NCBI GenBank assembly: GCA_030841035.1
Contig: JAVEDI010000045.1
Location: forward strand, 1-48,117
Source of the DNA: Actinomycetota bacterium
GTDB taxonomy: Bacteria > Actinomycetota > Actinomycetes > JACCUZ01
Direction: 5' to 3'
DNA length: 48,117 nucleotides
Of the stretch, positions 1 to 48,117 are shown in pieces. The notes beneath the pieces are model-generated. The model ran no database searches. It saw only the letters and a program-made list of their open reading frames with translations, and was not told where the DNA came from. Both the position numbers and the translations under genes were made by a program. The stretch's first letter is position 1, and each line of letters starts with the position of its first letter.

Positions 1-1034
1 TAGTCACCGTCCGGCGTGGTGTTCATCAGGTTGACCAGCGCACCGTCGGTGTCCGCGGCGAGCAGCGCGTCCCACTCCCGGCCCCAGATCACCTTGATGA
101 CGTTCCAGCCGGCGCCCCGGAAGAACGATTCCAGCTCCTGGATGATCTTGCCGTTGCCGCGGACCGGACCGTCCAGGCGCTGCAGGTTGCAGTTGATGAC
201 GAAGGTCAGGTTGTCCAGCTCTTCGCGCGCCGCCACGCCGATCGCGCCCAAGGACTCGGGCTCGTCCATCTCGCCGTCGCCGAGGAACGCCCACACGTGC
301 TGCTGGCTCGTGTCCTTGATGCCGCGATTGTGCAGATAGCGGTTGAACCGGGCCTGGTAGATCGCACCCAGCGGGCCGAGCCCCATCGAGACCGTGGGGA
401 ACTCCCAGAAGTCCGGCATCAGCCGTGGGTGGGGGTAGGACGAGAGACCGCCACCGGGGTGCGAGAGCTCCTGGCGGAAGCCGTCCAGCTGCGCCTCGGT
501 GAGCCGGCCCTCGAGGAACGCCCGCGCGTACATGCCCGGCGACGCGTGGCCCTGGTAGAAGATCTGGTCGCCACCGCCCGGGTGGTCCTTCCCGCGGAAG
601 AAGTGGTTGAAGCCGACCTCGTAGAGCGACGCGGAGGAGGCGTAGGTCGAGATGTGACCGCCGACCCCCACCTCCGGGCGCTGGGCGCGGTGCACCATGA
701 TCGCCGCGTTCCACCGCGCGTAGGCCCGGATCCGCTTCTCGACCATCTCGTCGCCGGGGAACCACGGCTCCGCCTCGGGCGCGATCGTGTTGATGTAGTC
801 GGTGCTGCGCAGGCTCGGAACCCCGACCTGCTTCTCGCGGGCCCGCTCCAGCAGGCTCAGCATCAGGTAGCGGGCGCGGTTGCGGCCGGCGTTGTCCACG
901 ACGGCATCCAGCGACTCCAACCACTCGGCCGTCTCCGCCGGGTCGACGTCGAGCAGCTGGCTGGGCAGACCGTCGTTGATGATCGCCGGCCGGCCCGCGT
1001 TCTCGTTGCCGGCGCTGTTGGTCTGGTTGGCCAC
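1..1034 (-). CDS. aceE: Pyruvate dehydrogenase E1 component, homodimeric (AceE), N-terminal part
   Basis: Thiamine-diphosphate E1 subunit that decarboxylates pyruvate and feeds acetyl groups to the E2 lipoyl subunit of the cytosolic pyruvate dehydrogenase complex. Only about the first 344 residues lie in the window; the gene continues past base 1, so the family's usual length (roughly 900) cannot be checked. The diphosphate-binding motif is clear: [10 protein letters not shown] followed by [11 protein letters not shown]. Upstream of it is the typical E1 block with [21 protein letters not shown]. The start is GTG at 1034, preceded by GAAGGA five bases upstream, and the protein begins MANQTNSAG. 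It is transcribed away from the DUF1918 gene. Inverted repeats at 1057-1151 lie in the divergent spacer and could be operators. The assignment is firm. Confidence 0.95.
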
Positions 1035-1056
1035 AAGAGTCCTTCACGTCGTGCGG

Positions 1057-1076
1057 ACCGTGCGGGTACGCACGGT
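1057..1076. promoter_or_regulatory. Perfect 8-4-8 inverted repeat just upstream of aceE
   Basis: ACCGTGCG-GGTA-CGCACGGT, arms exact, ending 23 bases before the aceE start codon. It could be a repressor operator or a hairpin in the aceE leader. The regulator is unknown. It is the closest of three perfect inverted repeats in the aceE/DUF1918 spacer. Confidence 0.45.
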
Positions 1077-1082
1077 AGAGGC

Positions 1083-1101
1083 GGGCAGGAGGTGCCTGCC
1101 C
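1083..1101. promoter_or_regulatory. Inverted repeat GGGCAGG-N5-CCTGCCC in the aceE/DUF1918 spacer
   Basis: Exact seven-base arms around five bases, between the divergent aceE and DUF1918 genes. It may be a transcription-factor site or a hairpin. No known motif was recognised. Confidence 0.3.
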
Positions 1102-1139
1102 TCCACCATCGTCCTACGCCAGGCAAAGGGCCGCATCTC

Positions 1140-1151
1140 TACCCATGGGTA
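1140..1151. promoter_or_regulatory. 12-bp palindrome TACCCATGGGTA in the divergent spacer
   Basis: A perfect palindrome in the middle of the aceE/DUF1918 spacer, a usual position for an operator controlling divergent promoters. Function is inferred from position only. Confidence 0.35.
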
Positions 1152-1227
1152 ACCCTTCCGTGAGTGGCTCTGACGGACAAGTCTGTGACTGCCGGACCCG
1201 GCACATCTCTTGTCGAAGGAGGCCGCC

Positions 1228-1419
1228 ATGCGAGCGACGGTCGGTGACCAGCTTCACGTGCACAGCAGGGTCGTCGGGGAGGCGGAGCATCTGGGCGTGA
1301 TCCTCGAGGTGCGCGGCACCGACGGGGAGCCGCCCTACCTGGTCCGGCACCCGGACGGGCAGGAGACGCTGGTCTTCCCCGGGCCGGACGCCGTGGTGGA
1401 GCCGGCGCCGCGCGTCTGA
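1228..1419 (+). CDS. DUF1918 domain protein
   Basis: A 63-residue protein that is almost entirely one DUF1918 domain, a small beta-rich fold common in actinobacteria whose function is not established. It begins MRATVGDQLHVH and contains the family signature PPYLVRHPDGQETLVFPG followed by DAVVEP. The ATG at 1228 is chosen because GAAGGAGG ends six bases before it and family members begin at this point; an upstream in-frame TTG would add six residues without a ribosome site. It is divergent from aceE and may share the operator-like repeats between the two genes. No signal peptide or membrane segment is present. Confidence 0.85.
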   Translation: MRATVGDQLHVHSRVVGEAEHLGVILEVRGTDGEPPYLVRHPDGQETLVFPGPDAVVEPAPRV

Positions 1420-1477
1420 CGGAGGGCGTCGTCCCCGGGTGCGGGCCGAGGCGAGGGCGACCGGGACACTGGGACAC

Positions 1478-1888
1478 ATGCAGACCCGCACGATCGACAT
1501 CACGACCGGCTCGCGCGAGGCCGTCCACGACCTGACGGATGCTTGCCGGGGGTTCCTCGCCGAGGTCGGCGCCGGCGACGGTCTGCTGCACGTGTGGGTG
1601 CCGCACGCGACGGCGGGCCTCGCCGTGCTGGAGACCGGCGCCGGCAGCGACGACGACCTGCTCGCGGCGCTGCGCGAGCTGCTGCCCGCCACCGGTCCCT
1701 GGCGGCACCGCCACGGGTCCCCCGGTCACGGACGCGATCACGTCCTGCCCGCACTCTGCCCGCCGTACGCGAGCGTTCCCGTCGTGGACGGCGCCATGGC
1801 GTTGGGCACCTGGCAGTCGGTGTGCCTCGTGGACCTCAACGGCGACAACCCGCAGCGTCGCGTGCGGTTGTCCTTCCTGCAGGGTTGA
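1478..1888 (+). CDS. YjbQ family protein (UPF0047)
   Basis: A 136-residue member of the YjbQ/UPF0047 family, small trimeric enzymes; E. coli YjbQ has been linked to a minor thiamine phosphate synthase activity, and the physiological role is unclear. The conserved histidine motifs are present: VWVPHATAGLAVLE near residue 50 and HGSPGHGRDHVLPAL near residue 90, followed by a C-terminal strand with LVDLNGDNPQRRVRLSF. Start is ATG 1478 (MQTRTIDI); an upstream in-frame GTG would add 13 residues that do not look like the family. It lies 58 bases after the DUF1918 gene on the same strand, with no obvious functional link. Confidence 0.88.
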   Translation: MQTRTIDITTGSREAVHDLTDACRGFLAEVGAGDGLLHVWVPHATAGLAVLETGAGSDDDLLAALRELLPATGPWRHRHGSPGHGRDHVLPALCPPYASVPVVDGAMALGTWQSVCLVDLNGDNPQRRVRLSFLQG

Positions 1889-2144
1889 CTCGCCTGGCCG
1901 GGCCCGGCCACGGAGGGCGGCACGAAGTGGCCAACCGGGCGCGGGACACCCCGCAGCGGCGCATCTCCCTCCGCCCAGGCGTGTCGCTGACCAGATCCTG
2001 AGCCGAACGGGTTGCGCGACGGCTCGGGGCCGTGTGGACTACGTGCCAAGCATACCGAGGGGGACCTGTCCCGACAGGGGCCACATCTCGACAGGAACCA
2101 TGGGACAGCCCCGTGGGACACGGCGGACAACAGGAGGCACGGGC

Positions 2145-2573
2145 GTGAGCGCGACCGCGGACCACGCGGCGGAAGGGGAGCGCCTGGCCAGCCGGTTGGG
2201 TGTGCGCCCGGGTCAGGTCGTCCAGGAGCTGGGCTACGACGAGGACTGTGACGAGGGGCTGCGGACGGCGGTCGCTGAGCTCTCCGGGTCGCAGATCGTC
2301 GAGGAGGACTTCGACGACGTCGTCGATGTCGTCCTGCTCTGGTGGCGTGACGACGACGGGGACCTCGTCGATGCGCTGGTCGACTCGTTGATCTCGCTCG
2401 GTGACGGCGGCGTCGTATGGCTGCTCACGCCCAAGGCCGGCCGCCCCGGGCACGTCGAGCCGGGCGACATCGGCGACGCGGCACCCACCGCCGGACTGCA
2501 CCAGACCAGCAGCATCAGTGCCGCCCGTGACTGGTCGGGCACGCGGCTGGTGACCCGCAAGTCTGCCCGCTGA
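2145..2573 (+). CDS. DUF3052 domain-containing protein
   Basis: A 142-residue actinobacterial DUF3052 protein of unknown function. It opens with a short helix ([23 protein letters not shown]), followed by an acidic stretch [21 protein letters not shown] and a C-terminal region [18 protein letters not shown] typical of the family. Start is GTG 2145 with AGGAGG eight bases upstream. The 256 bases before it (1889-2144) contain no convincing gene, only a short CCTGTC-CC-GACAGG hairpin at 2065-2078. It lies 19 bases upstream of the peroxiredoxin gene, and from memory the same pair sits next to aceE in mycobacteria, suggesting a conserved but unexplained association. Confidence 0.87.
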
Positions 2574-2592
2574 CCTGACCGAAGGAGCCGCT

Positions 2593-3051
2593 GTGGCGGT
2601 AGGGGTGGGCGACGAGGCCCCGGACTTCGAGCTGAAGGACCAGCACGGGCAGCAAGTCCGCCTCTCGAGCTTTCGCGGGCGCAAGAACGTCGTGCTGGTG
2701 TTCTACCCCTGGGCCTTCAGCCGGGTCTGCGGCGCCGAGCTCGACGACCTGCAGGAGAACCTGGCCGACTTCCAGAACGACGACGTCGCGGTGCTCGCCG
2801 TGTCGACCGACTCGATGTACGCCGTGCGGACCTACGCGGACAACCGGGGCTACGCCTTCCCGTTGCTGGCCGACTTCTGGCCGCACGGTGCCGTCGCGTC
2901 GGACTACGGGGTGTTGCACCCGCAGGTCGGCGTGGCGCTGCGGGGGACCTTCTTGATCGACAAGGACGGCGTCGTCCGCTGGACCGTCACCCGCGACATC
3001 GGGGACGCCCGCTGCCTCGACGACTACCGCACGGCGCTCGCCGCACTGTGA
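2593..3051 (+). CDS. AhpE-like peroxiredoxin
   Basis: A 152-residue thiol peroxidase of the AhpC/TSA superfamily that reduces hydroperoxides in the cytosol, most like actinobacterial AhpE. The peroxidatic site PWAFSRVC puts Cys46 in the PxxxSxxC motif within the thioredoxin fold. There is no resolving cysteine close by as in BCP proteins; the only other cysteine is near residue 138 (GDARCLDD). AhpE is a 1-Cys enzyme recycled by mycoredoxin/mycothiol, which fits this taxon. Start is GTG 2593 with GAAGGAG upstream. The gene follows DUF3052 closely and precedes tRNA-Val. Confidence 0.88.
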
Positions 3052-3098
3052 GCGGGCGCGACCGGTAGGCTCGTCCGGCGCCTCGCCAGGGGTGCGCC

Positions 3099-3172
3099 GG
3101 GCGCATAGCTCAGTTGGTTAGAGCACCTGCCTTACAAGCAGGGGGTCGGCGGTTCGAGTCCGTCTGCGCCCA
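3099..3172 (+). tRNA. tRNA-Val (anticodon UAC)
   Basis: A complete cloverleaf. The acceptor GGGCGCA (3099-3105) pairs with TGCGCCC (3165-3171), with discriminator A at 3172. The D arm is AGCTCAGTTGGTTAGAGC. The anticodon stem CCTGC/GCAGG encloses loop CTTACAA, giving anticodon TAC at 3133-3135. The T arm contains GGTTCGAGTCC. The genome continues ACCG, so the terminal CCA is not encoded. The gene borders the accessory block that follows, so it is a candidate integration site, although no integrase is nearby. Confidence 0.96.
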
Positions 3173-3298
3173 CCGGATTGACGGCTCGACGGGGATCGAC
3201 GTCCAGGCGCGAGCGCGTGCCGGATCGTCCAGGGATCCTGTCCGTTGAGACAAAGACGCCGTTGGGGTCGGTGCCTCCGGGCGCGTGACAATGCTCAC

Positions 3299-3892
3299 GT
3301 GAGCGAGACTCCCGAGCTGCTGGTCGCCGACGCCGGCGGCTGGCGCGGCTGGCTGGCAGCCAACCACGCGACGTCACGCGGCGTTCGGCTCGTGCTGGCC
3401 AGGAAGGGCGTTGTCGAGCCGACGCGGCTGACCTACGACGATGCGCTGCCCGACGCGCTCAGCTACGGCTGGATCGACGGCCACCTCACCCGTCGCGACG
3501 ACGCCACCTACCGCGTCCGGTTCACGCCCCGTCGAGCCGGCAGCTCGTGGTCACAGCGCAACGTCGAGATCGCTGAGCGGCTGATCTCCCACGGACAGAT
3601 GCAGCCGGCGGGTCTGGTCGCGGTCGAGCGAGCCAAGGCCGACGGGCGGTGGGAGAGTGCCTACCGCGGTTCGGCATCCATGGAGGTTCCTGACGACCTG
3701 CGCGACGCGCTCGCCGCATCGCCACGCGCACAGGCCATGTGGGACGTGCTGACGCGCACAAACAGATACGCCGTGCTGTACCGGGTGCACGAGGCCAAAC
3801 GCCGGGACACTCGCGCACGCCGAATCACTCAATACGTCGACATGCTCGGGTGCGGCGACACGCCGCACCCGCAGAAGACAAAGCCGCAATGA
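3299..3892 (+). CDS. YdeI/OmpD-associated family protein
   Basis: A 197-residue protein of the YdeI/OmpD-associated family, a widespread group whose biochemical role is poorly defined; some annotations call it bacteriocin-protection protein. Family features visible are the region SRGVRLVLARKG, the signature ALPDALSYGWIDGHL near residue 55, RFTPRRAGSSWSQRNVE near residue 75, and the late YRVHEAKRRDTRARRITQYVDML helix. Start is GTG 3299 (VSETPELLV), the only start that fits the family N-terminus. It stands alone between tRNA-Val and the ars locus. No membrane segment is present. Confidence 0.85.
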   Translation: MSETPELLVADAGGWRGWLAANHATSRGVRLVLARKGVVEPTRLTYDDALPDALSYGWIDGHLTRRDDATYRVRFTPRRAGSSWSQRNVEIAERLISHGQMQPAGLVAVERAKADGRWESAYRGSASMEVPDDLRDALAASPRAQAMWDVLTRTNRYAVLYRVHEAKRRDTRARRITQYVDMLGCGDTPHPQKTKPQ

Positions 3893-4073
3893 CGTGCCGA
3901 CCCCCTCACCCCTCAGCCTGCCGACCAGAGCCAACTGCCGCCGGCAGTCCACGGACACAATTGGCGAGGAGTACGCGCTTACGTCCGCGATCCTGCCTAG
4001 CGGCACAGAATGCCGGTTCCGTTCGGTGGTCGGCCAGGAGATGTGCCTCAACCGGTGTTCATACGGCGAGGTA

Positions 4074-4196
4074 GGCAGCGACACCTTGGGCGCCGTGCCG
4101 GTCGAGGTTGGCCGCGACCCGCGGGGGCGGGTGCTGATCGACCCAGCCGGTCATCCGTTCTGCCTGACGCACCTCACACCAGAAATGTCTCATTGA
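4074..4196 (+). pseudogene. Remnant of a glyoxalase-like (VOC) protein C-terminus
   Basis: The 360-base stretch 3893-4252 has no intact gene. In one frame its end encodes about 40 residues ending VLIDPAGHPFCLTHL, which closely resembles the last strand of Glyoxalase_6-type VOC proteins (DPEGHPFCL). Upstream in the same frame there is no recognisable first half, and the frame opens only 60 codons earlier with unrelated composition. I infer a decayed gene whose 5' part was lost, perhaps during rearrangement next to the ars locus. A very short functional protein cannot be excluded. Confidence 0.5.
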
Positions 4197-4252
4197 CGCA
4201 CGCGACCGGCTCCGCGCCCACCGGACCCGCCAGTCGGCGGGCCGGCAGCCAC

Positions 4253-4615
4253 TCAGCAACCGGCCGGGTCCAGCACGCGCGCGACGCCGGTGAGCGCCTC
4301 GGGGACGACGCGGTACCAGGTCCAGGTGCCGCGGCGCTCACCGACGACGAGACCGGCGGCGGCGAGCACCTTGACGTGGTGGCTCACCGTCGGCTGGGAC
4401 AGGCCGAGCGGGCCGGTGAGGTCACATGTGCACATCTCGTGGTTCTCGCTGGCGAGCAGCATCGACAGCAGTCGCAGACGTGCTGGGTCGGCGAGCGCCT
4501 TGAGCCGATTGGCCAGTTCCCGGGCGTCGGTCGCGGACAGGGGCGACGCAGCGAGCGGCACGCAGCAGTCTGCGGCGGTCGGTAGCGGCTCGAGCAGCGG
4601 GAGTGGTTTGGGCAT
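4253..4615 (-). CDS. arsR: ArsR-family arsenic-responsive repressor (first copy)
   Basis: A 120-residue winged-helix repressor expected to bind DNA until As(III) is chelated. The ArsR core is clear: LKALADPARLRLLSML, then Cys62/Cys64 in MCTCDL at the metalloid site, the recognition helix LSQPTVSHHVKVL, and the wing RRGTWTWYRV. Extra cysteines at 17-18 (ADCCVP) and at the final residue could serve as further ligands. Start is ATG 4615 with AGGA nearby; a TTG nine codons upstream lacks a ribosome site. It is divergent from arsI, with a perfect palindrome GTCAATATTGAC (4645-4656) at its own promoter, consistent with autorepression. Confidence 0.9.
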   Translation of the reverse strand: MPKPLPLLEPLPTAADCCVPLAASPLSATDARELANRLKALADPARLRLLSMLLASENHEMCTCDLTGPLGLSQPTVSHHVKVLAAAGLVVGERRGTWTWYRVVPEALTGVARVLDPAGC

Positions 4616-4644
4616 GATGGCATCCTGCCAGGAGATAGACAAGA

Positions 4645-4656
4645 GTCAATATTGAC
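4645..4656. promoter_or_regulatory. Probable ArsR operator (GTCAATATTGAC)
   Basis: A perfect 12-bp palindrome 30 bases upstream of the first arsR and 135 bases before arsI. AT-rich TCAA...TTGA dyads are typical of ArsR/SmtB operators, and this is an AT-rich island in GC-rich DNA. Binding is inferred. Confidence 0.55.
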
Positions 4657-4693
4657 AACTGTCGATCTCATCCCGCAGAGTGGTCCGGCACGA

Positions 4694-4711
4694 CATCGAT
4701 CATGGTCGATG
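4694..4711. promoter_or_regulatory. Inverted repeat CATCGA-N6-TCGATG upstream of arsI
   Basis: Exact six-base arms around six bases, 80 bases before the arsI start in the divergent arsR/arsI spacer. It could be a second operator, for example for the other ArsR. It does not match the 4645 palindrome, so two specificities are possible. Confidence 0.35.
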
Positions 4712-4790
4712 ACCGTCCCCGCTCGCCTCCGCAGGGGCGGCCCGCGTGTCGGAGCATCCACCTGTGGACCAACACCAACCGGAGGACCAC

Positions 4791-5234
4791 GTGTCACGCG
4801 TCCAGCTCGCCATCAACGTCGAAGACATCGAGGAAGCCGTGGCGTTCTACTCGCGGTTCTTCGATACCGAACCCGCGAAGCGCCGCCCCGGCTACGCGAA
4901 CTTCGCGATCGCCGAGCCGCCGTTGAAGCTCGTCCTGATCGAGAGCCCCGGACGGGGCGGGTCTCTGAACCATCTGGGCATCGAGGTTGCCTCGCCCCAG
5001 GAGGTCGCCGAGGCGACGCGCCGTTACGCCGCAGCGGGGATGTCGACACGGGTCGAGGACGGCACCACGTGCTGCTATGCGCTGCAGGACAAGGTGTGGG
5101 TGACCGCTCCTGGCGGTGAACCGTGGGAGATCTACACGGTGCTCGCCGACGCCGGGCGGGAGCTGGAAGGAAAGAGCCACGCCGACCTCGACATGGTCCC
5201 GGCCGCCGCCAACGGCGGCGGCTGCTGCTGCTGA
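4791..5234 (+). CDS. arsI: ArsI/CadI-type VOC protein, probable C-As lyase
   Basis: A 147-residue vicinal-oxygen-chelate protein. ArsI cleaves the carbon-arsenic bond of trivalent organoarsenicals such as methylarsenite, using Fe(II) and O2; the closely related CadI is cadmium-induced. Expected Fe ligands are visible at Gln5 (VQLAINV), His61 (LNHLGIEV) and Glu113 (PWEIY), with the As-binding pair Cys94-Cys95 in TTCCYALQDKVWV. The C-terminus ends in a cysteine cluster, GGGCCC. Start is GTG 4791 with GGAGG five bases upstream, preferred over an ATG at 4746. It is the first gene of the arsI-arsR-aqp/arsC set, so ArsI fits better than CadI. Confidence 0.85.
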   Translation: MSRVQLAINVEDIEEAVAFYSRFFDTEPAKRRPGYANFAIAEPPLKLVLIESPGRGGSLNHLGIEVASPQEVAEATRRYAAAGMSTRVEDGTTCCYALQDKVWVTAPGGEPWEIYTVLADAGRELEGKSHADLDMVPAAANGGGCCC

Positions 5235-5346
5235 CGCGGCGCCGCTGGGCGGCCCTCCCTCGCCGAACCGGGCCAGGCTGTCGGACCCGGGTTCACCCAG
5301 TGTTCGTTTGCGCCAGGACCGGGGGACGACGAGGATTCACGCTGCC

Positions 5347-5694
5347 ATGACAAGTCGTGCTGCTGAGCTGAACGTCGGGCCCCGTCCCCCCGACGCCCTG
5401 CCCTCACTCGACGACCGGCTGCTGCGGCTGTTGGCGGATCCGCTGCGGGCCCGGCTGGTCTCGCTGCTCGCTGGCGAGCAGCTGTGCACCTGCCATCTGG
5501 CGCAGGCCACCGGCGCTCTCCCGTCCGCGGTGTCCAACCAGCTGCGCCACCTGCGCGAGGCCGGCGTGGTGGAGCCCGAAGCAGCGGGCCGGTTCACCTA
5601 CTACCGCCTGCGACCGGAGATGCTCGCGGGCCTCGGCGAGCACCTCACTGCCTTGGCCACGGCTGCCCGCGCCGCCGAGAAGCGGCCCTGCTGA
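5347..5694 (+). CDS. ArsR-family repressor (second copy)
   Basis: A 115-residue winged-helix repressor, only moderately similar to the divergent ArsR. The core runs LDDRLLRLLADPLRARLVSLL, then metal-site Cys47/Cys49 in LCTCHLA, recognition helix LPSAVSNQLRHLR and wing EAAGRFTYYRLRP. Start is ATG 5347. Its stop overlaps the ATG of the aquaporin-ArsC fusion by one base (TGATG), so the two are probably translationally coupled. Two ArsR proteins at one locus may give separate control of the divergent units or different metalloid specificity. Confidence 0.88.
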   Translation: MTSRAAELNVGPRPPDALPSLDDRLLRLLADPLRARLVSLLAGEQLCTCHLAQATGALPSAVSNQLRHLREAGVVEPEAAGRFTYYRLRPEMLAGLGEHLTALATAARAAEKRPC

Positions 5695-6911
5695 TGGGTC
5701 GCGGCGCTCTGCCGGCCCCGCTTGCTCGTCGCCTGCTGGCGGAGTTCGTCGGCACGGGGCTGCTGGTCACCGTGGTGGTCGGCTCGGGCATCGCCGCGGC
5801 GAACCTGACACCGGGCGACGTCGGCTTGCAACTGTTCTACAACTCGACAGCCACCGTGTTCGGGCTTACGGTTCTGATCCTGATGCTGGGCCCCGTGTCC
5901 GGCGCGCACTTCAACCCTGTCGTCTCGGGCGCCGACTGGCTGCTCGGCCGACGAGCGGGCACCGGACTTACCGGCAGGGACGCGTCGGCGTACGGCGCTG
6001 TCCAGACCGTGGGGGCGGTCGTCGGCGCGGTGCTGGCCAACGTGATGTTCGACGTGCCCACGGCGTTCGCGAGCAAGGACCGCAGCGACTGGCACCTGTG
6101 GGTGAGCGAAGTCGTGGCCACCGCCGGGCTTGTCGCGCTCGTCTTCGCGTTGGCCCGCAGCGGCCGCGGGGCGTGGGCTGCTCCCGCCGTCGGCGCATAT
6201 CTGGGCGCGGCGTACTGGTTCACATCCTCGACGTCCTTCGCGAACCCGGCAGTCACCGTCGGTCGGATGTTCTCCGACACCTTCGCGGGCATCACGCCGC
6301 CATCGGTACCCGGCTTCGTCATCGCCCAGCTCGCCGGGGCAGCAGCGGGGCTCGGACTCGTCCGCGTCCTCTACCCCGACGTCGCCCTGGTCGCCGACCA
6401 GGTCGTCGTCCCGCATCATCACCAGCAACCTCGCGACGGTGGGTCCATGATGACCGACAAGCCCAGCATCCTGTTCGCGTGCAAGGCGAACGCCGGTCGC
6501 AGCGCCAGCGCCAAGGTGCTGGCCGAGTACTACGCACGAGATCGTGTCGAGGTGTTCTCCGCGGGCTCCGAGCCGGGAGACCGTGTCCATCCCGAGGTCG
6601 CCGACGTCCTCTCCTCGCTCGGTCTGGACGCGAGCGGGGAGGTGCCGAAGGCCTTCGACCCCGACGGCGCCTACACAGCGGTCGTCACGATGGGCTGCGG
6701 CGAGGCCTGCCCCTTCTACACGGGCGCCAGCTACGACGACTGGGAGCTGGACGACCCACAGGGCCAAGAACCAGATGCCGTACGTCGCATCGTGCGCGAC
6801 ATCGACCATCGGGTACGCGCCCTGCTCGCCGACCTCGTCCCGGACCTTCAGCTGCCGTCGTCGGTCTTCGCGCAACCGGCACACGCAAGGACGACCGTTC
6901 CCCGGGGATAG
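5694..6911 (+). CDS. Aquaporin-arsenate reductase fusion (AqpS-ArsC)
   Basis: A 405-residue fusion of a channel to an enzyme. Residues about 10-230 are a six-helix MIP/aquaporin domain with pore motifs N74-P75-V76 (HFNPVVS, an NPV variant) and N184-P185-A186 (FANPAVT). A histidine-rich linker (VVPHHHQQP, residues 238-246) leads to an ArsC domain of the low-molecular-weight phosphatase fold, with P-loop C263-x5-R269 (CKANAGRS) and C335/C339 (MGCGEACP). Expected role: the ArsC half reduces As(V) and As(III) leaves through the attached channel. Such fusions are known from Salinispora and Frankia. The reading frame is continuous with no stop between domains. Start is ATG 5694, overlapping the arsR stop. 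Confidence 0.93.
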   Translation: MGRGALPAPLARRLLAEFVGTGLLVTVVVGSGIAAANLTPGDVGLQLFYNSTATVFGLTVLILMLGPVSGAHFNPVVSGADWLLGRRAGTGLTGRDASAYGAVQTVGAVVGAVLANVMFDVPTAFASKDRSDWHLWVSEVVATAGLVALVFALARSGRGAWAAPAVGAYLGAAYWFTSSTSFANPAVTVGRMFSDTFAGITPPSVPGFVIAQLAGAAAGLGLVRVLYPDVALVADQVVVPHHHQQPRDGGSMMTDKPSILFACKANAGRSASAKVLAEYYARDRVEVFSAGSEPGDRVHPEVADVLSSLGLDASGEVPKAFDPDGAYTAVVTMGCGEACPFYTGASYDDWELDDPQGQEPDAVRRIVRDIDHRVRALLADLVPDLQLPSSVFAQPAHARTTVPRG

Positions 6912-6918
6912 CTGCCAG

Positions 6919-8304
6919 TCAGCTCAGCGACAGCAGCGTCGCGCCGACACCGAGCACCGCGCACACGCCGAGGGTCCGCAGCACGGACCACTTCAGTCGG
7001 AACAGCAGCAGCGTGGCGACCAGGGTGATGCCGAGCGCCACCGGTCGCAGAGTGGTCACGTCGGGAAGCTCGAGCCTGACCGGTCCCCATGAGGTCGTGG
7101 CGGACGTGGCGAAGAGCGTGTGCAGTGCGAAAAAGATGGCGAGATTGGCGATGACGCCCACCACGGCGGCGGTGATGCCGGCCAGTGCTGCGGACAGCAT
7201 GTCGTGACCGCGCAGTCGCTCGACCCAGGGTGCACCGACGAAGACGAAGACGAAACAGGGCACGAAGGTGACCCAGGTGGTGAGCAGCGCGGCGAGCGTG
7301 GCGGCGAGCCACGGGTTCAGAGCCCCGGGGTTGCGGTAGCCGGCGAGGAACGCGACGAACTGCACGACCATGATCAGTGGGCCCGGTGTCGTCTCGGCCA
7401 GAGCGAGGCCACGCACCATCTCGCCGGGGGCAAGCCACCCGTAGACCGCGACCGCTTTCTGGGCGACGTAGGCCAGCACGGCGTACGCGCCGCCGAACGT
7501 GACCAGTGCTGCACCGGAGAAGAACAACCCCTGCTGGGTGAACACGCTTCCTCGCCCGGTGAGCGCCGCGACCGTGGCCAACGGCACACCCCAGGCGAGC
7601 AGTCCTACGGCCAGCACCCTGGCGGCGTACGCCCGGGACGGCCGCTCGGTGTTCAGTGCGTCGTCAGGGATCAGCGGCGCCGTCTCGTCGTCGGGTCCGT
7701 GGTCTGCGGGTAGCCGCACCGTCCTGGGTGCCCATCGGCCGAGCGCCGAGCCGAGGAGGGCCGCGCCCGCGATGACGACCGGGAAGGGCAGCGCGAACAC
7801 CGACAGCGCGACGAACGCGGTGACCGCGAGCCCGACCATGGCGGGATGACCCAGGGCGCGCTTGCCGACGCGCAGGACCGCCTGGGCGACGATGGCGAGC
7901 ACTGCCGGCGCGAGGCCGGCAAACACGGCGGTGACCGCGATCGAGTCCCCGGCCGCGACGTACAAGGCGGACAGCGCGAGCAAGCACAGCATCCCCGGCA
8001 GCACGAAGAGGATGCCGGCGACCAGCCCGCCACGGATCCCGTTGAGCAGCCACCCGACGTAGATGGCCAGCTGCTGGGCCTCCGGGCCGGGCAGCAACGT
8101 GCAGTAGGAGAGCGCGTGCAGGAAACGGCGCTGCCCGATCCAACGCTTCTCGTCCACCAGGTGGTGCTGCATGACCGCGATCTGGCCGGCCGGCCCGCCG
8201 AAGGTCTGCAGCGAGATGACGAACCATGCGCGAGCGGCGTCCCGGAACGGGACCACGTCCTGCGCTCGACGCCGGCGATGGTGCTCCGGTGAGATGGGCC
8301 CCAC
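6919..8304 (-). CDS. chrA: Chromate transporter ChrA, two-domain form
   Basis: A 461-residue membrane protein of the CHR family, which exports chromate. The two homologous halves are visible: the first with SLQTFGGPAGQIAVMQ and TLLPGPEAQQLAIYVGW, the second with VTFGGAYAVLAYV and AETTPGPLIMVVQFVAFLAGY. The halves are joined by a cytoplasmic linker near residue 200. About ten to twelve hydrophobic segments are present. Start is GTG 8304 (VGPISPEHH); the open frame extends upstream but lacks a start resembling the family. It begins ten bases after the histidine kinase stop, so it may be the last gene of that operon, and it converges on the ars operon with only seven bases between stops. Confidence 0.88.
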   Translation of the reverse strand: MGPISPEHHRRRRAQDVVPFRDAARAWFVISLQTFGGPAGQIAVMQHHLVDEKRWIGQRRFLHALSYCTLLPGPEAQQLAIYVGWLLNGIRGGLVAGILFVLPGMLCLLALSALYVAAGDSIAVTAVFAGLAPAVLAIVAQAVLRVGKRALGHPAMVGLAVTAFVALSVFALPFPVVIAGAALLGSALGRWAPRTVRLPADHGPDDETAPLIPDDALNTERPSRAYAARVLAVGLLAWGVPLATVAALTGRGSVFTQQGLFFSGAALVTFGGAYAVLAYVAQKAVAVYGWLAPGEMVRGLALAETTPGPLIMVVQFVAFLAGYRNPGALNPWLAATLAALLTTWVTFVPCFVFVFVGAPWVERLRGHDMLSAALAGITAAVVGVIANLAIFFALHTLFATSATTSWGPVRLELPDVTTLRPVALGITLVATLLLFRLKWSVLRTLGVCAVLGVGATLLSLS

Positions 8305-8314
8305 GCGCCTGAGG

Positions 8315-9688
8315 CTACCGACCTCCCGGTCTCGAACCGAGGGGGGCAGATACCCGGAACGTGGTGGTGCCGGGATCGCCGTCCAGCAAGGTGACGTCCC
8401 CGCCGAGGTCACGCGCCGTCTCCCGTGCGAGCCACAGCCCCAGCCCACCGGCCTGGGTGGCGTCCCGGCTGCTGACCCATGCATCGAAGATGCGGGGGGA
8501 CACGTCTGCGGGGACGCCGACTCCCGTGTTCACCACGTCGGTCACCAGGAGCTCCTGCTGCACTCGCACGCAGACGCTCACCCGCCCGCCCGGAGACGAG
8601 TGCCTGATCGCGTTGTCTGCGATGGGATCTACGACGTCGATGACGTCGGTGTCGCTGGCGCACCCGGACAGCTCCGGCGCTACATGAACGACGAGCGCCA
8701 CTCCGGCAAGGTCGGCTTGGCGTCCCCATCGGGCTGCGGCCTGCTCGAACGCTTCGGTCACGGGAACAGCCACCTGCGTCCGCGACCGGACGCGGGCAAG
8801 CATGCGGTCCACGATCAGGCTCAGCTGGTCGGCGTCGTCCACGATCCGTCGGAGAGCTGCCGACTGGCCTTGCGGATCCGCGTCGCGCAGCGCGATCTCC
8901 GCCTCGGCGCGCAACGTGGCGACCGGTGTGCGCAACCGGTGTCCGGCGTCGGCGGCGAAGGTCATCTCCCGGCTGTGGCCCTCATGGAGCCGGGCGAGCA
9001 TCCGGTTGAGCGCCTTGACGAGCCGAGTGAGCTCGGCGTCACGGCCGGGCACCGGTAGGCCGCTCGCCATCCCGGACGGGTTGACGGCCTCGGCCTCCTC
9101 CGTCAGCCGTGCGACGGCGCGCAGCGCACGTCCGGTGAGGATCCATGCAAGCAGCGCGATCGCCACCACCACGGCGAACAGCCCCACGAGCATCAGGCTC
9201 ACCAGATCACTGCTGGCAGCCGCGAAGCCCTCGGCGTCCACGGCGACGACGAGAGCGCCGGTGCCCGAGTGCGACGCGCCTCGGGACCGCAGGTCGAACG
9301 GCACACCGAGAGCGGCGAGGTCGATGTCGGGGCTGTGGTGTGGTCGCCTCGCCATCACACCGTCGGACCCCGCGGCCCGGACGGCGCGGATGTCGACGAG
9401 TGGCGGCAGCCCGGCCAGACCTCGGCTCGCCGTCAGCACCCGACCGTCAGGACCGATGACCTGGATCAGGTCGGTCTTGGCACTGCCTCGGTCGGGTCGC
9501 AGCGTCCCGTCGGGCCGGACCTCGTCGCGGACCACGTCCAGTCGGCTGAGCAGAGCGCTGCGTATGGCGCGGTCCTGCACGCCGTGCATCCGGATGGTCG
9601 CCGCGGTTCCGAAGAGCACTGCGAACACGAGGCCTACCGCCACGGCCGCGAGGACGAGGCGACCGCGAAGCGACGAGACGGCGCTCAT
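8315..9688 (-). CDS. Sensor histidine kinase
   Basis: A 457-residue membrane kinase partnered with the upstream OmpR-type regulator. Transmembrane helix one spans about residues 11-31 and helix two about 163-185, enclosing a roughly 130-residue extracellular sensor. A HAMP region follows (RALRAVARLTEEAEAV). The dimerisation/phosphorylation helix carries His250 in DAGHRLRTPVATLR. The ATPase has an N box (DNAIRHS), a G1 box with Asn in place of the usual Asp (VNTGVGVP, a variant known in this kinase class) and a G2 box (GGLGLWLA). Its ATG overlaps the regulator stop as ATGA. The stimulus is unknown; the ABC/lipoprotein context suggests envelope stress or peptides. Confidence 0.9.
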   Translation of the reverse strand: MSAVSSLRGRLVLAAVAVGLVFAVLFGTAATIRMHGVQDRAIRSALLSRLDVVRDEVRPDGTLRPDRGSAKTDLIQVIGPDGRVLTASRGLAGLPPLVDIRAVRAAGSDGVMARRPHHSPDIDLAALGVPFDLRSRGASHSGTGALVVAVDAEGFAAASSDLVSLMLVGLFAVVVAIALLAWILTGRALRAVARLTEEAEAVNPSGMASGLPVPGRDAELTRLVKALNRMLARLHEGHSREMTFAADAGHRLRTPVATLRAEAEIALRDADPQGQSAALRRIVDDADQLSLIVDRMLARVRSRTQVAVPVTEAFEQAAARWGRQADLAGVALVVHVAPELSGCASDTDVIDVVDPIADNAIRHSSPGGRVSVCVRVQQELLVTDVVNTGVGVPADVSPRIFDAWVSSRDATQAGGLGLWLARETARDLGGDVTLLDGDPGTTTFRVSAPLGSRPGGR

Positions 9689-10362
9689 TCGTGTGACACG
9701 AGCCGGTAGCCGACACCGCGAACGGTCTCGATGAGCTCGGACGCGCCCGCCGCAGACAGGCGCTCCCTCAGGTAGCGCACGTAGACGTCCACGACGTTGG
9801 ATGTCCCGTCGTAGGCGTAGTCCCACACGTGGTCGAGGATCTCGCTGCGGCGCAGTACGTCGCCTGGACGTCGCATGAAGTAGTCCAGCAGCGCGAACTC
9901 CTTCGGGGACAGGGGCACGGGCCGGTCCCTCCACCGCACCTGGTGCGCGGCCGGGTCGAGCACGATGTCGCCGTTGCGCAGTGCCGCCGGCCGCTCGGTG
10001 TCCCCGCGCCGCAGGAGCGCGCGCAGTCGCGCGGTGAGCTCGTTGAAGGCGAAGGGCTTTCCGAGGTAGTCGTCGGCTCCGCTGTCGAGACCGGTGACGC
10101 GGTCCTGCACGCCGGTGCGGGCGGTGAGCATGAGGACCGGTGTCCATCGTTCCTCGCTGCGCAGCCAGCGGCACCAGTCGAACCCGGACTCGCCGTTCGG
10201 CAGCCCGACGTCGCAGACCACGGCGTCGTACGGCGTGCTGTGTACCGCGTGCCGGGCGCCAGTGGCATCGGCGACCACGTCCACCGCCCAGCCGTCCTGC
10301 TCCAGTCCGCGGCGTAGCAGCGCGGCCATGCGCGTGTCGTCCTCGATGATCAGCAGCTTCAC
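9685..10362 (-). CDS. OmpR/PhoB-family response regulator
   Basis: A 225-residue DNA-binding response regulator. The receiver domain begins VKLLIIEDD, with acidic pocket E7-D8-D9, phospho-acceptor Asp51 (CDVGLP), a conserved Thr in MLTAR and Lys in YLGKPF. The winged-helix output domain begins near residue 125, with PLSPKEFALLDYFMRRPG, VWDYAYDGTSNVVDVYVRYLR and the wing TVRGVGYRL. Start is GTG 10362 with GAGGAGG seven bases upstream; an earlier in-frame GTG overlaps the permease stop and is less likely. It lies 40 bases after the permease. The 11-bp-phased direct repeat at 15090-15110 is its best candidate site. Confidence 0.93.
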   Translation of the reverse strand: MKLLIIEDDTRMAALLRRGLEQDGWAVDVVADATGARHAVHSTPYDAVVCDVGLPNGESGFDWCRWLRSEERWTPVLMLTARTGVQDRVTGLDSGADDYLGKPFAFNELTARLRALLRRGDTERPAALRNGDIVLDPAAHQVRWRDRPVPLSPKEFALLDYFMRRPGDVLRRSEILDHVWDYAYDGTSNVVDVYVRYLRERLSAAGASELIETVRGVGYRLVSHE

Positions 10363-10402
10363 GCCTCGGCCTCCTCGGTCGACGCTACCCGGGATCCGCA
10401 GC

Positions 10403-13039
10403 TCACAGGTCACGCAGCTCGCTGGGCCCTGCGCGAGCGACCAGCCGGCCGGTAGCGCCCACCACCAGGACGGTGACGGTGAGGACGAGAGCCCCGAGGC
10501 TGCCCAGGTAGGCCCAGGGAACCGTGGCGGCGGCCGGCGGTGGGTCGAAGATGCCGGTCAACACCTTGATCAGCAGGTACGCGATCGCAGCGCCGATGAC
10601 GGCGCCGCCGAGCATCCCGGCCGCGACCACGGCGCGGGCCTCGCTGCTGAGGAAGCGACCGCGTTGCCGCGAGCTCGCACCGAGGGCGGCCAGCAGGACG
10701 AGGGCCCGCCGCCGCTCGAGGATGCCGCCCAGCAGGGCGAGCGCCGAGCAGGCCAGGGCCAGGACGACGCCGAACCCGAGCTCGAGCCGCGAGAGCCCCG
10801 CCAGATCGGTGGCAGCGAGACCGGACGCGGTGGTGACCTGGGCTCGCGCCGAGTCGACGTCCTGAACCTGGACCCCGGTGCCCGCGAGCCTCGAACGCAG
10901 CGCCGCAGCGGTGACCTTCGGCTTCTGGGTCTTGACGAGGAACGTGCCGACGGCGTCCGAGCCGGTGATGCGTGACAGGTAGCCGGAGTTGGCCACGATG
11001 AAGCTGTCCTTGGGCGCGGTAGGCCATTCGTCGACCTGTCCGACCACATGGAAGGCGACCGGCCGGTAGGCCTGATCGGCGCCCGTCTGCAGGCGGATGC
11101 GGATCAGGTCGCCCGTGTGCAGCTGGTAGTCGTGCAGGGTCTCGCCGGACAGCAGCACGCCGTCGGGTGTGGAGCGCAACGAAGCCAGCGCGTCGGCGAT
11201 GCTGCCACCGGGGACGAAGGCGTCCTGGAGGGGCGCGACCCGGGCGAACGTGTCGGCGCGCACACCGTAGATGTCCTGCAGGTCCGGGCCCACGTAGGCA
11301 AACCGGTGTTGGAGCGGCTCGACAGCTTGCACGCCTGCGGAACCGGAGAGGTTCTGTCCGGCACGTGGCCCGACATGCGAGCCGGGGGGTTGCACGACGG
11401 CGACGTCGCTGCCCACGGTGAGGGCGACGTCCAGACGTGACTGCGTCCGGTAGGTGGCCGTGAAGACGGCCGTCGAGGCGGCGAGCCCGAGGGCGACCGC
11501 GAGGCCGGCCGCGCCGCGGGCGATCACCCTGCGCCGTCGCCGCAGGGCCGCCGCCTCGAGCTCTGGAGCCGAGCCCGGTCGGCGCGGCAGCTGCCAGCGA
11601 CCACGACGGCGTCCGGTCCAGAGCGCGGTGAGTCGCCAGACCAGCAGGGCCAGCCCGGGCCAGGCCAGGGCCGGGCCGGCCAGCGCTGCGTAGTTGACCT
11701 GGGTGGCCGGCACGCCTTCTGGCGCCAGGACCACGTGATAGCCGCTGCGTGCGGTCGGCACGAAGGCCGCCACGGCGCCAGCGAGCAGGATGACGTCGAG
11801 GCCCGCCCGCAGGGGCCAGGGATTTCCGTGCCGCGGCGCTTGCGCTGCGTCGGCCGCGACGTCCGAGCCGCCCCGGCCGGCGGTCATCTGCCTCAGCATC
11901 CCGAGCTGGGTGCCCAACGCGAGCACGAAGCCTCCGACGACGGCGAGCACCGTCCAGCTGAGCGAGAGGCTGGTGGCGGGTGGCAGGGCGAGTCGCACGG
12001 CAAGCGTCGCGAGCGGTACCCCGAGTACGGCGCCCAGCGCAGCTGTGACGGCCGCCTCGGCTGCGACCATCCGCAGCACCGCTGGAGCGTCCGCGCCGCG
12101 CAGCCGCAGCAGCGCGACCTCGCGCCTGCGCCGGTCGGAGCGCAAGGCCACCACGAGTGCGGCGACCACCACGGCCAGCGCAATGCCCGGCAGGCCCAGG
12201 AGCAGGAACAGCAGGTCGGCGTACCTGGCGTCCTCTCCGGCGGCACTCAGCGCGGCACCGAGGTTGTCGCCCACCAGGGCGCCACCCGCGACCGCTGCCT
12301 GGAAGTGGTTCGCTCGGGCGGCGACGAGCAGCGCGGCAGCCTGCGGGTCGCTCGGCAGGCTGGTGTGCCGGAATCCGACATGCAGCTGCCGCACGACCGT
12401 GGCGCCGCGCGTCAGCGAGTCGAAGAGAGCAGGCGGGACCAGCACGACGTTGTCCGGCGGCGCGCTTGCACCGGAACCGGGGGCGAGGCCGACCACCTGG
12501 AAGAACGAGTCTGCACCGGGCATGTCGACGACGCCGGCCACGGTCACGGCACGGCTCCCGGCCGGGCTGCGCACCGTGATCGTGTCGTGGGGGGACACGG
12601 CGAGGTTCGCGGCGGTCTGCTGCAGAAGCAGTACGCCGGTGTCGGCACCGAGCAGGTGACGCAGCTGGCCGGGGAAGACGGCCGAGTAGCCCGGGGGGAG
12701 GGCGACGACGACCGCGGCGCCGGTCTGGCGCGTGCCCGCGGGGCCGCTCGACTCGAGAGCCGGGACACGGGCGTAGGACACCGGTGTGGCCGAGCGCAGT
12801 CCCGGCAGCCGCGCGACCTGTCCTGCCACCTGGCCGCGGCTGCCCGCAGTGGTCAGCTGGACCTGCCAGTCGGTCGGCACCGATGCTGCCGCCCGTAGCG
12901 TGAGTGCCGCGTGACTCTGCACGACGAAGGCGCCGAGAGAGGCGACGAAACCAACCGCAACCGCGATGCTCACCGCTGCGGTCAGCAGTTCCGCGGGGCG
13001 CCGGCGGACCAGGCCGGCGAGCCAGCCGAGAGTCCTCAT
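10403..13039 (-). CDS. FtsX-like ABC transporter permease
   Basis: An 878-residue permease of the FtsX/MacB-like type. An N-terminal membrane helix (about residues 20-40) precedes a large extracellular domain, then a cluster of helices from about 265 to 360 (LLFLLLGLPGIALAVVVAALVV), a second extracellular domain (about 500-720) and C-terminal helices ending VLTVTVLVVGATGRLVAR. The two-block layout resembles permeases of lipoprotein or antimicrobial-peptide ABC systems. Start is ATG 13039, overlapping the ATPase stop by four bases (ATGA). It is served by two adjacent ATPase genes. The substrate cannot be read from sequence; the operon context suggests peptide detoxification or envelope remodelling. 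Confidence 0.87.
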   Translation of the reverse strand: MRTLGWLAGLVRRRPAELLTAAVSIAVAVGFVASLGAFVVQSHAALTLRAAASVPTDWQVQLTTAGSRGQVAGQVARLPGLRSATPVSYARVPALESSGPAGTRQTGAAVVVALPPGYSAVFPGQLRHLLGADTGVLLLQQTAANLAVSPHDTITVRSPAGSRAVTVAGVVDMPGADSFFQVVGLAPGSGASAPPDNVVLVPPALFDSLTRGATVVRQLHVGFRHTSLPSDPQAAALLVAARANHFQAAVAGGALVGDNLGAALSAAGEDARYADLLFLLLGLPGIALAVVVAALVVALRSDRRRREVALLRLRGADAPAVLRMVAAEAAVTAALGAVLGVPLATLAVRLALPPATSLSLSWTVLAVVGGFVLALGTQLGMLRQMTAGRGGSDVAADAAQAPRHGNPWPLRAGLDVILLAGAVAAFVPTARSGYHVVLAPEGVPATQVNYAALAGPALAWPGLALLVWRLTALWTGRRRGRWQLPRRPGSAPELEAAALRRRRRVIARGAAGLAVALGLAASTAVFTATYRTQSRLDVALTVGSDVAVVQPPGSHVGPRAGQNLSGSAGVQAVEPLQHRFAYVGPDLQDIYGVRADTFARVAPLQDAFVPGGSIADALASLRSTPDGVLLSGETLHDYQLHTGDLIRIRLQTGADQAYRPVAFHVVGQVDEWPTAPKDSFIVANSGYLSRITGSDAVGTFLVKTQKPKVTAAALRSRLAGTGVQVQDVDSARAQVTTASGLAATDLAGLSRLELGFGVVLALACSALALLGGILERRRALVLLAALGASSRQRGRFLSSEARAVVAAGMLGGAVIGAAIAYLLIKVLTGIFDPPPAAATVPWAYLGSLGALVLTVTVLVVGATGRLVARAGPSELRDL

Positions 13040-13701
13040 CGGGGTGCCCCCTGCACGAGCAGTCCCTCGTCGACGACCACCCGCTCGTCGAGCATGTCGG
13101 CGAGCTCCGGGTCGTGTGTCGCCAGGAGCAACGCACCTCCGGCGGCGCGCACGCCGTCGATCAGGGCCCGCACGACCTCGTGGGCGTGCCCCCGGTCGAG
13201 GGCTCCCGTCGGCTCGTCGGCGAGCACCAGCTGGTGGCCACCTGCCAGGGCCCGAGCGACGGCGATCCGTTGCTGCTGACCGCCGGAGAGCTGCGCGGGC
13301 AGTGCCTCGGCGCAGTCCAGCACCCCCAGCAGAGCCAGGGCACTCGTCGCCGCAGCGCGGGCGGCCAGCAGGTCGACCCCGCTCAAGCGCAGCGGCAGGG
13401 TCACGTTCTCCTGCGCGCTGAGCTCCGGCACGAGCGAGGGCGCCTGGAAGACCAGACCGATCCGACCCCGTGGCGGCTGCGAGCCCTGCAGCAGTCCGGG
13501 CCACGTGATCCGGCCACCGGTCACCGGAATCAGTCCCGCCAGGGCCAGCAGGAGCGTCGTCTTCCCACTACCGGACCGGCCGGTCACGGCCACATCAGCA
13601 CCCGGGCGCACCGCGAGGTCCACGTCCCGGATGACCTCGGTTCCCCCCAACCGGATCGAGAGGGACTCGGCGAGCACGAGGGGGGTCGACGGGGACGTCA
13701 T
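13036..13701 (-). CDS. ABC transporter ATPase, MacB/LolD-like (second of the pair)
   Basis: A 221-residue nucleotide-binding subunit with Walker A GRSGSGKTT, Q-loop VFQAPSL, signature LSGGQQQRIAVARAL, Walker B LVLADEPTGALD and switch histidine LLATHDPELA. All catalytic motifs are intact. The full length and LolD/MacB-like signature fit export-type partners of FtsX-like permeases. Its ATG (13701) overlaps the stop of the preceding ATPase gene, and its stop overlaps the permease start, so these genes are translationally coupled. It is less divergent from consensus than the other ATPase and is probably the main power stroke subunit. Confidence 0.93.
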   Translation of the reverse strand: MTSPSTPLVLAESLSIRLGGTEVIRDVDLAVRPGADVAVTGRSGSGKTTLLLALAGLIPVTGGRITWPGLLQGSQPPRGRIGLVFQAPSLVPELSAQENVTLPLRLSGVDLLAARAAATSALALLGVLDCAEALPAQLSGGQQQRIAVARALAGGHQLVLADEPTGALDRGHAHEVVRALIDGVRAAGGALLLATHDPELADMLDERVVVDEGLLVQGAPR

Positions 13702-14363
13702 GACACCCTGCCGTCGACGAGCCGGACGACGCGGTCCGCCGCGGCCGCCACGGCCTCGGAGTGGGTCACCAGGACCGAGCCACCGCGCGCGGGGCGAAGG
13801 GTGCGCAGCAGGTCGACCAGAGCGGACTCCTCCGGCCGGCTGACCTCCGCGGTCGGCTCGTCGGCCAGCAACAGGACCGGGTGGCCCACCAGTGCCACCG
13901 CGAGGTTGGCCCGCGCGGTCTCGCCACCGGAGAGGGTGGACGGCCTGCTTCGGGGCCGGTGGGCCAGACCGACCATCTCCAGCAGCGCCATCAGCTGCGG
14001 CTTCGAGGGAGGAGCCGATCGGAAGGACGCGGCCAGCCGAAGGTTGCCCAGGACGTCGAGGTGCTCGACGAGCCCGCTGGACTGGGTCAGCACGCCGATC
14101 AGCCGACCGCGGATCCTGGCGCGGACCGTGCCGCCCTGGTGGCTCAGACGTTCCCCCGCGACGGTCACGCGACCGCCGTCCGGGTCGTCGAGGCCCGCCA
14201 GCAGGTTCAGCAGCGTCGACTTGCCGGAACCGGAAGGCCCCACCACGGCGAGTGTCTCGCCGGCCTGCACCGTCAAGGAGACGTCGCGTAGTGCCGCAAC
14301 CTCCTCGCCACCTCGGCGGTAGAAGCGGTGCAAGCCGGTGGCCTCGAGCACGGGAGCGGTCAT
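13698..14363 (-). CDS. ABC transporter ATPase (first of the pair)
   Basis: A 221-residue nucleotide-binding subunit with Walker A GPSGSGKST, signature LSGGETARANLAVAL (less usual after LSGGE) and Walker B LLLADEPTAEVSRPEE, where the D-loop differs from the common SALD. The switch histidine is in LVTHSEAVA. The Q-loop region reads GVLTQSSGLVEHLDV. It is probably a heterodimer partner of the next ATPase, with one permease polypeptide containing two membrane blocks. Start is ATG 14363 inside the stop of the lipoprotein gene (ATGA). Confidence 0.9.
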   Translation of the reverse strand: MTAPVLEATGLHRFYRRGGEEVAALRDVSLTVQAGETLAVVGPSGSGKSTLLNLLAGLDDPDGGRVTVAGERLSHQGGTVRARIRGRLIGVLTQSSGLVEHLDVLGNLRLAASFRSAPPSKPQLMALLEMVGLAHRPRSRPSTLSGGETARANLAVALVGHPVLLLADEPTAEVSRPEESALVDLLRTLRPARGGSVLVTHSEAVAAAADRVVRLVDGRVS

Positions 14364-15067
14364 CGGATCCGCAGGCTTCGTGACATGGTCCGGTAGGCGT
14401 CCACGTTGTCCGCTCCTACCGGCCCGAAGAGGTCCAGCCGTACGACGCGGCCCGCGCGGAACACGAGGTACTCCTCCACCTCGTCGCGGTAGACCTTCCC
14501 CGTGACGGGATCGGGGTCGGAGTTGCGCCGGAAGACGATGCGGACTCCCCGGCCACCGGGCAACGACACCGCGTTCATGCGGCGCAGGTGGAATGCCGGC
14601 ACGGACCGGGCCAGGCGCGGTACGTCGGTGGTCCGGGCCGAGGCCAGGGTCGGTGCCGACGGTGCCGGCGCGCTCTGCGCGGCCACTCCGTTCAGCTTGT
14701 CGGTGAACCTGACCTGCGCACCGCTACCTGTCTGGGCCCAGCCCTCGGGGTGCGTGAACTGGTAGCCGCCGGCCGCGTTCGTATACCGGACGAACGCCAG
14801 GTTGTCGGGGATGTCGCCGGGTGGGTTGCTCTCCACCGGAACCGGCGCGACCTTGCTGTGCGTACCGGACGGCGTGGCCGACGAGCGGGACGTCTCGGGT
14901 ACGGGCGAGGCCGGGGTGCTGCCCGCGGAGCCGAGCGGAGTGCTCGCACTGCCGCCGCTGCCGCCACCGGCGGCGCAGCTGGTCACGGTAACGGTCGCCG
15001 CGAGGACCACGGCAGGAACGCCGAGGACGAGGAGGCCGAGATGTCGGGGGTTTCTTCGGGTGCTCAC
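14360..15067 (-). CDS. Probable secreted lipoprotein, first gene of the TCS-ABC operon
   Basis: A 235-residue exported protein. Residues 1-30 form a basic then hydrophobic signal (RRNPRHLGLLVLGVPAVVLA) ending VTSC, a plausible though weak lipobox with Cys31. A low-complexity Gly/Ser/Thr/Pro linker runs to about residue 75, then a globular domain with YTNAAGGYQFTHPEGWAQ and later EYLVFRAGRVVRLDLFG. This resembles actinobacterial lipoproteins of the PsbP/LpqN type, but I cannot assign a family. It is joined by four-base overlap to the ABC genes and may deliver ligand to the permease or the kinase. Start is GTG 15067, inside an inverted repeat. Confidence 0.78.
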   Translation of the reverse strand: MSTRRNPRHLGLLVLGVPAVVLAATVTVTSCAAGGGSGGSASTPLGSAGSTPASPVPETSRSSATPSGTHSKVAPVPVESNPPGDIPDNLAFVRYTNAAGGYQFTHPEGWAQTGSGAQVRFTDKLNGVAAQSAPAPSAPTLASARTTDVPRLARSVPAFHLRRMNAVSLPGGRGVRIVFRRNSDPDPVTGKVYRDEVEEYLVFRAGRVVRLDLFGPVGADNVDAYRTMSRSLRIR

Positions 15068-15091
15068 GGATCGACCATCACAGATCCGTGA
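15064..15091. promoter_or_regulatory. Inverted repeat TCACGGATC-N10-GATCCGTGA at the lipoprotein start
   Basis: Exact nine-base arms that include the GTG start codon of the lipoprotein; nested inside is CATCAC-N6-GTGATG (15076-15093). It could be an operator over the promoter or a hairpin affecting translation. It lies directly beside the 15090-15110 direct repeat in the divergent spacer with Nif3. Confidence 0.4.
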
Positions 15092-15110
15092 TGAGAGCAC
15101 GATGAGAGCA
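15090..15110 (-). promoter_or_regulatory. Tandem 11-bp-phased direct repeat, likely response-regulator site
   Basis: GATGAGAGCA occurs twice (15090-15099 and 15101-15110), one base apart; read with the operon it is TGCTCTCATC repeated at 11-base phase. OmpR-type regulators bind as head-to-tail dimers to such repeats. It lies 23-43 bases before the first operon gene, where an activator overlapping -35 would sit. Autoregulation is inferred. Confidence 0.5.
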
Positions 15111-15139
15111 AGGGGCCGCCCAAGAAGTAACCTGCGCGC

Positions 15140-16336
15140 GTGACGGATGCGGCGCTCCAGACGCCACGGTCGGACGTGCCGACCCTGCGCGACGTCGTCG
15201 CGGTGCTCGACAGTCTCTACGATCCGCGCTGGGCTGCTGACTGGGACTCCGTCGGCCTCGTCACCGGCGACCTGGACGACCCGGTTCGCCGGGTCCTGCT
15301 GGCGGTCGACCCCGTCGACGAGGTGATAGCGCAGGCGATCGACTGGCACGCCGACCTGTTGCTGGTGCACCACCCGTTGCTGCTGCGGGGCGTGCACTCG
15401 GTTGCCACCCACCACCCGAAGGGCCGCGCTGTCACGCAGCTGGTGCGGGCCGGTCTCGCGTTGCACGTCGCACACACCAACGCCGACGTGGCGAGCCCAG
15501 GCGTGTCCGACGCGCTGGCCGGTGCGCTCGGCCTGGTGGACGTGGTGCCGTTACAGCCGGCACCGGACGACGCCCTCGAGAAGGTCGTGGTCTTCGTGCC
15601 GTTCGACCACGTCCAGTCCGTGGTCGACGCGATGGCCGCGGCAGGAGCCGGACGGCTCGGCGACTACGAGCGGGCGGCATGGTGGAGCTCGGGCACCGGG
15701 ACGTTCCGGCCGTTGGAGGGCGCGCGACCGGCACTGGGAGAGACCGGGCGCATCGAGGAGGTCCACGAGGCGCGGGTGGAGATGGTGCTGCAGCCCAGCC
15801 GGCGTACGGCCGTCATGGCGGCGCTGCGGGAGGCGCACCCGTACGAGGAGCCGGCGTACGACCTGCTGCCGACCCTCGCGGTGGCGGGACAGCGCGGGAC
15901 CGGACGGGTGGGCGCCCTGCCGCAGCCCGAGACGCTTCGCGACTTCGCCGGCCGGGTCGCCGCCGCACTGCCGGCCACCGCCGCGGGCGTCCGCGTGGCC
16001 GGTGATCTGGACGCAGCCGTGCGCCGCGTCGCGGTGTGCGGGGGAGCGGGGGACGACCTGTTCGACGTCGTACGGCGCCTGGACGCCGACGTCTACGTGA
16101 CCGCCGACCTGCGCCACCACCCGGCCTCGGAGTCGCTGTCACATGGCCGCCCCGCGCTCGTCGACTGCGCACACTGGGCGACCGAGTGGCCGTGGCTGGC
16201 CGACGCCGAGCGACTGCTGCACGCCGGGCTGGCCGCCCGGGGGGCTACGGTTGAGACTCGTGTCTCGCACCTCGTGACCGACCCGTGGTCCCTGCGCCTG
16301 CCAGGGACCACTCCACCAACTGGAGAGCTGCTCTGA
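15140..16336 (+). CDS. Nif3-like dinuclear metal centre hexameric protein
   Basis: A 398-residue Nif3/YbgI/YqfO family protein, sometimes annotated GTP cyclohydrolase I type 2; the true reaction is unsettled. Conserved metal-binding elements are the LVHHPLLLRG His pair, HTNAD near residue 115, and the C-terminal CAHWATEWPW His/Glu motif. The length includes the roughly 120-residue insert domain (residues about 130-250, AHPYEEPAYDLLP near 235) found in longer members. Start is GTG 15140. Its stop overlaps the CTG start proposed for the zinc-ribbon gene. The three-gene order Nif3, zinc ribbon, RNase H-phosphatase recalls a conserved actinobacterial operon. Confidence 0.92.
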   Translation: MTDAALQTPRSDVPTLRDVVAVLDSLYDPRWAADWDSVGLVTGDLDDPVRRVLLAVDPVDEVIAQAIDWHADLLLVHHPLLLRGVHSVATHHPKGRAVTQLVRAGLALHVAHTNADVASPGVSDALAGALGLVDVVPLQPAPDDALEKVVVFVPFDHVQSVVDAMAAAGAGRLGDYERAAWWSSGTGTFRPLEGARPALGETGRIEEVHEARVEMVLQPSRRTAVMAALREAHPYEEPAYDLLPTLAVAGQRGTGRVGALPQPETLRDFAGRVAAALPATAAGVRVAGDLDAAVRRVAVCGGAGDDLFDVVRRLDADVYVTADLRHHPASESLSHGRPALVDCAHWATEWPWLADAERLLHAGLAARGATVETRVSHLVTDPWSLRLPGTTPPTGELL

Positions 16337-17076
16337 AAGCCGCCGCCACGGATCAGTTGCGCCTGCTCGACGTGCAGGCGCTGGACACCCGCCTCGACCA
16401 GCTCGCGCACCGGCTGCAGACGCTTCCGGAGCATGCCGCGCTGCGCGAGCTCGACGGAACGCTCGCGGCGCTGCGGGACCAGATCGTTGGAGCCGAGACC
16501 GAGGCGAGCGACGTCAGCCGCGAGCTGTCCAAGGCGGAGGGCGACGTCGACCAGGTCACTGCGCGGGCGGCCCGTGACCAGCAGCGGCTCGATGCGGGCC
16601 AGGTGTCCTCGCCCAAGGAGCTCGAGGGGCTGCAGCACGAGATCGCCACGCTGGCCAAGCGGCAGAGCGACCTCGAGGACATCGTGCTCGAGATCATGGA
16701 GCGCCTCGAGTCGGCGCAGAGCCGGCATGCCGAGCTCACCACGCAGCAGGAGCAGGCCAAGGCGAAGGTCGCTGAGCTCACCGCGTCACGTGACCGGGCG
16801 AGCGGTGAGATCGAGAACGAGATGGCGGCGTTGCGCCCACAGCGCGACACGCAGGCGGGGCAGCTCGCCGACGAGCTGGTGGCGCTCTACGAGAAGATCC
16901 GGGCCCAGCAGGCCGGCATCGGCGCGGCCGAGCTGCGGCAGCGGCGTTGCAGCGGCTGCCGGCTCGAGATCAACAACGTCGAGCTCGGCCGGCTGCGTGC
17001 GGCCGACGACGACGAGGTGCTGCGGTGCGAGGAGTGCCGACGCATCCTCATCCGCACCGCCGAGTCGGGCCTCTGA
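16333..17076 (+). CDS. C4-type zinc-ribbon coiled-coil protein (DUF164 type), probable CTG start
   Basis: A 247-residue protein with a long antiparallel coiled coil (about residues 30-180, heptad-rich and full of Glu, Gln and Ala) and a C-terminal zinc ribbon with RRCSGCRLEI and RCEECRRIL, two CxxC pairs near residues 206 and 236. Members are thought to bind nucleic acid or chaperone partners. No ATG, GTG or TTG fits the family N-terminus (KAxxxDQLRLLDVQALDTRL). CTG at 16333 does, with GGAGAG five bases upstream and a four-base CTGA overlap with the Nif3 stop. A GTG at 16285 would add 16 unusual residues inside nif3. The CTG start is preferred but unproven. Confidence 0.85.
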   Translation: MKAAATDQLRLLDVQALDTRLDQLAHRLQTLPEHAALRELDGTLAALRDQIVGAETEASDVSRELSKAEGDVDQVTARAARDQQRLDAGQVSSPKELEGLQHEIATLAKRQSDLEDIVLEIMERLESAQSRHAELTTQQEQAKAKVAELTASRDRASGEIENEMAALRPQRDTQAGQLADELVALYEKIRAQQAGIGAAELRQRRCSGCRLEINNVELGRLRAADDDEVLRCEECRRILIRTAESGL

Positions 17077-17082
17077 CGCACC

Positions 17083-18243
17083 GTGCGTTTCATCGTCGAG
17101 GCCGACGGGGGCTCCCGCGGCAACCCCGGTCCCGCGGCCTACGGCACGGTCGTGCGCGACGCCGAGACCGGCCAGGTGCTGGTCGAGCGCGCGGAGTACA
17201 TCGGTACCGGCACCAACAACGTGGCCGAGTACAAGGGCCTCATCGCCGGGCTGCGCGCCGTGCGTGAGATCGACCCGGACGGGGAGGTCGAGGCCCGGCT
17301 GGACTCCAAGCTGGTCGTCGAGCAGCTGTCGGGTCGCTGGAAGATCAAGCATCCGTCGATGCGGCCGCTCGCGCTGGAGGCGCAGCGGGTGCTGCCGCCC
17401 TCGCAGGTCACCTACGTCTGGGTGCCGCGCGAGCGCAACAAGCACGCCGACCGGCTGGCCAACGAGGCGCTCGACGCGGCCGCCAAGGGGCGGACCTGGT
17501 CGTCGTCGACGAGCACGGCGGAGCTTTCGGCGTCGCGGGGCGCGGTGGTCGACGGACCGGTCGTGGACGAGGCCGAGGTCGAGCCGCCGCCCACCGACAC
17601 CCAGGTCGGTTGGGACGTCGGTCTCGGCGTCCCGACGACGTTCCTGCTGCTGCGGCACGGCGAGACGGTGCACACCGCGCGCAAGCTGTTCAGCGGCAGC
17701 GGCGGTGACGACCCGCCGCTGACCGCCGCCGGCGAGGCCGAGGCGGCGGCCGTGGCGGCCGCCTTGACCGGGCGCGGCATCACGGCCGTCGTGACGTCGC
17801 CGATGCGTCGCGCACGGCAGACAGCCGACATCGTCGCCGGCGCGCTCGGCCTGGCGGTGCGCGAGGTCGACGACCTGCGCGAGGCTGACTTCGGTGAGTG
17901 GGAGGGCCTCTCGTTCGCCGAGGTGCGCGAGCGGTGGCCCGACGAGCTGGTGGCATGGCTCGCTGACTTTTCGGTGCCGCCGCCGAGCGGTGAGTCGTTC
18001 GCCGAGGTGGACATGCGCGTCGCCCGCGCGCGCGACAAGGTGATCGCCCGCCACCCCGAGGGCACCGTGCTGGTCGTCAGCCACGTCACGCCGATCAAGT
18101 CCCTGGTGCGCAGGGCGCTCGAGGCGCCGCCGGTGTCGCTGCTGCGGATGGAGCTGTCGTCGGCCTCGGTGACCGAGATCCACTGGTACGCCAACGGCAC
18201 CGCCTCGCTGCGCTCGTTCAACGAGAACGCTCGCACCCGCTGA
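17083..18243 (+). CDS. Bifunctional RNase H / acid phosphatase
   Basis: A 386-residue fusion. Residues 1-140 are RNase HI-like, with catalytic acids in VEADGGSRGNPGP (Asp8), NNVAEYKGL (Glu), ARLDSKLVVEQ (Asp) and KHADRLAN (Asp). A linker rich in Ser, Val and Asp leads to a histidine-phosphatase domain starting LLLRHGETVHT near residue 190, with the second Arg/His set in SPMRRARQT and VVSHVTPIKS. The same architecture in mycobacteria combines RNA-DNA hybrid cleavage with an alpha-ribazole-phosphatase-like (CobC) domain. Start is GTG 17083, six bases after the zinc-ribbon stop. Confidence 0.95.
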   Translation: MRFIVEADGGSRGNPGPAAYGTVVRDAETGQVLVERAEYIGTGTNNVAEYKGLIAGLRAVREIDPDGEVEARLDSKLVVEQLSGRWKIKHPSMRPLALEAQRVLPPSQVTYVWVPRERNKHADRLANEALDAAAKGRTWSSSTSTAELSASRGAVVDGPVVDEAEVEPPPTDTQVGWDVGLGVPTTFLLLRHGETVHTARKLFSGSGGDDPPLTAAGEAEAAAVAAALTGRGITAVVTSPMRRARQTADIVAGALGLAVREVDDLREADFGEWEGLSFAEVRERWPDELVAWLADFSVPPPSGESFAEVDMRVARARDKVIARHPEGTVLVVSHVTPIKSLVRRALEAPPVSLLRMELSSASVTEIHWYANGTASLRSFNENARTR

Positions 18244-18259
18244 TCCCGCCGGGGGCGGC

Positions 18260-19354
18260 TCAGCGGAGCCAGTCGGCGAGCACCTCGGCGGTGTGCTGTC
18301 CCACCGCTGGCGGTGGCCGGTCCAGCGCCCCCGGCGTGCGTGAGAACCGTGGTGCCGGCGCCGGCTGTACGACGCCGAGGTGCTCCACGAAGGTGCCGCG
18401 CGCGACCAGGTGCGGGTGCTCGTGCGCCTGGCCAAGACCCAGCACCGGCGCGACGCATGCGTCGGTGCCTGCGAACACTGCCACCCACTCCGCCTGTGTG
18501 CGGGCGGCGAAGGCCTGCGCCAGCCGCCCACGCAGCGCCGGCCACGCAGCGACGTCCGCGCGGTCGACCTCCGCCGGGTCGATGCCCAGACCCGCCAGCA
18601 GAGCCTGGAAGAAGGGCTTCTCCAAGGCACCTACTGCCATGTGCCGCCCGTCGGCCGTCGCGTACACGTCGTAGAACGGGGCGCCACCGTCGAGCAGGTT
18701 CGCGCCGCGCACGTCCTGCCACGCGCCGGCGGCGAACAGTCCGTAGAACATCGTCATCAGGTGGGCCGACGAGTCGACCATGGCCGCGTCGACGACCTGG
18801 CCGACGCCGCTGGCACGGCTCTCGTGCAACGCGGCGAGCAGTCCCGCGACCAGGTAGACGCCGCCGGCGAAGTCGCCCAGCAGATTCAGAGGGACCGCCG
18901 GCGCCTCGCCGGGGCGGCCGATGGCATGCAGCGCGCCGGTGACCGCGACGTACGTCAGGTCGTGACCCGCGACGTGCGCGTCGGGACCGTCCTGGCCCCA
19001 GCCCGTCATCCGCCCGTAGACCAGGCGCGGCGCCCGGGCCAGGCACTGGTCGGGACCGACGCCGAGGCGCTCGGCGACGCCGGGTCGGAAGCCCTCGATC
19101 AGCAGGTCCGTGCGGCCCACGAGCGCCAGCAGTCGCGCGACGTCGTCGGGTGAGGCGAGGTCGAGGCACACGGAGCGCTTGCCGCGGCCCAGCAGGTCCT
19201 GTTCCGGGGGGACGACCGCCAGCCTCGGTCCGCCAGGGCGGTCCACGCGTACGACGTCGGCGCCGAGGTCGGCGAGCAGCATCGCGGCGAAGGGGCCGGG
19301 GCCGAGCCCGGCCAGCTCGAGCACGCGCACGCCGGCGAGCGGCCCGCCGCTCAC
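18260..19354 (-). CDS. CaiB/BaiF CoA-transferase family III, alpha-methylacyl-CoA racemase-like
   Basis: A 364-residue class III CoA-transferase family enzyme. The N-terminus GPLAGVRVLELAGLGPGPFAAMLLADLGADVVRVDRP is typical, and VAGHDLTYVAVTGAL and LLGDFAGGVYLVAGL supply the His and Asp that catalyse proton transfer in alpha-methylacyl-CoA racemases. That points to racemisation of 2-methylacyl-CoA (branched-chain lipid or sterol side-chain catabolism) rather than CoA transfer. Start is GTG 19354, overlapping the stop of the upstream F420 oxidoreductase gene (GTGA), so the two form an operon. It converges on the RNase H gene with 16 bases between stops. Confidence 0.88.
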   Translation of the reverse strand: MSGGPLAGVRVLELAGLGPGPFAAMLLADLGADVVRVDRPGGPRLAVVPPEQDLLGRGKRSVCLDLASPDDVARLLALVGRTDLLIEGFRPGVAERLGVGPDQCLARAPRLVYGRMTGWGQDGPDAHVAGHDLTYVAVTGALHAIGRPGEAPAVPLNLLGDFAGGVYLVAGLLAALHESRASGVGQVVDAAMVDSSAHLMTMFYGLFAAGAWQDVRGANLLDGGAPFYDVYATADGRHMAVGALEKPFFQALLAGLGIDPAEVDRADVAAWPALRGRLAQAFAARTQAEWVAVFAGTDACVAPVLGLGQAHEHPHLVARGTFVEHLGVVQPAPAPRFSRTPGALDRPPPAVGQHTAEVLADWLR

Positions 19355-20352
19355 CTGACGAGCTTGGGCAGCACGTCGCGCCCGAAGACCTCGATCCATT
19401 GCGCCTGGTTGCGTCCGACGTTGTGCAGGTAGACGCGGTCGAAGCCGAGGTCGACGTAGCGCTGGATGTGGGCACGGTGCCTGTCGGGGTCGGCGGAGAT
19501 GAGCAGCCGCCCCTCGAAGTCCTCGGGGCGGACCAGGGCAGCCATCGCGGCGAAGTCGTGCGGTGAGCGGATGTCGGCCTTGGGGAACTTCATGCCGCCG
19601 TTGGGCCATTGGTCGAGGGCGTTGGCCAGAGCCTGCTCGTCGGTCTCGGCCCAGGACAGGTGCAGCTGCAGCACCTTGGGCATCGTCTCGTGATCCTTGC
19701 CGGCCTCTCGGGCACCCTCGGCGAACTTGGCGAAGAGGCCCTCGATCTTCTCCGGCGGGGCGCCGACGGTGATGATGCCGTCGGCGAGGCGGCCGGTGCG
19801 CCTGGCATTGATCGGCCCTGCCGTGGCGACCAGGATCGGGGGTGCCTGCTCGGGCATGGTCCACAGTCGCGTGGTCTCCATCGTGAAGTGCTGACCGCGG
19901 TGCTTGACGTCCTTGCCGTCAAGGGAAGCCTGGAAGAGCTTGCCGATCAGCTCGATGGCCTCGAACATCCGCGCCGAGCGCTCTCCGGCCTCGGGCCAGT
20001 AGCCGCCGACGACGTGCTCGTTGAGCGCCTCGCCGGAGCCGATCCCGAGCCAGTGCCGACCGGGGTACATCGCGGCGAGGGTCGCCGAGGCCTGGGCCAC
20101 CACGGCCGGGTGGAAGCGGAACGACGGACACGTCACACCGGGCCCGAGGTCTCCCGCGGTGCGCTCGCCGACGGCGCTCAGCACGTTCCAGACGAAGGAG
20201 GCCTCGCCCTGAGCGGGCACCCAGGGCTGGAAGTGGTCGGCCGCCATGCAGCCGGAGAACCCGTGCTGCTCGGCCAGCACGGTGAGGTCGACGACCTCGC
20301 GGGGCCCGAACTGCTCCAGCATCGCGGCGTAGCCGACGGTCAGCGCTGCCAT
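19351..20352 (-). CDS. F420-dependent LLM-class oxidoreductase, G6PDH-type subfamily
   Basis: A 333-residue TIM-barrel flavin/F420 oxidoreductase. It starts MAALTVGYAAMLEQFGPREVVD and contains the cofactor-site segments AADHFQPWVPAQGEASFVWNVL and GSGEALNEHVVGGYWPE, plus LVATAGPINARRTGRLADGIIT. This pattern fits the subfamily related to F420-dependent glucose-6-phosphate dehydrogenase; the substrate is not assignable. Start is ATG 20352; a GTG three codons upstream is possible and neither has a strong ribosome site. It overlaps the downstream racemase gene. It shows the host makes coenzyme F420. Confidence 0.87.
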   Translation of the reverse strand: MAALTVGYAAMLEQFGPREVVDLTVLAEQHGFSGCMAADHFQPWVPAQGEASFVWNVLSAVGERTAGDLGPGVTCPSFRFHPAVVAQASATLAAMYPGRHWLGIGSGEALNEHVVGGYWPEAGERSARMFEAIELIGKLFQASLDGKDVKHRGQHFTMETTRLWTMPEQAPPILVATAGPINARRTGRLADGIITVGAPPEKIEGLFAKFAEGAREAGKDHETMPKVLQLHLSWAETDEQALANALDQWPNGGMKFPKADIRSPHDFAAMAALVRPEDFEGRLLISADPDRHRAHIQRYVDLGFDRVYLHNVGRNQAQWIEVFGRDVLPKLVR

Positions 20353-20423
20353 GGTTGCCACGGTACCGGCGCACGGTGGTGGCCGGTGGTGGGGTGACGC
20401 GCCGACAGCCGGTGCGGAGTCGC

Positions 20424-21578
20424 TCAGCGCAGGGATGCTGCGCCGAGGGCCAGGGTCACCGTGGTCGCGACGAGCACCAGCGGCATGCCGAGCAGCCCGA
20501 TGGCCGCGAAGTGGCGCGCCGACACCTGCACGCCGCGCGCCCGGCAACGCTCCCGCCACAGCAGTGTCGCGAGCGAGCCCCAGAGCAGCACAAGCGGTCC
20601 GACGTTCGTGCCGACCAGCAGCGCGAGGAGCCGGTCGACCCCGCCGCCGGCGGCGTTCGGCTCGACGACGAGGTAGGCAGGCAGGTTGTTGAGCAGGTTG
20701 CTGCTGACCGCGCCGACTCCGGCCACCTGCAGCAGGGCGGGTACGTCGCTGCCGCTGCCGGTCACGGCCGCGACGATGCGGTCGCCGCCGTGTCGCAGGA
20801 ACGCCTCGACGACCAGTGCCAGCCCGAGCACGAACAGCGCGAGCCGCCAGGGCACGAGGCGCACCCGCAGCACGTCGCGCCGGCGTACCGCGAAGACCAG
20901 CACCAGCACGGCCGCCGCCACGGTCACCACCACCGTCGGGTCGCCGCCGAGCAGGATGGCCGGCACGAGCGCCACGCAGGACAGAGCGGTCAGCACGAAC
21001 AGCACGCGGTCCTCGACCCGTGGCTGTCGCGGCACCTCGTAGCCTCCGCGCAGGTCGCGGTGGTAGCGCAGCCCGAGCACCACCACGGTCAGCGTCACCG
21101 ACACGACCGTCGGCAGCCACATGCGCTCGAAGAAGGCGTGCGGGCTGAGGTGGAGTCGACGCAGTGCGAGCAGGTTGGTGAGGTTGGACACCGGCAGCAG
21201 CAGGCTCGCGGTGTTCGCGAGCCAGACGGTCAGCATCGCGAAGGGCAGCGGACTGAGCCCCAGCTGTTGCGCGAGTGAGAGCACGACGGGGGTGAGCAGT
21301 ACGGCGGTCGTGTCGAGCCCGAGCAGGACAGTGGTCACCGTCGCCAGCACGGCGACGAGGAGGAACAGCAGCGGCGTGCGACCGCGGGCCAGGTGTGCCG
21401 CCTCGCGTGCTGCGACGTCGAAGACGAGCGCGACCTCAGCCAGCTCGGCCAGCACCGTGATGGCGACGAGGAACACCAGGATCGGCGCCATCCGCGCAGC
21501 GACCTCGATGGCGGCGTGCCACGGCAGCAGACCGGTCACTACGGCGGCGAGCGTCGCGACTGAGCTGTAGCGCCACAC
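20424..21578 (-). CDS. ArsB/SLC13-type ion permease
   Basis: A 384-residue membrane protein of the ion-transporter superfamily (ArsB/NhaD/SLC13-like), with about ten hydrophobic segments. Family landmarks are VFDVAAREAAHLARGR, GLDTTAVLLTPVVLSLA, ANTASLLLPVSNLTNLLALRRL near residue 125 and the repeated-half signature SSNLLNNLPAYLVVEP near residue 300, with VGTNVGPLVLLWGSLATLLW. The N/NP-like hairpins fit an anion exporter. It could be an arsenite pump, but it sits 13 kb from the ars locus with no ArsA nearby and is shorter than E. coli ArsB (about 429), so the substrate is open. Start is GTG 21578. Confidence 0.72.
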   Translation of the reverse strand: MWRYSSVATLAAVVTGLLPWHAAIEVAARMAPILVFLVAITVLAELAEVALVFDVAAREAAHLARGRTPLLFLLVAVLATVTTVLLGLDTTAVLLTPVVLSLAQQLGLSPLPFAMLTVWLANTASLLLPVSNLTNLLALRRLHLSPHAFFERMWLPTVVSVTLTVVVLGLRYHRDLRGGYEVPRQPRVEDRVLFVLTALSCVALVPAILLGGDPTVVVTVAAAVLVLVFAVRRRDVLRVRLVPWRLALFVLGLALVVEAFLRHGGDRIVAAVTGSGSDVPALLQVAGVGAVSSNLLNNLPAYLVVEPNAAGGGVDRLLALLVGTNVGPLVLLWGSLATLLWRERCRARGVQVSARHFAAIGLLGMPLVLVATTVTLALGAASLR

Positions 21579-21643
21579 GTCGAGCGGATCCTCCCGGGTC
21601 GGCCAGAGGGCACCTTACGGCCCGGACTGCGTAGGCTGCCGGG

Positions 21644-23062
21644 GTGCCTCGTCGCCATCTGCGTCTGCGCACCACCGACGGAGCCGAGCTGCGCGCCGGT
21701 TTCGCGGCCATCCGGGCCGACCTCGGTCTGCCGACGGGCTTTCCGGCCGAGGTCGAGGCCGAGGCGGCGGCCGCACCGGCGCGTAGGGACCTGCCCGACC
21801 ATGACGTCACGGACCTGCCGTTCCTTACGGTCGACCCGCCAGGATCGATGGACCTCGACCAGGCGATGCACATCGAGCGACGGGGACGCGGCTACCGCGT
21901 GCGCTACGCGATCGCCGATGTGGGCGCGTTCGTCGTGCCCGGCGCAGCGATCGACGCGGAGGCTCATCGTCGCGGCGAGACGCTCTACAGCCCCGACACG
22001 CGCACGCCGCTGCACCCGCCGTCACTGTCCGAGGGCGCGGCCTCGTTGCTGCCGGGGCAGGTGCGCCCGGCGCTGCTGTGGACCCTCGACCTCGACGACA
22101 GCGGCGAGGAACGCGCTGTCGACGTACGTCGTGCCCTGGTGCGGTCGCGTGACCGCCTCGACTACGCCGCCGTGCAGCGCGCTGTGGACTCGGGTGCGGC
22201 CGACGAGCGGTTGCTCCTGCTCGCCGAGGTGGGACAGCTGCGCAAGGCGCGCGAGGTCGAGCGTGGCGGGATCAGCCTGCCCATCCCCGAGCAGGAGGTC
22301 GTCGAGGACGGCGGCTCGTTCCGCCTGGAGTACCGCTCCCCGCTGCCCGCGGAGGCGTGGAACGAGCAGATCTCGCTGATGACCGGGATGGCGGCCGCGG
22401 CCCTGATGCTGCACGCGGAGATCGGGATCCTGCGGACGCTGCCGTCGGCCCCCGAGTCCGACATCGCGACGCTGCGCCGCGCGGCACGGGCGTTGGAGGT
22501 CGAGTGGCCGGGCGGTGTGCCCTACGCCGAGGTGATCCGCGGCCTCGACCCGCGCAAACCGCGGCACGCCGCGCTGATCCAGGAGGCCACGTCGCTGCTG
22601 CGCGGTGCCGGCTACACCGCCTTCGACGGCGGGGTCCCCGCAAACGCGACGCATGCCGCGGTCGCGGCACCCTACGCGCACGCCACCGCCCCGCTGCGTC
22701 GCCTCGTCGACCGGTACGTCGGCGCCGTGTGCCTCGCCATCTGCGCCGGAGACGACGTGCCGGCCTGGGCACGTGTCGGGCTGCCCAAGGTGCCCGCCCT
22801 GATGGCCGACAGCGATCGGCGCGCTGGAGAGCTGGAGCGTCAGTGCGTCGCGCTGATGGAGGCCGTGGTGCTGCGCGACGCGATCGGCGCGGTGTTCGAC
22901 GCCGTCGCGGTCGAGGTGCGCGGCAACGGCGGGATCGTGCAGCTGCGTGAGCCGGCCGTCCGCGCGGCCTGCGAGGGGCACATGCCGTTGGGCGAAAGGG
23001 TACGGGTGCGGCTGGTGGAGGCTGATGTCAGCGCGCGATCGGTGCGGTTCGCTCTCGCCTGA
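21644..23062 (+). CDS. RNB-domain exoribonuclease (RNase II/R family, short)
   Basis: A 472-residue enzyme consisting mainly of the RNB catalytic domain. The metal-binding acids are in VDPPGSMDLDQAMHI (near residue 67), with ADVGAFVVPG following, and the substrate-channel segments SLSEGAASLLPGQVRPALLWTL and PYAHATAPLRRLVDRYV. It lacks the two N-terminal cold-shock domains and a full C-terminal S1 domain of classical RNase R, so it is the compact actinobacterial type. It presumably degrades RNA 3' to 5'. Start is GTG 21644, divergent from the permease gene at 66 bases. It ends about 20 bases before rnpB, an unusual but possibly coincidental pairing of RNA-processing genes. Confidence 0.9.
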   Translation: MPRRHLRLRTTDGAELRAGFAAIRADLGLPTGFPAEVEAEAAAAPARRDLPDHDVTDLPFLTVDPPGSMDLDQAMHIERRGRGYRVRYAIADVGAFVVPGAAIDAEAHRRGETLYSPDTRTPLHPPSLSEGAASLLPGQVRPALLWTLDLDDSGEERAVDVRRALVRSRDRLDYAAVQRAVDSGAADERLLLLAEVGQLRKAREVERGGISLPIPEQEVVEDGGSFRLEYRSPLPAEAWNEQISLMTGMAAAALMLHAEIGILRTLPSAPESDIATLRRAARALEVEWPGGVPYAEVIRGLDPRKPRHAALIQEATSLLRGAGYTAFDGGVPANATHAAVAAPYAHATAPLRRLVDRYVGAVCLAICAGDDVPAWARVGLPKVPALMADSDRRAGELERQCVALMEAVVLRDAIGAVFDAVAVEVRGNGGIVQLREPAVRAACEGHMPLGERVRVRLVEADVSARSVRFALA

Positions 23063-23082
23063 GCGCGCTAGGCTCCAGGTAC

Positions 23083-23471
23083 GGCGGACGAGCCGGCCGG
23101 GCGGCCGCGTCGAGCACCTCTCGGGGTGACTCGTCGAGGAAAGTCCGGGCTCCACAGGGCAAGGTGGTGGGTAACACCCACCCGGGGTGACCCGCGGGAC
23201 AGTGCCACAGAAAACAGACCGCCGCCGGGTGACCGGCGGTAAGGGTGAAACGGTGGTGTAAGAGACCACCAGCGCCCGGGGTGACCCGGGCGGCTCGGCA
23301 AACCCCACCTGGAGCAAGGTCAGACAGGGAGCGTTCGAGGGCGGCCCGCCCGAGCTCCCGGGTAGACCGCTGGAGGCTGTCGGCAACGGCAGCCGGAGAT
23401 GGATGGTCGCCCGGCGCGTGACCGCGTGTCACGCGCCGACAGAACCCGGCTTACAGGCCGACTCGTCCGCC
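23083..23471 (+). ncRNA. rnpB: RNase P RNA, bacterial class A
   Basis: About 389 bases folding as M1-type RNA, the catalytic subunit that trims tRNA 5' ends. The ends pair (P1): GGCGGACGAG at the start with CTCGTCCGCC at 23462-23471. Conserved catalytic-core signatures are GAGGAAAGTCCGGGCTCCA (23138-23156), CACAGAAAACAGACCGCC, GGTAAGGGTGAAACGGTGG and AGACAGGGAGCG, with AGAACCCGGCTTACAGGCC near the 3' end. The end points are accurate to a few bases. It starts about 20 bases after the RNB gene stop, so its promoter may lie within that gene. Confidence 0.95.
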
Positions 23472-23494
23472 GCCTGTGCCCGGTGGTGTCCGCA

Positions 23495-23511
23495 ACGGCC
23501 CGTATTAGGCC
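23495..23511 (+). terminator. Small hairpin after rnpB, possible terminator
   Basis: CGGCC-cgtatta-GGCCG, a five-base stem 24 bases beyond rnpB, followed by GAAAACG rather than a T tract. It is weak as an intrinsic terminator but positioned for one. Confidence 0.3.
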
Positions 23512-23635
23512 GCTGAAAACGTAGGACTGAAGATCATCCGCTGATCACCGTGGCTGACCCTGATTCCCCGTTGTCGTGGTGGTCCGGCGCCCGAGTAATT
23601 GTCGAAAGGTGCCGGTACCGTTCGCGCTTGTGAGC

Positions 23636-24139
23636 ATGACCCGTGCCGAGTTCGTGGCGAGGCTGCCGCGCAAGGTCACGGCGGCCTGCGCGCTGATCAC
23701 CAATGCCAGTGGGCAAGTGCTCCTGGTGAAGCCGACGTACAAGGCAGGCTGGGAGGTGCCCGGTGGCTGCGTCGAAGACGGCGAGTCCGCTCGCGCCGCA
23801 TGTGGCCGAGAAGTCGCCGAGGAGCTCGGCGTTCAACTGGCGATCGGCAGGCTGCTCGTTGTTGAGCATCAGACGGCACCTGATGACACCGGTGACTCGA
23901 TCATGTTCGTCTACGAGGGCGGCATCCACGACGAGGTGGTATGCGTCGCGCTGCCGGCAGACGAGTTGGAGCAGGCACAGTTCGTTCCGCCCGATGTCTT
24001 ACATGAGTTCGTGCCCGTGCGCCTAAGCCGGCGGCTTACCGCCGCCATCCGTGCCCGCCACGAAGGCGGCGTCATTGAGCTCGTCGATGGCGTCGACGCC
24101 GCAGGCGGGCCGCTAGACGCAGGCGCAGGTGAACGATGA
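23636..24139 (+). CDS. Nudix hydrolase
   Basis: A 167-residue Nudix hydrolase, presumably cleaving a nucleoside-diphosphate-linked substrate. The Nudix box is perfect: GCVEDGESARAACGREVAEELGV fits G-x5-E-x7-RE-U-x-EE-x-G-U, between about residues 45 and 67, preceded by QVLLVKPTYKAGWEVPGG. The substrate cannot be inferred. Start is ATG 23636 (MTRAEF); GTG two codons upstream is equally possible, and no strong ribosome site is seen for either. It stands alone after rnpB. Confidence 0.88.
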   Translation: MTRAEFVARLPRKVTAACALITNASGQVLLVKPTYKAGWEVPGGCVEDGESARAACGREVAEELGVQLAIGRLLVVEHQTAPDDTGDSIMFVYEGGIHDEVVCVALPADELEQAQFVPPDVLHEFVPVRLSRRLTAAIRARHEGGVIELVDGVDAAGGPLDAGAGER

Positions 24140-24217
24140 CCGGGGTGCCGGGGCGCGGCACCCTGTGGTCCTGCACCGACCGCCCGGGGCCGGCGGGCTG
24201 CCGTTCGCCAGCCGCGA

Positions 24218-26257
24218 CTAAGCCGTGATGAGGCCGTCGTCGACGGGATCACTGGCACGCTCGGCGGCGGCGTACTGCCTCATCCACGCGGTCAGGTCGG
24301 TTGCGGGCATCGGTGGTCCGAGGTGGTGGCCCTGGCCTTCGTCGCAGCCCAGGTCGCGGAGTCGGCGTTGGACCGCGGGCGTCTCGATGCCTTCGGCGAG
24401 CACGGACAGGCCGAGCTTGTGGCCGAGGACGATGACGGACTCGGTGATGGCCTCGTCCTTCTCGTCCTCCAGGATGTCGGCGATGAAGGCCCGGTCGATC
24501 TTGAGCGTGTGCACCGGCAGCTGTTTGAGGTAGGCCAACGACGTGTACCCGGCGCCGAAGTCGTCGATGGCGACCCGGATGCCCATGGCATGCAGCTGGC
24601 GCAGCACGTGGACGACCCGGTCGGGGTCGGTCATGATGGCGGTCTCGGTGATCTCCAGCTCGAGCAGCGCCGACGGGACGCGGGCCTCGGCGAGCAGCCG
24701 TAGCACGGTGCCGGGAAGGTCCCCGTGCAGCAGGCTGCGCGGGCTGACGTTCACGGCGACCGGCACGGTCAGTCCCCGGTCGCGCCAGTAGGCGGCTTGC
24801 CGGATCGCCTGCTGAAGCACGCGTTCGGTCAGGGGCGCCATGAGGCCGGTGTGCTCGGCGACCGGGATGAACGTGGCCGGAGCGAGCAGGCCTCGAGTGG
24901 GGTGCGCCCAGCGAACGAGCGCCTCGACGCCGACAAGCTCGCCGGTGGCCAGCTGCAGCTTGGGCTGGTAGTGCAGCACCAGCTCACCCGCCTCGATGGC
25001 CCTGCGCAGGTCGACCAGGAGAACCAGCTGGCTCACGTCGTGCGGGTCGGTGGCTTCGTCGTACGTCGCCACGCCGGCGCCGGCGCGTTTGGCCTGGTAC
25101 ATCGCGATGTCGGCACGTTGCACGAGCTGGTCGGTGTCCCGTCCGTCGGTCGGGATGATGGCGATGCCGACGCTGGCGTCGACGCTGAGCTGTACGCCGT
25201 GCACCGTGTAGGAGCACTCGCGCAGCCTGTCGAGCAGATGCCTGGCGACGGTCTCTGCCTGCCCGGCGTCTGGTAGGCGGGTCAGCAGCACCGCGAACTC
25301 GTCACCGCCGAGGCGGGCGACGACGTCGTGGGGTCGCACCGAGCCACGCAAGGTGTGTGCCAGCTGAGTGAGCAGCACGTCGCCGGCCGGATGGCCCAGG
25401 GTGTCGTTCACGGCCTTGAACCCGTCGAGGTCAAGGATCAGCAGCGCCGCCCACCGGCCCTCCGTGGCCTGCGCCGCGGCGACGGCTTGCCGGGTCCGCT
25501 CGGCCAGAGCTCCCCGGTTGAGCAACCCGGTCAGCGGGTCGTGCAGAGCCTCGTACTCGCGGCTCAGCAGGCGACGGCGAAGGAGCGCCAAGATCCCGAT
25601 CATGGCAAGCAGCACGACGACAGCCAGCGCGTTGAGCTGCCTGGTGGAGCGACGGACCTGATCGGCGATCCGGTCCTCGGGAATCAGCGCCTCCACCAGA
25701 CCGCCGCGGCCGCCCTCTGCACCGGCGTCGACGGGCAAGAACACGTCGAGAGTGCCCCGCCCTCGCACCGACTTCGGACCGGCTTCGACCCAGGGTTCTC
25801 CCGCGTGGGAGCGGCGCAGTCCGGCGGGGGAGAGCTGGGTATCCGCTTGCGGACGCTCGCTGTCGGCGTAGATCAGGTGGCCGTCCGCGTGCCAGACCTT
25901 CAGACCCGCCAGGCGACCCTGGCGGAACAGCTCGGCCACATCGGCGTCCATGTCGGCGCGCTTGGCCGGCGTCAAGTCGCCTTGCGCGAAGTCGTCCGCG
26001 TCGAGGTTGCGATGGACCACCAGCGCCGCAATCACGTGGGCGGTGTCGACAGCACCTAGTCCGGCGCGTACCTCCGCCTGGTGTTGCAGGTGCTGACGAG
26101 CGAGCGCGACCCCTCCGACGAGCACGAGCAGGCTCAGCATCAACACCGACCAGGAGCTCAGCAGACGTCGCACGATCCTCCCTCGCCGATAGCGCCGTGA
26201 AGTCCGGCGCCAGACGTGGATCCGGCCGCCGCTCACCTTCTCGACGTCGTGGATCAT
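24218..26257 (-). CDS. Membrane GGDEF-EAL cyclic-di-GMP signalling protein
   Basis: A 679-residue protein with two membrane helices (about residues 33-52 and 208-226) bounding an extracytoplasmic sensor of about 150 residues. The diguanylate cyclase domain follows, with an intact active site LGGDEF at 316-321 and FKAVNDTLGH before it. The EAL phosphodiesterase domain starts near 420, with GVEALVRW (E445-A-L), NVSPRSL, EITETA, IDDFGAGY, LKIDRAF and AEGIET all present, so both activities are plausible. The end reads EGQGHHLGPPMP rather than the usual QGYLFGRPMP, a minor variant. Start is ATG 26257, divergent from the secreted FnIII protein. A second GGDEF-EAL gene lies 10 kb away. Confidence 0.92.
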   Translation of the reverse strand: MIHDVEKVSGGRIHVWRRTSRRYRRGRIVRRLLSSWSVLMLSLLVLVGGVALARQHLQHQAEVRAGLGAVDTAHVIAALVVHRNLDADDFAQGDLTPAKRADMDADVAELFRQGRLAGLKVWHADGHLIYADSERPQADTQLSPAGLRRSHAGEPWVEAGPKSVRGRGTLDVFLPVDAGAEGGRGGLVEALIPEDRIADQVRRSTRQLNALAVVVLLAMIGILALLRRRLLSREYEALHDPLTGLLNRGALAERTRQAVAAAQATEGRWAALLILDLDGFKAVNDTLGHPAGDVLLTQLAHTLRGSVRPHDVVARLGGDEFAVLLTRLPDAGQAETVARHLLDRLRECSYTVHGVQLSVDASVGIAIIPTDGRDTDQLVQRADIAMYQAKRAGAGVATYDEATDPHDVSQLVLLVDLRRAIEAGELVLHYQPKLQLATGELVGVEALVRWAHPTRGLLAPATFIPVAEHTGLMAPLTERVLQQAIRQAAYWRDRGLTVPVAVNVSPRSLLHGDLPGTVLRLLAEARVPSALLELEITETAIMTDPDRVVHVLRQLHAMGIRVAIDDFGAGYTSLAYLKQLPVHTLKIDRAFIADILEDEKDEAITESVIVLGHKLGLSVLAEGIETPAVQRRLRDLGCDEGQGHHLGPPMPATDLTAWMRQYAAAERASDPVDDGLITA

Positions 26258-26316
26258 GACCTTGAGCGAAAGTCCTGCTCGAGCACCTCACGTCCGGCGG
26301 CTTCCCTCCTCCCATG

Positions 26317-26326
26317 GTCCTAGGAC
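26317..26326. promoter_or_regulatory. 10-bp palindrome GTCCTAGGAC in the GGDEF-EAL / FnIII spacer
   Basis: A perfect palindrome in the 166-base divergent spacer, containing AvrII-type CCTAGG, which is rare in such GC-rich DNA. It is a possible operator for one or both genes; no regulator was recognised. Confidence 0.25.
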
Positions 26327-26423
26327 GAACGGCCACTGGCCCATGGCACTGCACCGGTAGAAGGCTGTCCGTGTTGCTGCGCAGCGTCGCGCCGTCCGAG
26401 CGACCAGCAGCCGAGGAGGTCAC

Positions 26424-27860
26424 GTGCGCTCGATCCGCCGCACAGGTCGCAACCGAAGCGACGTCAGCCACGTTCGGCCCCGTCCCGAGAGGCTCGCCGG
26501 CCGAGTCCGACAGCGGATGGGTGCGGCGTTCGGCGTTGCCGTCGTCGGCGCCGCATTGGTGACGGGCATCGCCCACCCCGCGGCCGCTGCCAAGGCAGAC
26601 GGCTGCGCGGGCGGTGGCTTCTCCCTGGTCAACCTGGCCACCGGTTCTGCGGTGGTCTCAGGTACGGCGGCTGGGTCCGTGCCCGTCGAGAGTCTCGGCG
26701 ACCGCTTCAGGGTGCAGGGGCGCTACCTGCAGTTCGATGTGCGCGCCGTCGACTTCGCGCTGTTCGACTACGCCTTCACCGGTGCACCGAACCCCCTGGA
26801 CATGACCGGCGGGCGGTTCACCCCTGTGTTCGCCAGCAAGGTGCCCGACCATCGGGGGCTCACCCTGACCAGCGGCGTCACGGTCGAGCTCGGCGCCGGA
26901 GACCTGGTCATCCAGCGGACCGGGCCCGGTCTGTCGATGAAGATCCAGGCCAAGGACTGCGCAGCCGGCGGAGTCTTCCAGATGGAGCCCGAGCGCGCCG
27001 ACGGCCAGCGCACCCGCTTCGTGCACACACTCGCCCAGGCCGCTGACCCGGCCCTGACCCCTTTCTACTTCGACAACCCCAACTTCCGGGCGCACCTCGG
27101 GGAGTTCCTCGGCGACGGCTGCACCAGCGTCGTCAACGGGCCGCCCGGCCAGTTCTGCGTGAAGGTGACGACCCGCACGAACATCGGCAACGACTTCTCG
27201 CCCGCCTTCGTGGCCCGCGACAGCGCCCAGGTGGCCGAGCGGGTCAACCAGCCCGACTGCACCACGGCGAGCCCGGTCTCCCCAGCTGTCAAGCACTGCG
27301 GTGGGGTCTCCGTCTGGGACGTCGCCAGTGGCGGCCGGATGGGGTTCGTGACCGGTGAGGACGCCGTCGAGGTCGCGAACCCTCCCACGAACTGCGTGCA
27401 GGACTGCCAGGCGCAGAACCGGGTCCGCGGCCGGCTCGCCGTGCTCGGCTTCCCCTTCCCCGTGCCGGCGGGCAGCAAGCTGACCCCGCGGGTCGGGGAG
27501 GCTGCGCTGTCGGCGCTCACCCCTGCGCCCGCACCGGCAGCAGTGCCGACCGTGGCCGCGCCGCCCCGGGTCCGCTCGGCGGTGCCGGGGAAGAGAGGTG
27601 CCCCGGTGACCGCGACCGTCACGTGGCGTACGCCGTCTGCCGACGGCGGGAGCCGGGTGACCGGCTACCAGGTCAGAGCGCTCCGGATCGGCCCCCACGG
27701 CAAGGTCGTGAGCGTGCGCACGTCCTCGCGGCTCGGCGCACGGGTACGGGCCCGGACGATGCCCCTCGAGCGGGGCGTCTACCGGTTCCAGGTGAGGGCG
27801 ATCAACGCGGTCGGGAACAGCCCCTGGTCCTCGCGGTCGAAGGCGGTACGGGCCCGCTGA
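26424..27860 (+). CDS. Secreted protein with C-terminal fibronectin type III domain
   Basis: A 478-residue predicted exported protein. The Arg-rich start (residues 1-30) precedes a hydrophobic stretch GAAFGVAVVGAALVTGIAHPAAAA ending near residue 56, a long but plausible signal peptide. The mature part contains a roughly 300-residue beta-rich region with eight or so cysteines (ADGCAGGGF, KDCAAGG, GDGCTS, QFCVKV, QPDCTT, KHCGG, TNCVQDCQ), suggesting disulfides; I do not recognise the family. A Pro/Ala linker (about 365-380) leads to an FnIII domain with TVTWRTPSADGGSRVTGYQV and YRFQVRAINAVGNSPWS. Start is GTG 26424 with AGGAGGT three bases upstream. Possibly a surface or adhesion protein. Confidence 0.8.
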   Translation: MRSIRRTGRNRSDVSHVRPRPERLAGRVRQRMGAAFGVAVVGAALVTGIAHPAAAAKADGCAGGGFSLVNLATGSAVVSGTAAGSVPVESLGDRFRVQGRYLQFDVRAVDFALFDYAFTGAPNPLDMTGGRFTPVFASKVPDHRGLTLTSGVTVELGAGDLVIQRTGPGLSMKIQAKDCAAGGVFQMEPERADGQRTRFVHTLAQAADPALTPFYFDNPNFRAHLGEFLGDGCTSVVNGPPGQFCVKVTTRTNIGNDFSPAFVARDSAQVAERVNQPDCTTASPVSPAVKHCGGVSVWDVASGGRMGFVTGEDAVEVANPPTNCVQDCQAQNRVRGRLAVLGFPFPVPAGSKLTPRVGEAALSALTPAPAPAAVPTVAAPPRVRSAVPGKRGAPVTATVTWRTPSADGGSRVTGYQVRALRIGPHGKVVSVRTSSRLGARVRARTMPLERGVYRFQVRAINAVGNSPWSSRSKAVRAR

Positions 27861-27927
27861 CCGCCGGCACGGCACGGCTTGGGCCACAACGGCGGCGGTC
27901 GGGTCGACGAGGTGGCAGGGTGGCCGC

Positions 27928-29274
27928 ATGTTGCGCGTCGCGGTCGTCGGCTGCGGCCCAGGCGGTGTCTACTCCGTCGGGGCCCTGGTCCAACACGGGG
28001 ACGTCGCGGTCGACGTGCTGGACCGGGTGCCCTCGCCCTTCGGGCTCGTGCGGTACGGCGTGGCGCCCGACCACCCCAAGATCCAGTCGATCAGCGGCGC
28101 GCTGGAGAAGGTGCTCGAGCACCCGGCGGTGCGCTTCCTCGGCAACGTCGAGGTCGGGACCCACCTCCGGCTCGACGACCTGCACCGCCACTACGACGGC
28201 CTGATCTTCGCCAACGGGGCATCGCTGGACCGGCGGCTGTCGATCCCCGGGGAGGACCTGCCCGGCAGCACGTCGGCTACGGACTTCGTCTCCTGGTACT
28301 CCGGCCACCCAGACACGCCCGCAGGGCGGTTCAGCCTGGACGCCCGACGCGTCGCGGTCATCGGCATGGGCAACGTCGCGCTCGATGTGACGCGCATCCT
28401 GGCCAAGTCGCATGACGAGCTGCGCACGACCGATCTTCCCGACCACGTCCTGCAGGCGCTGGCGGTCAGCCGGGTCGAGGACATCCACCTGATCGGTCGG
28501 CGCGGTCCGGCCCAGGCCAGGTTCACGACCAAGGAGCTGCGCGAGCTCGGCGAGCTCGCCCACGCCGACGTACTCCTCGACCCCCACGACCTGGACATGG
28601 ACGAGGCGACGGCCCAGCGGGTCGCCGACGACGCGGCACTGCGCCGCAACATCGACGTGCTGCGGGAGTGGTCCACGCGCAGTCCTGGCGGGCGCGAGCG
28701 ACGCGTGCACGTGCGCTTCATGCTGCGTCCCGTTGAGATACTCGGCGATACCCACGTGACCGGACTCCGGCTCGAGCGCACCCGGCTCGACGCCAACGGC
28801 AACGCCGTAGGCACCGGCGAGCAGTCGACGCTCGACACGCAGCTGGTGCTCCGGTCGGTGGGCTACCGCGGCCTGGCCTTGGCGGGGATGCCCTTCGACA
28901 CCGCGACCGGAGTCATCCCCAACGTCGGGGGACGGGTGCTGCGCGACGGTGGGGTGGCGATGGGGGAGTACGTCGCCGGCTGGATCAAGCGGGGGCCCAC
29001 CGGCGTGATCGGGACCAACAAGCACGACGCGAACGAGACCGTCGCCGCTCTGCTCGCCGACGCACCGACGTTGCCACGTGCGCCGGTCCGCGACCCCGAC
29101 GCCGTGCTGCGACTCCTGCACGACCGCGGAGTCGACGTGGTCACCTGGGAAGGGTGGCGCGCCATCCAGCGGACCGAGGCCCGGCTCGGTCAGGCGCAGG
29201 GTCGTGCTCGCGCCAAGCTTGCCGACCGCGAGTCACTGCTGCGCGCCGCGAACGAGGGGGTCGGGCATGCCTGA
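27928..29274 (+). CDS. fprA: FAD-dependent ferredoxin-NADP reductase, FprA type
   Basis: A 448-residue flavoenzyme of the adrenodoxin-reductase type, moving electrons between NADPH and ferredoxin. The FAD motif is VVGCGPGGVYSVGAL (residues 6-20), followed by YGVAPDHPKIQSI, characteristic of FprA. The NADP motif is VIGMGNVALDVTRIL near residue 150, with DIHLIGRRGPAQARFT next. The end contains GGVAMGEYVAGWIKRGPTGVIGTNK. Start is ATG 27928. Its stop overlaps the next small gene by eight bases, so the two are cotranscribed. It may serve P450 or ferredoxin pathways. Assignment is firm. Confidence 0.93.
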   Translation: MLRVAVVGCGPGGVYSVGALVQHGDVAVDVLDRVPSPFGLVRYGVAPDHPKIQSISGALEKVLEHPAVRFLGNVEVGTHLRLDDLHRHYDGLIFANGASLDRRLSIPGEDLPGSTSATDFVSWYSGHPDTPAGRFSLDARRVAVIGMGNVALDVTRILAKSHDELRTTDLPDHVLQALAVSRVEDIHLIGRRGPAQARFTTKELRELGELAHADVLLDPHDLDMDEATAQRVADDAALRRNIDVLREWSTRSPGGRERRVHVRFMLRPVEILGDTHVTGLRLERTRLDANGNAVGTGEQSTLDTQLVLRSVGYRGLALAGMPFDTATGVIPNVGGRVLRDGGVAMGEYVAGWIKRGPTGVIGTNKHDANETVAALLADAPTLPRAPVRDPDAVLRLLHDRGVDVVTWEGWRAIQRTEARLGQAQGRARAKLADRESLLRAANEGVGHA

Positions 29275-29533
29275 CGAGGACCGTCGAGACACGATCCGCA
29301 CCGCGCTGTCGATGATCCGGGCCGACTGGCAGGGCGACGACGAGTCGTCGCGACACCTCTGGGAGAGCTGCGAGGACCGCGAGGCCCTCGCGCGTGAGCT
29401 CGCACACCTCTGCCGCGAGACGATGGAGCGTCTTGCGGCCGTCGCCGGTGTGTCGACCGGAGAGATGCTGCACCGGCAGGCGGCCCGCCTCGTCCCGCCC
29501 GGGGAGAACTGGCGCACGGCCGCCGACGAGTAG
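29267..29533 (+). CDS. Small uncharacterised protein downstream of fprA
   Basis: An 88-residue acidic, helical protein (RRDTIRTALSMIRADWQ, REALARELAHLCRETMERLAAVAG, GEMLHRQAARLVPP) with no recognised family and no membrane segment. The start is ATG 29267, overlapping the FprA stop by eight bases, so it is coupled to fprA translation. It ends 19 bases before the convergent methionine aminopeptidase gene. Coding is supported by the coupling and by continuous high third-position GC. A role with FprA is a guess. Confidence 0.6.
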   Translation: MPDEDRRDTIRTALSMIRADWQGDDESSRHLWESCEDREALARELAHLCRETMERLAAVAGVSTGEMLHRQAARLVPPGENWRTAADE

Positions 29534-29552
29534 GTCGGTGGCCGGGCCGTGG

Positions 29553-30416
29553 CTACGGAAGGGTCAGGACCTCCGCACCGCTGTCCGTGACGAGCAACGT
29601 GTGCTCGAACTGAGCGGACAGCCGCCGGTCACGGGTGACCACGGTCCAGCCGTCGTCCCACATCTCCCACTGATGGGTCCCGAGGTTGAGCATCGGCTCG
29701 ATCGTGAAGGTCATGCCGGGCTGCATGAGGGTGTCGTAGGAGGGGTCGTCGTAGTGCGGGATCACCAGTCCGCTGTGGAACGCGGTCCCGATGCCGTGGC
29801 CGGTGAAGTCACGGACCACGCCGTATCCGAAGCGTCGCGCGTAGGACTCGATGACGCGTCCGATGACGCTGATCGGCCGACCGGGACGCACGGCCTTGAT
29901 CGAGCGCTGCAGCGCCTCCTGCGTGCGCTCGACCAGCAACCGGGCCTCCTCGGCCACCTCGCCCACGAGGTACGTCGCATCGGTGTCCCCGTGGACCCCA
30001 CCGATGTAGGCGGTGATGTCGACGTTGACGATGTCCCCGTCGCGCAGCGTCGTCGAGTCGGGGATGCCGTGGCAGATGACCTCGTTGACCGACGTGCACA
30101 GCGACTTGGGGAACGCGCGGTAACCCAGCGTCGAGGGGTAGGCGCCGTGGTCGCAGAGGAACTCGTGGCCGATGCGGTCGAGCTGGTCTGTGGTGACACC
30201 CGGGGCGACGTGCTCGCCCACCACGGCAAGCGCCTGCGCCGCGATCCGGCCGGCCACTCGCATCCGCTCGATGGTCTCCGCATCCTTGACCTCGGAGCCG
30301 GTGAAGGGCTCCGGCCTGTCGCGCCCGACGTAGGGAGGGCGTGGGATCGAGGCGGGCACGTCACGAAGTGGGGACAAGGTCCCCGGGACGATGCTGGCGC
30401 GAGCGACGGCGGACAT
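29553..30416 (-). CDS. map: Methionine aminopeptidase, type I
   Basis: A 287-residue metalloprotease that removes N-terminal methionine from nascent proteins. The metal ligands are in [20 protein letters not shown] (two Asp), [10 protein letters not shown] (His), TIEPML (Glu) and [10 protein letters not shown] (Glu). The first 40 residues ([24 protein letters not shown]) form the SH3-like extension seen in actinobacterial MapB. Start is ATG 30416 (MSAVARAS). It is divergent from the 61-residue gene at 35 bases. Assignment is firm. Confidence 0.95.
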
Positions 30417-30451
30417 GGCGCAGAAGTCTAGTTTGCAGGCACCATGGACGC

Positions 30452-30637
30452 ATGAGCGATCAGAGCGCACAGTGGTGGTACTGCCTCAAGCACCAGACGG
30501 TCGAACAGGGAGCGGGCTGCGGGAACACCGACCGGCTCGGGCCCTACGCGTCCTCGGACGAGGCCGCACAGGCGATCCAGAAGGCCGCGGAGCGCACGGA
30601 GGCCTGGGAAAAGGACCCCCGCTGGTCTGACGAGTGA
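30452..30637 (+). CDS. Small conserved actinobacterial protein
   Basis: A 61-residue protein, [20 protein letters not shown]..., with features repeated in many actinobacterial genomes: [28 protein letters not shown] and [12 protein letters not shown] single-domain, SPOR-like compact fold is possible but not certain. It is divergent from map, and from memory the same small protein often accompanies map in actinobacteria. Start is ATG 30452. It ends just before a strong hairpin terminator at 30644-30688. Function unknown. Confidence 0.8.
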
Positions 30638-30643
30638 GTGCGA

Positions 30644-30688
30644 ACACGTCGAAGGGGGCCGCCCATCGGGCGGCCCCCTTCGACGTGT
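30644..30688. terminator. Strong 21-bp hairpin, bidirectional terminator
   Basis: Perfect 21-base arms (30644-30664 and 30668-30688) around a three-base loop ATC. The arms read ACACGTCGAAGGGGGCCGC... and its exact complement. It lies between convergent stops at 30637 and 30692, so it can terminate both. The outer stem carries short A/T tracts on each side. A very high stem stability is expected. Confidence 0.85.
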
Positions 30689-30691
30689 GGC

Positions 30692-31159
30692 TCAGCGCTT
30701 GGCGGCCCGCTTGGCCGTCGTGCGCGCCGTCGTCTTCTTGGCGGTGGCCTTCTTGGCGGTCCGCTTGGCGGCCGTCTTCTTGGTCGTGGCCTTCTTTGCT
30801 GCGGTCTTCCTGGTCGCCGTCTTCCTGGTGGCGGTCTTCTTGGTCGCCGTCTTCTTGGTCGCTCGGGTGGTGGCGGCCTTCTTGGCGGTCCGCTTCGCGG
30901 CGGTCTTCTTGGTCGCCCGTGTGGTGGCGGCCTTCTTGGCGGTCCGCTTCGCGGCGGTCTTCTTCGTCGCCCGCGTTGCAGCACCCTTCTTCGCTGCCTT
31001 CTTCGCGGTGGACTTCTTGGCTGCCCGTGTCGCAGCACCCTTCTTCGCGGCTTTCTTGGCGGTCGCCTTCTTGGTCGCCCGAGCCGTCGTGGTCTTGCGT
31101 GTAGAGCTTGTCGCGGCTGCGGTCACCTTCGTCGCTGCCTCTTCTTCGTTGGCCGGCAC
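30692..31159 (-). CDS. Histone H1-like Lys/Ala/Thr-rich DNA-binding protein
   Basis: A 155-residue strongly basic protein built almost wholly of KKA/KRT/ATK runs ([28 protein letters not shown]), like the C-terminal tails of eukaryotic H1 and of actinobacterial HU (HupB-like tails). There is no HU globular domain, so it is a stand-alone tail-type protein, expected to bind and condense DNA. A 54-base unit is tandemly repeated (30857-30964), giving 18-residue duplications. Start is GTG 31159 with AGGAGG five bases upstream. It converges on the small protein through the terminator. It could alter length by repeat slippage. Confidence 0.85.
30857..30964 (-). repeat. 54-bp tandem repeat within the H1-like gene, two copies
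   Basis: Copies 30857-30910 and 30911-30964 differ by only a couple of bases and encode the same 18 residues, with degenerate partial copies on either side. Such units can expand or contract by slippage. Confidence 0.75.
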
Positions 31160-31249
31160 ATGCGCCTCCTGTGCTTGAGACGTCAGACCCCTTGGTCGAC
31201 GTTCTTCACACGAAAAGATCGCACTGGTTCGCGTCCGTTACCAGCATTT

Positions 31250-31271
31250 CGTCGCTTTGATTTTGGCGACG
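31250..31271. other. Spacer upstream of the H1-like gene with small hairpin CGTCGC...GCGACG
   Basis: The 232-base spacer 31162-31393 holds no gene. It is richer in A/T than its surroundings, with a six-base stem at 31250-31255/31266-31271 around TTTGATTTTG and a CCACATGTGG palindrome at 31310-31319. It probably carries the H1-like gene's promoter; no clear -10/-35 was assigned. Confidence 0.25.
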
Positions 31272-31393
31272 TCACATTCGCTGTTGTCGCGTTCCTCCGT
31301 ACGCCGCGACCACATGTGGGGATGTTGTGCGAAAAACCGTTGTTCGCCAACGACTTCCGGCGCTAGTGGGTGCGCGCTGATGTCGGAACGCGG

Positions 31394-32011
31394 TCACCGA
31401 CGTGGTGCAGGACCACTGACCCGTTCGAGTAGTCGCGACAGTCGATCGCGCGCCGACAGTCGACTGGCGGACTCGCCTGCGGCGACGCTGACGAGATGTT
31501 GCACCGTCTCGAAGTCGACACTTGCGAGCCCTGCGACGCTGCTCTCGGGTACGACGAGACTCTGGTCGGGCACGACCAGGCGGTCGTGGACCAAGTCGTC
31601 GAGCTGGTCGTCGCCGTCGTCGATCGAGAGGATCGTCGCGCCGATGCGTCGCGCGTCGGCGACGCGCTCGAGCAGCTGCTCCGGTGCGGCTTCCGGTGCG
31701 ACGACGAACAACGTCTCGCCCCTCGTGGTGGCCTCGATGCGATCGAGACCGAACGCCAGGTGTGGCGGAGCACCCGCGGGTGGCGACCAGCGCACCAGGG
31801 TCGGTGACAGCCCGGCGATGCCGGAGAACCGGGCCTCGTCATCGAGATGGGCAGCGAGGTGCCACGGCTCGTCTTGCGGCGTGCCGACGAGCAACAGCCC
31901 ACCAGGGCGTGTGGTCGACCGTCGCAACGTACCGGCGAAGTCGCGGCTGCGCTCGACCCACCCGGTGGTCGCCAGGAGGTCTCTGAGTACGCGTACCCGT
32001 TGGCTGTCCAC
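31394..32011 (-). CDS. Uncharacterised 205-residue protein
   Basis: A protein of about 205 residues starting VDSQRVRVLRDLLATTG. It contains GGLLLVGTPQDEPWHLAAHLDDEARFSGIAGLSPTLVRW, then ATTRGETLFVVAPEAAPEQLLERVADARRIGATILSID and a C-terminal helical region (FETVQHLVSVAAGESASRLSARDRLSRLLE). No family is recognised; the layout suggests an alpha/beta fold of about 150 residues plus a helical tail. It has no signal or membrane segment. GTG at 32011 is taken because upstream in-frame sequence is Arg/Pro-rich and out of character. It is divergent from the BtuF-like gene at 80 bases, which may hint at a shared pathway. Confidence 0.7.
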   Translation of the reverse strand: MDSQRVRVLRDLLATTGWVERSRDFAGTLRRSTTRPGGLLLVGTPQDEPWHLAAHLDDEARFSGIAGLSPTLVRWSPPAGAPPHLAFGLDRIEATTRGETLFVVAPEAAPEQLLERVADARRIGATILSIDDGDDQLDDLVHDRLVVPDQSLVVPESSVAGLASVDFETVQHLVSVAAGESASRLSARDRLSRLLERVSGPAPRR

Positions 32012-32091
32012 GCGCCCATGCTGCCCGACCGGCAGGCGTGCTGGAAGGATCTGGGCATGGCCACGTCCGTGCGCGTCGTGCCGGGGACATC

Positions 32092-32865
32092 GTGAAGGAC
32101 GACGTGGGCACCGAGGTGCCCCTCCCTCGGCCGATCCGTCGGGTGGTCTCACTGGTGCCGTCACTCACCGAGTCCGTTGCGCTGTCAGCGCCCGGGCTGT
32201 TGGTCGGTGCGACCGACTGGTGCAGCCACCCTGCTGGTCTCGACGTCACGCGGGTCGGCGGCACCAAGAGCCCCGATGTCGAGCGGGTGCTCGGCCTCCG
32301 GCCGGACCTGGTCCTGGCCAACGAGGAGGAGAACCGTGTCGCCGACCTCGCTGCCCTGCGCGCCGGCGGGTGCCACGTCTGGGTCACCGCACCGAGGACG
32401 GTCGCTGGCGCACTCACCTCGCTGGCCCGCATGCTCGAGGCGTGTGACGTGGGTCGCCCGGACTGGCTCGATGCCGCTGAGCAGCAGTGGGGGCCGACGT
32501 ACGCGGGGACGCGGGCGCGTGCGTTCGTACCCATCTGGCGGCGGCCCTGGATGAGTCTCGGGCGTGACACGTTCGCCGGCGATGTGCTGCGCGTGCTGGG
32601 CGTCGACCACGTCTACGCGGACGACGACGCCCGGTACCCGCGGGTGCAGCTCGCCGGGGTGCGTGATCGGCGCCCCGACCTCGTGGTGCTGCCCGACGAG
32701 CCCTACGCCTTCACCCGAGCCGAAGGCCTCGAGGTGTTCGGCGAGTGGGGTGTCCCGGTGGTGCACGTCTCCGGCCGCCACCTGACCTGGTACGGGCCGT
32801 CACTGGTCACCGCCCGCGCGTCCCTGCAGTCGGCCCTGCGCGATGTGCTGGCGCGTCAGCGGTAG
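32092..32865 (+). CDS. Helical-backbone metal receptor (BtuF-like), cytosolic form
   Basis: A 257-residue protein with the fold of ABC-importer solute-binding proteins for cobalamin or siderophores: [34 protein letters not shown], then [45 protein letters not shown] and [17 protein letters not shown]. There is no signal peptide or lipobox, so it is not the usual exported receptor but the shorter cytosolic type annotated cobalamin-binding protein in actinobacteria. Start is GTG 32092; homologues begin near the same VPSLTE block. Its stop overlaps the convergent panB stop by ten bases. Ligand unknown. Confidence 0.82.
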
Positions 32866-33758
32866 GACTGGTCCTCGTTGGGGTAGGTGCCCGAGGCCAC
32901 GTCGCCGGCAAATGCACGCGCCGCGTCGCCGAGCACGGAGCGCAGGTCGGCGTACTGCTTGACGAAGCGCGGCAACGGTGGCTTGCGCAGCCCGGCCATG
33001 TCCTGCCACACCAGCACCTGCCCGTCGCAGGCCGGCCCTGCACCGATGCCGATGGTGGGGATCACCAGCTCCTCGGTGATGCGGGCAGCGGTGTCAGAGG
33101 GCACCATCTCGAGGACGACGGCGAAGGCACCCGCCTCCTCGAGGGCGAGCGCGTGCTTGACGAGCTCGTCAGCCGCTGCACCTCGTCCCTGGACGCGGTA
33201 GCCGCCGAGCCCGTGCTCGCTCTGCGGGGTGAAGCCGATGTGCGCCATCACGGGGATGCCGGCCTGCACGATGGCCTCCACGTGCGGGACCACGTGCGCG
33301 CCGCCCTCGAGCTTGACCGCGTGTGCACCACCCTCCTTCATGAACCGCACCGCGGTGTCCAGAGCCTGCACCGGAGAGGACTGGTAGGCGCCGAACGGGA
33401 GGTCGGCCACCACCAGCGCGCGCGGGGCGCTGCGCGACACGGCTCGCACGAGAGGCAACAGCTCGTCGACGGTGACCGGCAGCGTCGTCTCGTAGCCCAG
33501 CACGTTGTTGGCCGCCGAGTCACCGACGAGCAGCACGGGCACGCCGGCCTCGTCGAAGATCTCGGCCGCGAACTGGTCGTAGGCCGTGAGCATCGCGAAG
33601 CGCTCGCCACGCTCTTTCATCGCACGGAGGTGATGGATACGGACGCGTCTGCGTGGCAGCGACGACGCGACCGCCGGTGCCGGACCCGATCCGTAGGGAG
33701 CCGAGGTCTCGATGGCGTCGGCCCCGCCGGGGGCTGGGTCGGAAGAGGGATGCGTCAC
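32856..33758 (-). CDS. panB: 3-methyl-2-oxobutanoate hydroxymethyltransferase
   Basis: A 300-residue enzyme that makes ketopantoate from 2-oxoisovalerate and 5,10-methylenetetrahydrofolate, the first step of pantothenate and CoA synthesis. Metal ligands are expected in [16 protein letters not shown] (Asp), [11 protein letters not shown] (Asp) and [11 protein letters not shown] (Glu). The substrate-binding segments [21 protein letters not shown] and [22 protein letters not shown] are intact. The first 40 residues are a divergent extension. Start is GTG 33758 with AGGAGGT seven bases upstream. It lies 96 bases downstream of nadE on the same strand. From memory panB sits in the same block in mycobacteria. 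Confidence 0.95.
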
Positions 33759-33854
33759 TGGTGACCTCCTGTGGCCTCGAGGCTCGCGGTCGGAGTCCCC
33801 GGACACGGCCATCGTGCCATGTCCACGCCAGCACCGCGAACGCGGCGGCCAGGG

Positions 33855-35660
33855 TCACTGCTGCGGTGGCAGCACCCGTCGCGGCGCCGCGTGCTCGCGC
33901 CAACGGTTGGTGATCGGCAACCGGCGGTCGCGCCCGAACGCCTTCAAGGAGATCTTCGGCCCGGGTGGGTACTGCCGCCGCTTGTACTCGGCCATGTCGG
34001 TCATCTTCAGGACCCGCTCGACGAGCTCCTGGTCGAAGCCGGCCGCGACCAGCTCGCTGGAGCCGCGGTCCATCTCCACGTAGGCGTCCAGGACGGCGTC
34101 GAGCACGTCGTAGGGGGGCAACGAGTCGGTGTCGAGCTGACCGGGGCGCAGCTCCGCGGAGGGCTCCTTGCTGATCGATGCATCCGGGATGGGTGGAGTC
34201 TCGCCGTGCTCCTCCGCATGCTTGTTGCGCCAGCGGGCCAACTGCCACACGAGCGTCTTGGGCACGTCCTTGAGAGGCGCGTAGCCGCCTACCGAGTCGC
34301 CGTACAGCGTCGAGTAACCGACGGCCAGCTCGCTCTTGTTGCCGGGGGCCAGCACTAGGTGGCCGTGCTGGTTCGACAGCCCCATCAACGTGGTCCCACG
34401 CACCCGCGCCTGGAGGTTCTCCTCGGCAAGCCCGGTCAGCTCGATCGCGCCGAGAAACGACTGGACCATCGCAGCGATCGGCACGGTGTGGAAGACGAGG
34501 CCGGTGCGCTGCGCCAGGTCGGCCGCATCGGATTTCGAGTGCTCGGAGGAGTAGGAGCTCGGCATGGAGACGCCGTGCACGTTCTCGCCGCCCAGTGCGT
34601 CGCAGGCGATCGCGGCGGTGAGCGCGGAGTCGACGCCGCCGGAGAGACCGAGCGCCACGGTGCGGAAGCCGTTCTTGCGGACGTAGTCGCGCAGCCCCGT
34701 GACCAGGGCGGCGTAGACCTCGGCCTCGTCGGCGACGCGCGGGGCGACGCCCGCGACGATGGGGGGGTACGCCGTCAGGCGCTGGTCGCTGACCGTGATC
34801 CGCTCGATCGTGATGGTCGAGCGGTCCGGTGCCTGAAGGTCGGTGCCGGAGGCACGGTCCTGCAGCTGCGCGTCGCCGAGGGGCAGGTCGAGGTCGACGA
34901 CGAGCAGGCCCTCGGTGAACTGCGGCGCGCGGGCCAGCACGTCACCATCGGCGGAGACGACCAACGAGTCGCCGTCGAAGACCAGCTCGTCCTGACCGCC
35001 GACCATGTTGACGTAGGCGAGTGCCGCTCCGGCGTCGGCGGCCCGCCGCCGAACCAGCTCGAGGCGCGCGTCGTCCTTGTTGCGCTCGTACGGGGAGCCG
35101 TTGATGACGAGCAGCAGGCCGGCGCCCGCCTCGCGTGCGGCGGCTACCGGCCCGCCGTCCTGCCAGATGTCCTCGCAGATGACCACAGCGACGTCGATGC
35201 CGTGCACCCGCGCGACTGTCAGCGAAGAGCCCGGCACGAAGTAGCGGAACTCGTCGAAGACGCCGTAGTTGGGCAGGTGGTGCTTGGCGTAGCGGCCGAT
35301 GGCGCGGCCGCCGTGCAGCAGCGCGGCGGCGTTCTGTGGGGCGCCGGCGGGTTTGCCGAGCACCGGGGTCGCCTCGGGAGCGCTGTCGAGGTAGCCGAGG
35401 ACGACGAGTACGCCGCCGAGACCCTCGGCCTGCAGCCGCTCCGCCAGCTCGGCCGCGGCTGCTCGCGACGCGTCCTGGAAGGACCGGCGCAGCGCGAGGT
35501 CCTCGACGGGGTAGCCGGTCAGCGCCATCTCCGGGAAGGCGACCACGTGCGCGCCTTGGTCGGCCGCCCGCCGGGTCCAGTGCAGCAGCTGTGCGGCGTT
35601 GCCCTCCAGGTCACCGACGGTGGGGTTCATCTGGGCGAGGGCAAGTCGCAGCTGGGCCAC
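33855..35660 (-). CDS. nadE: Glutamine-dependent NAD+ synthase
   Basis: A 601-residue bifunctional enzyme. The N-terminal nitrilase/glutaminase domain carries Glu44 (FPEMALTGYP), Lys126 (YAKHHLPNYGVFDE) and Cys162 (VVICEDIW). The C-terminal synthetase domain starts near residue 305, with the ATP pyrophosphatase loop LGLSGGVDSALTA and HGVSMPSSYSSEHS. Nitrogen from glutamine is channelled to NaAD to give NAD+. At about 600 residues it is shorter than the roughly 680-residue mycobacterial enzyme, the other known actinobacterial form. Start is GTG 35660 (MAQLRLALAQMNPTVGDL). It precedes panB on the same strand, consistent with cofactor-biosynthesis clustering. Confidence 0.95.
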   Translation of the reverse strand: MAQLRLALAQMNPTVGDLEGNAAQLLHWTRRAADQGAHVVAFPEMALTGYPVEDLALRRSFQDASRAAAAELAERLQAEGLGGVLVVLGYLDSAPEATPVLGKPAGAPQNAAALLHGGRAIGRYAKHHLPNYGVFDEFRYFVPGSSLTVARVHGIDVAVVICEDIWQDGGPVAAAREAGAGLLLVINGSPYERNKDDARLELVRRRAADAGAALAYVNMVGGQDELVFDGDSLVVSADGDVLARAPQFTEGLLVVDLDLPLGDAQLQDRASGTDLQAPDRSTITIERITVSDQRLTAYPPIVAGVAPRVADEAEVYAALVTGLRDYVRKNGFRTVALGLSGGVDSALTAAIACDALGGENVHGVSMPSSYSSEHSKSDAADLAQRTGLVFHTVPIAAMVQSFLGAIELTGLAEENLQARVRGTTLMGLSNQHGHLVLAPGNKSELAVGYSTLYGDSVGGYAPLKDVPKTLVWQLARWRNKHAEEHGETPPIPDASISKEPSAELRPGQLDTDSLPPYDVLDAVLDAYVEMDRGSSELVAAGFDQELVERVLKMTDMAEYKRRQYPPGPKISLKAFGRDRRLPITNRWREHAAPRRVLPPQQ

Positions 35661-35715
35661 GAGCCGAGCCTAGACGAGGGGCGCTCGGTCAGTTCGGGCC
35701 ACTCGGTGCGGCCGA

Positions 35716-38262
35716 TCAGTGCGGCCAGACGTCGCCGTTGCCGAGGCGCCGCGGCGCGGCAGGCGGGGCATCAGCCACCGGCGGCGCGTCTGCTGTCTCG
35801 ACCGCACTCAGGGCCGCCGGCTCGGAGTGCAGCCGCACGGCGTAGGAGGCGAAGTGGTCGCTGAGCCAGTGGGTCATGTCGTCGCGGCGCATCGGCCGCG
35901 CGAGGAGGAACCCCTGCACCAGGTCGCAGTCGAGGTCGCGCAGGATCTTCCAGGTCGACTCGTCCTCGACACCCTCGGCGACGACGCGCAGCCCGAGGTC
36001 GTGACCGAGGTTGATGACGGCCCGAACGATGGCCAGGTCCTCGCTGCTGCCCGTGACGTTGCGCACGAACTCCCGGTCGATCTTGACCTCGTGGACAGGC
36101 AGGTTGCGTAGCCGGGTGAGTGACGAGTAGCCGGTGCCGAAGTCGTCGACGGAGACGCTCAGGCCCAGGTCGACCATCCGCTCCAGGGCCGTCACCGCGC
36201 GGTCGGGGTCGGACACGATCGCGCTCTCGGTGACCTCGAGCTTGAGCAGGCCGGCCGGGAGGTTGGCACGGACCAGCAGCCGCGCGACGACGTCGGCGAG
36301 CTCAGGCTCGAGCAGGTTGCGCATGGAGACGTTGACGGCCATCTGGACCGGCGTCCCGGCGTCCCGCCAGGCGGCGCACTGGCCCACCGCGGTCTCGACC
36401 ACGAAGCGGGTGAGCGACCGGATCAGCCCGGTGTGCTCGGCCAACGGCACGAACTCGTCCGGTGAGACCGAGCCCCACACCGGGTGGTGCCAGCGCAGCA
36501 GCGCCTCGACACCCGTGACGCGCAAGCTGCGGGGGTCGGCCTGCGGCTGGTAGTACAGCTCGAGGCTGCGCTCGTCCAGAGCGCGAGCCAGGTCGCTGAT
36601 CAGCGAGAGACGACGGGCGCTGTAGGGATCGCGCTCGGAGGAGTAGTGCGCGACACCGGCGAGGCGGTGCTTGGCGTCGTACATCGCCACCTCGGCCCGG
36701 CGCATCAGCAGCGCGGCCGAGGAGCCGTCCTGCGGAGCCACGGCGATGCCGACGCTGGCGCTGACGTCGAGGTCGACGTCGCCGAGGTAGAACGGCGTGG
36801 CGAAGTCGCGGCTGATGCGTTGCACCATGCCCTCGACGTGCACGTCGTCGTCACCGAGCAGTACCGCGAACTCGTCGCCACCGAGGCGGGCGACGACGGT
36901 CTCCGCGCGCTCCACCCGGCGCAGCCGGTGACCGACCTGCTCGAGCAGCCGGTCACCCACGTCGTGCCCGAGCGTGTCGTTGACCTCCTTGAACCGGTCG
37001 AGGTCCATCAGCAGCACCGTGGCCGAACCGGTCGCGAGCAGCCGCCGTTCGAGACGTTGCTGGAAGTGCAACCGGTTAGGCAGCCCAGTGAGCGGGTCGT
37101 GCAGGCTGAGGTGCTGGGTCTCTGCCGCGGCGGCCCGGACCCGGTCGACCAGTCCGCTGTTGGCCAGCGCGATGCTCGCGTGGCCGGCGAGGGCCTCGAA
37201 CAGCCGCGCGTCCTCACGGTCGAACGTGCTGACGTCGTCGAGCCGGTCGGCGACGAGCAGGACACCGGTGACCCTGCCCCCGTCGCGCAGCGGGGCCGCC
37301 AGACCGTCCAGATGGCCGCTGCGACGCAACGCCTGGTGCGCGGCGCCGTCCTCACCTCGGGGCAGCAGCAGGACGTTGCCCTCGCACGCGGGGTGCCACC
37401 AGTCCGTCGAGAGGCACAGCTCGTCGCAGAACACCACCTGGACGTGCCGGGCCCGCAGCAGGGTCCGCGCCTCGCGGTTGATCGTCTCGAGCACCGTCTC
37501 GTCGCGGACGGACTCGTCGACGGAGCGGGTGAACTCGTAGAGCAGCTGGAGCCGGCCGTAGCGCAGCCGCTGGATGTGGTAGCCGCGGTAGAGCAGGAAC
37601 GACAGCACGCCGAGGACGGCCAGCAGGGCCAGCGCCGAGGGCTCGCGGCGCAGCAGCAGTGCCGTGACCAGCGCGAGGTCGGTGACGACCGCGGTGCCGA
37701 CGGCGCCGAACGCGAGGTTGACCCGCAGCATCTGCGGGTCGGGCCGTCCCTCGCGCTCCCAGATGACCGCGAACACGGCCAGCGTCGAGATGAGATAGAC
37801 GAGCTCGGTCGTCAGCAGTGCCGCCAGCCAGCCGGCGGGAGCCAGCGGGGTGGCCCGCATGCCGAGCAGGCCGAGCAGCGCGTCGAACAGCCAGATCGCC
37901 ATGGCCGACTGCAGGACCCACAGTGCCGCGTTGAAGCTCACCTTGATCACCGGCGAGCGGTAGAGCAGCGCCAGGGTCAGCGTGACCCCGATCAGGCCCG
38001 CGCCGACGACCTCGTTGCTCGAGGCGAAGATCAGCCCCAGCAGCAGCGGGGCCTCGTTGAAGGAGAGGGAGTGGTTCTCCCGACCGAACGGGAGGTGCAC
38101 GACGAAGCGCTCGGTCAGGGCGAGCAGCGCGGCCAGCACCGGCCACCAGATGTGCGGCGTCAGCTCGGGCAGAACTGGCGCTCGCCACCACAGCGTGGCG
38201 CCTGCGGCGGCGATGGCGCCCGTCGTCAGCCAGACCCTCTGGTCCGGCGTTGGCCGGTTCAC
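35716..38262 (-). CDS. Membrane GAF-GGDEF-EAL cyclic-di-GMP protein
   Basis: An 848-residue protein. Residues 1-230 hold about seven hydrophobic helices (a MASE-type sensor region) ending LLYRGYHIQRLRYG. A GAF-like domain spans about residues 245-375 (ETINREARTLLRARHVQVVF through FEALAGHASIALANSGL). The GGDEF domain (about 385-550) has an intact LGGDEF and FKEVNDTLGHDVGD; the EAL domain (about 560-800) has GVEALLRW, NVSMRNL, EVTESAI, DDFGTGYSSLTRL, VKIDREF and AEGVED. Both enzymatic sites look complete. The C-terminal about 50 residues are an Ala/Pro-rich tail. Start is GTG 38262. It lies 88 bases downstream of the AAGSGWH peptide gene on the same strand, but a terminator-like hairpin separates them. 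Confidence 0.92.
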   Translation of the reverse strand: MNRPTPDQRVWLTTGAIAAAGATLWWRAPVLPELTPHIWWPVLAALLALTERFVVHLPFGRENHSLSFNEAPLLLGLIFASSNEVVGAGLIGVTLTLALLYRSPVIKVSFNAALWVLQSAMAIWLFDALLGLLGMRATPLAPAGWLAALLTTELVYLISTLAVFAVIWEREGRPDPQMLRVNLAFGAVGTAVVTDLALVTALLLRREPSALALLAVLGVLSFLLYRGYHIQRLRYGRLQLLYEFTRSVDESVRDETVLETINREARTLLRARHVQVVFCDELCLSTDWWHPACEGNVLLLPRGEDGAAHQALRRSGHLDGLAAPLRDGGRVTGVLLVADRLDDVSTFDREDARLFEALAGHASIALANSGLVDRVRAAAAETQHLSLHDPLTGLPNRLHFQQRLERRLLATGSATVLLMDLDRFKEVNDTLGHDVGDRLLEQVGHRLRRVERAETVVARLGGDEFAVLLGDDDVHVEGMVQRISRDFATPFYLGDVDLDVSASVGIAVAPQDGSSAALLMRRAEVAMYDAKHRLAGVAHYSSERDPYSARRLSLISDLARALDERSLELYYQPQADPRSLRVTGVEALLRWHHPVWGSVSPDEFVPLAEHTGLIRSLTRFVVETAVGQCAAWRDAGTPVQMAVNVSMRNLLEPELADVVARLLVRANLPAGLLKLEVTESAIVSDPDRAVTALERMVDLGLSVSVDDFGTGYSSLTRLRNLPVHEVKIDREFVRNVTGSSEDLAIVRAVINLGHDLGLRVVAEGVEDESTWKILRDLDCDLVQGFLLARPMRRDDMTHWLSDHFASYAVRLHSEPAALSAVETADAPPVADAPPAAPRRLGNGDVWPH

Positions 38263-38293
38263 CCGCTCAGTGTGACCTCGATCGCGGGTTTAC

Positions 38294-38336
38294 GCAGCGG
38301 AATCGGTCGCCAGCGCTTGGTGACCGATCCCGCTGC
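38294..38336 (-). terminator. Hairpin terminator between the AAGSGWH gene and GGDEF-EAL gene
   Basis: Arms GCAGCGG-A-ATCGGTC (38294-38308) and GACCGAT-C-CCGCTGC (38322-38336) pair over 14 of 15 positions with a 13-base loop, 15 bases after the small gene's stop. No T tract follows, so it may be a terminator or attenuator. Confidence 0.5.
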
Positions 38337-38350
38337 GACGGAGCCCTGCT

Positions 38351-38572
38351 CTAGCGTGCGGAGACCGCGTGCCAGCCGCTGCCGGCCGCCAGCGTGGTCG
38401 GGGCGGCCGCGTGCCAGCCGCTGCCGGCCGCGGTCACCGAGTGCCAGCCGCTGCCCGCGGCTTTGTGGGTGCCGAGGCCGGACACGCCGCTGACCGCGAA
38501 GGCGAGCAACGCCAGGGCGAGCACGGCGAAGAAGGCGACAAGGGTCCGGGTGGAGGTGCGCACTGCGGTCAT
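38351..38572 (-). CDS. Small secreted or anchored protein with three AAGSGWH repeats
   Basis: A 73-residue protein. Residues about 11-28 (LVAFFAVLALALLAFAVSG) are a strong hydrophobic helix after a basic start (MTAVRTSTRT), so it is a signal peptide or single membrane anchor. The exposed tail has three near-identical heptads, AAGSGWH, at about residues 38, 48 and 62, separated by SVT and AAAPTTL and ending AVSAR. The repeats are preserved at DNA level as well. Start is ATG 38572 with GGAG seven bases upstream. It is divergent from glnA2. No family is recognised; the repeat could be a binding or modification motif, but this is unproven. Confidence 0.7.
   Translation of the reverse strand: MTAVRTSTRTLVAFFAVLALALLAFAVSGVSGLGTHKAAGSGWHSVTAAGSGWHAAAPTTLAAGSGWHAVSAR
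38368..38460 (-). repeat. Three copies of the GTGCCAGCCGCTGCC repeat (AAGSGWH codons)
   Basis: The 15-20 base unit recurs at 38368-38388, 38410-38430 and 38440-38460, 42 and 30 bases apart. The DNA is nearly identical even at third positions, suggesting recent duplication of the unit. Confidence 0.75.
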
Positions 38573-38755
38573 GGTGTTCTCCGGGGGATGAGAGCTACGG
38601 GCGAAAGGGGTGGATGAGTGGCCCTTTCTCTAGAAATCATCGGCAGCCAGGGGCCACGGGAACGCCATGGCGTGCCGCAGAAACGGCAAAGCCTTGGTCA
38701 TCCCTTGCCGGCCGCTGGCGCGTAACCTGCCCGAAACACGGCCCCGGCAGGATCG

Positions 38756-40099
38756 ATGACCATGGACAAGCAGCAGGAGTTCGTGCTCCGCACCCTGGAG
38801 GAGCGGGACATCCGTTTCGTGCGTCTGTGGTTCACCGACGTGCTGGGGTTCCTCAAGTCGGTGGCCATCGCGCCGGCCGAGCTGGAGGGTGCCTTCACCG
38901 AGGGCATCGGCTTCGACGGCTCGGCGATCGAGGGCTTCGCCCGCGTCTACGAGTCGGACATGCTGGCCAAGCCCGACCCCGGCACGTTCCAGGTGCTGCC
39001 CTGGCGCTCCGAGACGCCGGGTAGCGCGCGGATGTTCTGCGACATCCTGATGCCGGACGGCACACCGTCCTACGCCGACCCGCGCCACGTCCTCAAGCGG
39101 ACGCTGGCCAGAGCCGGTGAGCTCGGCTTCGCGTTCTACACGCACCCCGAGATCGAGTTCTTCCTGTTCCGCGACCGCCCCGACCCGGGCCAGGTGCCGG
39201 TGCCGATCGACTCGGGCGGCTACTTCGATCATGCCCCGCACGGCGTCGGTCACGACTTCCGGCGCGACGCGATCACCATGCTCGAGTCGATGGGCATCTC
39301 GGTGGAGTTCAGCCACCACGAGGGCGCTCCGGGCCAGCAGGAGATCGACCTGCGCTACGCCGACGCGCTCTCGACGGCTGACAACGTGATGACGTTCCGG
39401 CTGGTGATGAAGGAGGTGGCGCTGGAGCAGGGCGTCTACGCGTCCTTCATGCCCAAGCCTTTCACCGACCACCCGGGCTCGGGCATGCACACCCACCTCT
39501 CCCTGTTCGAGGGCGAACGCAACGCCTTCTTCGAGGCAGGTGCGCAGTACCAGCTGTCGAAGGTGGGCCGCTCGTTCATCGCGGGTCTGCTGCGCCACTC
39601 CCACGAGATCACCGCGGTCACCAACCAGTGGGTGAACTCCTACAAGCGACTCTCGGGCGGCGGCGAGGCGCCGTCCTACGTCTGCTGGGGGCACAACAAC
39701 CGCTCGGCTCTCGTGCGGGTACCGATGTACAAGCCGCAGAAGGGCGGCTCGACGCGCGTGGAGTTCCGCTCGCCCGACTCGGCGTGCAACCCCTACCTGG
39801 CCTTCGCCGTGACGCTCGCCGCCGGCCTCAAGGGCATCGAGGAGGGCTACGAGCTGCCGGAAGGCGCGGAGGACAACGTCTGGGAGCTCACCGACGCCGA
39901 GCGTCGGGCACTGGGGATCCAGCCGCTGCCGTCCAACCTCAGCGACGCGATCCGGGCCATGGAGGGCAGCGAGCTGGTCGCCGAGACGCTGGGCGAGCAC
40001 GTCTTCGACTTCTTCCTGCGCAACAAGCGGGCGGAGTGGCTGGAGTACCGGCGCCAGGTCACCGCGTTCGAGCTCGACCGCTACCTCCCGGTCCTCTAG
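38756..40099 (+). CDS. glnA2: Type I-alpha glutamine synthetase (GlnA2 type)
   Basis: A 447-residue enzyme joining ammonium to glutamate. The beta-grasp N-terminus (VRLWFTDVLGFLKSVAI) leads to active-site segments GIGFDGSAIEGF, PEIEFFLF, EFSHHEGAPGQQEIDLRY, MPKPFTDHPGSGMHTHLSLF, GSTRVEFRSPDSACNPYLAFA. It is the shorter alpha form without the tyrosine adenylylation loop of the beta form, so GlnE may not act on it. From memory this is the GlnA2 position beside glnE in mycobacteria. Start is ATG 38756 with AGGA upstream; ATG at 38762 is a weaker alternative. It leads the amidotransferase-glnE set by three bases. Confidence 0.93.
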   Translation: MTMDKQQEFVLRTLEERDIRFVRLWFTDVLGFLKSVAIAPAELEGAFTEGIGFDGSAIEGFARVYESDMLAKPDPGTFQVLPWRSETPGSARMFCDILMPDGTPSYADPRHVLKRTLARAGELGFAFYTHPEIEFFLFRDRPDPGQVPVPIDSGGYFDHAPHGVGHDFRRDAITMLESMGISVEFSHHEGAPGQQEIDLRYADALSTADNVMTFRLVMKEVALEQGVYASFMPKPFTDHPGSGMHTHLSLFEGERNAFFEAGAQYQLSKVGRSFIAGLLRHSHEITAVTNQWVNSYKRLSGGGEAPSYVCWGHNNRSALVRVPMYKPQKGGSTRVEFRSPDSACNPYLAFAVTLAAGLKGIEEGYELPEGAEDNVWELTDAERRALGIQPLPSNLSDAIRAMEGSELVAETLGEHVFDFFLRNKRAEWLEYRRQVTAFELDRYLPVL

Positions 40100-40102
40100 G
40101 CG

Positions 40103-40894
40103 GTGGGCACGCCCGACCGTCCACGAGTGCTGGTCGTCCAGCACGAGGCCGACACGGGGCCGGGTTCGTTCGGCCCGTGGCTGCGCGCCGCCGGTGTCGA
40201 CCTCGAGGTGCACCACCCGTACCTGGGCGCCGTCCTCCCCGAGGGGGTGCTGGACGACGTCGACGGGCTGTTGGTCCTCGGTGGCGCGATGGGGCCTGAG
40301 GACGACGAGCGCTGCCCGTGGCTGCCCGCCACCCGCTCGCTGCTCGTGCAGGCAGTGCGCCGCGCGCTGCCGACGTTCGGGATCTGTCTCGGTGCCGAGC
40401 TGCTGGTGGTGGCCTGCGGCGGAGAGGTACGTCGCGGTGTGGCCGGGCCCGAGCTGGGCGTGCTCGGCATCGATCCGCTGCCCGCGGCGGCTGAGGACCT
40501 CGTGGGGGAGAGCCTGCGGCCGGGCAGCCGGGTCGTGCAGTGGCACTGGGAGGAGATGTCGCGGCTGCCCGAGGACTCGACGCTGCTCGCGACCGGCTCC
40601 GGCTACCCTCACCAGGTCTTCCGGGTCGGCGCTGCGGCATGGGGCGTGCAGGGCCACCCCGAGGTCACGGTGGCGATCGCGCAGGCCTGGGCGCGCGAGG
40701 AGGCGCCGCTGCTGGTCGCTGCCGGGCGGTGGCCCGAGGATCTGGTGGCCGAGGTGGCCGCGAACCAGCCCACCCTCGCCGCGACGTGGCGCCCGGTCGC
40801 CGAGGCCTTCGCCGGTGTCGTGCGGGGCACGCGTCCTGCGGCGGGCGTGCCGCGCGCGGACGTGGCCGGCGGCGCGCACGTCGATCACAGCTAG
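40103..40894 (+). CDS. Class I glutamine amidotransferase-like protein
   Basis: A 263-residue single-domain glutaminase of the GATase1 (GuaA-type) family. The nucleophile elbow GICLGAELL carries the catalytic Cys, and the later GVQGHPEV supplies the His/Glu pair; VVQWHWEEM is the typical middle segment. Such proteins hydrolyse glutamine or gamma-glutamyl amines. Start is GTG 40103, three bases after the GlnA2 stop, so the two are cotranscribed, and in actinobacteria such an enzyme could work with GlnA2 on gamma-glutamylated polyamines or with nitrogen control. The substrate is not set by sequence. Confidence 0.85.
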   Translation: MGTPDRPRVLVVQHEADTGPGSFGPWLRAAGVDLEVHHPYLGAVLPEGVLDDVDGLLVLGGAMGPEDDERCPWLPATRSLLVQAVRRALPTFGICLGAELLVVACGGEVRRGVAGPELGVLGIDPLPAAAEDLVGESLRPGSRVVQWHWEEMSRLPEDSTLLATGSGYPHQVFRVGAAAWGVQGHPEVTVAIAQAWAREEAPLLVAAGRWPEDLVAEVAANQPTLAATWRPVAEAFAGVVRGTRPAAGVPRADVAGGAHVDHS

Positions 40895-40905
40895 TTTGGG
40901 CGGCT

Positions 40906-43900
40906 GTGACCGTCAGCCGGGGCAGCGAGAGGGGCCGGCTGGCGCGCGTCGGCTTCACCGACCCGGTGCAGGCCATGGCGCTGCTGGAGGAGCCCGTGCT
41001 GGCCGGGCTCGACGTCGAGGACCCCGACGGGCCGCTGCTCGCGGCGGTCGCCCGCACCGCTGACCCCGACGCGGCGCTGGCCGCTCTCGTGCGCGTGCTC
41101 GGCGCGACGGCCGACCCCGAGGCGCTGCGGTCCGCGCTGTCGAGCGACGAGCAGCTGCGCACCGGCCTGCTCTCGGTGCTAGGGGCCAGCCCCGCGCTCA
41201 GCGACCACCTCACCCGCCACCCCCGGCACTGGCATCTGCTCGCGGCCGATCCCGATCCGTTCGTCGACCGCGACGCTCGGTCCAGCGCACCGGGGCTGCG
41301 TGCCGAGCTGCTCACGGCGGTGGGCGCCGACTTCGTCGACAACGACCCGGTCGCGACCCACCCGCAGGCCACCGACGCGCTGCGCGTGGCCTACCGCGGT
41401 GCGCTGCTGCGCCTCGCCGCGCGCGACCTGGCCGGCGGGGCCGACGTCGTCGACGTCGCCGCGGAGCTGGCCGACCTGGCCGCGGCGACGCTCGAGGCGG
41501 CGCTCGCGGTCGCCCGCGCCGGGCTGCCCGCGAACGCGCCGCCCTGCCGGCTGTCGGTGATCGCCATGGGCAAGTGCGGCGGACGCGAGCTGAACTACGC
41601 CAGCGATGTCGACGTCGTCTTCGTGGCCGAGGCCCCCGACGGCGGCGACGAGGAAGGCGCGCTGCGGACCGCCAGCACGCTGGCCGTCGCGATGATGCGG
41701 GTCTGCTCTGCCAACACCGCCGAGGGCACCATCTGGCCCGTCGACGCCGCGCTGCGACCCGAGGGCAAGGCCGGTCCGTTGGTACGGACCCTGGCCAGCC
41801 ACGTCGCCTACTACGAGCGGTGGGCGCGGACCTGGGAGTTCCAGGCGCTGCTGAAGGCCCGCCCCGTGGCCGGCGACCTCGAGCTGGGGGCGGCGTACGT
41901 CGGCGCGCTCGCGCCGTTGGTGTGGCGGGCGGCCGACCGCGACGACTTCGTCGCCGACGTACAGGCCATGCGCCGCCGGGTGGAGGCGGCCCTCCCGGCG
42001 GACGCGAGCCACCGTCAGCTCAAGCTCGGCCCCGGAGGGCTGCGCGACGTGGAGTTCGCGGTGCAGCTCCTGCAGCTGGTGCACGGGCGCAGCGACGACA
42101 CGCTGCGCAGCCCCAACACGCTCGAGGCGCTGGAGGCGCTCTCGACCTACGGCTACGTCGGACGCGACGACGCCGCGGAGCTGGACCGCGCCTACCGGTT
42201 CCTGCGGACCATCGAGCACCGCCTGCAGCTGGCGCGCCTGCAGCGCACCCACCTGATGCCCGAGGACCCCGACGCGCTGCGCTGGCTCGGCCGCTCCCTG
42301 GGCATGCGCGCCAACCCGGTCGAGGAGCTGCAGAGCCACTGGCGCCAGCACGCCCGCGAGGTGCGCCGGCTGCACGAGAAGCTGTTCTACCGACCGCTGC
42401 TCGCCTCGGTGGCGCGACTCGGCCCGGGCGACGCACGGCTGACTCCCGACGCGGCCCGCTCCCGGCTGGAGGCGCTGGGCTATGTCGACCCCACCGGCGC
42501 CCTGCGTCACCTCGAGGCGCTCACCTCGGGCGTCAGCCGCCGGGCGGCGATCCAGCGCACGTTGCTGCCCGTGATGCTCGGCTGGTTCGCCGACGCGCCG
42601 GACCCCGACGGCGGGCTGCTCGCGTTCCGCCGCATCAGCGAGGCGCTCGGCGCGACGCACTGGTACCTGCGTCTGCTGCGTGACGAGGGGGCGGTCGCCT
42701 CCCACCTCGCGCGCCTGCTGGCCAGCAGCCGTTACGCCGTCGAGCTGCTCGAGCAGGCTCCGGAGGCGGTGCGGATGCTCGCCGACGACAACGAGCTGCA
42801 GCCGCGCTCGCGCGCCGCGCTGGCCGCGGAGGTCGGTGCGGCGGTTGCCCGCCACGACGACCCGGTGACCGCGGTCGGTGTCGCGCGGGGCGTCCGGCGG
42901 CGGGAGCTGTTCCGGATCGCGGCCTCCGACGTGCTGGGGGCCAGCACCGTCGAGCAGGTCGCGGAGGGGCTCACCGACGTCGCCGCAGTGACGCTCGGTG
43001 CCGCCCTCGACGTCGCCGTACGTCGGTGGGAGCGCGACGCCGGCGCGCCGCTGCCCACCCGGCTGGCGGTCGTGGGCATGGGCCGGCTCGGCGGGCACGA
43101 GTTCGGCTATGCCAGCGACGCCGACGTGCTGTTCGTGCACGACCCGCTCCCGGGCGCCGACGAGCGGGCCGCGAGCGAGGCCGCGCAGGCCGTGGTGGGG
43201 GAGCTGCGCCGGCTGCTGGCCGTGCCCTCGACCGACCCGCCTCTCGCGGTCGACGCGAACCTGCGCCCTGAGGGCAGGCAGGGCCCGCTCGTTCGCACCC
43301 TCGCCTCCTACCGCAGCTACTACGAGCGGTGGTCTCAGGTGTGGGAGAGCCAGGCGCTGCTGCGTGCCGAACCGGTCGCCGGCGACGCCGAGCTGGGGCA
43401 GCGGTTCGTGGCCCTCATCGACCCGCTGCGCTACCCCGACGGCGGACTGGACGACACGGCGGTCCGCGAGATCAGGCGGATCAAGGCGCGCGTCGAGGCC
43501 GAGCGCCTGCCGCGGGGCAAGGACCCGGCCCGCAACACCAAGCTCGGCCCCGGTGGCCTGGCCGACGTGGAGTGGACCGTCCAGCTGCTGCAGCTGCGCC
43601 ACGGCGCCGCCGTACCGGGGCTGCGCACGACCCGCACGCTCCCGGCCCTGGACGCGGCGGAGGAGGCGGGGCTGGTCGAGCGCGAGCAGGCCGAGACGCT
43701 GCGCCACGCCTGGCGCACCGCGAGCCGCGTGCGCAACGCCGGCCTGCTGGTCCGGGGGCGCCCGGGGGACGAGCTGCCCTCGGATTTGCGGGAACTGTCC
43801 GGTATCGCCCAGCTGTTGGGCTACCCTCCGGGCGCAGCAGGCACGCTGGTGGACGACTACCGTCGCGCCACCCGGCGGGCCAGGACAGCGGTGAACGGGG

Positions 43901-43914
43901 TGTTCTACCGGTGA
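40906..43914 (+). CDS. glnE: Glutamine synthetase adenylyl-/deadenylyltransferase
   Basis: A 1002-residue bifunctional regulator of glutamine synthetase. Two nucleotidyltransferase domains carry the GxDxD-type sites: GGRELNYASDVDVVFV near residue 223 (deadenylylating half) and GGHEFGYASDADVLFV near residue 727 (adenylylating half), each followed by the helical glutamine-synthetase regulatory region (LRPEGKAGPLVRTLASH, LRPEGRQGPLVRTLASY, KLGPGGLRDVEF, KLGPGGLADVEW). Length is usual for the family. Start is GTG 40906, 11 bases after the amidotransferase, and its stop overlaps the MFS start (GTGA). Confidence 0.96.
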   Translation: MTVSRGSERGRLARVGFTDPVQAMALLEEPVLAGLDVEDPDGPLLAAVARTADPDAALAALVRVLGATADPEALRSALSSDEQLRTGLLSVLGASPALSDHLTRHPRHWHLLAADPDPFVDRDARSSAPGLRAELLTAVGADFVDNDPVATHPQATDALRVAYRGALLRLAARDLAGGADVVDVAAELADLAAATLEAALAVARAGLPANAPPCRLSVIAMGKCGGRELNYASDVDVVFVAEAPDGGDEEGALRTASTLAVAMMRVCSANTAEGTIWPVDAALRPEGKAGPLVRTLASHVAYYERWARTWEFQALLKARPVAGDLELGAAYVGALAPLVWRAADRDDFVADVQAMRRRVEAALPADASHRQLKLGPGGLRDVEFAVQLLQLVHGRSDDTLRSPNTLEALEALSTYGYVGRDDAAELDRAYRFLRTIEHRLQLARLQRTHLMPEDPDALRWLGRSLGMRANPVEELQSHWRQHAREVRRLHEKLFYRPLLASVARLGPGDARLTPDAARSRLEALGYVDPTGALRHLEALTSGVSRRAAIQRTLLPVMLGWFADAPDPDGGLLAFRRISEALGATHWYLRLLRDEGAVASHLARLLASSRYAVELLEQAPEAVRMLADDNELQPRSRAALAAEVGAAVARHDDPVTAVGVARGVRRRELFRIAASDVLGASTVEQVAEGLTDVAAVTLGAALDVAVRRWERDAGAPLPTRLAVVGMGRLGGHEFGYASDADVLFVHDPLPGADERAASEAAQAVVGELRRLLAVPSTDPPLAVDANLRPEGRQGPLVRTLASYRSYYERWSQVWESQALLRAEPVAGDAELGQRFVALIDPLRYPDGGLDDTAVREIRRIKARVEAERLPRGKDPARNTKLGPGGLADVEWTVQLLQLRHGAAVPGLRTTRTLPALDAAEEAGLVEREQAETLRHAWRTASRVRNAGLLVRGRPGDELPSDLRELSGIAQLLGYPPGAAGTLVDDYRRATRRARTAVNGVFYR

Positions 43915-45188
43915 GTGAGGCGACGGCGGGTCCGGTGCCACCAGCGGCCGTCGTGCCCGCGACCTATCGCGACGCGCTGCGCAACCGGGAGTTCCGCGGG
44001 CTGGTGCTGGCCCAGGTCCTGAGCGAGTGGGGCGACCACATCGCGCGGGTCGCGCTCGCCTCGCTGGTGCTCGCCCGCACCGACAGCGCCTTCCTCGCCG
44101 TGCTCGCGTTTGTCGCGAGCTTCATCCCTGCCGTCTTCGGGGCCGCGCTGCTGGGCGGCCTGGCCGACCGGGTGCCCCGCAAGATCGTGCTGCTCGCCTG
44201 TGATGTCGGGCGGGCGATCATCATCGCGGTGCTCGCGCTCGTTGCGGTGCCCAGCACGCCGGTGTGGGTGCTGCTGCTGGTGCTGCTGCTGGCGGAGTTC
44301 TTCACCGCCCCTTTCGACGCGGCGCAGCGCTCGATGGTGCCCGACGTGCTGCCCGAGCCCCGGCTGACGCTGGCCGGCATGGGCCTGATGCGGGTGCTCT
44401 TCCAGCTCGACCAGGTCATCGGCATCGGTTTGGCGGGGCTGGTCATCTTCCTCGTCGGCGCTCGCTGGGGCCTGCTGCTGGACTCCGCCACGTTCGTTCT
44501 GAGCTTCCTGCTGCTGCTGCTCACCCTGCGCCGGCGCCCCGCGTCGCGGGCGGCCGACGCGGCGCCCAGCAGCCTGTGGCAGGACTTTCGAGCCGGCTGG
44601 CGGTTGGTCGCGGACGACCCGGCGCTGCGGGCGCTGATCGGGCTCGGCTGGGGTGCGGCCATCTTCATGATCGCTCCGGAGGCCGTCGCGCTCGCCTACG
44701 CGCGGCACGGCGGCGCGTCACCCCAGGCCGGCGCGGCCCTGATGGCGAGCATCCCCGCCGGCGCTGCCCTCGGGGCGTACGTCGTCGGCCGGCAGCCGCC
44801 GCTGCGCCAGGTGCGACTGCTCCTTCCGCTGGCGGTCGCCAGCTGCCTGCCGCTGCTCGCCGTGTGCCTGGCACCGCCGTGGTGGGCGGCGTTGCCGTTC
44901 TTCTTCGTCAGCGGGCTCGGGCAGGGCTTCATGCTGCCGCTGCTGGCCACCGTCAACCTGGTGTCTCCGCCCCAGTTCCGGGGCCGGGTGAACGGACTTG
45001 CCGGCGGGGGCTTCAGCCTGGCGAGCGCGTCCTCGTTCCTGCTCGCGGGAGCGGTGGCCGATCTCACCTCCCCCTCGGTGGCCGTGACCGGCGCCGGTGC
45101 GGTGGGGCTCGCCGTGATCGGGCTGGTGCACCGTAGCTGGCCCCGGGGCGCCGTACGTCGCTCCGCGGCCCGCATCTACGGTGGGTGA
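43911..45188 (+). CDS. Major facilitator superfamily transporter
   Basis: A 425-residue integral membrane protein with about 12 hydrophobic segments, MFS type (MFS_3-like). The loop-2 signature is GGLADRVPRKIVLL, followed by DVGRAIIIAVLALVAV. It begins VSEATAGPVPPAAVVPATYRDALRNREFRGLVLAQVLSEWGDHI. The central loop (RRRPASRAADAAPSS) splits two six-helix halves. Start is GTG 43911, overlapping the glnE stop by four bases, so it is cotranscribed with the nitrogen genes. The substrate is unknown; drug export or amino-acid export are possible. Confidence 0.85.
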   Translation: MSEATAGPVPPAAVVPATYRDALRNREFRGLVLAQVLSEWGDHIARVALASLVLARTDSAFLAVLAFVASFIPAVFGAALLGGLADRVPRKIVLLACDVGRAIIIAVLALVAVPSTPVWVLLLVLLLAEFFTAPFDAAQRSMVPDVLPEPRLTLAGMGLMRVLFQLDQVIGIGLAGLVIFLVGARWGLLLDSATFVLSFLLLLLTLRRRPASRAADAAPSSLWQDFRAGWRLVADDPALRALIGLGWGAAIFMIAPEAVALAYARHGGASPQAGAALMASIPAGAALGAYVVGRQPPLRQVRLLLPLAVASCLPLLAVCLAPPWWAALPFFFVSGLGQGFMLPLLATVNLVSPPQFRGRVNGLAGGGFSLASASSFLLAGAVADLTSPSVAVTGAGAVGLAVIGLVHRSWPRGAVRRSAARIYGG

Positions 45189-45368
45189 GCCCTCCAGCCC
45201 TGCGCCGCGGCGACCGATGAGGACAGGACCAGCATGTGACATCGCCCGCGGTAATCGTCCTTTTTTACCTGATATTGCTGCGCCGATCGGTTGACTTCCG
45301 TCACACTGGACTCATGGCGCGTCACTGGCCACACTCGCGCTGCGGCGCCTGACCCGAAGGCTTGTCTC
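45189..45368. other. 180-base spacer before the first hydrolase gene
   Basis: Contains an unusually T-rich stretch (TCCTTTTTTACCTGATATTG, 45258-45277) in GC-rich DNA and a TTGACT (45291) that resembles a -35 box, but no -10 at proper spacing was convincing. It probably holds the promoter for the hydrolase pair. Confidence 0.3.
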
Positions 45369-46661
45369 ATGCAGTTGCTCCACCGTGTCCCCCTGCCCGT
45401 GCGCCTGCTCACCGTCGGCCTGTCCTTGCTGCTCGCCGCGGCGGTGCTGCCCTCGGCGCCCGCGCAGGCCGCGGCGAAGCCGCGAGGCATCGCTGTGTCG
45501 AAGTACTTCTTCGGCATGCACGACAACGACCCCACCTCGTGGCCGGTGGCGAGGGTGGGCTCCATCCGGCTGTGGGACTCCGGTGTCACCTGGCGGGACA
45601 TCGAGGCGGCCCCCGGGCAGTACGACTGGGCCAGGCTGGACGCCCAGGTGGCCAGCGCCCGGGTCAGGGGCGCCGAAGTGACCCTGGTCCTCGGGCAGAC
45701 CCCGCAGTTCTACGCGCGCGGCACCACCAGCGCGCCCGAGTTCGTCGCCACCGGCGCCACCCGACCGCCGGACATCGCCGCCTGGCGGGCCTACGTCCAC
45801 GCGGTGGCCGACCGCTACGCCGGGCGGATCAGCGCCCTGCAGGTGTGGAACGAGGCCAACGTCATCGGGTTCTGGTCGGGCTCCGTGGGGCAGCTGGCCG
45901 AGCTGACCTACTGGGCGCGCTACGAGCTGACCGGTGTGAACAGGACGCACGGGTCGAAGATGCAGCTGGTCTCGCCCGGGTTCGTGGCTCGATCCAACGT
46001 CGGCGTCGTGAGCGCGTACTGGGCGCAGTCCTTCAACGGCGTCCGGATGGGGAGCCTGGTCGACAAGGTCGCTCTCTCGCTCTACCCCTCGCCGGCCGGA
46101 ACCCCCGAGGACACCATCACCCGGCTCGCCGCTGTGAAGCGGATCCTGAGCAGGTACAAGGTGACCAAGCCGATCTGGAACACCGAGGTCAACTTCGGGC
46201 TGATCGGTGGCGGGAACACCCCGACGCCCACGCACATCAGCCCGGAGCGCCAGGCGGCGTACGTCGTCCGGACGTACCTGCTCAACGCCTCCAGCGGGAT
46301 CGAGCGGGTGTTCTGGTACCGCTGGGACCTCACCTCGATCGCCAACACGGTCCTGAGCATCAACGGGTCCCCGACGCTGGCCGGGCGAGCCTACGGACTG
46401 ACCCAGTCCTGGCTCGCAGGTGCGCGGCTGCAGGGGTGTCCGCGGGCGGCCAAGGGAGCGCTCAAGGGCACCTACGTCTGCACGCTCAGCGTGCGGGGCG
46501 GTGTGAACCGCATCTACTGGAACCCGTCCAGGAGCGCGAAGGTCACGTTGCCCGCGACGGCGAGCTACAGCATCAACTTGTACGGTAAGAAGACGCGCGC
46601 CAAGGGCGGCTCGAAGAAGATCGTCGACTACCGCCCCGTCCTGGTGCACGCGAAGCGGTAG
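45369..46661 (+). CDS. Secreted clan GH-A (GH39-like) glycoside hydrolase, first copy
   Basis: A 430-residue exported enzyme. The signal peptide (about residues 1-36: VPLPVRLLTVGLSLLLAAAVLPSAPAQAAA) precedes a (beta/alpha)8 domain. The two catalytic carboxylates of clan GH-A are at Glu162 (QVWNEANVIG, acid/base) and Glu273 (IWNTEVNFG, nucleophile). The first strand reads GIAVSKYFFGMHDNDP, and GSIRLWDSGVTWRDIE follows. A small C-terminal beta region with cysteines (GCPRAAKGALKGTYVCTLS, NRIYWNPSRSAKVTLP) ends the protein. Distant resemblance to PslG-type enzymes suggests activity on an exopolysaccharide, but substrate is unproven. Start is ATG 45369, beyond a GTG-like upstream frame. Confidence 0.85.
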   Translation: MQLLHRVPLPVRLLTVGLSLLLAAAVLPSAPAQAAAKPRGIAVSKYFFGMHDNDPTSWPVARVGSIRLWDSGVTWRDIEAAPGQYDWARLDAQVASARVRGAEVTLVLGQTPQFYARGTTSAPEFVATGATRPPDIAAWRAYVHAVADRYAGRISALQVWNEANVIGFWSGSVGQLAELTYWARYELTGVNRTHGSKMQLVSPGFVARSNVGVVSAYWAQSFNGVRMGSLVDKVALSLYPSPAGTPEDTITRLAAVKRILSRYKVTKPIWNTEVNFGLIGGGNTPTPTHISPERQAAYVVRTYLLNASSGIERVFWYRWDLTSIANTVLSINGSPTLAGRAYGLTQSWLAGARLQGCPRAAKGALKGTYVCTLSVRGGVNRIYWNPSRSAKVTLPATASYSINLYGKKTRAKGGSKKIVDYRPVLVHAKR

Positions 46662-46701
46662 CCCGCCCACGGGGGCGCCAGTACACACTCACGGGAGCCG
46701 G

Positions 46702-47967
46702 ATGCTTTTTCTGCGACTGCGCCATGCCATTGCCCTGCTGATCACCGCGTCGTTGACCACGGGGCTCGCTGTCCTTGCGGGCCCGGCGGCGAGCGCCGCC
46801 GCGATCCCGGTCAGCAAGGGCTTCTTCGGTGTCACCGATCACCAGCCGTCGGTCGCCGGCGCGGCCGGCTGGCCGAGGGCGCCGATCGGCTCCATCCGGC
46901 TGTGGGACACCGGGGTGAGCTGGCGCGAGCTGGAGGTCCGCCCCGGGGTGTGGGACTTCCGAAAGCTGGACAAGATCGTGGCGACCTCCCGGGCGCACGG
47001 CGCGCGGCCGCTGCTCGTCCTGGGTCAGACGCCGCGCTTCCACGCCACCCGCCCCACGTGGGTCGGCTTCTACGGAGCGGGTGCTCCGACGGTGCCCAAG
47101 CTGAACGCCTGGAAGCGCTATGTCGCCGCGGTCGCCCAGCGATACCGGGGCAACGTCGACTACCAGGTGTGGAACGAGCCCAACGTCGTGGGCATGTGGC
47201 GTGGCTCGCCGCAGCAGATGGCGACGCTGACCTACCTGGCCAAGCACGTCCTGGACGTGTGGGCGCCGAACGCTCGGCTTGTCGCGCCGTCCTTCCCGGT
47301 GCGGCTGGCCGCTCAGCGCGCCTGGGTTGCTCGCTACTACGCCGCGCGCTCGGCGGGAAGGCCGACCGGTAGCCTGGTCGACGTCGTGTCGCTGAACCTG
47401 TATCCCGCGGCCACCGGCTCGCCGGAGACCTCGATGGCGCTGTTGCGGCAGAGCCGGGCGATCCTGGCCCGCTACCACGTGCGCCGGCCGGTGTGGAACA
47501 CCGAGATCAACTACGGCATGACGGGCGACGGCAGCAACGCGAGGAACATCAGCCGGCGTCGTGAGGCCGCCAACGTCACACGTACCTACGTGCTGAACGC
47601 GGCCAACCGGGTCGGCCGGGTGTACTGGTACTCCTGGGACCTGCACGGCCTGGGCAACACCGAGATGACCTACGGCAACAACGCCTCCCTGACCCCGGCC
47701 GGCGTCGCATTCAACGTGACGGCCACCTGGCTCACCGGGGGGCGCCTGCGAAGCTGCACCGTGAGCGGCAACGGCACCTACACGTGCACCGTCGGGTCTT
47801 CCACCGGCGTACGTCGCATCTACTGGAACCCGTCGCGCACCGCCTCGGTCACTGCCGTCGGCTCGGCCACCCAGTGGCAGGGCATGCTCGGCAAGACCAA
47901 GACGCTGCGGGGCAACGAACGGCTGACCGTCAGCTACGCCCCGATCATGGTGCGCTCCTCGCGCTAG
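46702..47967 (+). CDS. Secreted clan GH-A (GH39-like) glycoside hydrolase, second copy
   Basis: A 421-residue paralogue of the preceding gene, with the same order of features: signal peptide (LLITASLTTGLAVLAGPAASAAA, about residues 12-34), GSIRLWDTGVSWRELE, acid/base Glu159 (YQVWNEPNVVG), nucleophile Glu268 (VWNTEINYG) and C-terminal beta segment (SCTVSGNGTYTCTVGSSTG, RRIYWNPSRTASVT). The acid/base motif here is the canonical NEP, while the first copy has NEA. It lies 40 bases downstream with GGGAG before its ATG, so the pair is an operon formed by duplication. Divergence between the copies suggests different substrates or bond positions. Confidence 0.85.
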   Translation: MLFLRLRHAIALLITASLTTGLAVLAGPAASAAAIPVSKGFFGVTDHQPSVAGAAGWPRAPIGSIRLWDTGVSWRELEVRPGVWDFRKLDKIVATSRAHGARPLLVLGQTPRFHATRPTWVGFYGAGAPTVPKLNAWKRYVAAVAQRYRGNVDYQVWNEPNVVGMWRGSPQQMATLTYLAKHVLDVWAPNARLVAPSFPVRLAAQRAWVARYYAARSAGRPTGSLVDVVSLNLYPAATGSPETSMALLRQSRAILARYHVRRPVWNTEINYGMTGDGSNARNISRRREAANVTRTYVLNAANRVGRVYWYSWDLHGLGNTEMTYGNNASLTPAGVAFNVTATWLTGGRLRSCTVSGNGTYTCTVGSSTGVRRIYWNPSRTASVTAVGSATQWQGMLGKTKTLRGNERLTVSYAPIMVRSSR

Positions 47968-48117
47968 GCACGGTTGCCGCCCGTGTCGCTATGCCTCGCA
48001 GGAGCAGCGACGACAGGTGCGGAACTCGCGTCCGCTGTCGTCCCAGTTGTGATCCCAACGGTGCAGACGCACTCGACACAGCAGTCTTGCCACAGGCAGA
48101 GATTGCAAGCGCCACCC
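47968..48117. other. Right-edge spacer, no gene seen
   Basis: 150 bases after the second hydrolase. There is a weak six-base inverted repeat (GTCGCT 47985-47990 / AGCGAC 48006-48011) that is too loose for a confident terminator. A further gene may begin beyond the window. Confidence 0.3.

Follow-up and report, generated by a model that had tools for sequence, protein, structure and literature searches.

The 73-amino-acid (aa) protein encoded at positions 38351 to 38572 on the minus strand of the window, i.e. the whole 48,117-nucleotide stretch of actinobacterial DNA that was analysed, is best read as a tryptophan (Trp)-repeat tail replacing a protease as the partner of a receptor with a predicted S-component fold. 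With a probability of about one half, it acts by itself as the Trp-repeat partner of the receptor encoded next to it, its repeats engaging the S-component-fold domain to set c-di-GMP output; the partner role would probably be that of an extracellular ligand. Our observations suggest an undescribed ligand-receptor pair made of a Trp-repeat protein and a sensor domain. Few membrane-embedded GGDEF-EAL receptors have a known ligand, and here genome context points to a candidate for an entire family of such receptors. In the family of the window this candidate is reduced to 73 aa with three short repeats, which is small enough for synthesis and testing. If true, this reading would add protein or peptide sensing to the roles of the S-component fold, beyond the uptake of vitamins and the sensing of small molecules.

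Translation of the open reading frame (ORF) from its ATG start gives MTAVRTSTRTLVAFFAVLALALLAFAVSGVSGLGTHKAAGSGWHSVTAAGSGWHAAAPTTLAAGSGWHAVSAR. The protein has a basic N-terminus (net charge +2), followed by a hydrophobic helix at residues 12 to 30 (38483 to 38539, minus strand), which judged by hydropathy (KD 2.63 over 19 residues) may be a signal peptide or a membrane anchor. Its tail holds three AAGSGWH units at residues 38 to 44 (38441 to 38461), 48 to 54 (38411 to 38431) and 62 to 68 (38369 to 38389), all on the minus strand. A ribosome-binding site, GGAG (38579 to 38582, minus strand), lies 6 nucleotides (nt) 5' of the ATG, and the GC3 of the ORF is 0.95. Given the helix, the small protein is probably exported, in line with its first description as a secreted protein. 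Searches of Pfam and NCBIfam returned no family for it, a plasmid collection gave no match and a viral structure library no useful match.

The window genome (3.95 Mb, from an uncultured actinobacterium) was then compared with seven relatives of its family, whose named records are for the most part metagenome-assembled genomes. Six of the seven carried an orthologue of the neighbouring sensor gene (65 to 72% identity), and in all six a small repeat ORF was located directly upstream of it. The initial annotation had stated that a lack of homologues, or a random frame without a ribosome signal in relatives, would speak against its proposal; homologues were found, and a GGAG-like site was present 5' of all seven small ORFs, the window's included. 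Because syntenic small repeat ORFs occur in the family relatives, the 73-aa ORF is, on sequence evidence, a real gene, and a chance frame is ruled out. The small repeat protein with a hydrophobic helix that had been described is confirmed, and it has a ribosome site. Each small ORF had its own homogeneous unit, namely AGTSWH in G003, PGTGWH in G001, GASWN in G007, GATWN in G005, ASNGWQ in G002 and AASIWN in G004. In all of these units small residues precede Trp, and the residue after it is His, Asn or Gln; Trp was kept throughout and His was not.

Two of the 21-nt units in the window ORF have the same sequence, and the only change in the third is a synonymous GCCGCG for GCGGCC, so that the near-identity reported at the DNA level was confirmed. 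The additional claim of a recent copying of the unit holds in part at best: identical peptides in the relatives use differing codons (Ser in ASNGWQ of G002 is encoded by TCC, TCG, AGC and TCT). Since the codons of identical units differ, it is the peptide of the repeat units that is, on this codon evidence, kept by selection. Tailed subtilases occupy the same place in other families, and the small gene might accordingly be seen as the left-over tail of a lost subtilase, kept without function. We consider this very unlikely, since such a relic would decay, whereas seven copies in six genera have kept the frame, the ribosome site, the hydrophobic helix (in 6 of 7) and homogeneous units with synonymous differences.

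Units of one protein shared 87% identity, compared with 36% for units from different species (none of 5,000 label shuffles was as extreme). The same combination of units alike within a precursor and divergent between species is found in fungal alpha-factor precursors. A multi-copy pheromone precursor, from which identical short peptides would be released to report cell density to the adjacent sensor, is thus worth weighing, and cleavage into identical peptides had been proposed initially. The PhrK model (NF038040) did match the 73-aa protein, but with 14.3 bits against a cut-off of 35 and mostly over the hydrophobic segment (residues 17 to 41). Moreover, the spacers between units differ within and between species, no common processing motif was seen in the small proteins of the family, and in relatives the repeat forms the tail of a large protease. 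A pheromone precursor is hence unlikely, and the cleavage proposal finds no backing in the spacers.

One counterpart deviated from the common layout. In G001, which belongs to the same genus as the window, the syntenic ORF (L072:4790-4909; MSDTKTPGTGWHLITPGTGWHLITPGTGWHLITPGTGWH) contains four PGTGWH units and a good ribosome site, and the hydrophobic N-terminus is missing. This protein may stay unexported, so that either export is not universal or the G001 copy may be impaired. At a second match in the window genome (G000:C20), no small repeat ORF was found. Most of the weak matches were due to chance, and several Trp-rich frames (e.g. L008) were rejected as out-of-frame GC-rich readings. One locus (L074, JAJAYQ010000121.1) stems from a record titled Spirochaetaceae bacterium CAN_BIN15. 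It shares the synteny of the actinobacterial family and encodes a sensor with 65% identity, and the title is probably wrong.

The small ORF lies between a glnA2-type glutamine synthetase gene (38756 to 40099, plus strand; assigned by Pfam) and a gene for a TM-GAF-GGDEF-EAL protein (35716 to 38262, minus strand), as first annotated. The latter protein, identified by Pfam and its orthologues, has 848 aa and a GTG start and is the candidate receptor. Its membrane sensor domain comprises about residues 1 to 240 (37543 to 38262, minus strand), and an AlphaFold2 model of this domain reached a pLDDT of 92.8 and a pTM of 0.85. A Foldseek search with the model returned RibU with a probability of 1.00 and a TMt of 0.63. 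E-values were only 1.8e-3 and weaker, and the fold call therefore rests on the consistency of the matches. The membrane domain is predicted with high confidence to have the fold of ECF-transporter S-components (RibU, ThiT, BioY, CbiM/NikM), to which it aligned at a TM of about 0.6. Unlike these S-components, it is fused to signalling outputs and has no ECF transporter module beside it in the window, where the neighbours are nadE-type, GGDEF-EAL and glnA2 genes.

The S-component fold is already known from receptors. As Partipilo and Slotboom (2024, PMC11109136) showed, the 5TMR-LYT receptors, to which BtsS, YpdA and LytS belong, combine it with GGDEF, EAL and kinase outputs, and S-component-fold receptors are known to bind small molecules, e.g. 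pyruvate. As in that group, the S-component-fold domain studied here is joined to GAF or PAS domains and to GGDEF, EAL or histidine-kinase outputs. However, the two differ in several respects. No Pfam or NCBIfam model covers the membrane domain, and PF07694 (5TMR-LYT) did not match it in Pfam scans. The NXR motif between helices 1 and 2 of 5TMR-LYT is absent, as read directly from residues 27 to 69 of the window sensor, and the domain has conserved residues of its own (R61, K107 and N111 in the numbering of the window protein). MASE9 (PF20972) gave no match above its gathering score, with 1 of 14 members reaching an E-value of 0.012. In addition, the window-type domain is paired with a Trp-repeat gene, of which the consulted parts of PMC11109136 make no mention. 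By its model the membrane domain is of the same fold as 5TMR-LYT; membership of that family is not established.

Using the N-terminal domain of the window sensor as query against 297 genomes of the class, we identified distant membrane-domain relatives (28 to 38% identity) in other families. The DNA beside them contained long frames ending in Trp repeats such as GSTWTGSTWTG, GHTWSGHTWSG, SSRSWSSRSW and GRTWAGRTWAG, and such frames were likewise seen when named genomes were scanned. The tailed proteins that were scanned are subtilases (PF00082, E-values of 1e-32 to 1e-47), with the D, H and S of the catalytic triad invariant in the alignment. In contrast, the 73-aa protein of the window has no peptidase S8 domain. 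The nearest NCBIfam model, mycosin (TIGR03921), scored 128 to 146 bits against a cut-off of 279, and the Trp-repeat tail was covered by none of the searched families in Pfam and NCBIfam. The tail gene was usually directly upstream of the sensor gene and in the same orientation, either overlapping it or no more than a few hundred bases away; exceptions were divergent (L085, L129) or downstream (L086).

The residue following Trp in the subtilase tails is mostly Ser, Thr, Ala, Arg, Asn or Tyr. This bears on the initial suggestion that His binds metal, with Trp-His units chelating copper or nickel for sensing. His does follow Trp in three of the seven family members, including the window, and the model of the sensor domain also resembled the metal S-components CbiM/NikM in Foldseek. 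Yet the other four members have Asn or Gln at this position, and His, being replaced in relatives, cannot be the shared functional residue. The substitution pattern largely refutes metal binding, which we regard as scarcely credible.

Trp spacing is 7 to 14 residues in the small proteins versus 5 in the subtilase tails, and the two may present the repeat differently. The small protein is linked to the tails by position and repeat type only, and it may descend from such a tail or have an origin of its own. In an AlphaFold2 model of a tailed subtilase, built from 14 sequences, strands recur along the tail with a regular 5-residue spacing, at low confidence (pLDDT 50 to 58). The 5-residue period is shared with pentapeptide-repeat proteins (PF00805), from which the tails differ by the lack of a Pfam match and by their central Trp; the window protein lacks this period. 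In one tailed subtilase (L084:3216-4841, plus strand), the 5-residue period and low-confidence strands resembled pentapeptide-repeat helices with Trp at the centre.

The pairing of sensor and Trp repeat was observed across families. We counted distinct sensor loci that are defined by the membrane-domain profile (A4) and lie outside the window's own type, of which 81 were evaluable and 6 could not be judged. A Trp-tail neighbour was present at 56 of the 81 evaluable loci and absent at 25. As controls, 20 GGDEF-EAL genes were fetched, three of which carry the membrane domain (L166 weakly, L168 and L170), leaving 17. The only control with a tailed subtilase was L170, which carries a diverged copy of the membrane domain. 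A stricter count that excluded the control locus L170, as well as L153 and L155, which had been fetched for their tails, gave 53 of 78 sensor loci with a Trp-tail neighbour versus 0 of 17 controls (Fisher p = 1e-7, a value that overstates independence, the loci being kin). Among 30 subtilase loci of the window family, the sensor adjoined three of the four Trp-tailed subtilases (the contig ends at the fourth) and not one of the 26 tail-less ones. When the Trp repeat alone was used as query (118 genomes), 34 of 56 matches adjoined a sensor match; among the others are matches at the ends of contigs, proteins that are unrelated and a number of tailed subtilases with no sensor in view. As expected of the proposed Trp-repeat partner family, the window protein adjoins an A4-domain sensor and has at least three homogeneous Trp units in its C-terminal part. 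At L216 (G000:C22), a distant relative of the membrane domain has an HD-GYP-like domain (HD_5) attached to it, and a Trp-repeat neighbour was absent there.

The outputs attached to the membrane domain beside Trp-tail subtilases are swapped. We found GGDEF-EAL, PAS-HisKA-HATPase and SpoIIE with HATPase_c_2, in addition to an output region without a Pfam match. The histidine-kinase output was present at L178, L179, L180 and L189, the SpoIIE phosphatase with HATPase_c_2 at L208, and the output without a Pfam match at L182, L186 and L192, all three of which were scanned. In the window genome itself (L153, G000:C91), a subtilase with the tail ASRSWASRSW precedes a membrane domain-PAS-HisKA-HATPase protein, followed by a response regulator-EAL gene. 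The membrane domain is the likeliest partner of the Trp repeat, because only this domain is common across the swapped outputs. The presence of the repeat partner goes with this domain and not with glnA2. The proposal that the small protein may be a signal or ligand in the neighbouring pathway is plausible for the GGDEF-EAL protein and is positional only for glnA2, a divergent neighbour whose synteny is kept and which probably lies outside the module. Sensors of about 470 to 550 aa with the same membrane domain were also seen beside Trp-tail subtilases (ASSWSASSW, ANSWSANSW) at L182, L185 to L188 and L190 to L193.

In the main rival to the ligand reading, the Trp repeats would hold the protein close to the membrane, by attachment to the envelope (cell wall, glycan or membrane) or by assembling with one another, and the sensor would detect something else, e.g. 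a small molecule in its S-component pocket or protease products. The low-confidence strand pattern of the modelled tail, of the pentapeptide-repeat-helix kind, speaks for this, as do the small molecules that S-component-fold receptors bind (PMC11109136). Moreover, the type of tail goes mainly with the protease domain (partial Mantel r 0.48) and much less with the sensor (partial r 0.14, p 0.015), which leaves the evidence for direct co-evolution of tail and receptor weak. However, a general attachment element would be expected on many secreted proteins, whereas here the Trp repeat is mostly beside one sensor family, and the small protein carries no cargo that such an element could hold in place. 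We consider attachment possible but doubtful. The ligand reading has against it the missing helix in G001, the sensor loci without a partner and the tail type following the protease.

In the ligand reading, the N-terminal helix would carry the C-terminal part of the small protein across the membrane, either anchored or after cleavage. Outside the membrane, the [small]-[small]-x-Trp-[H/N/Q] units would contact the S-component-fold domain of the TM-GAF-GGDEF-EAL protein, and this contact would raise or lower c-di-GMP output. In most other actinobacterial families with the receptor domain, a secreted subtilase would present the repeats as a C-terminal tail, and the receptor might monitor the protease or be under its control. 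In the family of the window, the protease is absent from the locus and the repeat part alone remains. Somewhat more tentatively, we propose a widespread, hitherto undescribed actinobacterial module in which Trp-repeat polypeptides, in the form of either subtilase tails or stand-alone small proteins, would serve S-component-fold receptors as dedicated extracellular ligands. The outputs of these receptors would be interchangeable (c-di-GMP, histidine kinase, SpoIIE phosphatase), and in the window family the ligand would be cut down to its repeats. The repeat system had been called possibly undescribed, and apparently it is so: searches of the open-licence literature yielded no description of the Trp-repeat/sensor pairing, and its novelty is supported within Pfam, NCBIfam and this literature.

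Two further kinds of tail were observed. At L242:1-1575 (minus strand), a Trp-repeat tail (SGSRWTGSRWTG) is found on a protein whose visible part is unlike a subtilase, and other secreted proteins may thus also carry such a tail. A subset of tails consists of W-Y-G units (GASWYGASWYG; L178, L208, L210, L211 and L213), and the two scanned sensors beside them (L178 and L208) are of the kinase or SpoIIE type, not GGDEF-EAL.
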